Below are positions 1-64,000 of a stretch of DNA of 64,000 nt, one piece after another; the stretch's first letter is position 1; the number at the start of each line of letters is the position of its first letter. This DNA is from Neoscytalidium dimidiatum (Eukaryota; Ascomycota; Dothideomycetes; Botryosphaeriales; Botryosphaeriaceae), in the NCBI GenBank assembly GCA_037367355.1, contig CM074697.1, forward strand, positions 2,852,001 to 2,916,000, in the 5' to 3' direction. The position numbers and the translations under genes were made by a program. The notes under the pieces were generated by a model, which was given only the letters and a program-made list of their open reading frames with translations, was not told the DNA's origin and searched no databases.

Positions 1-1
1 G

Positions 2-1455
2 TGCTTCGCCCAGGCCTGGCTGGTGCAGATGGGCGACGTCTCGAGCGGCCTGTTCGTCTTCGCCATCGCGCTGCACACCTTCTTCAGCGTCGTCAAGGGC
101 CGCCAGCTGAGCTTCAGGGCGTTCTTGATCGGGACCCTGATCATTTGGGGCGTCGCCTTGTTGTTGACCGTGCTGGGACCCGCGCTGCATGGGGATAGGT
201 ATTTTACTGCGGCTGGTGCTTGGGTGAGTCTTTTCTCCTTCTCCTCTTCCTTCTTGGGTCATGATGTTTGAGTGCGGGAGGGATGTTGAGGAGAAATGAT
301 ATGATTGGTGGGGTTGTGTAATATGTGAGCCAAGTATAGGGATTGAAGCTTGATCTGAATATTCTTCGTTCATCTGTACTTGGTTGTGTGATGTATCCGG
401 AAGAGAAGGAGGCGGAGAGACAATAAAGGAGGGATGGTGAAGAAAGGGGAAAAAAAAATAAAACATGAAAAGACAGGACGAATCCGCTAACTTGCCGTCC
501 ACAGTGCTGGGCCTCCGACAAATTCGAAACCGAGCGGTTATGGCTGCACTACATGTGGATCTTCATCATCGAGTTCGGCACGCTCGTCGTCTACGCCTTC
601 ATCTTCATCTACCTCCGCAAGCAGCTCGCCAACATCATCGTCGCCTCGGCCCCGCAGACGGCCACCCAGACGAAAGTCTCGCAAGCCGCCCGCTACATGG
701 TCGTCTACCCGCTGACCTACGTGCTGCTCACGCTTCCGCTCGCCGCCGGCCGCATGGCCACGATGACGGGCCGCAACCTGCCCATCGTCTACTACTGCGT
801 CGCCGGCTCCATGATGACCAGCTGCGGCTGGGTCGACGCCCTGCTGTACACGCTGACCCGCCGCGTGCTCGTGTCCAACGAGATCGACCCGCGCAAGAAC
901 GGCAACCCGTCCTCGTCCGGCGGCCGCACCGGGTACGGCCAGAACAGCCAGCACGGCGGCGCCGGCTGGGACATCGCGTCGTTCGACGGCAAGGGCGGCG
1001 GCGCGTCGCGCGGCTTCGCCGACCACACCGTGACCATCACCGGCGGCCGCGACGCGCGCGACAGCAACTTCATCGACATGGACGCGCTGGCGTCCAAGTC
1101 CGGCAAGGTGCTCGTCAGCGAGCATCGCGTCGGCCGGTCGAAGCACAAGGCCGGCTCCGGCGGCGGCGGCGACGCGAACAGCACCGCGCATCTGACGCGC
1201 GGCCGCTCGCCCAGCACCGCGTCCGCGCGCAACAGCACGCCGCGGGGGAGCACTGATACGATTCTCGCGGGTATGGGTATGATGGGCGTGCGCGCCGAGA
1301 CGAAGGTCGAGGTGAAGGTCGAGCCCGCGGAGGGGTTCTTGCTGCCCGGGAGCGAGAGCAGCAGCGGGGCGTCGACGCCGAATTACCGCAACAAGACGAC
1401 GACGCACGTGGTCGGGAATGCGAGCGGGAGGAGAGGGTCGGGGAGTCCGTTTTGA
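2..1455 (+). CDS. G-protein-coupled receptor, Git3/cAMP-receptor-like (5' partial)
   Basis: Seven-transmembrane receptor of the fungal Git3/cAMP-receptor-like group, expected in the plasma membrane and coupled to a heterotrimeric G protein; the ligand cannot be told from sequence. The start is off the window. Exons are 2-223 and 505-1455, joined in phase 0 across a GTGAGT...CAG intron, giving 390 visible residues. The visible part begins at the conserved CFAQAW stretch near helix 3. It continues through hydrophobic helices with the family-typical stretch RYMVVYPLTYVLLTLPLA, and a serine/glycine-rich cytoplasmic tail follows. The intron falls directly after GAW, exactly as in the paralogue at 5184, so the two arose by duplication. 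Family placement (glucose-sensing Git3 class against cAMP-receptor-like class) is from remembered motifs and is less sure than the receptor call. Confidence 0.85.
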
Positions 1456-4400
1456 ACGAACGCCGGAACGCGATGAATGTTGGTAGAGTGTACGCTGGAT
1501 CGGATAAGATACTGTCTCCTTTCCTCCTTTCCTGTTTCTTTTCTTTTCACTCGTCAGAGATACCCTGGGTACCGGGTACGGCCATGTCTTTTTATTTTCT
1601 TATGTGTGCATGGGTAAGGAGTGCCAAAAAGGTGTCTTCACGAATGTTTGCGGAAAGAGTAGACTCTTTCCGATTTTATCCTCATCTCCTTTCTTTTATA
1701 GGCGCGTGTATTCCTGGATTCTCCTGATACGGCGTGCAGGGCAATGCCTTCCCTTCGAACCGGTAGCTGCGCAAGAACCGCGATGGCTGGATTGTGTCTG
1801 ATAGTGTCTTGATACGAGCGCTCTGAACAGGCAATGATTTAAGTAGTACGGGTATTAAAACCACTTTAATCTCACCCTTTACTCAATTGGAATCCTTGGC
1901 TCGAATCATGATAGCCTTGATGAGTGTCTGACTGGCGAGTTTTGTGACATTTTGGGCACTTCAATGTACATCTGCGTTGGAATTGCTGTCTGGACGCCGT
2001 TCGCATGCTTGCGTTCATCATCGCGGTGATTTGGGATGCGAAGTTTTTGGCAGCTTCCTTTGGAAAATCGCTGGCCGAGTGAATGAAATCCGTCCGTGTC
2101 TTTCCGCGAGAAGACCATCCTGATAGCGTTCTCAAGGACCAAGAGCTTGTTCTTTGGGAATAAAAAAAAGGGCTGGTGGACTGCAAAGGGCAAATTTAAC
2201 TGCTGCAAGTAAGAGCATAGCAATGATGGCACATCAGAGAACCGTTACTTAACGAATAGTCAATAAGCAAGGAGTGCAAGGGCATATCCAAAGCATGAGG
2301 GTGCTGAGACTCAACGATACAGGGCAGAGAAAAATGAGAAAGGAAGACGGAAAATATACTAAAAGCAAGTATGAGAATGCTTGCGTTAGAGATGGAAGGA
2401 ATGAAGTATGGTCTCGAGGAACACTGACCTTCAAGGGGAAAAATAGGGGGATGGATATAGATTTGCAGAGAAGTAGAGAATCAATCTGCGTGGCCAGAAT
2501 GAGCCACGGCATGTCAGTATCGGCTTTGGGCCAGTGTCACGAATGTAGGTGAAGTCCAGGACAGTCGTGGTTGGAGGAAAAAATTAACGACAGCGCAGAA
2601 GGACCAGAAAATCCAGGAAGAGCCATTCGCTAGGCGTAGTGGAAGGGATAATACTTCCCTCTCCTTTCATCAAAAAAAGAATTCCAGGTGGAACACAACG
2701 AAGCTCAATGTCGTGTCATCCTCTCCATCGATCTTCATTCAACATAGCTATTGTTAGTAGACTTAGTCTTCGTGTTGCTATTGCGATGAGGCCCGCATAA
2801 GCTCTCTATCATCAAATTCGAATATTGAAGTTCTCCGAGCGCCGAAGTCTACTCATCTACCATGATCCCCGGCTCAAATGCCGTGAAGCACCATCCGCGG
2901 AACGCGCCGTCACGCCTGACTCGGGCCAGCCGCGGAAGCTGCAGAATTCGGGATAGCCAAAACGCTGGGCAGCAATAAGACGGACGGACCCTGACATGAT
3001 GTGCAATCATCTCGGCAACGGTCCACATTGACCCAGTATCGGACAATTTGTCAGACGCCTGTGCGGTGCGGCTGTGAACAAAGGTCGTTGTGTCAGCGGT
3101 TGAGAAAATTGCCCCATGCTCCGATCTTTGGTAGAGAGTGGGCGGGGGACGATACCGTTGCCGAATAGGATCCCGGCGGCAAAGGGGATGAGCACGATAT
3201 CGTCTCAGCAAAAAGGTACATGGGTTTATGATACGCGTTCGGAGCTTCTGAAGCGTGAGCTGCGAGACCAGGGTCGGTGGGGACAGGTGCGAGCAGGTTC
3301 GTAAACCCTTGTTAAACCTCTGTGAGAATTGGGTCAACTACCTTTGAGAGCAGACGGGAACGGAAGGCTGCAGCAACGGCAATCGGATCATTGATGCATC
3401 GACGGCTGGTTGTTCACAGATTTGTCCATGCAGCACCCAGAGAGCGGGAGGAGCAAGGCCTGGAACGATGGATCCCAAAGGGCCTCAATGGCTAGACAAC
3501 AGATTAGATGGTATGCTATGGTGAGCATTTCCTAGGTGCTGCAGGGCCCGATCGTCGGGTGTCGACTCGTGTCTCGGTTTATCACGGTAATCGTGATAGC
3601 TCAAGTCCGTTTCGCCGTCGGCGGGTGGAATTTATCCAAGCGGAAACATCCATTATTGCTGTATATTGGGAACCTCTGAGCGGGGGCGCCAAGATGGTTC
3701 GTGAGATCAACGTGAGGTGTATTGCATTTACAGTAGACTGGCTGCGGTGCAGTTTTGGGCAGCGAACAAGCTGCCCTGGTCGGAGTAAAGATCGGTAAGG
3801 AACCGCGCCGGCCCGCCCGGGTAGGCATTGATGTCGATACCGATCGAAGAGGGTTAGGAGTGACAGGCCGGGATTGCGCGGCTCAATGGGGCTCAACATT
3901 GCCACACGCCCTCAGCATTGATGGGCACCACGATGCAGAAATTTGTCGTCTTCGAGTTGAAAGCGAAATAAAGCAGGCAGACAGCGGCGAGGCAAAGCTC
4001 CGTAGAGGTCCATCGGGAGCGGCTCCAGGGCGCAAGGCGTTTGAGCAGACGGCCGATCTGAAACGGAAGGTGATGGGCAGCTCAGCTGGATATGCTTTGG
4101 GGGTGAAACAACAGACGGCTGCGGCTGGGCCCTGTGGCCTGCCTCAGCGCGGTGCCTCGTACCGTAACGGCGGAGAGGGGGCGGAGAGGTAGGTGTGGGA
4201 GGGTGCGGGGCCAGAGCAGAGCGCGGAGGCCGCAAACGGCGCTACGTCCGATGGCTTGAGAGTTGGGCTGAGGATGGAGATGGGATGGAGATGAGGCCGG
4301 CGAGTCAAAAGGCGCACTGGCAGAGCGCCGAGCCACGTGCTGCTCCGCCCACTCAACACCAGCCAGCTCGCTTCCACCGCCGCAAACCAACCACCTGCCA

Positions 4401-5183
4401 ACCCATGCTGCTTCCAGACTCGTCCCTTTGCTCCATGAATCGGGAGCCCGCCCCAGCTCCGTGCTAAGCTTAATCCATCCGCCCGCCGCTGAAGGCTCCC
4501 GCTGTCACCAGCCGCCTTGTTGCGCCTTGTCTTCGAGCTAAGTCCGCCCGCAGGCAAAAGTATCCTCACGGGCCGTCTGCCTGTTGCTGGCGTGTCTTCT
4601 ACGGGCATTCCGTAAGATGACAGCCGTGCCTCCCGATGGGAGAAGCATCGCCACTCGTACCATGCCGCAAGCCAGCAGCACCATCATGCTTGGCACCCAC
4701 GGCGAACCCGCACCTTTGCTCTATTCTGGAGCCGTGCCCCGCCTAAACCCGGCATCACAAGTCATGATCATGCCCAGCTTCAGCCAGGGTCCAGCGCGAG
4801 CGCCAGATGCTGCTCGCACGAGCACCATTGCCATCAAATGGCGCCCTCCGCCAATTGGCGTCTCCGGTCGACGCGTCCATCGTAGGGCTCGCAACCACTG
4901 GCCCACAGGGTTTACCCGCCTTCTGCGTGCGCCTGCCTGTGTAGAAGCCTTTCTTAGTTTCTGATCAGACCAATCTTAGGGATAAGCATCTTGGTGGCTT
5001 AACCGGCGCGCTGGCCTCACGCGACTCGCCTTGGATTTACCCATGTAGTCCCACTGCCCATCGTCTCCGCTGAATCCTACATATGGAGAGCCCGCCACTC
5101 CCGTCTCGGCGTTTGACCTTTCCCTTGCGTGTACACCAAGACCCGGATTTCCCTTTCCCTTCCATATTGTCTTTACTGTTGCT
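1456..5183. other. Intergenic region between the two receptor genes
   Basis: No convincing gene. The open frames are short, overlap on both strands and show no recognisable domain or plausible exon chain. The last part is CT-rich and leads into the start of the second receptor, so it probably holds its promoter and leader. Confidence 0.5.
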
Positions 5184-6568
5184 ATGGCTCTCGATGTATC
5201 GCAGCTGCCTCCCGACTCAGCCACTCTTTCACCTCTGCCCGACACCATCAACAAAGGCCTTAGAGCCATTGTTGCGCTCAGCCTCATCTCTCTCATCACA
5301 ACCTTCCTACTACTCGTCAGCCTTGGCCGTAATCTCTTCTTCAAGTGGCGAAAACGGGCGCATGGCGTCCAAAACCAGTTCCTTTTCCTCATCTTCAACC
5401 TCCTACTTGCCGACTTTCAGCAAGCCGTTGCCTTTTTCATCAATATTGAATGGCTTTTCCGCGACGAGATCAAAGTCGGTACTACTTCATGCTTCGCTCA
5501 AGGATGGTTCGTGTCCATAGGGGACCTCGCAAGTGGCTGGTGGGCTGTTGCAATCGGCCTTCACACCTTCTCATGCGTAGCCCTTGGTCATAAGATGAGT
5601 CCATACTCTTTCTACAGCACCTGCGCAATCATTTGGGCGCTGGTGTTCGTGGCCGGCGTGGTCGGCATAGTAACGCATCCTGATGACCTCTATGTCCGAG
5701 CTGGTGCTTGGGTGAGTCTTGTAGACATCATCACTATGGATCACGCTGACTGTTGCCCAAGTGCTGGATCAATTCTGCCTACCCCCGTCTCCGACTGTGG
5801 CTGCATTACTTCTGGATATTCGTCGCCGAATTCGGAACTGTCTTCCTCTACGGCACACTCTACTACATCATCCGCAGGCGCATCAAGAACAACCATTTCC
5901 GGTGCCCCAACAAGTCCGCAAAAGCCAGCCAGGCTGCCTACATGATGGTCGTCTACCCCCTCGTCTACGTCGTATGCACACTACCCCTCGCCTCCGCCCG
6001 TCTTCAGAGCATCGTGGGCAAAGAACCCAGCCTCGCACACCTGTGCCTCGCCGGCGCCATGATCACCAGCAACGGCTGGCTCGACGTCCTCGTCTTCTGC
6101 CTCACCCGCGAAGTCTTCATATTCTCCGACGAGCCCCCGGCAGACGACAGCTCCCAGGTCGAGGCCGACATCATCGACACCTTCCAGTCCTCGTTCCCTT
6201 TCTGGAAGAATCGCCAGCATTTCGGCACCACCACTACCATCGAAGCCGGCAACGGCCGGCGCTCCGGTGGCCGCGGCGCCCGGAGTAGCCGGAACGGCCG
6301 GAGCAGTAAGGTCTTCACCTTTGAGAGGTGTGCGAACAAGCTGATCAGACAAGGGAGCACCGAGCGTCTGGTCTCGGATATCCAGAGGCCCCCTCCTGTG
6401 CTGAAAGTCAATACGGAGACGACCGTCGTCGTGCGTAGTGAGCCGATGGAGTTGAACGATATCGCGGGCGTCACGCATGCGAAGAATAAGTTGCGGGCGG
6501 TCGAGAAGGAGAGGCTCAGTTTTGATACCAAAGGGAGCAGTAACCCGACGCATGATGAGTTTCCTTGA
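5184..6568 (+). CDS. G-protein-coupled receptor, Git3/cAMP-receptor-like (complete)
   Basis: Complete paralogue of the partial receptor at the window start. Exons are 5184-5711 and 5762-6568 with a 50-base GTGAGT...AAG intron, giving 444 residues. The first ATG of the frame is used: it precedes helix 1 (ALSLISLITTFLLLVSLG), with an extracellular N terminus of about 25 residues. The helix 2 region has NQFLFLIFNLLLADFQQAV, helix 3 follows CFAQGWFVSIGD, and helices 6-7 lie around YMMVVYPLVYVVCTLPLAS and GAMITSNGWLDVLVF. The cytoplasmic tail is about 140 residues. The role is inferred as nutrient or cAMP-like signalling through a G-alpha protein; no ligand-specific residue is recognisable. The tail differs strongly from the neighbouring paralogue, which suggests the two copies have diverged in coupling or regulation. 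Confidence 0.88.
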
Positions 6569-7576
6569 TCTTTGATTCGGCCACGGGAGCATATATTTGG
6601 ATGAAATCTGTCATTGGGTGGCGTTTTGATTCCCCTTTTCAGTGATAGCATAGATACCAGTAGAGGAACCACGGAAACGGCTTTTCATAGGTCATAGTTT
6701 GAGGATTTTGTAACACACAGATCATATCCTATTTCAGTAGCTTGAAATGGAGATGTAGCGGTATGAGACGGTCAGAGACCAAAACCCCGCTTATTAAAAT
6801 GCAGCCGTTTCATTCTTCAACCAATCAGTTTCTACATTTCAGGATACTGCAACGATCAAAGGGGGATGAGAAGAGCTGGTGACGGGGTTGGCGCGGAAAG
6901 CTAATGTATCTTTCATCTATTCCATACCCGCTACAGATGCCCATTCGGCTATCCCGATCACACAATTATCTGATCATCTGTGCTTTGGTCATGATCAAAC
7001 GAAGATCCTTCCATAGTCTATGTCCTAAACACAAAATCTCGTATCCATTTCTGTCGTCGGTCAGCCTCACATCGCATCCTGGTTCACCCTCATTGTATAG
7101 ATCTTGACATCTTGTTTTCTTTGCGTTGCGTCGTCAGCCCGCACTCTCTTCGTGCAATTCGTTCCGACAGTTGCACCAATCAAGTGCGGGCTCGGCGCTC
7201 GCCACAGCTGTCATCACCCCTGATCACTTCCGAAAATCTGATCAAGCACTGATCGGACGCCACTTTCCACATCTTTCCCCCGTCTTATACAAACAGTTTG
7301 ACGACTCTCATGTGGAAAAAAAAACTGTTGCGGAGACCCTCAACCTCGCTTATCTTTAAGTCACGTGTGAGCCACCCCTGTACACCCACTTCACCCTTTT
7401 CGGAACCCCAACTTCCCAAGCGCCCTGTCTATGAAATGCCGAGGTAAAGGGAAGCGAGTTTTCAATTCCTACGCCGCTCATTAAGCGAGAAACTTTCTTT
7501 CTTGTTTGTAAGTTCAACATAATGTCCTTTTGCCACCTCAAACGTTCAATAATGCCAGAATTTCATTCCGCATCTT
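6569..7576. other. Intergenic, no gene seen
   Basis: AT-richer than its surroundings, with only short overlapping frames. It holds the 3' end of the receptor transcript and the upstream region of the tRNA gene. Confidence 0.5.
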
Positions 7577-7670
7577 GGCCTAATGGTCTAGAGGTATGAT
7601 TCCTGCTTTGGGAAAGCTTCTAGGAGTCCTAAAATGCAGGAGGTCCCGCGTTCGAATCGCGGTTAGGCCC
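7577..7670 (+). tRNA. tRNA-Pro (anticodon TGG) with a 22-base anticodon-loop intron
   Basis: Exons are 7577-7612 and 7635-7670, which join to 72 nt. The acceptor stem GGCCTAA pairs with TTAGGCC at 7663-7669. The D-arm is the proline-type TGGTCTAGAGGTATGA, which serves as box A. The anticodon stem CCTGC pairs with GCAGG around loop TTTGGG. The canonical intron sits one base 3' of the anticodon, at 7613-7634. The T-loop box B GTTCGAATC is intact. A run of T at 7677-7682 is a normal Pol III terminator. This gene has only the standard intron and is the reference for the unusual proline tRNAs further along. Confidence 0.95.
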
Positions 7671-8656
7671 CAAGAAATTTTTTGATGATTTTTAAGCTGT
7701 TTCTTTTGCCCTTGCTTGGATTTCAAGGCAGCATGCGATTCTGCATGCGAACTTACGTATCTCGCAATTGCATAAGGCATATTGGCCCAGGGACTTGAAA
7801 ATTTCGACTCAGATGCGCCTCCCCGCAGGTAGCCCCTGAACTCCATGGTGTTGGGAACCACGTCCGTGTAGCTTATACAGAAACTTCTAAGAAAGTTGGG
7901 ACATGAATTCTGCCTTGTTGGCTTGTTTTTGCAACATTATGACGCCGGGTACAGCAAGCATTACAGTTACAAAAACCCTTTCCGGGTCGGCTAAAGTGGA
8001 TTTAAGTGTTTCGTGTAATAAGTAAAATATACACTTAGATAACCACTCCCACTATCCAAGAGTAGCTGTTCTCGCTGCTTTAATACGATTGGAACTGATT
8101 TCGAAAGCTAATACTCCGGGATCAAAAAAAGGTTCATGATATCAAGCGTGGTTTGCGCTACTCTCTGTCTTTTTAGGAAAAGGGGAAAGAAAATTGCACA
8201 TACTCAAAGCAGCTTGACGAAAGCTAATATCTTATGCTAACTTATTTGGCTCAATATGCAAAAGGGAAGAGCGAAACCTATCTACTTATTCAGAAAGACG
8301 TGTGTGTATGATACGATTTCGAACGATCTCTAGTGCACACCGAAGCTATCACTCTCCTAGCCGGTTCAATGGAGTATACTGCAAAACACTCTATGAGCTG
8401 CGCAGGAGGTTCAAGTGGACAAATTCTGGATTGGCCGTCTTCTGGTTGTCCTACGTTGACTTGATTACAGGACCCTGGAGATAATTCACGGACAACCACG
8501 CGTATTCAGAATGAGGATCCAAGAATATTATCTAGAATGCATTCCCCCTGGCCTCGAAACAACGAAAGAGATGAGTTTGCCCCGCAGTGCAACGATAAAA
8601 GTCCCGAAACCCCTCCATGCACGTGTTATTTCCCTGCCAACCTAAATCGAAACCTA
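7671..8656. other. Intergenic, no gene seen
   Basis: AT-rich stretch with no credible ORF, between the tRNA gene and the 3' end of the minus-strand UFL1-like gene. Confidence 0.5.
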
Positions 8657-10911
8657 TCAAAACCCCCACGCCTCCGCCGCCATCTTCCTCATCTCGTCCT
8701 TTTCCGCATCCCCAACTGTCCCGGCCTTCACCAAATCCTTCAACTCCTCTATCCTCCTCACTACTGCCTCATCCGCTCCAGCGTTTCCCCCTTTCAACAG
8801 TTTCACCACCTTCGGCGCAAACTTCCCCGTCGCATACACCACTCCCTCCGCGTGTTTCGCCCACAACACAACGACCAACGTCAAAAATAGTCTCGGTGCA
8901 TCCCCATCCTTCTGCATCCCCTTCACCATATCCCTCACAAACCCGGCCTTCCTCACCTCCAAGTCGCCCGGCGCCGGCACCTCCATCTTCGCGGCGAACT
9001 TCGCCAACGATGCCCTCACCGCCGCGACGCCGGCCTCGCCGGTCTGCGCCGCGGCCTGCGGCTCGCCCAACGCGGCCACCAGCTTCTTGACGTTGCGGCG
9101 CGCGCGGGCGCTGCGGACGAGGCCCTTCGCCTCCGCGCGGGCCACGGCGTCGGGCACGAGGTCGCGGACGACGTAGTCGCGGAGCAGGTCGAGCAGCTGG
9201 GCGCGGAGCTTCGGCTCGGGGACGGCGCCGGCGCCGGCGGCGTGCAGCTCGACGCGCGCGGCGACGCGGTCGTGCCAGAAGGCGGCGAGCTGGGCGTCGG
9301 CCTGGGCCTCGAGCGCGGCGACGGTGGCGTTGAAGGTGGCCTTGGCGGCGCCGTCGCAGGAGCAGCGCAGCAGGATGGGGAGCAGCGGCGCGGGCAGGGC
9401 GAGCGACTCCGCCGCGGGTGCCAGGACGGCCGCCGTGTCGAGGTTCTGCTGCAGGTCGGATTCCGGGAGCGTGGCGCTGTGCGTCCAGAGGTGCTGGGCG
9501 TGCGTGCGGACGGCCGTGGCGAAGGCGGCTTGGATGGTTTGGAAGAACTCGATGGCGATCAAGTACGGGAAGAGGCCTTCGGAGACGACGGACGTTTCCT
9601 CCTCGCGGCGCACGGTGGCGAGGATGGCGGTATGGGCGGCAGCTGCCGCTTCGCGGGCGGCGCTCGGGGAGAGGTCGCTGAATGGGTCCTGGGCTCTGGG
9701 TGTGAGGAGGGTTTACGGGTTGAGGATTGGGAGGTGATGAGTGGCTTACGCTGACGTTGACGATGGATTTATCCTGTAAAGTTTGGAGCAGGTTCCCTAC
9801 GGCGCGCTCGTGCCATGCCTTTGAGACAGCCGTGTCGAAGAAAATGAGGACGTCATCGGCGTGGTTGCTGTGGATGTATCGTTCTGCTGCGCTGATATCT
9901 GGATACTGCTCCGGCATCAGATCAACCAGCCACTGGAGGCTGCACGAAGGTATGGAGCCGTCAGCAAGCCCTGCCAGCTTCTCGTCTCGCTGGCGCTTGA
10001 GATAAGTGGATGGTATGAACTCCACCGTGCCTTCAGTGGTGTTGAATCGCCCGTCAAAATCTGGGCCAAGTCTCTCTACGATGAGCTCCAAGAAAGGCGT
10101 TGGTAACACACCATCTTGGGGGACACTCTCAGGACTGAAGAATGCGTCAGCAGATTGCATAGCTTCCGGCAACGGAAAAACATACACGCCCTCTTCCTGT
10201 GCTTCTTGGAAAGCGGCCTGTGCATCAAGAACAAGTCCATCCAGATATGATGGAGAGAAAATGATGGCCTTGCGGATCTCCCTTGAATCGCTGGTCTGGG
10301 GATGTAGAGCCAATCTTGGTAAGTCTTCGTCCTCGCCCTTGGCACCGTAGCGGTTCATCGAAATAAGCTTGTGGATACTCTCAAGAGCGAGGTTGTTTGC
10401 TATGGCAACACCTGCAGCATAAACTACGCGCCCTTCGACCAGCTCCTTGAGATTTTCCTGCAGGCGATCTGCCTCAGCCCTGTTGGTCCCAGGTCAGATA
10501 GGCTCAGCAGTAGAGATAGCGGGGGAAAAAAGGAAGAGCCAAGGACGTACTTGGAAATGACGGCTTGTCCATCGGTGCTTAAGAGGACTTCAGCCTTAGG
10601 ATCCCTGACTAGTGCGGCAAGCTCATCCTTGGGAATATCGAAGGAGGTTGCCAGTTGAGATAACGGAAGCCGTCCCTCACCCTCTTCGGTCTTGTTAGGT
10701 CTTGAAGGATAAGAGTTGTCGAGATGAACTCACCGGACTCAATAGTCTCACTTAATTTCTGCAAGAGAACGTCTGACCTGAGGAAACCGTCCCCGGAGAC
10801 GCTGGGGACGAGGCGGACCTCCTGCTCAGACGAAGGAAACGCATGGGTACTGGCACTAGGAAAGGCGAGGGCGAGCTCGCGCATCTCATCTAGAGAGAAG
10901 ATAGCAGACAT
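8657..10911 (-). CDS. UFL1: UFL1-like protein (E3 UFM1-protein ligase family)
   Basis: Four exons on the minus strand: 10734-10911, 10551-10683, 9750-10479 and 8657-9688, giving 690 residues. The introns have GTGAGT, GTACGT and GTAAGC donors. By eye the protein follows animal UFL1 nearly end to end from about UFL1 residue 95. RLPLSQLATSFDIP matches the winged-helix segment around TISELCKTYDLP. TVEFIPSTYLKRQRDEKLAG matches the stretch starting AVFVPDIY, and a C-terminal helical stretch near LFLTLVVVLWAKHAEGVVYA matches the UFL1 C terminus. UFL1 with DDRGK1 and CDK5RAP3 transfers UFM1 to ribosomal uL24 at the ER. The N-terminal segment used by animal UFL1 to pair with DDRGK1 appears short or absent. 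Exon 4 is very alanine-rich. UFM1, UBA5 and DDRGK1 genes are not in the window, so an active pathway is not shown. Confidence 0.68.
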
Positions 10912-11497
10912 GGTGGGAAGCTAGTGGTCTAGAATGGAAATTTACGGTGGGCCTTTCAAGTTCATGGAGCAGGTAGAGGCTGGCTGGTGGTGGTCCGGGG
11001 GTTATCTCTCGGTTATAGCCGAAAGGGGGAGGGTGAATTCGGGCGGACATACAAGAAACAGGCAGTGTCAATAAGGCAGCACAAATGGGCGACGATCGGC
11101 TGCAAAGGCCAGACAACGCTCTGTTGCGAGATTGATGGGCGTGAGGCGGACGGAAAAAAGTGGCGGCAACAATTAATGCAGGCGAGATCTAGCGTTCGCA
11201 CAATTGCAGGACGAGCGCGGCGCACATGACCAGAGATGGAGCCTGAGGATACAGGACTGAGCAATGCATGAGCAAGAGCATGTCCGTGGATATGTAGCCA
11301 GCAGGATGACTCACGGAGAAGGAGGTGGTTGTGACAGCAGCGGGAAGGCCACTGGCACGCGTCTGCAAATGGCCGGCTCATCTCCGGTCTCGCACGCGCC
11401 GCCCGCAATTCCAACGGGAAGCACTGCAACACCATCACCGCCCAGCCCATCATCCTCACGCCCGCGACGCCGCCTTGCCCCATCGCCATTGCCCAGC
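10912..11497. promoter_or_regulatory. Divergent intergenic region between the UFL1-like gene and mrp2
   Basis: The two genes point away from each other, so this 586-base stretch should carry both promoters. No specific regulator site could be assigned. Confidence 0.45.
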
Positions 11498-12079
11498 ATG
11501 TCGCAGTTCCGAGCTGCCCGCCTTGATCTGGGCTGCTTCGTCAACGCCCGCAACATTCGCGACCACACCAAGCGCAAGGTCTTCGCCGAGTTCGAGCCCG
11601 AGAGGTCCGCCACACCTGCCCATCTGCGCCTCAACGTTGCGACTTCGTGCACGTCATACTGCATTCAACTGCAACGCTAATCCGTCTTCTCGTCCAGACA
11701 AGCGCTGCGGTACATCATCCGCAACACCACCTTGCCTCAGCGTGTCCGCGCCCAAGCTCAGCTCGAGCTCACCCAGATGCACGCCTATACCCGCTCCACG
11801 CAGTTCAAGAATAGGTGTATAATGGGTGGTAAGGGAAGGGGTATTATGAGTGACTTCAGAATGGGCAGAGTAAGTGGCTATCGCTATATATCCGTCCTCC
11901 GCGACCCTGCTGGTCTGGACACAACCTGCTTTTAGGATGTCGGAGACCTTGAGACGGCCCGTGGTCGGGAATTCTCCTTTGAGAGAGGATGCATTAGCTG
12001 ACCTGAGCGCTCGCAGTACCAATTCCGCGTCAATGCTCTAGCTGGTAATATTCCCGGCGTCAAGAAAGCCAGCTGGTAG
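11498..12079 (+). CDS. mrp2: Mitochondrial small-subunit ribosomal protein uS14m (Mrp2)
   Basis: Structural protein of the mitochondrial ribosome small subunit, 113 residues, close to the usual length. Exons are 11498-11604, 11698-11869 and 12017-12079. The protein ends with the family hallmark: GGKGRGIMSDFRMGR at the end of exon 2, then YQFRVNALAGNIPGVKKASW in exon 3. The central block NRCIMGGKGRGI is the uS14 signature region. Intron 2 has a GTAAGT donor. Intron 1 has an unusual GTCCGC donor, but with the branch CTAAT near its 3' end it gives the right frame and the conserved ERQALRYIIRN junction. The start is the only ATG that leads into the conserved N terminus. Confidence 0.93.
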
Positions 12080-12184
12080 ACGGTGGATCATGAGGGAAAC
12101 ACATTTTTACACTTCTCTACTCCGACTCGGTGTTTGCGGACGAGAAGATACACAGGGCATTGTATGGCGTTTGGGAGGCTTTCC

Positions 12185-12219
12185 TTTTTTTTTTTTTGTG
12201 TGTGTGTGTGTGTGTGTGT
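12185..12219 (+). repeat. Poly-T tract followed by a GT microsatellite
   Basis: Thirteen T (12185-12197) followed by about 11 GT units (12198-12219), just 3' of the uS14m gene. Confidence 0.95.
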
Positions 12220-12721
12220 TTGGGGGACCTAGCGATTGCCCAGAGGAAGATGAATCGCGCCTACAAACAGATCTTACTCGTTACCTGCCGGGCATTCACA
12301 ATAAGATGAATGCCACAAACTTCCTTGCAACCTTTAGTTTTCGTAACATCTATCTCTCTTGTCAGAAAGAAGATAGACAAGTCAACAAGTCTGTACTTGG
12401 ACCTAAGGACGCTGGTGCATGCAGAAGCTTCTGTCTGCAATACAAAATCCACGATAGCTTGTGCAGTGGTATGTGCAAGATGTTTGTCATATGTCTCACT
12501 CACATAAATTCCTGGTTCCTTCCGCATGTGCCTCTAACCTGGCGTATATCAGGCGCCTGCCTGTTTGATTGCACCTTCCGCTGACAAAAGGCAAAAGCAG
12601 CTTTTCATCTTTCCGCACGCTCCATCTGCCACGACATTTTGTGCTCCACGCATCCGCATTGCCTAGGTTCGCTGGTATTCTCTGCACCATATCATCGACC
12701 TGCCTTTAGCTCTCCGCCAAG
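12220..12721. other. Intergenic, upstream of the Arb2-domain gene
   Basis: No gene recognised. The stretch just before 12722 is pyrimidine-rich, as is common in fungal promoters. Confidence 0.5.
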
Positions 12722-14520
12722 ATGTTCAAGTTAATCGAGTCTGGCATGCCTGAAGACCCCTCGTACCCGCCGAATCTCAAACAACTCGGGTATGTACAGT
12801 AAGCCGTCGGAGTCGCCTCACTTTGACTGTTCTCAGGTACTTCATCGATGAGCGATCCGAGATCAGGACTATCAAACCGCCCCACAACTATTACAACTTC
12901 TGGATATCCAACAATGACCGAGTCAACGAGTCCTTCCGTGAAGCCATGCATGCATGCATCAACAGAGAGATCAGCCATCGCATGGTATCTCTTGGCATGC
13001 CTCCCATCTACTTACCTCACCTTACAACTGAGAAGCCCACTGCTGAACCAAGCGTCCCCATCTTCGTCACCAAGAGGGAGGAGTTGAAGAAGTTGAAGAG
13101 AATTATCGTGGTCATCAACGATGATTTTCAGGATCTTGGCCTTTGGGCGTACCGCATTGCTAGCAAGGAGGGCGGTGTCGAGTCGGGATCAGTGGTGTCA
13201 CTTGCCAAGGCAATGCAAACCAACCATTTAACTTTCACGGCTGACGCCGAGCCCGTCTTTCCTCCGACCTGCCCGGTATCGCCTCAGGAGGAGAACCATG
13301 ACCTCAAGGAGAGCTTAATCTCGAAGCCAGGCGCAAACAAGGGTCCAGGCTCCCCGATCGCAAGCAAGACGCCCGTGTCAAGCACCAACAATGCGCCTTT
13401 CAAGGTCCCGCAAGACTGGAGGGTTCCTGGCCTCGTTTTTCTCAATCCTGGTCAGCTTTTCTACTCCCACCGTCTGGACAAGGCCATGACGAAGCAGTCC
13501 TGGGACTCTCAACCACTGAAGTCAGCAATTCACCCTGTCCCTAGGATCGACCCGGTCTTCAACAAGATTGAGGGTAACAGGACCGTGTATGAGCATGTTA
13601 AGACGTCTCTCGAGAAAATCTTGAACAATCCTGATTGGGTGGCGCCAGATGCTAACATCTACATTATTGGTATCGGTAACGGCGGAGATGCCGTATTGAG
13701 GGTTTTGGATCATCAATGTGAGTATTCGCGAAGAGAACGTGCCCCAGAAATTCGGAGCAGCAGCCTAAATTTTTCGATGGAGTATCCGTACTCTCAATAA
13801 TGTCCAGTAGAATGCTTCCACTCAACAAGTTGAAATCTAGCCTCACGGACGGCGCTAATACTCCCAACAGGGCCCTTGTATAAAGACCGCGTGGCTGCTA
13901 TTGCACTGACAGACCCCACTCCAATCCAGGACCCTTTTGAGGATCACGATTTCGTAGCCTTCCTCCGTCACCGAGCCCGCGCGCTGGTGCCGTCCTCCGA
14001 GCCGTTCAGCACTCCGATTGCGGTACCCGCGGAGACAGATCATCCAAAGGAGGCTGAGCTGCTGACGAGGACTGCCAATTTCCCCGCGGCGCCGTGGCTT
14101 GAACAGATTCCGGATGTTTCTAGCCAGGATCCGATTGCCAGCCTAATTAGCCATGCCTCGGATACTCTGGTTTCTTCCATCTCCCAACTCGCCATCGAAT
14201 CGATTGCCAAGGCGCCCACTCAGCCAGTTCGCACCATGCCTCAGAAGAGTTACGAATGGGGTTACCACTACTTTCCTATCCTGTCATCTGGCGAACGCAT
14301 ATTCGGCGAGATTATTTTCCCCGTCGCGCAGCACTCAATACTTGCCTGGTTCGAGACAATTGCCAGTACTCCGAACTACCGCAACCCTCTGTTCGTGGTC
14401 CCAGAGCCCCCTCCTGAGGGCCTTGAGGATGCTCAAGTCTTTGATGCGAAGAGAGAGGCCCCGAAAAGCGTCTTGGAGGACGCTACGAACAAGGCTGAGA
14501 TGGACGATAGCAAGGCGTAA
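12722..14520 (+). CDS. Arb2/FAM172-like domain protein
   Basis: Exons are 12722-12789, 12837-13717 and 13871-14520, giving 532 residues. The N-terminal PPNLKQLGYFIDERSEIRTI resembles the start of Arb2/FAM172 proteins. The later segment PDANIYIIGIGNGGDAVLRV corresponds to the alpha/beta-hydrolase-like nucleophile region of FAM172A (FVAHSYGG). Here the usual nucleophile serine is replaced in IGNGG, so hydrolase activity is doubtful. RVAAIALTDPTPIQDPF matches the following VTAVALTDSVHNVW strand. A region of about 90 residues after residue 165 is serine/proline-rich and probably disordered. In fission yeast, Arb2 is part of an Argonaute complex acting in heterochromatin, and the same domain ends class II histone deacetylases. 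A role in chromatin or small-RNA silencing is therefore plausible but not shown. Confidence 0.72.
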
Positions 14521-15755
14521 ATAGCACATTATCAGACAGCGGGGCGTATGTATTAAGGTAATTCACTATCCGCTCTGGGGCCTGCATGCACGTCATACAC
14601 ATCATATACAAGCCTCAAGACGGAAAAAATTTGACTGGTCATTGCTCTCGGTTCAGTGTCCAGGTTGAGAATAGGCCAGGCCCAGATTCTGGGGAAGCAC
14701 GGAGATCTGGAGCAGGACCTGAGCCCCAGATTGGAGCAGCAAGGTCGGATTTAGGTTTGAGGGGCGGACGGGAGCTCACGACAGAAGGATGTGTGATGAT
14801 GCCATGTCTGACTCGACGAGAACGGGCAATATTACATCACTGGCCGGCTCGGTCCGCCGTAGGTGCGAAGATCGTACCGCCGGCGCGGACGAGGGGCAGC
14901 CGAAGGTCATCACAAAGAAGGCGACCCACCGGTCAGCAGAAATTTCTAATCCGCACAATGATGCAGAATGAAAGAGCAAGGGCACGAGCGTCGAACCTTC
15001 GGGCAAGAGGCTATTGTCAGCGGCACGCAGGCCCTTCATCCGACTGTGCGGCCGGGTCGGATAGGGCGGGACCCCCGCTAAGATACGGGTTGGACTGCGC
15101 CATCCGCGCTATTCTGACAGGCGAGCACGCAAGAAGCTCGGCAACAGCGCAGGCTTGGCTTCTCCGGGCTGTCCCGAGGGCAGATTCCCCGGATCCAGCG
15201 CCATCGAGGCGGGCGTAGGGCTGAGGAAAGTTCGCAGATGCACGTGGAATGACAACAGCCGCAGGGCGACGGCGTCCCGATCGTCGACGATGCGCAACAG
15301 ACACTGACGCAGGTCTGAGAAGACGAACGACGACATGGCGGCATCATCATAGCCAGGCACGCTTCGGAGCAGCCGCCTCGATTGTTCAGCACATCGCGCT
15401 GAATAAGCGGCGTGCGGCTGTAACGACGGTGCCTGATTGGCGCGACGCGGCAGGGAGCAAGCGTACGGGCGCCCTTTTGGGCACGCTAAAATTGCGTGAT
15501 CAAGAAAACTTATGATGCCTTCAGGTCTGTGATTTCAAAGACGGAGCCGCTGGCGCCTGCCGGCGTTATATGCCCGATGCGATCTCTCAGGCGAAGGCAG
15601 TTAAGTCGTCGTCCTCCGCTTTCGCTCCGTCACTTCTACACCTCTCTCGTCGTCGAAAGTCATCTTGAATTGTCGCGGCGGAATTGCTTGATACCGCGCC
15701 ACACGCTCCCGCAAGCCACTTCAGAGCCCCTGCGCCATCTACGCGAGACCCCACC
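14521..15755. other. Intergenic region upstream of PAPS reductase
   Basis: GC-rich, with open frames on both strands but no recognisable domain or splice chain. It includes the PAPS reductase promoter and leader. Confidence 0.5.
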
Positions 15756-16708
15756 ATGTCCGACTCCCAATTCGACTGCCAGTCTCCAAGGGAGGTTGAG
15801 TCGGGCTATGCCAGCGGCTGCTCGAGCGAGGCTTCTATGCCTGACATCTTCTTCAGCAAGGCGCACCTCAAGTTTCTCAACCAGCAATTGAACAAGCTTG
15901 AGCCTGAAGGTGTGTTTCATAGTAGCCCCGCCCGCGCCGCAATGCTGACCAAGGGGATGCAGAAATCCTGAGATGGTGCCTGATCACCCTGCCGTCGCTC
16001 TTTCAGACGACCGCCTTTGGCCTGAGCGGCCTTGTCACTCTCGACATGCTCTCGCGCCTCCCCAACCCGACTAAGACCAACGTCGACCTCATCTTCCTCG
16101 ACACTCTCCACCACTTCCAGGAGACGCTTGATCTGGTCGACCGCGTCAAGAGACGGTACACCCACTTCAACCTGCACGTGTACAAGCCTGCAGGCTGCGA
16201 GACGGCGCAGGACTTCGCCGCGAAGCACGGTGAGAGGCTCTGGGAAACCAACGAGGAACTGTACGACTTCGTGGCCAAGGTCGAGCCTGCCCAGCGCGCG
16301 TACGCCGAGCTTCAGGTCAAGGCTGTTCTGACAGGCCGGAGGAGGAGCCAGGGCGGCAAGCGCGGGGATTTGGACATCATCGAAATCGCCGAAGATGGTC
16401 TGATCAAGATCAACCCCCTTGCCAACTGGTCCTTCAGCGACGTGAAGAGCTACATCGAGAAGTACAACGTCCCCTACAACGAGCTGCTCGACCGCGGCTA
16501 CAAGAGCGTGGGCGACTGGCACTCGACGCAGCCCGTTGCGCAAGGCGAGGACGAGCGCGCGGGCAGGTGGAAGGGCCGCGAAAAGTCCGAATGCGGTATC
16601 CACAACAAGAAGTCCCGCTACGCGCAGTTCTTGGCCGAGCAGGAGAGGAAGAGGCAAGAGGAGGCGTTAAGTAAGGCGCTGGAGTCTGCTCATGTCGGTG
16701 CGTCATAA
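15756..16708 (+). CDS. met16: Phosphoadenosine phosphosulfate (PAPS) reductase
   Basis: Thioredoxin-dependent reduction of PAPS to sulfite and PAP, a cytosolic step of sulfate assimilation (Met16; sA of Aspergillus). Exons are 15756-15909 and 15963-16708, joined at E-EILRWC across a 53-base intron with a CTGAC branch, giving 299 residues. The sulfonucleotide-reductase fold is marked by TTAFGLSGLVTLDML (the SGG-like PP-loop) and DLIFLDTLHHFQETLDLV. The C-terminal motif KSECGIH contains the catalytic cysteine. There are no paired cysteines for an iron-sulfur cluster, as expected for a PAPS-type rather than an APS-type enzyme. An in-frame ATG lies 24 codons upstream at 15684, but the start at 15756 has a better context (CCACCATG) and a conserved acidic N terminus. 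The gene sits about 1.2 kb upstream of ATP sulfurylase in the same direction. Confidence 0.95.
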
Positions 16709-20004
<3,296 letters not shown>

Positions 20005-21522
20005 GTGTCTCGTTTTGTCTTCCGTTTAAACAGGGAAAAAAGAGAAGAGAAGTGTTTGGCTACGATGCGCATTGTGAATTATTCTTACTAGGCGCGAAAC
20101 GAAAAGGAACAAGGAATCAGTCACGTTATTTTTTTTTTTTTTATTTGAAGACTACGAGATATCATAGAGAGGGTCAAAGACATAGTCGACAAGACCATGT
20201 GGTCACACATCCTGCAGATTTTTTGCTAGTAGATTAGGATGTTGGTTACTCAAAGGCAAAATTTTCAGAGAAACTGCATTGTTCCCTGCGCATGAGAGGA
20301 CGTGACTTGAAAAGTGCAAGGATTGAATATCCATAGGGAAAGATGGACACTCCGGTAGGAAAAAATCGCTCAAGCTTCGCATAAGTGAAGCGAGAATATG
20401 ATTGTCTCCCCTCGCACTCCCATTTCTGATACGGAGGGGCCAGAAGCATGTATGAGACTTGTGAGATGTGAATTCAGCCGAAGATCGGCTGCCCTACTCA
20501 GAAGCCCTCCCCGCAATAAACCGAATGAGATCATCGTTCGTTTCGAAACATTCATGCGCTGCTATTCTCTCTCTCTCTCTTTCTTTTTTTTCTGGCAGAG
20601 GGTTGTTCCTGAAACTTCTCGTGTCTATGTGATTTGTATCATTCAAGGGCTTTATAGCGGGTTGTCCGTGTCGAGCATTGCCGCGGGCAGGATTGTCGGA
20701 TTGAGGCAGCAGGCGACGGCCATAATTCGTTGCCCCGTTTTTTTTTTCTTTTTTAATTATTCCCCCTTTATTTACTTTTAGCGTCTTTCATATGAGATAT
20801 TTGCCTTGGATTACTTGATCCACGAATCCTTTCACACCTACGCGACTGGTGGTTTGTATGGAAGGAGAAAGGAGCGCGATGGGGAGCATTCGGTTGATCC
20901 CGACACTTGGCTGGCTGGCTGTTCGCTCGGAGTCGCCGTCTGGTTTGAATCCGAAACCAAGCTCCTTCTCCGGGTTTTAACGGGCCGCCTCCGCCGCTGG
21001 CGGGAGGGCGCGAGGTCAAGTGAAATTGCGAGAGGCGGTTTTTTCTAGTGAGTCGTGCTGCCACCTCCCCCCCTTCCCCCTCCCTTTGAGAAAAGACACG
21101 GCCTGCGGCAACGGAGAAGGGTCCGTGTGAGGTGCGGCTACGTCATTGATAATTGGAAGCGTAGGAATGTTTCGCCGATTGTGTTTCTTGCGTTTGATTG
21201 GGCGCCCGGGTTATGGGACTGGATGGTCTTTTGTGATTGGTTGTCATGGTACGTGGTGGTCGAGAGGGTATGTCGCCGCTCGCAGCTGGAGGTGAAGCTA
21301 CATAGTTTAGTAGCAAGCACCAGACGCTTCTCTTCTCAATGGGAAAAATGATAAATTTCGTGCGCAATTATCTCGGCAACTATCGATTGATTCGTGATGT
21401 ACGTTTAAATGCAGACATGTGTTTCACCTCTGACCCAACCCGGTTCGAAAATGGTTCTTCGCCAACACAAAGCTTTCCAACAGCCAAAGAGTACAAAAGT
21501 ACAAAAAGAAGAGTGAGAGGTG
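20005..21522. other. Intergenic, no gene seen
   Basis: Contains several poly-T/poly-A tracts and a CT microsatellite near 20568-20581, with no credible coding frame. Confidence 0.5.
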
Positions 21523-21704
21523 GGGCTCAGCCGGGGATCTGATTCAACCGTTAGTTGACTTGTTATTCGTGTAAGGATCGAACTTGAGAGAAACTTACCG
21601 AACCCGGGGCCTGTCACATTTCAAGCGTTGTGTGCTTTCAAGACCTCTAAAGAAGCCTGGGAACACTACCCGAAGCGACAATCATACCACTAGACCACTG
21701 AGCC
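21523..21704 (-). tRNA. tRNA-Pro (anticodon CGG) with an anticodon-loop intron and a second, spliceosomal-like intron in the T-loop
   Basis: On the minus strand the exons are 21704-21669, 21618-21599 and 21538-21523, which join to 72 nt. The acceptor GGCTCAG pairs perfectly with CTGAGCC. The anticodon stem GTCGC/GTGAC encloses TTCGGG. Intron 1 (21619-21668, 50 nt) is at the canonical site. Intron 2 (21539-21598, 60 nt) lies between positions 57 and 58 of the T-loop. It begins GTAAGT, has ACTAACG as a branch site and ends CAG; its removal restores TTCGATC and the stem CCGGG/CCCGG. The split box B is replaced by GTTCGATCC inside intron 2. A T-rich tract downstream (TTCTTTTTG) can terminate Pol III. 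Exons are identical to the copy at 36661, while introns differ. Whether intron 2 is really spliced is inference. Confidence 0.85.
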
Positions 21705-22422
21705 GTTAAAAGCGGAGTCCAGAGTTGTTTCTGGAGTGGCTTCACGTGATTGTTGATGCTGGCGGCGGAAGTTTGTATTTATATCGATACCGGCAACGAC
21801 TTTATTGCGTGGGCGGCTAGCGGCCCGCAAAACGTGCTAAGCGAGGCCCGACGCGTCGTCTCCCAATCACTGGAGCAGGACCCTGAAGTAAAAGCTGACG
21901 ACGACGTCGACGACGGTGGGTGACGACGCGGAATTCATGCACGACGCGGAGACGTGTCACCGCGACCCCCTTTTCTCTTCCTGAATGCAGCCTGTGAGAG
22001 TCTATCATACTGCGCAGGCATACCAGTAGAGGCAAGTGACGCGTGGATGCAATATTCATTCTACATCGGAAAAACCAGGCACAATCCAAAAACACCAGCC
22101 AGTTCCCCGTGGGCAGTCACTTTTCTGCAACACGTCCGTTCACTGACACTACAAATATGCTCGAAAGATGTGCTATATTAAAGTATCAGCTTTACTAAAC
22201 AGCAACGCTGACCCTGCAACTCACAAATATCACCACACCTAACCCCTCTAACCAATGCTTAACTAGTCCTGTCTTCTCCGAATGCGCCAATCGCCTCGTA
22301 GTAGGTGACAGAGGATTTTGGTCCTCCGACTCACAGCGAATCCGCCTCGACAGTGACACAAGCACTACGGGAGTGAACCCAGCCGCCGCATGCCATGGTT
22401 CCCAAGGAGAGGGGGAGGGTCA

Positions 22423-22485
22423 AAGCAGTCGTCCGGACGTAAAGGCACGGTTATGTCCGCCACGTCCACGTCCGGATGACTGCTT
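22423..22485. repeat. Palindromic repeat element, copy A
   Basis: Left arm 22423-22440 and right arm 22468-22485 are inverted copies matching at 17 of 18 bases, around a loop of 27 bases. The right arm contains the family core ACGTCCGGATGACTGCTT. It belongs to the dispersed family with copies at 34919, 36266, 37132, 38700 and 62295. Confidence 0.85.
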
Positions 22486-24095
22486 CAGCCTCCCGCCACG
22501 CAGATACCCTTCTGACTGATGGCCGCGAGGGGACGGACCGGGCTCTCCGCGGCCAGCTCTGCCCTTTCGCCAGCCCGCTGTGGTTCCGGCCCGCGCCCTT
22601 ACTTCCTCGGTATGCAGCACAGCTTGCTTTCCTCGCTTTTACTTCCGTCATCATGACTAAATCTTCCACCACCCCACTTCGAACTGCGGGGGACAAGGGG
22701 AGGGGGTAAAAAAAAAAAAACCTTGTCTCGGATCGTCAGGAACATGGAATCCCCGTTCGGATCGACTCCGCTTGTCTTCCCACCCCCCCTTTCGAATCTG
22801 GTAAAGTGGCGGAAAACGGGCTTGCCTGATTCGATTCTTGTCAAGCCCGCGCTTCCAGATCCCGAACTAGATTAAGGAAAGGTTACAGGAGGGAGGGGGG
22901 AAATCACGACATGAGGGAAGCTGGGTCTCGTGCCGCGAGCAGTGCGGCACACAGTCGATAGAGAAGGAATGAAAACGAAATTGGGGGAGGGGAATTTTTT
23001 TTTGTGCCTCGGGATCACATGCGCTTGGCGATTCAGACGTTCGAAGTTGCGGAGGATGTGCACTGATGCAGACGCGGAGAAGCGCGGGATGAGCATAGGC
23101 AAAGCATAGGCGGGTCCCCTTATCGTCGTCGATTTCCAGATGGGGAGTGCGGGGTGGTCGGGCAATATCTGATGCGGCGCCAATGCGGGTACGGGGCGGA
23201 TGGAGATGGGGGCGGATTGGACCTCGGGAAGTAGTGTGGGAAGACCACGGCCTTGCATACCGTTATTCCGACGGCTAGAGGGTGGGGTGATGGTGTTGTA
23301 CGTTGGATTTGATGTTAATGCTGCTCGTGTGTGGTGTTGGGGTTGCGCTCAGGGGCTATGAAAAGTCGACCCGGTCGTGGACCGGGGTCATCAAGATACG
23401 AAATGTAAGTTTCCAGATCTCTGAGGTGAAGAATATATCAGTCTTTAGCGAGGATACCGTTGATCCTTGGTTAAAAAAAAAAAGGGAAAAAAATAGAAAA
23501 GGTAAGATCTAATCTTTGATTTTACCATGCCCCATGTTGAGGCTATGCTGATCGCCCGTAGTCCAGTCTTATATGACCGCAATTAGTTATATAAATAAGG
23601 CAATACCAATCATCATCCCGGCCCTCTGAGATAACTGTCGTAACTCTGCGCAGCGCGTTCGCAGTACAGTAGCACGATGAGAATCGCCGTGTTCTGAACC
23701 TGGCTATGCTCTTGAGGTACAAACCAAATCCCTGTGCTTGAATGTCTGAGACATCCCACAATCCCTAACTCTTTACTGAATGTCAGCACTAGACTCAGAA
23801 AGAAGATTGAATGTTAACTACCAAAGACCACTCGTAGGGATCCCACAGTTCCACGTCCGCGGATGTTAAATTCCAGCCAGGAACACTCGCCAATGCCGAG
23901 AGACGTGCATCGATGCGGTGGCCATATTCCAGATCAAGTCAGACATCAAGAAAATACGTACCAATCCGAAGGTTTCTATGGTCCCCCCGGTTCTGGCGGG
24001 TGTGATCACTTCTCACGACAACCGAGAAGGCCATGTACAACGGCGATAAGGTCAGAGATCAACAGCAAAGATGCTCCAATAGTACTGCGACACTT

Positions 24096-24116
24096 ACGTC
24101 CAGACGACTGCTTCAG
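24096..24116 (+). repeat. Palindromic repeat element, half copy B
   Basis: Only the right-arm sequence is recognisable (ACGTCCAGACGACTGCTTCA). No matching left arm is visible nearby. Confidence 0.65.
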
Positions 24117-24358
24117 GTGCCTATAGTCTGCAATACCAAGGAGAGTTCCTCCAATACATCTCCCCGAGAACACTCAAGCGATTGGCGATCACACATGTGG
24201 AATACGGAAAGCAGTCTAGATGATGCGGCTCTATCCATGCTCCACCTGACATACCTACCTATCTCTAAGCCAAGGGTCTACTACACAGGAAACCTACCAT
24301 TTACCAATCAGTCAACCAATCCCAAGCCCACAAGCCAACCGAAGAAGAACATAGCCCC

Positions 24359-25975
24359 TCAGACCATCTCAGGCCGGCACAATCTCTCTCCGCTCTCACC
24401 AGCACCATCCCCATCCCCCTCTTGGCCAGCCGCCTCGCCGTCTCCCACGATATCCTCATCGTAGTAGCTCAAACGCCTCTTCCGAACCAGCTCCCTGAAC
24501 TTCTCCCTCCTCTCGCTGTCCCCCCGCCACAGATACACGTCCGGGCTCAGCAGCAGCAGGCCGCTCTGCCCGTCGGCCTCCCCGCCCGCACACGTGCCGA
24601 ACCTGCTCTTCCGCGCAGCCGCCCTCGGCGTGGCCGGGAGCTCGGGCTTTGCCTCTTCTCCCGCAGCCACCAGCCATTGCGGTGGCGGCGTCGGTGCTGG
24701 GCTCCGCTGCCTCGGGCGTCTGGGCAGTGTGGACGTGGCCGGCGCGCCTGAGGCTAAGGCTGAGGCTGAGGCTGAGGCTGAGGCTGGTGCTGCCGGTCGG
24801 GGGCTCGGGTGCACAAGGCGCGGTGGCGGTGCTTGGAGCGCTGGCGGCGGCGGTGGCGGCGGCGACAGGGTGATGCACGGTTGCGGTGGGGGCAGCGGCG
24901 ACGGCGGTCGTGCGCCGCTTAGGCTGGTCGATGATGTGGTTGCGTGGCACCGTTCGGGCGTGCAAGCTTCGCGTGCCGGAGAAGCGGGTGGTTCGCTGGA
25001 GCGGAGCGATGGTTGTGGTGGACAGCGGGTGGGTGTGGATGCGGTGTCGGGGAGACGTGGAGGAAACGTTGGAATCGGGGAGGAGAATGGAGCGGTTGAG
25101 CGTGCCAAGGGCGTTTGAGGGACAGGGATGGCGCTGTGTCGGAGAAAGTTACGTTGGTATCCGCGAGTTGGCGAAGGGGTGCATTGACGCGGCGTTGGTT
25201 GCGGAATGAGGAGTGACGACTGGCAGTGCTGACCGTTTTCGAGAAGCAGAGGCGGTGGGCTATGGAGGACGCGGTCGAAGGGTTCGCTTGCGTGATACGT
25301 TTGCGATAGTGGCGAGTTGTGCAGGTGCTCACAAGCGCCAGTGTTTAGGAATGCAGCGGAGGCACGAGTGGGATGGTCGAACCGGAAGTTTCTTTGACTG
25401 ACATATCGATCCGCTGACTCTATGACGCTGTCTCTCCGATGCCGATACAGCTGTGGGTGTCGTGGTGAAGATGGGGCGTCATCAACATCATCGTGGTATG
25501 GTCGGACGTTCTCCAACCATGCTTCGATGCGAGCATTTGACTGCAAAGTGGAATCGTAATAGTCAGCTGACTCAAGGGCGGATGGATCAACGCCTTTCAT
25601 TGGTGAAGCACGTTGACGCGCGCGAAACACTGAAGGCCACGTTGGTGGAGACTGTGAAACGCGAGGAGCGGGCGGAGTGGGCGAGAGTCGGCCATCTCGG
25701 TCGAATAATTGGTCGGCGGTCAGAGGATAGGAAGTACGGTGATCAGCAATGAGCAAACGAGGAGGAGGAAGCGGAGTAAAGGCCGGCACGTCTTGGTCAG
25801 GCTCATCGACCAGGTCTCGGGCGCGGAGACGGCCATGAACAGGCGGCGTCGAAATGCGATTGGACGGAGCGAAAAGGTTGTTGGAGCGGTTGGGGGTGAG
25901 GTGGGCTCTCAGGTCAGCACGCCTATCGTAGTAACCGGGTCGGGCAGGAGTGTTGCAGAGAGTGTTTCGAAGCAA
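24359..25975 (-). CDS. Hypothetical low-complexity protein with a charged C-terminal motif
   Basis: Uninterrupted frame of 538 codons on the minus strand, which is long for chance in this region. The product is rich in proline, serine, alanine and arginine and is probably disordered over most of its length, including an alternating serine-alanine run coded by GAGGCT-type hexamers (24754-24784 on the plus strand). The only part that looks like a folded or conserved motif is near the C terminus, around SPDVYLWRGDSERREKFREL followed by a YYDEDIV-type acidic end. No known family is recognised and no function is proposed. The start could lie further in, and an upstream exon is possible. Confidence 0.55.
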   Translation of the reverse strand: MLRNTLCNTPARPGYYDRRADLRAHLTPNRSNNLFAPSNRISTPPVHGRLRARDLVDEPDQDVPAFTPLPPPRLLIADHRTSYPLTADQLFDRDGRLSPTPPAPRVSQSPPTWPSVFRARQRASPMKGVDPSALESADYYDSTLQSNARIEAWLENVRPYHDDVDDAPSSPRHPQLYRHRRDSVIESADRYVSQRNFRFDHPTRASAAFLNTGACEHLHNSPLSQTYHASEPFDRVLHSPPPLLLENGQHCQSSLLIPQPTPRQCTPSPTRGYQRNFLRHSAIPVPQTPLARSTAPFSSPIPTFPPRLPDTASTPTRCPPQPSLRSSEPPASPAREACTPERCHATTSSTSLSGARPPSPLPPPQPCITLSPPPPPPPALQAPPPRLVHPSPRPAAPASASASASALASGAPATSTLPRRPRQRSPAPTPPPQWLVAAGEEAKPELPATPRAAARKSRFGTCAGGEADGQSGLLLLSPDVYLWRGDSERREKFRELVRKRRLSYYDEDIVGDGEAAGQEGDGDGAGESGERLCRPEMV

Positions 25976-27490
25976 AGTTTTGCGCGGTTGCGAAGCTAGG
26001 GGAGGACTGGAAGTTGCATGGTTCAGTGGAGTCGGCGGTGACGTGTCGCGACGTTCCTCCGGGCCGTTGGCACTATGGTGATGGAGCCGCCGGCAGGGTA
26101 TACCGGACGACGAGGCTTCAAACCTCTCTGTTTGCCATCAGCAGCCAAGCAATTGTGACCAGGTGCAGTAGGGCTGGCAGACGGGACATGCCAGCAGCCA
26201 TTGCCGAAGAACATCTGCTTCCTGACGGGGCGGAGTTGGCTGACGGGGTCGCGTCCAAAATCCGGGGCTGAAATACCGACGGCGTGAATGGAGTCGTACG
26301 GGTTGGGCCGACAATGAGTGCTTGTTGAATTGAGTAGGTTGATCCTACAGCCGACGACACAGGCGGTCCGTCGCGCATGCCTTCGTCGAGCGCTCTCACA
26401 CCGGCATCTACGAACCATGACTGGGTGGTAATTGCTGCAGCAGGCTGCCAAGGCGACCCGAGGGGAACTGAAGCATTATTCCGGATGCAAAACGTTGATG
26501 ACAGACGAGAATCGATAGTGTCAATTTCCTCACAAGTGGATGCACTCCAGCATCCCTTCGAGTCGTGGAAAAGACGACGCAGTTCTTATTGCACGAAGAC
26601 AAGAAAATGTGATCAAGCGCGTCAAAACTGTCAGGAAGACTTCAATGAACCAAGTAACTTACCGCATTCAGGGCGCCTACCCAGTACGCGACAGCGCGGA
26701 GAGCACGGACATGGCCATGGGCTTCGACGGCAGATGCGAAGGGAAAGTAGCAACACCGGCGTCCGGACGGATCCTTCAAGTGGGCATGCGTGGTGCGAGC
26801 GTTGCGACACATGCGCTTGGTGTGAATCGGACGTGATGAGCACAGAGATGGGGCGGTGAGGGGCGAGCGGGGCGCAAGAGATGCAAGAGTCAGGAACAGG
26901 AAGCAGAAGCGGAGGATGAGGTCGCGCACAGCAGAAGTCGCGATGGGCGGAAGGGAGTTCGGTGCGACGGATGCTACGCGTACAGCAGCACATCCTTGTC
27001 GGGCAGCGGCGATCATGCCACGATGGAATGCAGAAAGCATGGTCTGAAACAAGCTTCGGGCTTCACAGAGCGGCGACATGGTTGGGTGATGAGATCCAAG
27101 GTGAGCCAAAGTCAGATAGATGGATGGCCGAGGAGCCTCGGACGGATGACGGATGACGGACGTTGGTGGAGAAGGGTTTGCAACAGCGCCGTCATCTCCA
27201 GGGGCCGTCGGAGCGGTCGTCTGGGCGGGAGAACTGATGACAAGTGCATCCGGACGACTTCGATGACGGTGACTCCACTCGCCGCTATTGCCGCTGCAAT
27301 GCTTCTGGAATCTGCCTCGTATGTACAGTACAATAGTAGGGCGGGCGGAGGGGACCAGGCTTGGCAGGCAAGGTGAGGAGTAAGCTTACGAGCCGGTCGG
27401 CGATGAAGCGGCCGGCTAAGGACAGGACTCCAGTGGCCAGGCGAATTTGAGAGGCTCAAAGTTGCATAGCAGGGAGGCGGCCTCAGGCGA

Positions 27491-28535
27491 CAGCAACGGG
27501 ATCAGGTACGGGATCAGGTACGGGAACGGGGACAAGAACAGGAACAGGAACAGGCATGGCGACGGTGCGGGAGGTGGTTCCTGATTCCTGGGCAGACAGC
27601 GGGCAGAGAGTGGCGTCGGCTGCAACTGGCGGACAGCTTCCGCGAGCCGAAGGGAGATCTGAGGGCTGAGCGGCAGGGTCTGGCATTTGCCGGCGAGGCG
27701 GCCTGGCAGCAGGAGCAGGAGCAGGAGCAGGAGTAGGAGGCGGCGCTGTGCGCTCATGTTCATGCACCTCGCCGGGTTCTGCTTCATCGCATTCTCGTCG
27801 CGCAGTGCAGTGCAGTGCAGCGCAACAGACACGGACACGGACACGGACACAGATGCAGACACTAACAAAGGCGTAGACACGAGTATCGGCGAATGTCGAG
27901 GCTGCAGCGATGCCGCAATTTACAAGATTCCAGCGGACCAGGCCCTTTAATATCAGCGGCCGGGAGTGCTCTAGCTGGGGCGCGCTGAAGCTCGGGGCCG
28001 GTGGTTCCGGAAATAGAGGCTCGGGGTGTCGTCAGACGTCTTAACTCTGAACGGGATGGCGATATTGCGTCGCGGTGGAGAGAGAAATTGGCGAGGCTCA
28101 TTACTCGCGTCGCGCGGGCTGGGGCCTGTCCTGTGCTGTGCCTGCGAGCCGGAGCAACTGCAGCAGACACAGCACCGTGATCGAGCGAGAGGGCCAGAGC
28201 CAGGCCGCGCTGTGGGCCCGCGCTGCAGCGGCACTTGCACCTGCACCTGCGCCTGCGCCTGCGCATGTGCATGTGCATGCGTCTGCCGCGGATCGTGTTC
28301 GCCTCTGCCCAGAGCACCGCCAAACGCTCTCCGCAACGGCCGCCACCCCAGAGCGCTGCGGTGCGACAGGCCCAGGCACAGGCAGAGGCACAGATACAGG
28401 CACAGACACAGACACAGGCACAGACACAGACACAAGGCACCGCGCGTGCTTTCTGCCGGTGGTAGTAGTAGTAGAAGTAGTAGTGGTGGTGGTGTTGGAT
28501 ACTGGCTGCTGGTTGCTGGGCGCGGGCATGGGCGC

Positions 28536-28566
<31 letters not shown>

Positions 28567-28570
28567 GGGC
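27491..28570. repeat. Cluster of short tandem repeat arrays
   Basis: At least seven separate arrays within 1.1 kb. They include a GGGATCAGGTAC/GGAACA array (27491-27555), GGAGCA (27705-27735), GCAGT then ACACGG (27801-27870), and CACCTG/CGCCTG/CATGTG (28230-28280). They continue with CACAGA/CACAGG (28369-28440), GTA/GTG triplets (28460-28498) and GGGCAT (28518-28570). Most units are 6 bases or multiples of it. Confidence 0.9.
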
Positions 28571-29329
28571 TCAAAGGCTCAATTTGTGCTTAGCGGCCGC
28601 GGCGGGCGGCCGTCATCTCGCGGGCCATCAATCTCAGACGCGGGCCAGGGGTGGCTGCCATTGGCCAGGCCCGCAGCGACGACACGCGGGCTGGGCTGCG
28701 CGCGGCGGACTGCGACTACGACTGCGACTGGGACTGCGAGCGGGGGGCGTCGACTCCGAGCTGGGTGCTGGGTGCTTGGTGCTGGGTGCTGGTGTGGTCC
28801 AAGGCCGGCGGCGGTCGGCGGCCGTCTCGTGGGCTGCAGCGGGCATGGCTGCTGGGCTGCTGGGCTGCTGGTGGCCGTCGCACCATCTGCCCTCAGACCA
28901 GGCCTCACCAATCTCTTCACCAGCGACCCTCGCTTCGCCCGCCCGCCCGCCCGCCTGCTGTTGCTCGCTGCTCGCTGCTCGCTGCTCTAGCCTCCCACGC
29001 CGGCCGTGCTACTCCTCTGCCCAGCCCTGCCTCTGCCATCATCTACCCGTCCGCCGCCTCTCCGCACCCACTGACCCATTTCCTCTTTTCCTCCTCTCCC
29101 GCCCTCCTCCTCCCGCGCCCGCCCCCGAGCCCCAGCTGCACCTCGCCGGGCTTGAGCTTGACGCTCAGATTCTCTTCTGCTTTCTTGTCTGTCGTTCACT
29201 TCCATTCCACCTGTACACCATTAGCCCTTAATTCCGCGAGTCCGGATTGTCTCTTGCTCCTCCACCCTCGTCGCCATCACAACCACCAATACTAGCTATC
29301 ACGACCGCCTCACTACTACCATCACCGCC

Positions 29330-29364
29330 GCCACCACCACCACCACCACCACCACCACCACCAC
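29330..29364 (+). repeat. CCA trinucleotide microsatellite
   Basis: About 11 CCA units in the presumed leader region of the following gene. Confidence 0.95.
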
Positions 29365-29832
29365 CTCGCACGCCGTCTGCTCTGCTCGCCGCTAGCGCCC
29401 TTCCCATGTCCAACTCTCCGACGCGCGCCGTTTGATTAGCGACTGAGGAATTGAATTTCATGCCACGCTCGCACTGTACGTCCGCCCGCCGCCGCCCATC
29501 CCACCTGCAACGCAAAGTGTAGCATGCCTCTGACGCATGCTCTGATGCCGACGCCGAGGGGCTGTGCGCTGCCGCCCCAATTTGCACCCGTTTGTCCTCT
29601 TGTTGTGTTTTCTCCACGCCCGAGTGCCTGCGATCTTCATGTCATTCACTTTACGAGTCGTCCGCAATGTCTTTGCTGCGTCCGTGTCTCTGACCACCTC
29701 CACAGCTGCTCTCACCTAACCACATCAAATCTCACTGCTGCGCGCACGATCCTCGCCAGCCCGCCCGGAACCTTCCTCGCCAATCGCACGTTGCTCCGAA
29801 TGCAATAATCTGACCGGCTGCGAACCTCACCA

Positions 29833-32652
29833 ATGAGCTACCCTCGGGCTCCCGGGGCGTCCTATGGTGGAAGCGGGGACGATGCCACCCGGAAGGGCTC
29901 CGTCAGGGCTGCAAGGGAACGCGCCCAGGCCGAGCAGGAACAGTATCTCCGTGCCGATTACTATGGCCAACCACCGCGCCCGACTTTACCCATGTCGCAA
30001 TACAATGTGCGTCCGCCAACGCGCCCGCAGGCGAATCCTACCCCACCCTCCAGCTCCGGCCGGGACATGTCGCGCTCACCCGGCCCCAACTGGCCTTTGC
30101 CCGACAACATCCAGTCCGCCGTCCAGGACAGCCCGCCGCGTCAAAAAGGCCCTCCGCCCCAGCGCCCGCCAAGGCCCTCCTACGTCCCCTCCATCCTCGA
30201 TCCCACGAAGCCGCAGCCCACCCACCTCGCTCCTCCCCCCGTGCCTCGCGCTCGCGCTCCCGCAACCAGGCGCAGGGAGCCTGAGCCTGAGCCCGAGCCT
30301 GAGCCCGAACCCGAGCCCCTCTCACCTTCCGACTACGATGACCAGACCCTCTCGCCCGCCTCGTACTACCCGTCTCCCAGAGAGCACCGTCCGATAACCA
30401 CCTCGTCCATGGCTTCCAATTCGTCCCTGGGTTCCATACCCGACTTCCCCGTCCCGAACATGCCTCCGCCGCGGAAAAGTCCGAACCTTGGCCCGCCCCC
30501 GTCCGCCAGGAGAGGTCCTTCGTCGTACTACTCGCAGGTGTCGTACGTATCGCCAATCGTGGAGGAGGCCGAATCCAACAGGTCTCATAATTCCTTTGCA
30601 TCGAGCAACGTCATTCCTAATGCCGACGGCTTCTACTTTGACGAGGACGCGACCCCTTCGGAGGACGACATGCCCATGGCCAGTCCGTCGACCATCACCG
30701 GGAGCGATGATGGCCGATCTTCGCGGGCGACTGACGATGGCGATCAAGCTGGACTTGTCAGGCACGCCAGTCTTGGCAAGAGGGGCAAGCCATCGTTGAC
30801 AACGATCAAGAGCGTGGACAGTTTCGACAGGATCATCAAAAACAACGAGAAGCAAAAGAAGGGCGCTGTGGGGCAGGGGATCATGGCGGCTGGGGCTGCT
30901 GGTGGTGCATTTGCTGCTGGATACGGCATATCCCGGGAACCTGGCCAAAGATCGTCTTCTAGACCTGATAGCGAGGCTCTGAGCAGCGGGACGGGCCTTT
31001 TCCCACCATCGGCATCCGGATCTTCAGAGTCGGTGAATTCGGTCGGACTAAAGAGACCGATGAAATCATCTCCTCTGGCACGCTCGGACAACAACACCCC
31101 TGATTCCCCTGTGGACCCGAGAGTGGACCAGATCTTGGGCGGCCTAGAGAGAGGCGGTGCGCTTGGTGCCGGGTACAACAACACCAAGAGAGGATCGACC
31201 TTAGCCGACCGCGTTGGAACCCGGCGGCCGCCTCGCTTGAACGTCGATGCCGTTCGGGAAGCCGAAGCCCGTGGAAGCCTCACCAGTCTGCCCGACCTGA
31301 TCAGACGTGCCACACGTCTTGCTTCAAACCTGGACCGCGGCAAAACTGCAAGTCGGCTCGGTCTGGAAATGTGGGAGAAGGGCGGCACTACTACGCACGA
31401 CAAGGCCTGGGAGGCTGGGGAACAACGAAGAGCATCCTCATTATCCGACATCCTCACATCCTTTCCTCCACCAGGCATCGGCACGCCAACTGGCGAACGT
31501 CACCCCAATGGCTCCCGACCAGTTTCACGCTGGCCCTCCGGCCTGCAGTACGAACAACACCTTGACCCCGACGGCAATCCTCAGGATGAGAAGAAGAAAA
31601 AACAAGGTCGGCGATGCTGCGGCATGCCCCTCTGGTGCTTTGTTATCCTAATGATTGTCTTGTTCCTTCTGGTCGCCGCCGCTGTCGTCGTTCCTATCGT
31701 CCTCATTGTCCTTCCGAAGCAGAATAATAGCAGTTCTGGCAGCACTTCCGCCGATTCAGCTCTCGCTCAATGCCAGCAGACTTTCGCTTGCGAGAACGGG
31801 GGCAGCAGTGTCGTTGATCCGAGTGGCCACTGCAGTTGCATGTGTGTCAATGGTTTCACCGGAGACCGTTGCACCACGGAGTCTGACGCAGGTTGCACGA
31901 CTGCAACCATCGGAGGGAGGAACGCTACCATTGGCTCCGCCATGCCCTCTCTCATTACAACCGCCTCGGGTTCTTTTCAGATTCCGCTCAACGGAACCGA
32001 GCTTCTTGCCCTCTTCTCGTCCTCCAACCTCAGTTGCACGGCTGAGAACGCGCTTGTTACCTTCAACGGCGTCTCCTCGTCGAAGAAGCGTTCGATTGAT
32101 CTACCTCCTCCCGCGCCCATACCAGCCGTCGAGGTTGCGTTCGAGAACAGTGTTAAGCCAGCAGTTGGCATCCCCTCGACCTCGTGTTCCTCGTCTGTCC
32201 CGACTGTCACCGCTCCCCCTGAGCTGAAGTTCCTGGCCGTCCGCGATGGATATCACTCGTCATCATCATCCGATGATGCAGCTACCAAATACGGGATCGT
32301 ATATGACTCGTCGCCAGCAAGCTCCAATGCGTATTACAGTTCCTACGCTTCGACCCCCACTGGCACCGCTACAGCATCAGCCTCAGCTACAACATCAGCT
32401 CTTGCTGTCAGCAACAAGCGCCTGCAGTTCGCGCGCATTGGGGTTCTCTTCGTTCTCCAGGAGAGCGAGGATCTCTCCGCCGCCGTTACAGCGCAAGAAA
32501 ATCTGCAAACATATTTTACCGAATATCAAGAAGGTGACGACGCCGCAACGGCTGCAACAGCAGTAAATTTGGGGAACAGTTTCGCGATCGATCTCAGTCA
32601 ATGGCACATCACACTTCCTAATGGGACGCAAATTGGGCGCCTCGTCGAATGA
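29833..32652 (+). CDS. Single-pass membrane protein with an EGF-like motif
   Basis: One exon, 939 codons. The N-terminal ~590 residues are proline/serine-rich and probably cytoplasmic and disordered, with a glutamate-proline run near residue 150. At about residues 596-630 comes a strong transmembrane segment (CFVILMIVLFLLVAAAVVVP) preceded by the basic KKKKQGRR. Outside follow a cysteine-rich EGF-like motif at about 646-686 (CENGG ... CSCMCVNGFTGDRC) and a domain of about 250 residues with several N-glycosylation sequons. The layout (long disordered inside, one helix, EGF-like outside) is that of fungal EGF-domain membrane proteins of unknown function, perhaps sensing or anchoring at the cell wall. 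No signal peptide is present, consistent with a type II topology. The function is not known. Confidence 0.82.
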   Translation: MSYPRAPGASYGGSGDDATRKGSVRAARERAQAEQEQYLRADYYGQPPRPTLPMSQYNVRPPTRPQANPTPPSSSGRDMSRSPGPNWPLPDNIQSAVQDSPPRQKGPPPQRPPRPSYVPSILDPTKPQPTHLAPPPVPRARAPATRRREPEPEPEPEPEPEPLSPSDYDDQTLSPASYYPSPREHRPITTSSMASNSSLGSIPDFPVPNMPPPRKSPNLGPPPSARRGPSSYYSQVSYVSPIVEEAESNRSHNSFASSNVIPNADGFYFDEDATPSEDDMPMASPSTITGSDDGRSSRATDDGDQAGLVRHASLGKRGKPSLTTIKSVDSFDRIIKNNEKQKKGAVGQGIMAAGAAGGAFAAGYGISREPGQRSSSRPDSEALSSGTGLFPPSASGSSESVNSVGLKRPMKSSPLARSDNNTPDSPVDPRVDQILGGLERGGALGAGYNNTKRGSTLADRVGTRRPPRLNVDAVREAEARGSLTSLPDLIRRATRLASNLDRGKTASRLGLEMWEKGGTTTHDKAWEAGEQRRASSLSDILTSFPPPGIGTPTGERHPNGSRPVSRWPSGLQYEQHLDPDGNPQDEKKKKQGRRCCGMPLWCFVILMIVLFLLVAAAVVVPIVLIVLPKQNNSSSGSTSADSALAQCQQTFACENGGSSVVDPSGHCSCMCVNGFTGDRCTTESDAGCTTATIGGRNATIGSAMPSLITTASGSFQIPLNGTELLALFSSSNLSCTAENALVTFNGVSSSKKRSIDLPPPAPIPAVEVAFENSVKPAVGIPSTSCSSSVPTVTAPPELKFLAVRDGYHSSSSSDDAATKYGIVYDSSPASSNAYYSSYASTPTGTATASASATTSALAVSNKRLQFARIGVLFVLQESEDLSAAVTAQENLQTYFTEYQEGDDAATAATAVNLGNSFAIDLSQWHITLPNGTQIGRLVE

Positions 32653-34451
32653 GTCAATTGGAGACGGTAATGAACGGCGGAGGAAATTATGGATGATTTG
32701 ATACCACAAAGGGCGAAGGTCGCACTGATTTTATTTCCTTGAAAGCTGTTCTCTGCTCACCTATCTGCAAAAGAAAGAGATATTAATGCAGCTATACAGC
32801 AAACCATTACCAACATTCACTGTCCAAAACCGTCATTCATCATCTAGATCTTCACAGGCGAATACGTCCTTCTATCAAGAAACCCTTACCCGCCGAATTA
32901 CACACGACACCTACAATAGCTCCCCATCTCATATCTGTTTAGTATTCTCTGTTCCTTTGCCTCCTTTTCTCGCTGTCCATCAAAGCATTGGCCCCGGCGT
33001 CGACACCTCAAGACTTTGCTTGTTGCTCATCACCTACGGCTCTCTTGTCTGCTTGGTTTCTCGATTTCATTCTTTCCTCTTCTACTTGGTTTCGCTACGG
33101 CGTGTTGCTCCTTAATCAGCACGTCAACAGCGCACCCCACATATTAATAAGCTGGCACTTAATAGGCCATGACGGTGGCTTCTTTTTTTTTTCCCTCTCT
33201 CTTATACCAGCGGAGGGATGGTGTACAGCCTGGAAAGCAAACATGGAGGAATTGTGGGAGGGAATCGGGGGGGGTTTTTTTTTTTTTTTGAGTGGGCTTC
33301 GCTGTGATACCTCTCTGCGCTCTCTTTGGACGTCGGATGGATTGGAGGTCTTTCGTCTCTCTGGAAGGAAATGTCTTGATGACATCGCAGGCGTTTCTTT
33401 TCACTCTTGTGCGTGGGTGTGGTGGGTAAACAGTTGCCGATCTGTTCTACGAAGCTCCCTGAGTCTTTCCCGCGCAATACCGAAGTTGATAGTAGGCTTA
33501 GATGTCGTCGTCTGTCCAAGCATTCCCGACCCCCAATATTGCCTTAATTCTACCGGCCGTCAGGGTGATTTACTTTCGCGGGCAGTTGAAGCCGGCATGT
33601 GGGCGCACATCCGCGGCAAGATCCATGACGCCCGCACCGAGACGACGCATCAGCTGCCGGCAACAGTGGCCGCTCGGGCGTGCTAAAATTTGCCCAGCCT
33701 CGTAGATTGCCGCACCATTCAAACACGTCCGACTTGACAAAGACGAAACTCGCCCTCATTTCGGAACGCCCGAGACGTTCCATCAGGATTCATTCCCTTT
33801 TTTTTTTTTTTCTCTCCAGAACGTTGCGAGACAGGGGCACCGGAAAAGAAAAACGAAAAAAGATGGGGAGGGAAATTCTCACAACCGCTGTCCAGCATTC
33901 CCCGGATCGCCGCTGAATATACCTGTGACCGGTTCGGAGACGAGCCGCCACCTGGGATCCAGCCTGCGAGGTTGGACGGAAAACTGGGATGAACCCGCCT
34001 CCCCAGTCCAGAGGTGTGCGTGCGTTCCGGCGGGCTACCTGAGATGAAGAGGTTGGTCAATGCGGGGATGGTTTTGGGGAGGGGGCCCGGCGGTTTGCAA
34101 CTTGATTTCAGATATTCCCTCTCCCTTTTCCTTTTCTTTATCATTTTGCCTTTATCGTGTTGAGGTAAAGTGGCTCCCCGCGCGGGACCACGGGTCATCT
34201 TACCACACTCTCCGGGCGCAGAACAAAGTTTGTGTGTGTGAAGGCGAACCCTCCGGCGGTATCCGGGGATGAGATGGGGTTTGTGATAGACTGGTGGGAT
34301 GGATCGGTGTGATGCGCCGCCTTCATGCGCCGATGAGGCTGGCTGATCTGGCGCGGCGGAAGGGCGTGGGAGACACGAAGTCGGTTCGGGAAGTCTCTGC
34401 CGCAGTGAGCGGCGTCCAGAAGCACGTTTCCGTTCAGATCAACGGACGTCC

Positions 34452-34473
34452 ACGTCCAGATGACTGCTTCAAC
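34452..34473 (+). repeat. Palindromic repeat element, half copy C
   Basis: ACGTCCAGATGACTGCTTCA plus the family's typical downstream CTGCCCAC. The left arm is not recognisable. Confidence 0.65.
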
Positions 34474-34918
34474 TGCCCACGAGCCGCCAACCTTTTTGCG
34501 GTGTTCCCGCGACCGAAGTCCCCTACGCACCTATCCGAACTTCCGGAAAATGTGGGAACCCTCTGATCGGGCCGGGGCCGCGTCGATCTGTCAATCTTGG
34601 CCCGCGTTCTTGATTCTGACGTACGTGCATGATGGGCGTGGTATGAGCTGGGGCTTGGCGGGTCTGCATGAAGTTGACGTTGTGGTCAGAATTGAGTACG
34701 CGACCTGGTTTCTGTTAACTCTGCCTCCATCCATGGTAAGGATCTGGGTCTCCGATTCAGTGTTTTGCCGTCAAGGAGAGGTCAATTTCGAATATTCTTC
34801 GTCGTTGGCGTCCCACGTTGCCTTGGAGAACTTGTGGAGAACCTTTGCACTTCTCGTTTCGGCGGCGCCATCCCGGCTCTTGAGAATCTGCAACAGGGAT
34901 CCAATTGCAGATGCGAAA

Positions 34919-34986
34919 TTGAAGCAGTTGTCCAAGCGTAAATACTAAGATTAATGGTGACGTTTGCGTCCAGACGACTGCTTCAA
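34919..34986. repeat. Palindromic repeat element, copy D
   Basis: Left arm TTGAAGCAGTTGTCCAAGCG and right arm ending CCAGACGACTGCTTCAA form an imperfect inverted repeat. The interior AAATACTAAGATTAATGG matches copy F at 37132 (AAATATTAAGATTAATAG), so these two are full-length relatives, loop included. Confidence 0.85.
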
Positions 34987-36265
34987 CTCCGTGTCGAATA
35001 CAAGTAGCTTGATTCTCCGAAAGGTACCAGATCCGGCAGTATGTCCGTTTTGTTTTCTCAGAGAAATAGAAGGAAGGTGCGGACCGGTTGTACGAGCCCT
35101 GCACTTCAACAAATGTGGCTTGACGACACATGTAAGGTGATTGTCATGATCTAATTAGTATTATTGCTTCGATTGAGCCTAACAATAGTCACCGTTACGC
35201 AGTTTTATACTATGTCAAACATTCCATGTATGCTATATATCAACTATTACATCTCGTTCCCCCCACTTCCCTCTTATAATCTTTCCGTCGAGGCTTTTTC
35301 AGACGCGCTTACCATCGCTATCATCTTACTTCAATCATTTTTCAAATCTACCAAAGTGCATGCCGCGAAGGCCTCGCGCAAAAATCCCTTGTCTAGAAGC
35401 TCTGCACCAAAGGTGCTGAGATTTTTGGACGACGGACATGATATCCGGATGTGTCTTGGATATGGCCTTGCTCGCAGGCAAACGGCTCGTCAGCTGAGAT
35501 GCCGTTATGTGCTTGAAGATACTTACGGGTGACTTAAGTAATGCCGAAGTTATGAACCGGTGGAGTGGAGGCGATGTTGGCGTAGTCGTGGTTTTGTTAG
35601 TTGCTCATGGGTGCCGGAAATACTAGGTGTCAGGTTATTATACCAGTTATTCTAAGACTTTTCAACTCGGTAGAAGTAAGAATTTCATGATGGAGTGGGT
35701 TAGACAGAGTTGTGCAAACATTATTTAAAGTAGGTAGTTAAGTGAATTATAGGAAATACTAAACAATAAGCGTATTATGCGGAAGCTATGTTCAGGACCC
35801 ACAGGGACCTCTAAGATATTTTTGTGACACTTTTTTTGCTGATGGGATATATCTGTACATGTACGGCTTATAATAGACAACATATAACAACCCATTACTT
35901 AAAATTCCCTTTGGAGGATGAGGATTTTCAATGAAGTGGAGTTATGATACTGTTATTAGTGCGTGGATATCGTCTGAACGACGCTTTAATGTTCCACATT
36001 TCCTATTTTGCAGTGTACCTATATTTGTGAATTTATAGTGCGCATCCCTTTTTCAGTGTGGAAATTAAGTCCTGGGCTGAAGGGTCGTCGACGTGGGTGA
36101 ACACTCTTCATATGACCGAGCTACTCGGGGAGTTCTCATTATTCCGGCAGTCGGCTTCGTGAAAGGATTTACCCCTGGGCATAAGGGAAAAGGAGGAATC
36201 CTCAGTGTGCTATGTTAAGTGTAGCAGCTGTCACTGTATGAGCAAGGAAATTTATCTCTTGGATG

Positions 36266-36340
36266 GAGTTGAAGCAGTTATGTAGATGTGGATGTGCAAG
36301 CAAAGACAAAACATTAGCATCTAGATGACTGCTTCAACTC
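36266..36340. repeat. Palindromic repeat element, copy E
   Basis: The termini GAGTTGAAGCAGT (36266-36278) and ACTGCTTCAACTC (36328-36340) are a perfect 13-base inverted repeat. The pairing continues imperfectly inward. It lies 320 bases upstream of a tRNA-Pro gene. Confidence 0.88.
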
Positions 36341-36660
36341 ATCACCGATGCGTTCATCGTGAATCTCCATTGGCGAAGGTAACCAGACTGGACATTGGGC
36401 CGCTTACAGACGAATACGAAGCTCAAATCGTCCCTGGGCGAGCCGATTCACCTTTGGACATACGCTGAAGTATCCGACTACCCAAATAAAAACTTCTGCA
36501 TTTTTACATCTGTAACTGCCTCTGAGCATTACTTTTGGTTAGGTGTTGCGCTACCGTTCTCGCTCAAACGCGAATTTCGGTAGCTGAATATTAACTCTCA
36601 ACGCCACCCGTTCCCCAACGAATAAGCCACTCCGGATACAATTCTGGACTCTGCTTCAAT

Positions 36661-36839
36661 GGCTCAGTGGTCTAGTGGTATGATTGTCGCTTCGGGTAGT
36701 GTTCCCAGACTTCTTTAGAGGTCTTGAAAGCACATAACGCTTGAAATGTGACAGGCCCCGGGTTCGGTAAGTTTCCAAGTTCGATCCTTACACGAATAAT
36801 AAATCAACTAACGGTTGAATCAGATCCCCGGCTGAGCCC
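36661..36839 (+). tRNA. tRNA-Pro (anticodon CGG), second copy, with anticodon-loop intron and T-loop spliceosomal-like intron
   Basis: Exons 36661-36696, 36747-36766 and 36824-36839 join to the same 72-nt tRNA as the copy at 21523, with no exon difference. Intron 1 is 36697-36746 (50 nt). Intron 2 is 36767-36823 (57 nt) with GTAAGT at its start, CTAAC as branch site and CAG at its end, again between T-loop positions 57 and 58. Inside intron 2, GTTCGATCC at 36779-36787 supplies a box-B-like sequence that the exons lack before splicing. A run of eight T (36847-36854) terminates Pol III. Compared with the other copy, intron 1 has two transitions and intron 2 has a 3-base indel plus transitions, while exons and splice signals are unchanged. 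Flanking bases upstream are also similar, so the two are segmental duplicates. Confidence 0.85.
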
Positions 36840-38111
36840 TAGAATAATTTTTTTTGCCAATTTTGTTTTGCCAATGTTCTTGGATTGCAGAGTGGACCCT
36901 TTCTCTCACCTTGAAAATTCTGATATTGGAGACAGCGGTTTCGGTATTTCCTCGGAACCAATGCAGAAACCTACGAGAGCCAAACTAATGCTGTCTGTTT
37001 CTTTGAGCGTATATGGGCTTAACATGAAAAGATTTCCAAAACTTAAATCCAAGGTGAATGGATGATGGTCCGGAGCGTGTAATGGAGTTGTGTTCTAAAC
37101 TATCGCCAAGGCAAGGAATTGTGCTATCTGGAGCTGAAACAGTTATCAAGACGTAAATATTAAGATTAATAGTGATATTTCCGTTCGGATGATTGCTCCT
37201 AATGCCCATGCGGTGGTAGGTCGATATTAGATTCTATCTCGCGGCGTCAAGTTGCTCTATAGGCTGCACCGCCACATTTTATCCCCGACCACGCACGATA
37301 GTAGACTTGGTATAGAGGCAGTCTATATAATACGGTGTCCTTCCGCACCTCTCTCGTGGCCATGTACGTGTTGACTCGTTCCGAGCCCTAACGAAAATCT
37401 ACCAAGACACTGTTAAATTTACAAATAGAAACGACTTTAATAGGCTATATCGTATAGGACGTCTTCGATTATAATGCTATAACTACCATGCTTCCGGACA
37501 GCGTGTAGGTGGGGGACCTCTAGATAGTCCCGCAGCGGAACGTCTTATAGAAATATAAAAGGCAGTAATCGGACGTCGCGAATAAAACGAAGGCTCACGC
37601 ACGTTCTCTAGCTTAATAAATATTATATTATAGTTATAATAACATTGGTAGTTTTAGTAAGTAACATCGTAAACGTTTTAGACCCAATCGACCACTCCGC
37701 TAGAGATGAGGATCCAGACTCCTAGCAGTTAAAAGCTAGAAAATAAACTCGAACCTAACTGCATTAACGAGTAGCAATAGAACAGCTAGGTTTTCTTAAG
37801 CAAAATAGCTGTTCTAAGTTAGAAATCGGGGTTCGACTTAACAACCTCGACCACCTAACTATGGTCTCGATTCTTAGATATAAAACTTATATATATGCTA
37901 CCCATCGGTTTAAACTACTCTTTACCCCGTCCTTAATTATATAATATTGATGTATAGATCGCTATTATATAGTATATCTCGTTTGAGCTACTAAGGCTTA
38001 GCTGATCCCACTATTTGCAATAGGCCTTATGACAAAATGATACGCTGCCTCCGCGGTTCTCAAAGATTAAAAAGATACATTCCTTACAAGGACACAGCAA
38101 AAGAATAGAAG
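36840..38111. other. AT-rich, probably RIP-degraded sequence
   Basis: From about 37250 to 38100 the sequence is strongly AT-rich with many TA steps and no ORF above the reporting size, unlike the GC-rich gene blocks. This fits an old repeat eroded by repeat-induced point mutation. No element type can be recognised. Confidence 0.55.
37132..37208. repeat. Palindromic repeat element, copy F
   Basis: The interior ACGTAAATATTAAGATTAAT is followed by ATATTTCCGTTCGGATGATT. The arms are eroded by apparent C-to-T and G-to-A changes, but the order matches copy D. It is followed by ATGCCCATG, the family's downstream flank. Confidence 0.78.
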
Positions 38112-38253
38112 GGGTCTTGCCGCGGATCGAACGCGGGGCCTCTCGCAAGCAACTCAGGGTGTGCCCTAAGCGAGAATCTGTATTATATTAGACAGCTGTA
38201 CCATTTAAATGTGTCCGTTGATATTACTCACCATACCACTAGACCACAAGACC
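38112..38253 (-). tRNA. tRNA-Pro (anticodon AGG) with anticodon-loop intron and a spliceosomal-like intron in the D-arm
   Basis: Minus-strand exons 38253-38232, 38177-38164 and 38147-38112 join to 72 nt. The acceptor GGTCTTG pairs with CAAGACC. The anticodon stem CTCGC/GCGAG holds loop TTAGGG-T, and the T-arm CCGCG-TTCGATC-CGCGG is perfect and uninterrupted. The canonical intron is 38148-38163 (16 nt). A second insert at 38178-38231 (54 nt) interrupts the 3' strand of the D-stem after GGTATG. It starts GTGAGT, contains CTAAT 11 bases before its end as a branch site, and ends ACAG. Taking it out restores the standard proline D-arm TGGTCTAGTGGTATGATT. Box A and box B are both intact. TTTT just downstream (38098-38102 region) can terminate Pol III. 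Confidence 0.85.
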
Positions 38254-38855
38254 GTTGCAAGTCCTTAATTAGGCCTGCTTATGCCATGAAAGTGAACAAA
38301 AAGAGTATATAATCAAAAAACCATTTTTTCAATTTGATATTTCCTAAAGGAACTCCTACCTCTGACAAGAGAGGTCAGCATTAAGCTATAGCCTCTAAAG
38401 AGACGACTGCTAAGTAGACGACAAACTTTGTATACCAAGGTAAGATGTTTGGATGGAGAAGCATAGGTGAGAAATATCATTGCAGACGAGTGACGGGCTA
38501 TCGGCGGTAATGGTATCTTCAGAGGGAACATCCCATCGCCACCCGCATAGTTTGGAGTAGACTTAGATCTAGATTTTCTTCTTTTTTTCTTGGATGCGGG
38601 AGGTCCGCGTATATGGCTGGGTCTGAGGCAGATGGGTTTCGTCGAAGACCTGAGAGACTTTCGAGAACGGACTCTCTTGTATTTAGGTCTATGTGTAATC
38701 GAAGCATTAGTACGGACGTAGACATTACCGGTATCGTATGAGATCTACGTTCGGCCGGTTGCTTAAAATGCCCACGAAAGGTGCGTTGTGGTTTGAAAAG
38801 GAAAAAAGAAGCGAAAAGGGGTGGTTTCTCTTTCCTACCCGATGAGGGACCCGTG
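38254..38855. other. Intergenic, no gene seen apart from a palindromic repeat
   Basis: A short stretch between the tRNA gene and the 3' end of the SET-domain gene. Frames are short and uninformative. Confidence 0.5.
38700..38773. repeat. Palindromic repeat element, copy G (eroded)
   Basis: The left arm CGAAGCATTAGTACGGACGT and right arm CTACGTTCGGCCGGTTGCTT are recognisable but mutated. The right arm is followed by AATGCCCACG, shared with copies C and F. Confidence 0.7.
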
Positions 38856-40346
38856 TTACGCCTCCAGCTGGAGCAGAAGCTCTTCTACAATGTTCCGTAT
38901 CTGATCCCATCGGTTCTTAAGAATGCCTCTCATACTTGATTCAGGAAGTTTCTGAACATTCAAGTCTATACCGTCAAGCTCATGCTCGTATTGCCTGAGC
39001 ACCTCCAGCAGCCGTTCATCGACGCTATCCCGCTCACGGTCACCGTCATCGAAGCCGTCTGCGAAACGGCGCCATGTGTTTCCTGGCAGAACAAGAGCAC
39101 GCAACGCAACTTGAGTGCGGTGGCAAGTTTGCGCAGAGTCAATGGTGTAATTTCTGCACTCGTTAGCAACCGAATATGAGAGTTATCAGGGGCCCTTTGT
39201 TGACATACCCTAGAAATCCTCGGTCATCCAGTGCTTCTTTCTGTTCTTTGTAAAGTTTAGGCAGGATTATGTGATCGAGCTTTGTCTCATCCCATTTGTT
39301 GGTGTCGAGAATGAAGCCATCTGCATTATGTCGGTATGGGTCTTATTCAAGCCGAAGAGAAACCGGAGAACTCACATTCTACAAGGAGAAAATCGTTGCT
39401 GTGCGGCCCATACGAGAGAAAAACTTCTTCACCGGGCTCTACAGGAGTAGAATCAGTTGACCATGTCGACAATATGGCAGGACTTTGTGGAGCTCACTAT
39501 ATTCGCGATCGCAGGTAATTGTGAATCCTTTCATGTCATGGTCTACTACACACTACAGAATCTCAGTGGCGCGCATATATTAAGGGGGACACATTAAAGG
39601 GGTCACCCACTCCTTCATCGGCATGGTTGAAGTACTCCATAAACGGGCACAGCGCCATGCAATCGTCAGGGGCCAGTTTGCGCCTCTTGACTTGCTGCTT
39701 TCCCGTTCGAGTTGTGGTGGGATAGTCCCAGTAGAAAGTTCGAGTGTTCACAATCAGCCAGTAATAGGTAAAAAGATCGCGCGACCCCCCATCGGGAAGA
39801 TGGTCTTTGAGGAGTCGCCAATCTGCTTCGAATTTGTCTTGCTGTTTCTCGAGAAGGCCTGGAGAAGGTGAGTTGAGGAATGCGAGTGAAAGCAAGGGTC
39901 ACACAGTCGGCGAAAAAAAAAAAAACCACTATCGATGCACAGAACCTACTCTTCGCATGGGCCGGAAGCAGCTCCTTCTGACATTCTTCCCAGTTCATCG
40001 GCATGATTGCCTCGAATTCCTCCTTCTTTGGCCACACCGGTTGCCAGATTCGGTGCGGCGCATCAGCCTTGCCATCCATCATGGTAAGATACGCGGCCAG
40101 ACGAGCATGGACCGTGGCCTCCTTTGGCAGGTGGACATCTTTGACATGCTTCGATTCAGTAGTCAGCAGTGCCTTTGCCGGGACTGAGACGAGCAGGTCC
40201 CCCTGTTTCAGCGGTCTGGTCGCGAGAACGCCCAGACCTCTGCCGGGCAATTTTGCAGGAGTGACACCGTCGATGTTAACGCCAAGATGTTCCTTTGCCC
40301 ATGAGATGAAGCGCTCGTGTTCAGGGCCCGGTGACGGCGTCGCCAT
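38856..40346 (-). CDS. SET-domain lysine methyltransferase (Rubisco-LSMT/RKM type)
   Basis: Six exons: 39950-40346, 39611-39858, 39498-39552, 39376-39438, 39209-39320 and 38856-39153, encoding 390 residues. The split SET domain starts at GRGLGVLATRPLKQGD (S-adenosylmethionine-binding GxG). It continues through CPFMEYFNHADEGCVV (the NH-containing motif, with the junction across intron 2) to the catalytic-tyrosine segment KPGEEVFLSYGPHSNDFLL, then VEYGFIL across intron 4. The C-terminal ~130 residues fit the Rubisco LSMT substrate-binding domain. This family methylates lysines on non-histone proteins such as ribosomal proteins and elongation factors in yeasts; the substrate here is unknown. Intron sizes (55-91) and donors (GTAGGT, GTGGGT, GTGAGC, GTGAGT, GTATGT) are all credible. 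Confidence 0.88.
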
Positions 40347-40704
40347 ATTGGAAATGGAGTGCGGGCAATTCTGTGAGAGGTTCCTGCAACGGCGATGAAG
40401 GCGGTGCTATTGATTTGACAATACTACGGCGATCTTGCAGTCCATCTCGGCTTGCCGGCGATGAGTATGAGCAATGCAGTGGGGACGATGACAAGGAATG
40501 GCCGAGAGCCAAGGAGCGTAGAATAGAACGGTTCGTCAGACGGGGCTGCCGGCAGCGGCCACAATTTTTCTTTTCTTTGTGAGTCTCGCGTACAGGTGCC
40601 GTGGTATCGATAAAAGCTCCGGAAATCAAACCACCGTCATCAGATCAAGCAACGACTCAGCTCTGTCCGCCCGAACCCTCTCCCCAACACTTGACCATGC
40701 GACA
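40347..40704. promoter_or_regulatory. Divergent promoter region between the SET-domain gene and coq4
   Basis: The two genes start 358 bases apart in opposite directions and must share this region. No specific site is assigned. Confidence 0.55.
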
Positions 40705-41577
40705 ATGGCAGCAACATTGAAGCGCCCAGTCTCTCGGGCCATCCGTGCCTCTCCCTGCGCTCAGTTCACCCGATTGCCACCACCCGCCCGTGCTTTCTTC
40801 TCCGTGCTCAACCGCCCACCGCCCAACTACCCCGGCCATGTGCCTCTGACGGTGATCGAGCGCGGCGCCCTGGCCGTTGGCTCCGCCGTGTGGTCGCTCA
40901 TCGATCCTCGCCGGGGTGACCTCATCGCCGCGCTGGGCGAAGCCACCGCGCAACCGTACTTCATCAACCGGCTGCGTGACGCCATGCTGCGCGACCCGAC
41001 TGGCCGCCGCATTCTGCGGGACCGTCCGCGAATCACGTCCAAGTCCCTCAATATCGACTACCTGCGCTCCTTACCCGAGAACACAGTCGGGCGCACTTAC
41101 GTCGGCTGGCTCGACCGCGAGGGTGTCAGTCCTGATACCCGCGCACAGGTGCGCTACATTGATGATGAAGAGTGCGCGTACGTCATGCAGCGGTATCGCG
41201 AGTGCCATGACTTTTACCACGCCCTCTGTGGGCTCCCGGTCTTCAGAGAGGGAGAGGTTGCGCTCAAGGCATTCGAGTTTGCGAATACGCTGTTGCCCAT
41301 GACGGGGCTGAGCATCACCGCGGCTCTGACGTTGAAGAAGAAGGAGAGAGAAAGGTTCTTGAAAATCTACGGACCGTGGGCTGTGGAGAATGGCCTTAAG
41401 AGCAAGGAAGTCATCAATGTGTATTGGGAAGAGTGCCTGGAGAAGGACGTGGATGAGCTGAGAACTGAACTGGGCATTGAGAAACCTCCGGATCTGAGAG
41501 ACATCAGGAGGCGCGAGAAGGAGAAGAAGAAGGCTGAGAAGGCCGCTAGGGAGGCGGCTTGGCAAGCTGCAATCTGA
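40705..41577 (+). CDS. coq4: Ubiquinone biosynthesis protein COQ4
   Basis: Mitochondrial matrix-side protein needed to assemble the coenzyme Q synthome and recently linked to C1 decarboxylation of the ring. One exon, 290 residues. The N terminus ([20 protein letters not shown]) is basic and suits a mitochondrial presequence. The core [20 protein letters not shown] and the zinc-ligand motif [13 protein letters not shown] (HDxxH with a downstream glutamate) are typical. [20 protein letters not shown] is another family block. The ATG at 40705 is preferred to one 42 codons upstream because the presequence begins there. The C terminus has an extended lysine/alanine-rich tail. Confidence 0.96.
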
Positions 41578-42015
41578 TATTGACGTCGCAGCAAGTGCCT
41601 GTCAAGTGTCCCTGAGGAGAGTATACGTAGTGGAGACTCAAAGAATTCAATACCGCAAGTCTTTTTACGTGACACTTGCTTTGAACGAACATGACGCGCA
41701 AGGATGCACGGTCATCGGCAGGAAGTGCGAGCTAGGATGTATTGCCACCACTTAAAATATCCGCCCGAGAACACGCGTATGTCAACTGAAAGTGATGATG
41801 ACGATCAATCTCGCTTGCTGCTACGCGCCGGTACTCCGATGGGCATGTTTGAGGACGACACAAGCCAAGGATCAACAACTTTTCATTACGGGCATTCCGG
41901 AAGGCACGACTGGTCGAAGAGACCAGCAGAGCAATTCCTCAGCCGTAGCTTGAGCCTAATCCCAACGCCGTATCAATGCAAGAAGGGTATTCTTCGTATG
42001 TCCGTGGGCGACAGC
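41578..42015. other. Intergenic between convergent genes
   Basis: Holds the 3' ends of coq4 and the PDCD5 gene, which face each other. No gene is seen. Confidence 0.5.
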
Positions 42016-42550
42016 CTACATATCCAGCAAGTCATCGTCATCGTCGTCCCAGCCACCGCGCCTCTGCACGACGATCTTCTCCTGCTGCTTCTCTTCCTGC
42101 TCGGACACGGCGCCCAACAGGTCCTTCAGCTGGCTCTCGGTGACCTTCTGGCGCAGCTGGCCAGAACGGGCCAGCATGATGAGGCGATTCTCGATGTCGT
42201 TGGCGCGCGACTCCTTGACCATGCGGATGCGGCCCAGACGGTCAGCGGCCTCGGGGAGGAGGATCTGCGAGAGGATGGTCTGGCGGGCCTCAGCTTCGCG
42301 GGCACTGGGGTGGCGGTTAGGACGTGTTCGAGAAGCGCCTTGGGCTCGCGGAGGGGCCAAGGGGCGGCGGCGGAGCGTACCGTTGCGAGTCTTCCTGGGA
42401 GGCTTCTCCGCCACTGCCGGCGGCGGCGCCGCTCTGCTGGCGGAGCTGGGCCAGGCGGGCCTTGCGAATCTGCGGGCGGGTCAGCGCGCGGTTTCAGGAG
42501 GGTGGGCGTGCGGCGCGGAGCTGCACCTCTTCAAGATCTGCGTCAGACAT
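42016..42550 (-). CDS. PDCD5: PDCD5/TFAR19 family protein
   Basis: Small conserved protein, 133 residues, of the PDCD5 (DNA-binding TFAR19-related) family. It is linked to chaperonin TRiC in animals and has a less clear role in fungi. Exons are 42527-42550 (eight codons, MSDADLEE), 42381-42469 and 42016-42304. The joined N terminus MSDADLEEIRKARLAQLRQQ is the family pattern, and the core ILSQILLPEAADRLGRIRMV, NRLIMLARSGQLRQKVTE and KIVVQRRGGWDDDDDDL are near-identical to PDCD5. The tiny first exon is easily missed by prediction, which would otherwise start inside intron 2. Confidence 0.95.
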
Positions 42551-43923
42551 TGCAATCTGCGGGCTGGGCTGTGCTGGCGGAGCCTGGGGCCTGGAGCCTG
42601 TTGGTGTTGGCGGGGTCGACTCGAGGTTGGGTTAGGAAGCGCTGAAGCGCTGCAGGGCGGGCGCTGGCGCTGGCGCAGCTACGCAGCGCAGCGGGGGCCG
42701 CCTCGGCCGCGGCGCTACGGCGAGCGACGCGGGCAAATGATGCAGCCGCGTGCGCCGCGACGGCCGAGTGCCTGGCTGCGAGGCTGCGCGTCCCTCGTTG
42801 TTTGGCTCCGTCAATGGCTGCCGGCGCCGTGTCGCGACACGCCACGGAGCGCCGGCAATGAGTACCTCCCGGGGTGCTGTGGGGACGCTGCCTCAGCGCG
42901 CACGCGATGCCAATCGTTGCGGCCAGACCATCTCTTGCCGTGATAGGCATGCGCGAAGGGCTGGACGAGCCAACGGGCTGCGGGCTGCAGTCACGAGCAG
43001 CTGGCGGGCAGGCAGGCGGACAGGCACTGCGCTTGGCTAGGCAGGTCGCCGAGCACGGCGGGCGGGAAGCGCCGGCTGCGGCACATTATTGCAGGTGCAG
43101 AGATGCAGGCGTGGGTGCACCGGGAGGCGCCCGTCGCTCGGTGCGAGGTGCGCGGCGCTCGGTGCGAGGGAAACGCGGGCGCGTTGAGTGCTGGTCCACG
43201 CCAGAAATAATCACGGCAGATGTTATTATTGTAGCTGAGCACCTGCGCCGCGGACGCAGGTGCATTCCGCAGCGTCCCCACGGGTTGCGGGCGTGCGCAT
43301 GCCGTGCAGCGGGTCCGCGAGCGCCGCGGTGGGTGCAAGGCGCAGCTCCGTTGGGCGGCGCTTGTCGAATACGATTGGCGAGCCAGGCCTCCAGCCCGCG
43401 CTTTGACTTTAAGCAGCCCAGGGAGCCGCCGCAAGCAAGCTGCTCGCACGCCTGGATACATCATCGCTCATCTCACGCCTCCCCGTCCAAACGCCCTCCC
43501 GCCCTCCCGCTCTGCTCTCTCCCGCGCGCCCTGCTTGCTCCTCCCTTTGCACACCTCACCCTCCTGCCGACACGCCCGCGCGATGCCCATGCCCGAGTAG
43601 ACCGGTCGCTCCCGCCGCCAACGCTCCCATCTCCGCTCTCTGTCACTCCTTGGCCCACGGGCCTCGCGCTTTCCTTGTTCCTGAGCCGATCACCCGTCGT
43701 CAAGCTGGCTGAGTAAGTCGAGCCTTGCCCTGCAGCCTCCCATCGCAGCACGCAGACCCGCCGCTGCGCTGACCCGTCCCATTGCTCTGCTGACCGCGGG
43801 AGACACAGTTCCTTTTTCTTCACAGTCGGGGGCTGGGGCCATGGCGGTGGCGGCCTAACACCGTCCTCCCGACTGTCGTCGCAGCGCCGCCCCATTACGC
43901 CGACGTCCAAGACGACTTCCACC
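42551..43923. other. Divergent intergenic region, GC-rich
   Basis: Between the PDCD5 gene (minus) and sec2 (plus). The frames seen are GC-rich artefacts. A GGTGCGAGGTGCGCGGCGCT near-repeat occurs near 43137-43165, and a CT-rich tract precedes sec2. Confidence 0.5.
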
Positions 43924-46126
43924 ATGAAGGCCCTCACCAAGTCGACTTCGACGCCCGCCCTGCCGCGTAATGTCTCTCCCGGCCCTGCGCGCTCCATCTT
44001 CGGCCGCCCCGAATCCGGCGTTCTCAACACCATCCCCGACCCGCGCACCCCGAGCCCAAATCGGTTAGCATCCACTTCAGAACGACCGGAGACACCGCGC
44101 CATCCCGACCTCAACGATGAGGTGGCCACGCTGAGCACGAAGCTGATCAACGCCATCAACCACCAAACAAACCTGGACGACAACCTGCAGCAGGCTCGAG
44201 CGGAGCTGGAAATGGCCCGTCGCCGCATTGAGCAATTGGAGGCTGAGGCACAAGAACACGACCGGATTATGCGCCGCATGGTGAAAAAGGAGGACTACGA
44301 CAGCATGGAGATGACCCTGCGGAAGCAGTTACTAGAGGAGAAGAAGGCTCGATTTGCCGCTGATCAAGAGAAGAAGAGGATCGAGAACGAGCTTGAGAAT
44401 CTCACGACTGCCTTGTTTCAAGAAGCCAACACGGTAAGTCCGAGTGTCGCATGCCTGCCATATCGCTACTGACAGCTTCCAGATGGTTGCGGCAGCAAGA
44501 AAAGAGACGGAAGCATCTGATCGCCGTGTTGAGCATTACAAAACACAGCTTAAAGATGCGGAAGCCTTACTTGCATCCCATCAAGAGCAACTCCGCGACC
44601 TCAAGGACGTCATGGCGGCAATAACTGCGGAAAGCGACGACAAAGAAACAACAGCCACTACAAACACTCACGTCTCCACAGCACCATCGACGCCAGCCGC
44701 TGTTCCGGCCGACCGATCAAGCCGCGCCTCTGAGAAAGCGAGCCTTACGCCCAACACCCCGCATGACGAAGATGTTGAGCCAGCTCACCCGTTGCATTTC
44801 ACTCATCTCATCAGCCCGGTTTTACGCTCGGACATTGAAGCCTACAACGAGTTTCAAGACTTGTTAAAAACATCTAAAACTCACACTTCGGCACCGAACT
44901 CCCGCGCTGCTAGCGGAAACTATGGCGGTCTCAACGTCATGGGGCTCGGATCATTAGCAAACATGTCAACCGCCAGTCTCAGCTTGCAGCCCACTAACAG
45001 TTCTGAAACGTCTTTACCGAAATCGGTCAATTCGGTAAACAAGGAAACCGGTGCAGTATTACCTGCCTTAAAGGAGATCAAATTCTACAAGAGAGCCTTG
45101 ACCGAGGATATTGAGCCAACCCTTCGCCTGGATAATGCCCCTGGTCTCTCTTGGCTGGCTCGCCGGACAGTTCTCAACAGCATGACCGCCGGTACTTTGA
45201 CCATCGAACCTCAGCCGCCGTATGCCAGATACCGTGGCCCTGTGTTTGCATGCAGTTTGTGCGGCGAGAACCGTGTCTCTAAGGTCATGAACAAAGATGG
45301 GACCGACCCTTATGCCCGCAAGCACAGGTTCAGGACCTCAGATGAAAAGGACGCCCAGAGATACCCGCTATGCGACTTTTGTTTAGCTCGTGTCCGAAGC
45401 TGTTGCGATTACATTAGTTTTCTACGCCTGTGTCGCGATGGCCATTGGCGTGCCGAGAACGGAGACGAAGAGAAAAGTGCGTGGGAAGAGAGTGTACGAC
45501 TTCGCGAGCGTATGTTCTGGGCGCGTATTGGCGGCGGAGTTGTGCCCGCCTACATTAACCCGAGCATCAGCCCGAAGGGTGCGATGGTGGAGAAAAGGCG
45601 TAGCGAGGCAGTTGACCCGAGGAAAAGTGTCGACAGCGAATTGAAACTCAGTCAGGACGAGAGGGCCGCTGCCGACTCAGTCAGGCCACCGGAGAACGAT
45701 ACGAGTCAGGGAGGTCATGGCGAAAGGGAAGAACACTCAGGTCCGGAGAGGCAGGGGAAGAAAATTAGCATTGGGAGGACCGTGGTGACGGTCACAGACG
45801 ATGATTCTGCCCTCGAGCAGAAGCAAGATTCCGCGATTGCTCTGGACTCGGAGGACGAGCGCAGGATCGAGACGGAAGCAGCGGAACAGCTTCAGAATGA
45901 GATGCGGAAGTCTCTTGAGGCGCACGAGGCTGAACCCGAAGCTGACAAGGACTTTGACCACAAGCGAGCGGATCCCGAAACACAGCCGTCGACCGAGATC
46001 CCCGAGACCGAGTCGGAGAAGACGAAAGCCCCAGAAGTCGAGACCGACGATGACGACGAGAGGAAATCCGTTACCGCCGAGGACTCCAACAAGCGGGCAT
46101 CAGTGATGCCAGGTGGCTTTGAGTGA
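43924..46126 (+). CDS. sec2: Sec2-like Rab guanine nucleotide exchange factor
   Basis: Expected to activate the Rab Sec4 on secretory vesicles for polarised exocytosis at hyphal tips. Exons are 43924-44433 and 44483-46126, giving 717 residues. Residues ~65-220 form a long coiled coil (DEVATLSTKLINAINHQTNL, QQARAELEMARRRIEQLEAE), which is the Sec2 exchange domain. At about 395-480 lies a conserved C-terminal block with paired cysteines (CSLCGEN and CDFCLARVRSCCDY), typical of filamentous Sec2. The acidic tail is probably disordered. The intron has GTAAGT, a CTGAC branch and CAG. The start codon is the first ATG in frame and is followed by a serine/proline-rich leader. Confidence 0.9.
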
Positions 46127-47651
46127 GAGAAGATATTTCTTCTTAACCCTCTGCACGCGAACCATCTTTTGGGCTAACCGCAACATCTTCATGATACCTA
46201 GTCTCATGGCGCGCTCGGCAGCTTTCCTCGCCATGGGCATGTTTTAATGCTCTTTAACGATTCCCTCGCATCCTCTCGAGTCCACTTGTTGGCTTGTGCC
46301 TTTTGCGCGTCTACCTTTTTGCATTGCGTCACTTCTCGATCATACACACTGTCGCTCCCGTGTCGTACGCTTTCCAACGGCATCGCCTCTCAGTCGACAG
46401 GTGCAATATCCGCCCGTGTGCGCTTTGGATCTTTCGCTCTATTTTGATTGGAAGTCCATATTCCAAAAGCGTACCATCTTAACTGCACGCGACAAGACCC
46501 CGGGTGTTTAGGAATAAGCGCCGGCTATCCCGCGTTGCGTTTGTGAAATTCTCCTGCAGGCCCGGTTTCCTCGTTTTATACCTCTTTGTCATCAGCATCC
46601 AACGTACGAACCTTGTAATGCGCGCATCACGATACATACTTGCATCTTCAGTTCGCACCGGGCCTATTATATTACCTTTCTTTGGCATCGCTCCTGCTTT
46701 TCACAAACTGCTCTGCAGGCGCTCCTGGAGACAGTCGCTTTTCATTTCGCGCAAACATCTTCATCAGTAAGCACTTGTAATGTATACGGGCAATGCGGCA
46801 CCTCCCAGTTTTTCTTCTGTGAGACAAGCCATGCATAGCCTCCCGGGAACAAATTTTCGTCATGGAAGGATGGGATTCGTAAACGTCATGCACATCATCG
46901 ACGAGATTGGGAGTTTTGACTGGAAAGTGAGACATCTGGACTCGCTTCTCATTCTGTTTGCATCGAGAGACGGATAAGGAATGGAAGGGAATGGAGGGAA
47001 TGAAAGAAAGGGTGGTTAGGAAGGGTCTCAATGGTATAGACGATGGTTTTTAGGATGGAGGCTGGATTCATTTTCCCTTTGTTGAAACGCTCCCAAGAAG
47101 GGGTTGAACTTGTTTTTCTGCTTTATTTGTCTGTTTTGGGTTCGAAGTCTTGTTGGCTCAAGGTCAAACTGCTTTGCATTTCCTTCATCGAAAGGGTACA
47201 GGCGGGAACGAGCCTGGCCCGGAAAAAGATATTTTGCGGCATCATACTTGTACGATAACGAATGTTGAGTCGAGGGGGACGGTGAGCGGGTTCCGAAAGT
47301 AATGGTTCAGCTTTTGGCTTGGTATAGCTGCTTTGTTTCACGACAAGAGCTACTGAAAGAGAGACGAGCTTTCGTTTAGGCGAAAGCAAGCAAGCAATAG
47401 AGACGGACGCACAAATATTTATCATGAGCAACCTCTGATGCCATATTATTTACCTGTAAGACTGGGAGCGGAAGTCCATCTGAACAACTCAATGTATCTG
47501 TGCGCCTTTGCATTCGATTATCTGCTTGTATATCATTGCTTGTTTATTTGTGAACTACAGTATCGTCATGAAGAGGCACAAAGACACTACAACGGCGGTG
47601 CGTGTCTTGTCCACTTCTCCGAATAACGGAGTAAAATGAGACCGGGCGCCC
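46127..47651. other. Intergenic between convergent genes
   Basis: No gene is seen between sec2 and the ketopantoate reductase gene. Open frames are short and hydrophobic by chance. Confidence 0.5.
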
Positions 47652-49175
47652 CTACTTCCTCTTTCCACCACCCTCGCCAATCGAATATCCAATAGGATCT
47701 TCCTTTCCCAGAAGCGTGACATCTTCCTCCACCTCCCGCTGGACAACGTTTTGCTTGCCATTCACCAAGCACACGATCAAGTAATTCATTGCGCATCTCA
47801 CGCCGACTTCGTCGCCCCGCTTCACAATATACCCGTTGATGTAGTCGACCTCGGTCTGCAGTCCGCGGCGCGTGTCCGCCAGCATGCTGCTGATGTTCGC
47901 ACCGGTCTTTTCTGCCACCGAGACGGCCAGCGTCTCCAGCCGCGAGGTTGAAAAACGAGAGTCCAGATTGAGCACGCCGCGCAGCTCGGGCAGCGAGCGG
48001 ATGACCACGCTGATCTCGGACAGGAGCAGGCGCATGGCGCGTGTAAGGTGGTAGTTGTACAACAGCGCCCCGTTCCGCACGTCGAGCAGGGCTGTCATCG
48101 GGTTGACCAGACAGTTGACGGCTAGCTTCTCGAGCTGGGCACAGAGCAAATCTGTAGGAGACACACCGATGGCACAGAGAGCTGGGCTACGAATCAGTGT
48201 CCGGAGGAGATAGCGGGATGACGGGGCCCATTTGCTATGCGATGGGGTGCCACTGGGTGCGATGCTAGAGTCAGGGGAAGTGGAGTCTGCGGAGTCTGGA
48301 GGATCCACCGTTGAGCTCCGCGTTATCAGACCAAGCTGAATTGTGCCGACACCAGCATGTGTCGCGGAGAATGGAGAAGAGGAGTGCACGCCGTGACTGA
48401 TTATGCCTTGCATGTAGTTTGGACGCGTAGCTTCGTCGGGGAAGAGCTCTTTGTTCACCTCGTCAATGACGCCCATTCCGTTTTGCAGGAAGCATATGGT
48501 CGACGTTGGCGGCAGGCGATGCTTGATGGCCGAGATGGCCGAGACAGTCGAGGGCGCTTTAGTTGTAACAATGAGATTATCGATCGGCTCCGTTACCTCA
48601 GCACCCAACCCACGAGTGGTTGCGCTGCCATCAGGCGTGACAGCATCATTCCGCGCCAGATCAGGGACGAACGTGCGAGCAGGATCGTCCTTGTGATCGA
48701 TCTCCCTACCATGCTCCCGGCGGTTGGGCATGGCAAGCTCAGCGTCAAATCCAGTCCTAGCCTCCGTCACGCCGGCAGTGGTCAGGTAGATCTTTCCGCC
48801 AGCCTTTTTCCATTCTTCCATCAGGGAAGGCTTGTGAAATAGAAGCGTGATCGGCGGGGGGCTTGGAATGGAGCTGAGCGAGTGGGCGACCAATTTTCCC
48901 ACGCTGCCGGTGCCGAGAATATAGATCCGACGGGGGACATCTAGACTCGGGTCGCGGTCATTCCAGACGCGCTCCTGTGCTGCGAGAGGTGCGGAACTGC
49001 TGAAGTATCGAGCATGTGGAAGCATGACTAGAAAGGCGTGGACGGTGCGGGGTGCGCCAGATAACGGCGAATGTCTGGGGCGGTGAAATGAGGAGAAACG
49101 TTGGCCGCTAGAGATCTTCGTGGAGTAGTGAATAGTGGCTGGCGAACTGGGAGGAGCATGGAAAGGGAAGGCCAC
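47652..49175 (-). CDS. pan5: 2-dehydropantoate 2-reductase (ketopantoate reductase)
   Basis: NADPH-dependent reduction of ketopantoate to pantoate in pantothenate and CoA synthesis. One exon, 507 residues from the first ATG. The Rossmann motif is RRIYILGTGSVGKLVAHSL (GxGxxG). Later family blocks are FLQNGMGVIDEV, EKLAVNCLVNPMTALLDVRN with the catalytic lysine, and QTEVDYINGYIV with the substrate-binding N-G pair. It is longer than bacterial PanE because of linkers and an N-terminal extension. An alternative start at 49025 would begin MLPHARYFSSSAPLA, which looks like a mitochondrial presequence with a cleavage context after RYF. Which ATG is used, and hence the location, is open. Confidence 0.92.
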   Translation of the reverse strand: MAFPFHAPPSSPATIHYSTKISSGQRFSSFHRPRHSPLSGAPRTVHAFLVMLPHARYFSSSAPLAAQERVWNDRDPSLDVPRRIYILGTGSVGKLVAHSLSSIPSPPPITLLFHKPSLMEEWKKAGGKIYLTTAGVTEARTGFDAELAMPNRREHGREIDHKDDPARTFVPDLARNDAVTPDGSATTRGLGAEVTEPIDNLIVTTKAPSTVSAISAIKHRLPPTSTICFLQNGMGVIDEVNKELFPDEATRPNYMQGIISHGVHSSSPFSATHAGVGTIQLGLITRSSTVDPPDSADSTSPDSSIAPSGTPSHSKWAPSSRYLLRTLIRSPALCAIGVSPTDLLCAQLEKLAVNCLVNPMTALLDVRNGALLYNYHLTRAMRLLLSEISVVIRSLPELRGVLNLDSRFSTSRLETLAVSVAEKTGANISSMLADTRRGLQTEVDYINGYIVKRGDEVGVRCAMNYLIVCLVNGKQNVVQREVEEDVTLLGKEDPIGYSIGEGGGKRK

Positions 49176-49566
49176 CCGGCCGGCTTGCTTGCTACCTGCG
49201 GGACATGCTGTAGCGCGGCGTGATGTTCTCGGCCGCAGCCGCGGGAGCGGATAGTTATGGGCGAAGAGAGACAGCTTGAAAGCCGGGAACGCTTAAGACA
49301 AGCAGTGTGGCGGCTATTTTCACGGCAGCGGCATGGATGGTGAAGCCGCAGGAGGGCTCGGAGGCAGTGGAGGAGAACAATGGACGAGAAGGCGACGGAT
49401 TCAGTTGGAGCTCGGCCCACGTTTGCTCCGGCGCATGTCGTCAACGAAAAGCAGCATCTGCCGTCTTACCCTCACCGCCTTCGCCGCCGCTATTTTCCGG
49501 CGCCGGCCTATTTCTCTACTCTAGCAAAGACAAAGCCGACAACTTTCTGCATCACCGCCGACCGTC
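49176..49566. promoter_or_regulatory. Divergent promoter region between pan5 and lrp1
   Basis: The start codons are 392 bases apart (542 if the inner pan5 ATG is used). The region is GC-rich without an assigned site. Confidence 0.5.
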
Positions 49567-50485
49567 ATGGACACTGCCGAGCTGCTGCCGCAGGTCGAGG
49601 CTCTAGCCGAAAATATTGACGACCTAGAAGAGGCCCTTGGTCCGCTGCTCCAGGCTGCTTTGTCAGCTCACGCAAGCAAGCTCCCGCTGCTCGATAGAGC
49701 GAAGCTCTACACCTTGGTCACTTACGCCATAGAATCGATTCTTTTTTGTGAGTTGCATACCCTTCTCAGAGCCGACGCATTCTTTCTAATCTTGTCGCGC
49801 AGCATACCTTAGCCTCAACGGCGTCAAGGCCAAAGAGCACGCTGTATTCACCGAGCTCTCCCGCGTTCGCCGGTACTTCCAGAAGATAAAGCAGGTCGAA
49901 GAGGCCCCCATCAAGCCTAACCAATCGCTTGATAAGGCTGCCGCAAACAGGTTCATTAAAGCTGGTCTCGCAGGCAATGATCAATATGACAAGGAGCGTG
50001 CCTTGCGCCAAGCCAAGGAACGTGCTGCAGCTTCAATTAAGCTGGATCAGTTGAACAGGAAGCGAAAGTCAGAGCGGACTGAAGAGAGCAAGGTGCCGGA
50101 ATCTTCCGATTCGTCAAGCTCCGAGTCAGTGGAGGAGCAAGAGACGGAAGGCCCCAAACCCAAGAAGAGCAAGCGCGCAAAGGCTTCCGATACGTGGAGC
50201 GCTGATGCGCCAGGAAAAAAGAACAAGAAGAGATCCAAGAACAGCAGCAAGGAAATTAACGCTGAAGGAGGGGAAATGGAGGCTGAAGAAGCTGAAGCGG
50301 ACGAAGATGGCGAGAACATCGAAGACGTCGATAAGGCGAGCGATACTCGGAGGCAAAAGTCTAATTATGTGCCGCTCGGTCATAAAGCTGCATTTCAAGC
50401 TCTATTGAAGGGTCCGATACCGAAGAGGGAGGAAGCCCAAAGTGGTAAGAGGAAAGGCAAGGGGAGGAAGAAGTCAAAGGCGTGA
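49567..50485 (+). CDS. lrp1: LRP1/C1D family exosome cofactor
   Basis: Nuclear exosome-associated protein (yeast Lrp1/Rrp47, human C1D) that binds Rrp6 and helps process stable RNAs. Exons are 49567-49747 and 49803-50485 (GTGAGT donor, GCGCAG acceptor), giving 287 residues. The N-terminal Sas10/C1D helical domain includes VEALAENIDDLEEALGPLLQ, KLYTLVTYAIESILFSYLSL and FTELSRVRRYFQKIKQVEEA. The C-terminal half is lysine/glutamate/serine-rich and ends in a basic GKRKGKGRKKSKA tail, suited to RNA binding and nuclear import. Confidence 0.9.
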
Positions 50486-50877
50486 AAGATGGTCTTCTTT
50501 CATACAAACTGAAAGCTTTTCCATTTTTTGATTTGCTTGCATAGCTTTGGCGCGTCGGCGTTCCATGGGACGGGGAAGAACCGTATACCAAAACGTTTCT
50601 AGAAGAACGTCGTTACTATGGCATGATCATCGGGATTTCAATGTAGTCCCCTTTTACGGAAGATGGGGTGGGAAAGTGATTTACCACATGGGGTTCTTTA
50701 GTGCTCTTGTTATCGCGAAGCACAACAAGTTTCCCGATCACACCGCCATTCGAAGTATGCTTACATATTTAGCCTCAAAACAATCCGTGCGCGTTCATAT
50801 TCAAGCATAAACTTCTTCGAATTCTCGCAGCAAGACCGGGCACACTACAAATTAAAGAATGTAAGAAATCCGCGGTG

Positions 50878-50922
<45 letters not shown>

Positions 50923-51901
50923 CATGAGCAAGTCAGCCGAGATATGCTGCAAAGTTGCATGAGCTCCAAGGAGGTGTAAAGCAACGCAAGTCTACCTGCA
51001 TTCCCATCTCCAACCCGGGGCTCTCTCGTGACTATGTCAAAATTACCCTATTTAGGTGAACCGGATTACCTTTCTCAGACTTGAACTATCTAATTTCGAT
51101 ATCTTATTCCTCGGTCCAGCGCCCTATTACTTCGATCTTCTTCAAAAACATCGTATCCTGCTTGCGAAGTGCCATGCCGGTCCTTTCTTATTGCTAAATG
51201 AAGAGTAAGAGGCCTTCGTTAAAGATATATTGGCATTGCTAGGCAAAGCTAAGACAAAGCTGGGAGCGCTACTTAAGTAGTTTAAGGGTTACCCGAATTT
51301 CCTCCGGCTTAATACGTTGCACTTAGACTTCACGTAGCAAAAGGTAGAAATGGTACTTCGTACTCTAAATCCCACGAACATCCGTATCTTAAAACACTAA
51401 GTATTCTAACTGCTAGAGTCCTCGAACTGGAGTAGCTGGCAACGAGAGTAACCCCGGACTTAAGCAGTTTCCAAATTTGGTAAGTACAACGGTGATAAGG
51501 TTGCTCCGCAACATATGATAATCCTCTGCCTTCTGCTCTCGTCTTGCAAGCAACCGAGCTCCTAATCCCAACGTAGTAAAGTCCTTTATCAAAAGAACGT
51601 CGGCGAGGTAGTGGACTCGGAGAGCCCAGCGGATGAGAATCTCGAGATCCTCATAGAGGCGGAGAGCTTCAGGATCAGAAATCTCTTCAATATCCGCAAG
51701 ATCATATGGATCGTAAAAGAATATCGCAGAGCATTAGGCCCGTGTTGAATAGAAATTTTGGATATTAGACTCACGCACATACTGACCTAGTCCTTTTAAG
51801 CGCTCCTCTAGTCTTAAATGGGCGAATGCCTTATCGTTTATTTCCAAAATTGCATCTATCCAGACCCGAAATTCTATCTATAATGGAGCGGCCGAAAGAG
51901 T
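50486..51901. other. AT-rich degraded region
   Basis: No intact gene. Frames between about 51000 and 51800 are broken by many stops and read as relics. The stretch probably contains an eroded repeat, but no transposase or reverse-transcriptase motif can be named. Confidence 0.45.
50878..50922 (+). repeat. TC and TA dinucleotide microsatellite
   Basis: About 14 TC units run straight into about 9 TA units. Confidence 0.95.
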
Positions 51902-52831
51902 CTATAGGCGAGGGGGTGGCATTAGCTCAACAGACTGAGATAATCTGCGCTTCCCTTTCTCCGTACGTGCTCGCTCGATGTTGCTCTCAGTTGCTGCTTC
52001 GAGCCGGAGACGAAGCGATTTTGCGCCATCGCTGTCGGAAACATGCTTATTGTCTGAATATATCACTGGTAACCTAGGCGGTGAAGCACTGGATGTTCGT
52101 CGCACGAGTACTTGTCGTTCATACGGTGGCGGCGGTGAATCGTGAGCTTCTTCCGGTTGCGCTCTTTCTTCAGCACTGAGAAGAACACAATCATCCCAAT
52201 CTAGGATAGTGGCTCCTACAAGCCCAAACATTGCGTCCAAGTCAAGCCTCGGTGCCTTGATGTTACCAGATAAGAGTTGAGATATGGACGTGAGGCCTTG
52301 GCGAGCGTAGTCACTAGCTTTTATATAGACGTTGAAGGTGTGGGCGCGAGATAGTGACTTTAATCCGAGCAATAGATCTTGTGATGTGCTATTGCTAGGT
52401 CTTATCTTTTTTATGTTCGGCGCGAGAACATAGCCGAGCTTGGCGAGGTGGAAAGATGCGGTCACTAGGCGACCAGTAGAAGAAAGCCTCGAATCGTCGA
52501 CGGCAGATGAAATGGATGGTATTCTAATGTGGGAGACGTCGATCGTCTCGTGGTGGAGAGAAGTGATCTCGCCGCCCGATAGCGCGACGTGCAGCGGAAG
52601 TACGAGAATTAGTTTATGACGACGGGGTGCCCCAGCACGCTGTAAGGATAGCGATAGCGCGAAACGTGTAAAAACACGTCCGTGTGTCGGATTAAAGTCG
52701 ATTATTAGAAAAATCCCGATGGTCTGCTTGTTGAATGACGACGTGGAGCCTATCGTGCAATCTTGATGCGTTTCCGCGTCCGTCCAGTGGACGAAGACGC
52801 GCTCATTTACGACGCGTTTGAAACTGGACAT
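51902..52831 (-). CDS. Hypothetical orphan protein
   Basis: Intact frame of 309 codons on the minus strand inside an otherwise broken region. The N-terminal part (SSFKRVVNERVFVHWTDAET) and the IIDFNPTHGRVFTRFALSL segment look like a folded, mixed alpha/beta domain. The C-terminal ~80 residues are charged and low in complexity, with a PPPPYERQ motif. No family is recognised. It is bordered by relics on one side and a tandem repeat on the other, so it may be a captured or element-borne gene. A spliced upstream exon is possible. Confidence 0.4.
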   Translation of the reverse strand: MSSFKRVVNERVFVHWTDAETHQDCTIGSTSSFNKQTIGIFLIIDFNPTHGRVFTRFALSLSLQRAGAPRRHKLILVLPLHVALSGGEITSLHHETIDVSHIRIPSISSAVDDSRLSSTGRLVTASFHLAKLGYVLAPNIKKIRPSNSTSQDLLLGLKSLSRAHTFNVYIKASDYARQGLTSISQLLSGNIKAPRLDLDAMFGLVGATILDWDDCVLLSAEERAQPEEAHDSPPPPYERQVLVRRTSSASPPRLPVIYSDNKHVSDSDGAKSLRLRLEAATESNIERARTEKGKRRLSQSVELMPPPRL

Positions 52832-52939
52832 TCCGTTACGACAGGATTCTATAAGATGTCAGCCGGGAATTAAGTGAAACCCTATGCCAGTCGGCATAGA
52901 AACCCGCCCACCCAGGCTTTTCGAGCAGCCTTGACTCCG

Positions 52940-53185
52940 TCGTGAATCGAAAGCGAGGAGAAACGCGCGAGACCATCCACTACAGGGTGCTCCTTAGGGG
53001 GGTACAAAGCAGAAGCAGACCCAAACCACTACAGGAACACCTAGAGGGCAGTACGACGCGAGCAGCTCCGGAGAGGGTAACGCACACTAGACCCGCCACT
53101 GCAGCACGCACTCGAGGGGAGTTCGAAGCGAAACGCCAGACCCAAGCCACTGCAAGGCGGCTGAGGGGGGTGCGAAGTATACGAG
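52940..53185 (+). repeat. Imperfect tandem repeat, about four units
   Basis: Units begin near 52971, 53018, 53090 and 53139 with GACC(C), continue CCACTRCAGG and end near GCGAARCGCCA. Unit length is about 48-72 bases and the units are only moderately similar. Confidence 0.65.
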
Positions 53186-53744
53186 ACTAAAGGCACGCCG
53201 AAAGTGAAGGTGCAAAAATGCAGAGAAGGGTAGACGTGATGGGAAGATTTAGAGTGGATAAAAAGATAGGGAGATGGATAGAGAGAAAGCGGGGCTCCGC
53301 GGAGAAAAGTTGAGTTGCTAGGCTAGGATTACTTATATAACCTTACGCACGGATCAAATGTCAGGCCCCCAGGACTCTGACCAGGAAGTGGATCGCCGGG
53401 TAGCCACCCAGCGGCCTCGACGTTAAAAGCGATTTCTTTTAAGAAGAAAAATAATATTAGAGCTATATAGATAGTATACCCTTTATATACTTTATATTAG
53501 TCGTCTACGTAACCTATAGTATATCCGCGCGACTCCGGGCGAGCCCCTTTCTCATCCAGGGATTCGCACTTAAAAACACTACTCTTTAAAGTCTCCCTGC
53601 TTGCTATACCAGACGTGCTCACATGTTTATACTATACTAGGTGCTATCTCTTATGAAACCGCGCCAGTATCCCCCATGTGTCATACCGCACTCCAGATTC
53701 TTTTGTGCGAGCTGCTATCAGCCACCCTCGTGCTGTTTGACTAT
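53186..53744. other. AT-rich intergenic sequence
   Basis: Strong AT/TA bias at 53430-53520 beside a GC-rich patch that includes GTCAGGCCCCCAGGACTCTG near 53359. The pattern suggests a mutated repeat edge. Confidence 0.45.
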
Positions 53745-54839
53745 TTACGCACTACGCTCAATAGTAGTTTCGTCGATGAGCTGCTGAAGAGCGTGGTGGA
53801 ATGTGCCATGGGAAGGCCGTCCGTTGGGCTGATTGGAAGCTTGCGGAGTGGACTCTTGACCAGACGGCTGAACCACGTTCATCTGCTGGGCCAGACGCTG
53901 CACAGCCAGGTAAGCAGCCTTTCTAATCTCCTCCATGGCCTCGGAGTTTGCCTCCCTCGCTACACTGTTCCAGTCTCTTTCAGCAGCAATCACCTCCTTA
54001 ACGTGTGTTATGTAAAACTCGTTGCTCCGGACCCATGCCTGGAACTGCATATTCTGGCCTTCATCGGCAGCACAGATACTACCTGGTATGCTCTTGAGGA
54101 ACTCCTGATGGCGGCTGCAGATCCCGTGTAGTGCAACCGCCATCTTCGTCCTTTCATCTAGCGCCTGGCGTAGCTTGCCGATCTCCTCATTTTGCGCAGC
54201 GATATTACTCTGTGCTTCGGCGATAGTGTTGTTGCGCTGGACCATGACCGCATTGAGGCGGGTAAGTTCAGCCGTGCGATTCTGTTCATGAATGGCAGCA
54301 CGCCGTGTTTGAGAGACTTGCTGGAGCAAGGCCTGGGAGATGCTGATGTCGCTCGCGCGAGGAACGCCGAATTCGCGGGGACCGGCTGCGAGGCGCCGTT
54401 CGTCCTCGCGACGACGTTCCGGCTCATAAACCGCCATGGACTGAGATGGCGGCAGACGCTGAAGGGAGCTGTGCTGCTGAAGTAAGCCACGGTAGGCTGA
54501 GTAGCTCCCGATACGCTGCTCAACCACAGTGTCCTGCTGGCGACGGTCGGAGATCAAGCGATGCTCGGCCTCGCGGCGATCACCATGCTCGTGAGGCCGG
54601 CCATCTTCACGCTGCCGCTGGACCGAAGAAGCTTGCTCCGGTGGGCGGCGTCTCGGCTGCAGACGACTGGGGTTGCTGTCATTGCGATGGTCGAATTTGC
54701 GAGGCGGAGGGGGTCGAAGAGGAAGGGAATAAGAGGGAAGTAGGTCATTGGAGCGCCGGTGATATTGGCTGTGGAGCTGAAAAGCGGTGGGCCGCTGCCT
54801 ACGAGGGTTGTGGTCTCCGTTTGAGTTGCTGCGGGTCAT
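53745..54839 (-). CDS. Hypothetical coiled-coil protein
   Basis: Uninterrupted frame of 364 codons. The first ~170 residues are arginine/proline/glutamine-rich and disordered. From about 185 to 240 there is a heptad-like stretch (VMVQRNNTIAEAQSNIAAQNEEIGK, shown only in part here), followed by a helical segment with a single pair of cysteines (HGICSRHQEFL and GSICAADEG). No known domain is recognised. Composition matches the neighbouring genes rather than the adjacent AT-rich relic, so it is probably real, but the function is unknown. Confidence 0.55.
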   Translation of the reverse strand: MTRSNSNGDHNPRRQRPTAFQLHSQYHRRSNDLLPSYSLPLRPPPPRKFDHRNDSNPSRLQPRRRPPEQASSVQRQREDGRPHEHGDRREAEHRLISDRRQQDTVVEQRIGSYSAYRGLLQQHSSLQRLPPSQSMAVYEPERRREDERRLAAGPREFGVPRASDISISQALLQQVSQTRRAAIHEQNRTAELTRLNAVMVQRNNTIAEAQSNIAAQNEEIGKLRQALDERTKMAVALHGICSRHQEFLKSIPGSICAADEGQNMQFQAWVRSNEFYITHVKEVIAAERDWNSVAREANSEAMEEIRKAAYLAVQRLAQQMNVVQPSGQESTPQASNQPNGRPSHGTFHHALQQLIDETTIERSA

Positions 54840-55568
54840 GATGCAGCGCTGGCTGAGAGGGAATTTAGTAAATCTTTTCCTTAAGCAGCAAGAGCATAAC
54901 AGGCGGATGTTACTTGCCTGGTCCTGAACTACTGTCGAGCGGATGGCGCTGTGGACAGGGACAGTGCTGAGTCAAGGTGCCAGTGCGGATGATGGAAGGA
55001 AGTTTTGGCGCAGAGTTCGTAAACTGTAGCTGTCGGAGCCTGGACGTCAATGCTTGTCAAAACGGGAAGTCGACATGCCCAAGCCATGCCGGTTTCCGCC
55101 GCTTGCTCACTTTGGAAAATCTGTTCACCGACTTGCCCTCTGCGTCCGCGGTGCTGCGCCTCAACCTCTCAATATTTCCACAAGTCCTCACCACAACAAA
55201 AAATCGAACATGTGAGCAATCCAGACATTCAAACAAATGCTATTTGCGATCTCTTGCCGTTTGCATGCGTTTGCATGCTGTGAGTACATTTTGATAATCA
55301 ATCATGTTTTCATTCCTCAGTACGAACGGGTCCAGGTAAAATATCTCGTCTGAAGTGTCAGCGCCGAACAAGTCATTTCATTGCCTTTTAAGCCCAATGG
55401 CGGAGCAAAGTCTATAATTATAAGCCTGCTCTATGCATCAAGCCAATATACTAGTTGAGGGAGCTGTCGTCACCTGAGGCACAGGCTTTCACAAGGGAAA
55501 ACTCCAAGATCAATAGCCACGTAGTCGCCTGATTCCAACATGCCATAGGCGCTTGGTAATAGCAGGGT
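54840..55568. other. Intergenic, no gene seen
   Basis: Lies between two minus-strand genes. It holds the promoter of the coiled-coil gene and the 3' end of the aquaporin transcript. Confidence 0.5.
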
Positions 55569-56836
55569 TCAACTTTGCATTCCCACCGCCCCTTCCTCAG
55601 CATCAGGACCTTTTTGGTAGCCGTCGTCTTCGAGGGAGTTGCTGGAGCCATTTTTGGGGCTGTTTGAGTACACCGACGCTGTCTGTCCTGCGGTCGACTG
55701 GAGACGAGCACGCGGCAAGCCATTACTCGAAGGACGTACAGTTGGAGCATATGCCGTCAGCGGAGGTGTTACGGGCGCCTGTGTATCAGTAGCACCATCA
55801 TAACCCGAGGCATTTGGGGCTCTGCGGTCAGTGTTGGGATCCTCATCCGGGCAGAAAACTTCTGCATCGGGTTTATTAAAGTCGGCGCCAGGATTAGCGG
55901 CCTCATACTCCAAGGCTTTGATCAAGCGGTAGAGCGCGACGGCAAGCAGAGCTCCCAGGGCAGGGCCCACCCAGTAGATCCAGTGGTAGCCGTTGAATGT
56001 TTTGAGAATTACGTCTGGACCGAAGGAGCGGGCAGGATTGAGACTCCCGCCGGTGAAATAAACGCCTAAAACGTCAGCATTTGGTTTTTTTTTTTTTTTT
56101 TTAAGAGGGACACGGCAGTCCGCATACCTGCAAGCTCTGCCATGAAGAGACACAAGCCAATTCCCACTGGGGCTAGGAAAGTGCCCTTATGCTTCTCTGC
56201 TGCAAGCATGAAAATAGTGAAGATGAGCTGAGCAGTGAGAAACATTTCAATGAACAGGCCGCGGACGATGGATGTTTCAGAACCGAGGGTGGTGCGAACA
56301 TTCAAAGGACCAGGGAAAAGGCAGGAGACAAGGCCGGCTGCAGCGATAGCGCCCACGATTTGCGTGAGGATGACGAGGAAGCCTCTCACCCATCCGACCG
56401 CACCGATCAGGCACAGACCCAGGGTCACCTTTAAAACGTGTCAACAATTGGTTCAGGACAAGACGAAAGGCGTACATACAGCTGGATTGAACAGTCCTCC
56501 AGAGATGCGAAAGAAGACCCAGACGTTGACAGCAAGGGAGAATCCGAAGGCCAGGCTTATGTACAAGAGCACAGGCACGTTTGGATACTGGTTGACGGAG
56601 CCATCGTCTATGGCGGCGCCGGCAGCGGCGGCATTGGCAACCTGGGTGGCAGCAAAGGCAAAGAACAAGAACAGAAAGGTGCCGGTGAACTCGCCGAGCA
56701 TGGCAATAATATGGTTCCGGATAGGTGTTGGCAGCCAGCTCAGGCCGTGAACGCGGCGGGGCGGGGGGCGTTCACTGGTCTTGACCCTCATGCCGGGCAG
56801 GACGATGGGGTTATCGGCAGGTCTGTTGATATTCAT
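55569..56836 (-). CDS. Aquaporin (MIP family water channel)
   Basis: Six-helix membrane channel, 384 residues. Exons are 56480-56836, 56128-56428 and 55569-56065. Both NPA boxes are intact: SGGLFNPA|V, with intron 1 placed directly after the first NPA, and GGSLNPARSFGPDV with the selectivity arginine in the second. The first helix is HIIAMLGEFTGTFLFLFFAF. The short loops and the NPA/NPAR pair fit orthodox (AQY-type) water channels rather than Fps1-like glycerol channels. The C-terminal ~110 residues are a serine/proline-rich cytoplasmic tail with possible phosphorylation sites. Intron 2 carries a run of A between the donor and the CTGAC branch. Substrate range cannot be settled from sequence. 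Confidence 0.95.
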
Positions 56837-58274
56837 GATGGGCTGGGATTCTAAGACGGCGGAACATGGTCAGCTAAATAGGCGCGAGTGAGACATAGAG
56901 TCTCACCAGGAACGCTCGTCGAATGCTTTCAGATAGGCGGATCGAGGAGACAGTATTCACAGGGCTGAAAGAACGAAGCTGACGCGGTGGGTAGGTGATT
57001 CAAAGGTAGAAATGGACTAGGAGTTGCGGAGGAGAGAAGGCGGGAGAGAGGGAGCGAGGACATGGTGGAGAGTGAATTGGCCATGCCGGCGGCAGTCGTC
57101 GAAAGAGAAGGAAGGCGGCACGGAGAGAGTCGTGAGCAGCAGCAGGCAGGAAGGCAGACAGGCAGGCAAGCAGGCACGGGGGCAGTGATGGTGTTGGCGC
57201 TGGCGAAGGACGGGCCCGGCGTGGAAGGCAGGAGGTCGCTCGAGTCAGGCCAAAACAGATGTTGCAACGGACGGGCGCGAGAAGCGAGCGCTGGAGCGAA
57301 AGGCGAGAGGGAGGGTGCCGATTCGGGGAGACGACGAGGTGGAAGCTCGGACACCAGGGCAACGTGTGGAGGTGCACTGGACGGGATCAGCGCGGAGGGT
57401 TCGGCGGGTGTGCGGGTGTGCAGGCTGCCCCCGGCTCCGCTGCAAGCATCCGCGCGATGATGCCATGGGAATGCAAGTCCCAGCGCGGTGCAGAGCTTGG
57501 CCTGCCTGCTGCCCGCCATCCGCGAGCCGTCATCCGCCGCCCGCTGCCCGCCGCCCGCCGCCCGCTGCCCGCTGTCCTGGAGAGACGTCACTGCAGCCCG
57601 CTCGCCGAGCTGCAGGGCGGCGCTGCAGAGCGACGGCGGACGCGGCGGGTGCCTGTGCTTCTGGACGCTTCGGTCGGACGGTAGCTGTCATGTGAATGCA
57701 CACGTAGTAAGGGCTGCGAGGGAGGCAGGCCAGGTGGTTGCTCGGCCGCGACGTCGCATGCGGCGGGCATCGGGCCTCTGCCTCTGACGGCTGTGCGCCC
57801 GCAGGCTCGCCCGCCGTGCTTGACGTGCTAGACTTGCAGCTGGCTGGGCCACGGCCTGCATCACCGCGACGAACCCCTGCGCGTACAGCGAACGCCTCAG
57901 GCCCGCCTGCCAGCAGCCCACACGCCTCCCACCACAGCTTCAAAGTTGCTGCTCTCAACCACTTGTGCTCCATCCCTCCCTCCCTCCCACCCTCAAGCCC
58001 GCCACCCGCCCTCGACCGCCCTCGACCCACCGACCCATCACCTGCCGCTGCTCGGCCCTTCTCGCCGCATCCCAGCCGCCTACCACACCACTGTGCCACT
58101 GCGCCCCGCCCACCACCTGCTCTGATCACCGTCCTCCCGGGGCCATCCTCCGCGCCCATAACACCGGACGTTCCCCAGATGTTCACCCGCCACTAATCTC
58201 TTCTCCCTCCTCCCAGCGGTCCTCCATCAACCCGCGGCGGGCTTCAAGCCTGTCGCACGAAACACCAGCCCACC
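56837..58274. promoter_or_regulatory. Divergent region between the aquaporin and PA-TM-RING genes
   Basis: Contains CT- and CCC-rich tracts before 58275 and a CCGCCCGCTGC near-repeat around 57537-57575. Frames here are shadows of GC-rich composition. It holds both promoters and leaders. Confidence 0.5.
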
Positions 58275-61048
58275 ATGCGCCCGCTCCGCCTGCTGCTGTC
58301 CTTGACCTCCTGCGTCCTCGCCATCACCCTCCTCCTCTACATCGCCATACCAGCCCCCGACGCCAGCCTCTCCTCCAGGCCCGACCTCCATCATAAGAAG
58401 AAGAGCAAGCTGCGCGCTCTATTCTCCTTCTCCGCGCCTTCGCTATTTCCGCCCTCTGCCATAATCAGCTTGACCGACGACAACTCCACCTTCTTCCTTG
58501 CCAGACCTGCTGCGTTTGGCCCTCCACTGCCGTCCAAAGGTCTCAGCGGCCAGCTCTGGACGGGCAGCGGCTTCGGTGGTGATACTCTGAGCCGCGGTGG
58601 ACTCGCCGCCGGTGCTGATGGGGAGCTCGGCTGCAGTGACGTACCGGGTTGGGATGAGAGACGCGGACGGTCATCTTCTCCCCCCCAGCTCGACACCATT
58701 TCGAGGAATGGCGTCAAAGCTCCTGCTGTAGACGCCGCCTCTAAGCCCGCCGGCTTCAGACGTAGCATCTTGAGCGGCTCCACCGGCGCAATTTCTGCCT
58801 CCAAGGCCAAGTCGAAGCCGTTGGACGACGATGGGACCGACGACCATTTCCATGACACCCTAACTGATACCTGGCTCCCCAAATCTAAAGCCCAGTCCTC
58901 GGGCAAGACCGCCTCCGAAGACAGCGACCATGCAGACATTCAGTCCTTGCAGGAGAGCGCTGAGATTGCTGGCAAGGTCGTCCTGCTCCGCCGCGGTGGC
59001 TGCGGATTCCTGGAGAAGGTTAAGTGGGCCCAGCGCAGGGGTGGTGTTGCCGTCATTGTCGGTGACGACATCCGCGGCGGGCCCTTGGTGACCATGTATG
59101 CCCGAGGCGACACCTCCAACATCACAATACCTGCTCTGTTCACTTCTCATACCACCGCTCATTTGCTATCCTCTCTTGTGCCCTCGGGAGGAATAATAGA
59201 TAACCTGCCCAGCGAAGATTCACTCAAGCTGGGCTTTGGAAAAGCGGGCAAGGCTTCCAAAGGACCCGTTGGTGGCCCAACCTTCACATCATCAGCAGCC
59301 GCGGACCCTACCGCATTTCGAGGAACAGGCAAGAAACCGTCGACTTCATCCACCGAGCAAGCGCATGTGGATGCAGCTAACCGAGAGGATACCAGCTGGA
59401 TCCACTCAATTTTTGCTCTTTTTGGTGCTGGTTCCAATAAACATCACACAGCAGAAGAAAGCAGGCGACCTCCTAGCAGTGGGAACATTGACTGGATTCT
59501 CGTTGAGGATTGGGACGACGAAGAACCTAAAAAGATAAAGACTGCAACGGCAGCCACTCAAAAGACCCGGCCCACTTCCCTAACCATCGCTGCAAAATCT
59601 TCCGATGACTTTGTCATTGGAGTGCAGGACTGGAGAGACCCCGATCTGCTGCCTCCAAAAACCGAGTCTTCGACAAGCAAGAATACCAACGCGCAATCAA
59701 CGGGGAAGCAATCCACCGGTGATATGTCCCCTTCTGGAGGTAACGCGCTACCGGGGAGTGGAGAGTATACTGGACTTGGCTCTGCAAACAGCAAATCCAA
59801 GCCTGCCCTTTCTGACAAACTGGAAGTGACCAAAGACAAGGGCCAAGGAAAGCAAGGCAATTGGTTCAGCAGGATGCTCTGGAACAAGCACTCTGCCTCC
59901 AAACCGAATGATCGATCCCCAACATCACCCTCCAAACCAAAACTCAGCGTCAAGAGCACGCCGACATCCACACAGATCGTCGCACAGAGTCAACAACCTG
60001 GCTCGAATCATGACCACGACAGGCACGATGGTCTCTGGGTGACACTCACACCCACAAGCATGTCTAACAGCCCATTCTTTGATACCCTTCTCGTTCTTGT
60101 CGTTAGCCCTTTGGTAACTTTGACTGTGGTCTACGCGCTTCTGCTTCTGCGATCTCGTATTCGCCGCCGTCGCTGGCGGGCCCCCAAGTCCGTGGTAGAA
60201 AGGTTACCGGTGCGTACATATCAGACTCTCAGTTCTGGCGACAGTTCAGCATCATCTAGCCCCATTGCTACGCCCGCAGCAGGGAGCCCACGGACACCTC
60301 TACTACAGTCTTCAAGTTCAGCTTCACGGAGCCGTCCAAGGAGCAGGACCGCTGGTGATGTACCCTCGAACAGCATCGGCCGCTCGACTAGTCCAGAGGA
60401 AAAGGCCGAAACCGGCCTTGCAGCTTGGAGAAGAAAATATGGCGGCCGTCAGAAAGAGTGTGTTGTTTGCCTCGAGGAATATGTAGACGGTGTAAGCAGG
60501 GTTATGAGCCTTCCTTGCGGTCACGAATTTCACGCCGAATGCATGTGAGTATTTCACCCTTCAGTCTGCCGCATTCATCTAGCTGACATTGCTGCAGCAC
60601 GCCCTGGCTGACTACGCGCCGTCGCACATGCCCTATATGCAAGGGCGATGTCGTTCGCAGCCTTGCGTCTTCATCTCAACCTCAAGCTTCAAGTTCCTAT
60701 TCATCTACGAATTCACATTCGCCTTCTCCTTTCCGTGGGTCCAGCACGCCGCTCCTTGGAACTCGCTCGCATTCCGGCGATGATGACGACTTTCAAGACG
60801 AAGCCGTCCAGGCGCGTGTCAGCTCGCCACCTGCCACGAGACCTATAAGTATTTCCAGTATGGAAAGCCTTGATGACCATGATCTTGAGCGCGGACGTCG
60901 CCGTGAAGATGAGGGTGGTATTGTTTCTTGGGCACGTGACGGAATACATGAGTTTCAGTCATGGGCTGGCAGCTTTTGGAGTAGCCGGAGCGCAAGAGGA
61001 AGAAGTGCAGAGAGACTCGACGATGAGGAATTCGACAGGAGTCGATGA
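58275..61048 (+). CDS. PA-TM-RING type E3 ubiquitin ligase
   Basis: Membrane ubiquitin ligase of the RNF13/GRAIL architecture, expected on endosomes, vacuole or Golgi. Exons are 58275-60544 and 60598-61048, giving 906 residues. A signal peptide or anchor (LRLLLSLTSCVLAITLLLYI) starts the protein. A protease-associated domain follows at about 230-310 (GKVVLLRRGGCGFLEKVKWA, VAVIVGDDIRGGPLVTMY). A long disordered, serine-rich lumenal spacer leads to the transmembrane helix at about 600-622 (LLVLVVSPLVTLTVVYALLL) and a basic stop-transfer. The RING-H2 finger begins near 729: CVVCLEEY, CGHEFHAEC and, after the intron, TCPICKGDV. The intron splits the isoleucine codon inside the RING. All eight metal ligands are present. 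Confidence 0.92.
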
Positions 61049-62401
61049 AAGAGCGGCTTCTTTTGTACGAGTCTTCAATAATGTGCATAAGTTCTCGTTG
61101 GTTGAACCAGTTGTCTAGGGAAGAGACGGATGGGGAACATAAAACACCAAACCGGGAATTCTACTGGCGGCTCTCTTCTCCATTTAGCAGCTCATCTTTC
61201 GGCGTTTTTCTCCCAACGGTGCTCCTTTCATTGACGCTTCCTTCCTTCAACCTCGATTTCATCATTCATCAGTATCTTTGTGTTTAACGCGTTTATTTTG
61301 TTTAGCATGGCGACGGAATGGGAAATAAACATGAGCATCGTGCTCATCCGCATGATCCACAGCTCCATCAATATTGGTCTCAATACAGATCATCGAATAC
61401 TACATCGACACACATGCTAGTGTCTCGTGTAACTGCAATGCACATCAACAGTTCGGAAAGGGGGTTAGAGAATGTATTACCTACGTTCTTTCTCTCCATG
61501 TTTCCGTCCGCGAGTACCAAAATACCTTCTTTTCCACTTGAATCCGGCTCCTCTCTAGTTTACTGTGTTCGTCCAACAACGGTATATCTCATGCTGCTTG
61601 TTTTACTTCAGGAATGTTTTGAAGAAAACATGAAAAGATGTTTCAGAAGCTGATACGAAGCAAGGCCGCATTCAGAGCATTATTTCCAACCACTAACAAA
61701 TCCCACCATGCAGCTACACCTGAACGTTCTTCAAAATCCGCTTATTCTCGCCAAACTTATCTTTCCGGAAGAAATCTTCACGATAAGTGCGATCTGGAAA
61801 GCTGTCAATGAAACGAGGCTCATGTGTCGGCAGACATATCCCTATTGTCACGTCCTATCCCATTTACTACGAACACGTTTTCCCAAATCTGATTGTAAGC
61901 CATGAATCACTGCTGCAAGTTATGATAACATGTCACTTTGAATTCATATCATCATTTCTCTAGAGGAATGGCTAAGGTTTGAGGTAACTGAGCCTTGGGT
62001 ATCAGTTGCTGGCGGCGCTGGTTGAATAAAAAGTAGGCGAGTTCGAATTGCTGCTAAGAGTGACTATTTGCCGAAAAGAAAATCTGACATGACGTTGTAA
62101 GTCAGTCATATAGAGACGTATTTGTCTTTGCGAAAAGCACAACAGCCGTCATGTTCGTCAATGATAAGTAGTAAATCAACAGATCACATCATGCAAATAT
62201 AGGACCAAAAAAAAAAAAAAAACCAATACGGATTAAACTTCGAAACAGTGTCACCACAAATGGCTTTTCACATACGAAATTAGAGTGATCGCATGGACGT
62301 AAATATCCCAAGATGATGATATTTACGTCCGAATGACTGCTTCGACCGCCCGTGTGATAGCCTGGTCATCGTAATCCTTTCGGGACGAAACCCGCAGATC
62401 C
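61049..62401. other. Intergenic, no gene seen apart from a palindromic repeat
   Basis: AT-richer than the flanking genes, with a poly-A tract near 62208-62222. No credible coding frame is seen. Confidence 0.5.
62295..62348. repeat. Palindromic repeat element, copy H
   Basis: GGACGTAAATAT (62295-62306) and ATATTTACGTCC (62319-62330) are a perfect 12-base inverted repeat around a 12-base loop, and the right side continues GAATGACTGCTTCGACCGCC. It shows the inner stem of the family in its least eroded form. Confidence 0.85.
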
Positions 62402-62741
62402 CTACGCCTCCGACATGTAGCTGCTTCGAATGCTCTCGCGTTCGCTCTCACTCTCGTCTTCATCTTTTGACTGCGCCCTCGCCACCTGTGTTGCCAGCAT
62501 CACCAACGCTCTGCATTGCCCGCAACGCCTCCAGCCCCTGCCGCTGAGATGAGTGGACATGAGTGGGCATGTCGCGCCCCCGTTCTCGCTCGGATCCGGG
62601 CTCAGCGGCGGCAGCGGCGGAGGAGGTGGAGGTGTCGGAGGGGACGGTTTGAAGGCAACGCCGATTCCAGAGGGTTGCATGAACCCCTCTCCCGGATGCA
62701 TACTCATATGAACCGCTGGCACCGGTGGCGGAGGCGGCGGC

Positions 62742-62774
<33 letters not shown>

Positions 62775-64000
62775 AGCGGTGTTGAGAATACGTCAACGGC
62801 AAAAGGTGGTGGAGGCGGCAGATTCGGGACGAAGCCAAAATGTCCGACTCTATCGCGTCGAGTCATCCGGAACCGAGGCCTTCGGCACTGCGTCTTTGGA
62901 GGAGGTCGCGAATGATTAGATGATGAGGGAGCAAAGGGCGGCGGAGGTGGAGCAGCTGATAAAGGAATGATCGGTGGAGAGGAGGGAACGGGCGAGGTAG
63001 TACCATGAGAGGGGGATTGTCGGCTTTGTCTCGAGTCTCTAGTAGCAGGGAGAAATGTCCGCGCGGCAGGGAAAGGAGCGAGAGGCGGCGCTGGATGGGA
63101 AAGCTGTGGTCCTGGCGGGCTGGGAAACCAGCAATTAATATCTCCGGGACCACGCATGTTAGATGGTTCAGGCCCTAAGATTGAGGAGGTTTTGATCAAC
63201 TGTGGCGCACATTTCCCAAGATCTTTGATATTGTGGCCCTTCGAGGAAGAAGAATCGATTTCCTGAGGGGAACTGTTATTGCCAGCGAGATCTGGTTGAT
63301 GCGGCATAGGCAGTGAAGGAACAGGAGGCGTTGCTGTGACCGTTTTTGTTATTTTTGGTTTGAAGGAGGTCGAGTCCCAACTCTTACTAGCTGGAACAAT
63401 AGCAGGTTCGGTGGTGTTGAAGAGGGAATTTTTTGAAACATCGGATGGAGCCTTTGGAGGCGCTGATAGCGGCTCTCCAGATATTCCCTTGCTCAGATGT
63501 AGTTTTACGTGACTCTTGAAATCAGCGTTGTATCCCCATATACTCTGCGATCTAATAGCTGGTGGCTTTTCCGGAGAGTGGACTTCAGCGCGCTCGTACT
63601 CATCCTCGTCAAGGGGAGGAAGAGGTCGTGGCGGTGATGGCGGTGGAGAGCTCATTCCGTGTAGATTGCTCCCCATGTGCTTTTTGCTTGTTTTTATCCC
63701 AGCGATACCCGCATCAACTTGGGTCAGGACATGGGGTGATTTTGGGGATATAACAAGTGGTACAGCTGAGGATTCGCTGCGGTCGTCTTGCCAACCGTTC
63801 GTCCATTTCGAATCTAGGTTTACCTTACTGGCCAAGCCATCAGGTAAGAGCGCATCATTTGGGTTTGCAGCTGCCAAAGCTCTCGTTGTCGGCTGGAATT
63901 CTCCAGTGCTGGGGGCACTCACCCCCCCAGGAACCTCAGGTTTGGATTGCTCTGGCTTTCGAGGGGTTGACCGTCGAGTGATCCAGGACTTCGGTTCAAT
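62402..64000 (-). CDS. Proline/glutamine-rich hypothetical protein (5' partial)
   Basis: The frame is open from the window edge to the stop at 62402, so the start lies outside; the GTG at 63922 is not taken as a start. About 532 visible codons. The product is disordered and rich in polyproline (several runs of 5-7) with a run of ten glutamines next to PPPPPPP, coded by a CTG microsatellite. The C terminus has a small ordered-looking block, STHLSGRGWRRCGQCRAL, followed by an acidic/serine end. Another short block is RSQSIWGYNADFKSHVKLHL. No family is recognised. A GTGAGT occurs at 63922-63917 (minus) and could be a splice donor if the gene is longer and spliced. Confidence 0.55.
62743..62773 (+). 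repeat. CTG trinucleotide microsatellite (codes polyglutamine on the minus strand)
   Basis: About ten GCT/CTG units within the coding region of the minus-strand proline/glutamine-rich protein. Confidence 0.95.

Follow-up and report, generated by a model that had tools for sequence, protein, structure and literature searches.

The T-loop of the tRNA-Pro(CGG) gene at 36661-36839 of the window (the whole stretch of 64,000 nucleotides that we analysed) carries an insert. Sequence comparison makes it very probable that this is a GT-AG intron of the spliceosomal type and that the Pol III tRNA gene which it interrupts is functional; the nuclear genome has at least 14 inserts of this kind. A spliceosomal intron in a tRNA gene had been proposed from the sequence of this one locus, and the comparative evidence speaks for it. 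We base our reading on the anatomy of the genes, on exons and splice signals that are conserved together with intron bodies that have mostly diverged, on a paralogue with an empty site, and on the absence of insert-free Pro-CGG, Pro-AGG and initiator-Met genes from the results of our searches. These searches covered the genome of one species (43.76 Mb in 40 contigs).

Proline tRNA genes of the window

Four tRNA-Pro genes with three anticodons (TGG on the plus strand, CGG on the minus strand, CGG on the plus strand and AGG on the minus strand) lie within 31 kb of the window (7577-38253). Inserts were found in three of the four tRNA-Pro genes. The features of the window to which we refer are the following.

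7577..7671, plus strand: tRNA-Pro(TGG), whose sole intron is an anticodon intron; the one proline gene found in the window that lacks an insert
18150-18236, 18265-18317, 18501-18553, 18706-18759 and 19315-19363, plus strand: five mRNA introns of the ATP sulfurylase/APS kinase gene
21523..21704, minus strand: tRNA-Pro(CGG) copy B, from the genome-wide DNA search; exons the same as in copy A
21539..21598, minus strand: T-loop insert of copy B, 60 nt, GTAAGT...CTAAC...CAG, containing GTTCGATCC
36661..36839, plus strand: tRNA-Pro(CGG) copy A, exons 36661-36696, 36747-36766 and 36824-36839
36697..36746, plus strand: anticodon-loop intron of copy A, 50 nt with a one-base ambiguity of the boundary, from ARAGORN after removal of the T-loop insert
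36767..36823, plus strand: T-loop insert of copy A at 57/58, 57 nt, GTAAGT...CTAAC...CAG
36779..36787, plus strand: B-box-like GTTCGATCC in the T-loop insert of copy A, beginning at insert position 13
38112..38253, minus strand: tRNA-Pro(AGG), copy 1 of 3, from the D-arm pattern search; it has an anticodon intron too
38178..38231, minus strand: D-arm insert (about 23/24) of Pro(AGG) copy 1, 54 nt, GTGAGT...CTAAT...CAG

The sequence-only reading had described the 57-nt insert at 36767-36823 with its GTAAGT, its CTAAC 12 nt before the end and its final CAG, and had claimed that a 72-nt proline tRNA is left when both inserts of the gene are taken out. The coordinates and motifs are exact (the branch A lies 12 nt upstream of the final base), and the resulting 72-nt tRNA has 7 of 7 acceptor pairs and 5 of 5 T-stem pairs. 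The insert sits in the T-loop at position 57/58 of the standard tRNA numbering. We compared all stretches of the same length in the window, on both strands, with a strict pattern (GTAAGT/CTAAC/CAG) and a loose one (GTRNGT/CTRAY/YAG). Among the 57-nt stretches (n = 127,886) the insert of copy A was the sole match to the strict as well as to the loose pattern, and among the 60-nt stretches (n = 127,880) the sole match was the insert of copy B.

The same reading had missed copy B (21704-21523, minus strand) and the D-arm insert of the Pro(AGG) gene (38231-38178, minus strand). Copies A and B are identical at 72 of 72 exon positions. Their anticodon introns differ by 2 substitutions, their T-loop inserts by 2 substitutions and one 3-nt indel, and their flanks are strongly diverged except for about 40 nt upstream. 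None of the differences touches GTAAGT, the GTTCGATCC block, CTAAC or CAG. It had also been said that an intact single-intron Pro(CGG) gene elsewhere, together with missing junction reads, would make this one a pseudogene. We looked for such a gene and found none: the exon pattern, searched genome-wide with at most 3 mismatches, occurs at two places, both of which carry the insert.

A search for proline-type D-arms that asked for no splice signal gave 9 matches, and we see D-arm inserts in all three of the Pro(AGG) genes found. Copies 2 and 3 lie on contig C11, and both have inserts of the form GTAAGT..CTAAC..TAG. The junction of the Pro(AGG) inserts reads GGTATG^...^ATTCTCGC, and the mature copies are identical, provided that the anticodon intron is cut directly after position 37. 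No insert-free Pro(AGG) gene was found; a search for the contiguous anticodon arm with up to 3 mismatches gave 0 matches.

Insert-bearing genes in the nuclear genome

In total, we found at least 14 insert-bearing nuclear tRNA genes with four kinds of cloverleaf site: the D-arm at about 23/24 (Pro-AGG), the D-arm at 24/25 (initiator Met), about 30/31 (Phe) and the T-loop at 57/58 (Pro-CGG, Ala-CGC, Gly-TCC and Asp-GTC). None of the 14 inserts sits at the canonical position 37/38. They are 51-64 nt long (n = 14); 13 of them have GT...AG with CTAAC or CTAAT 10-14 nt before the end, and 12 end in YAG, the inserts of the Ala and Gly genes ending in AAG. Similar signals are seen in the ATP sulfurylase/APS kinase gene, whose five mRNA introns (49-87 nt) are supported by an open spliced frame and by the Pfam families PF01747, PF01583 and PF14306. 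With the inserts removed, ARAGORN accepts both Phe genes and all 12 non-Phe genes; the latter give tRNAs of 72 nt with all five T-stem pairs, and 11 of the 12 have all seven acceptor pairs. An ordinary anticodon intron is also present in 10 of the 14 genes, the exceptions being the four initiator-Met genes.

The initiator-Met genes were found by searching for their 5' exon with at most 3 mismatches and with no splice signal asked. This gave four places with inserts at all four, located in the D-arm at 24/25 (G.AGCG^...^CGCCGGG). They are marked as initiators by the T-loop ATCGAAA, by the pairing of A1 with U72 and by an anticodon stem of GGG/CCC. Three of the inserts have the form GT..CTAAC or CTAAT..AG, and one reads GCGAGA..CTACT..TAG. 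The mature sequences of copies 1 and 2 are identical. A further copy (L099) is altered on both sides of the acceptor stem (AGCTGAA/TTCAGCT vs AGCTGCG/CGCAGCT), which is fully paired, and also on both sides of the T-stem, again with pairing kept. The fourth gene (L100; G000:C12:1574833, plus strand) has a GC...AG insert, CTACT at 12 nt and 6 of 7 acceptor pairs; it may have a GC-AG intron, or it may be a copy that is decaying in its tRNA structure and its splice signals together. No insert-free initiator-Met gene was found in the 5' exon searches; pattern searches of this kind would be escaped by an initiator or proline gene with the searched exon interrupted or strongly changed. Compared between sister genes, the insert bodies of Pro(AGG) and of initiator Met are about as alike as shuffled sequences (z -2.0 to 2.1).

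The genes for tRNA-Ala(CGC), tRNA-Gly(TCC) and tRNA-Asp(GTC) have their inserts in the T-loop at 57/58. The first came from the proline D-arm search without splice signals, the second was found by searching GGTTCRGTAAGTTTC, and the third by a search that also required GTTCRA. For tRNA-Phe(GAA), inserts were found in 2 of the 3 genes seen, in the anticodon stem at about 30/31 (GTCAGT..CTAAC..CAG and GTAAGC..CTAAC..CAG). Both insert-bearing Phe genes are located in sequence flanking other loci and were resolved by the ARAGORN scan, which requires splice signals. In the third Phe gene (L039) the site is exactly empty and reads CCAG-ACTGAAG. The likeness between the two Phe inserts exceeds chance, with a score that was reached by 3 of 500 shuffles.

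One may ask whether the working tRNAs are made from other genes, those with inserts being silent copies or pseudogenes. According to PMC4090602, an insertion in the D- or T-arm of a eukaryotic tRNA gene mostly affects a single member of a large synonymous set, and such genes are regarded as pseudogenes; furthermore, the initiator copy L100 looks decayed and an insert-free tRNA-Phe gene does exist. Nevertheless, we consider this explanation very unlikely. The searches made have given no insert-free gene for Pro-CGG, Pro-AGG or initiator Met, the changes between the Pro-CGG copies are confined to inserts and flanks while the exons are identical, the double changes in L099 are paired, and even diverged inserts keep their splice signals. 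A lone pseudogene, in particular, is a poor explanation because inserts of the same kind are present in all the copies found of Pro(AGG) (3/3) and initiator Met (4/4).

Alternatively, the inserts could be non-canonical introns which are cut by the tRNA endonuclease at bulge-helix-bulge (BHB) motifs, as in archaea, nucleomorphs and Cyanidioschyzon. The likeness lies in introns of the D- and T-arm and in several introns per gene, as described for archaea, nucleomorphs and red algae in parts of PMC4090602, where archaeal introns at D-arm and T-arm positions are given. Our test covered the central helix of the motif, that is, the start of the intron against the exon after the intron. The 4-bp central helix was formed in none of the 12 non-Phe genes, with two registers tried for each and 3 of 4 pairs at best; on the other hand, one Phe copy forms it in 2 of 4 registers, and its sister reaches 3 of 4 pairs. 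Since this explanation also leaves the GT-AG ends and the CTAAC at a fixed distance (13 of the 14 inserts) without a cause, we regard it as highly improbable, and removal by the spliceosome remains our preferred reading.

Internal promoter and proposed maturation

Read directly, an A box lies upstream of every insert. The D-arm and Phe inserts come after the A box and do not interrupt the B box. The T-loop inserts split the B box of the exon (GGTTCG^ATCC). The core GTTCGA is present in all five T-loop inserts, in none of the seven D-arm inserts and in neither of the two Phe inserts, and GTTCGANNC is found in four of the five T-loop inserts. The core GTTCGA starts at intron position 13 (16 in copy B). 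Dinucleotide shuffling of a given insert yields this core in 1-5% of cases; four of the five T-loop inserts have a best match to the full 11-nt B-box consensus that 6-19% of shuffles equal, and for Asp the figure is 0.5%. Thus, for each insert taken singly, the argument for a substitute B box is weak, and it would draw on the recurrence at one place in the Pro, Ala and Gly genes, which were not selected for GTTCGA (the Asp gene was).

We see that the likeness between T-loop inserts falls mostly within the B-box block. Between the B box and the branch site, 14-68% of shuffles score as well in five of the six insert pairs, the Gly/Asp pair being at 2.2%. The idea that the T-loop inserts are copies of one element was rejected, as their likeness is mostly confined to that block. 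It is scarcely conceivable that the T-loop insert owes its retention to a promoter role, or is a mobile insertion, and has its GT-AG form as a by-product. Such an origin would suit the GTTCGA core at nearly the same place in 5 of 5 inserts, but the D-arm and Phe inserts have these splice signals too and interrupt no B box, the T-loop inserts show little likeness in the stretch from B box to branch site, and an insert that is retained would open the T-loop.

Runs of at least four T follow all 12 non-Phe genes. Behind the two insert-bearing Phe genes the first T run comes after 42-49 nt, and in the insert-free Phe gene after 40 nt. Our main reading is weakened by these distant T runs, by L100 (GC, CTACT and an acceptor with 6/7 pairs), by the AAG ends of the Ala and Gly inserts, by the weakness of the B-box argument for single inserts and by the one Phe copy able to form the central helix of a BHB.

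If the inserts are spliceosomal introns, the maturation of these tRNAs could proceed as follows. Pol III would use the A box together with an uninterrupted B box; in genes whose exon B box is split by the intron, the B box inside the intron would substitute for it. The spliceosome would then remove the GT-AG intron in the nucleus, after which the tRNA body would fold and the ends would be trimmed. The tRNA endonuclease measures the folded tRNA body and therefore should act second, after the spliceosome, removing the anticodon intron in 10 of the 14 genes. In summary, a single tRNA precursor appears to be processed by two splicing machines, and working tRNAs probably cannot be made in this cell without the machinery that splices mRNA. 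It is likely that the nuclear tRNA genes of this lineage regularly include spliceosomal introns, that the spliceosome is obligatory for the initiator, Pro(AGG) and Pro(CGG) tRNAs, that translation initiation depends on mRNA-type splicing and that the introns which split a B box carry one of their own, to which the promoter function has moved. If this is true, translation is tied to the spliceosome, as all the initiator-tRNA genes found have such an intron, and the splicing of uncapped Pol III transcripts is not peculiar to U6. It would also suggest that an internal promoter can survive interruption by relocating into the intron.

U6 snRNA had been named as the nearest known case, and the likeness extends further than was claimed, because the T-loop inserts also hold a B-box core. 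The U6 genes of Schizosaccharomyces and some other fungi resemble our genes in having a spliceosomal intron, in our case a very probable one, in a Pol III transcript; going by the title of Frendewey 1990, the S. pombe U6 intron reportedly has a B-box match. In contrast, the host RNA here is a tRNA, many genes and four kinds of site are affected, often in addition to an anticodon intron, and the U6 gene of this genome is intronless. The latter (L065; G000:C5:1524025-1524126, plus strand) has the B-box-like CGTTCGAATCCC just behind a T10 run. Spliceosomal introns also occur in ascomycete rDNA, which is likewise a non-mRNA gene outside the reach of Pol II; however, the transcript there is a Pol I rRNA and here a Pol III tRNA, and rDNA has no internal promoter to repair. 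The canonical eukaryotic tRNA intron (37/38, SEN endonuclease) is represented by the anticodon introns of 10 of the 14 genes, whereas the inserts lie elsewhere and have GT-AG and branch signals.

An mRNA-type intron within a Pol III transcript is described for S. pombe U6 snRNA in passages of PMC10484740. For tRNA, parts of PMC4090602 hold that nuclear introns sit at 37/38 and are cut by the tRNA endonuclease, parts of PMC8450103 state that eukaryotic tRNA genes are limited to one intron, and these two papers and PMC4033280 give archaea, nucleomorphs and red algae as the groups with non-canonical tRNA introns. In the main texts of PMC4090602, PMC4033280 and PMC8450103 the stem "spliceosom" is absent. 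The remark that no described example in tRNA was known agrees with our own search: among the matches listed in the open-licence PMC literature there was no report of spliceosomal introns in tRNA genes, and the exact phrase gave 0 matches.

Search scope and further observations

We have seen 14 insert-bearing and 42 insert-free nuclear tRNA genes, a tally that is no census, as the family search favours insert-free genes and the pattern searches favour insert-bearing ones; the locus L045 is excluded from it. This locus is tRNA-like and insert-free, with an unclear anticodon. The Rfam cmscan of the window and of 36500-37000 gave no match. In the whole-genome tRNA family search there were 63 matches over the cut-off, 24 of them on contig C40 and 39 nuclear, all 39 insert-free; a rerun added one sub-threshold match, whose location identifies it as the 3' portion of an initiator-Met gene. 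The splice-aware ARAGORN scan of 335 kb made 80 junction-spanning calls vs 34 in shifted decoys, a comparison that is no statistic, since many of the decoy calls hit those same genes. In the motif searches of the genome itself, tRNA genes made up 4 of 16 and 4 of 17 matches, and the remaining ones were judged by eye to be coding or other sequence. Motif scans of other genome contigs (1 match) and of viral contigs (0 and 10 matches) gave 11 matches, all judged from their context to be due to chance.

tRNA finders miss or misname genes of this kind. For example, ARAGORN reported Pro-AGG as "Asp", an initiator Met as "SeC" and two Phe genes as "Arg".

Contig G000:C40 looks mitochondrial. It has 307,956 bases, and its tRNA matches recur about 176,850 bases apart; it is probably a partly doubled circle. 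A tRNA-Ser(GCT) gene (L121; G000:C10:2020477-2020653, minus strand) has an anticodon intron of 76 nt vs 22 nt in its siblings L113 and L118. Finally, the organism is probably a member of Botryosphaeriaceae, since the Coq4 protein of the window shares 92% identity with a cluster headed by Lasiodiplodia hormozganensis and 88% with one headed by Diplodia intermedia.
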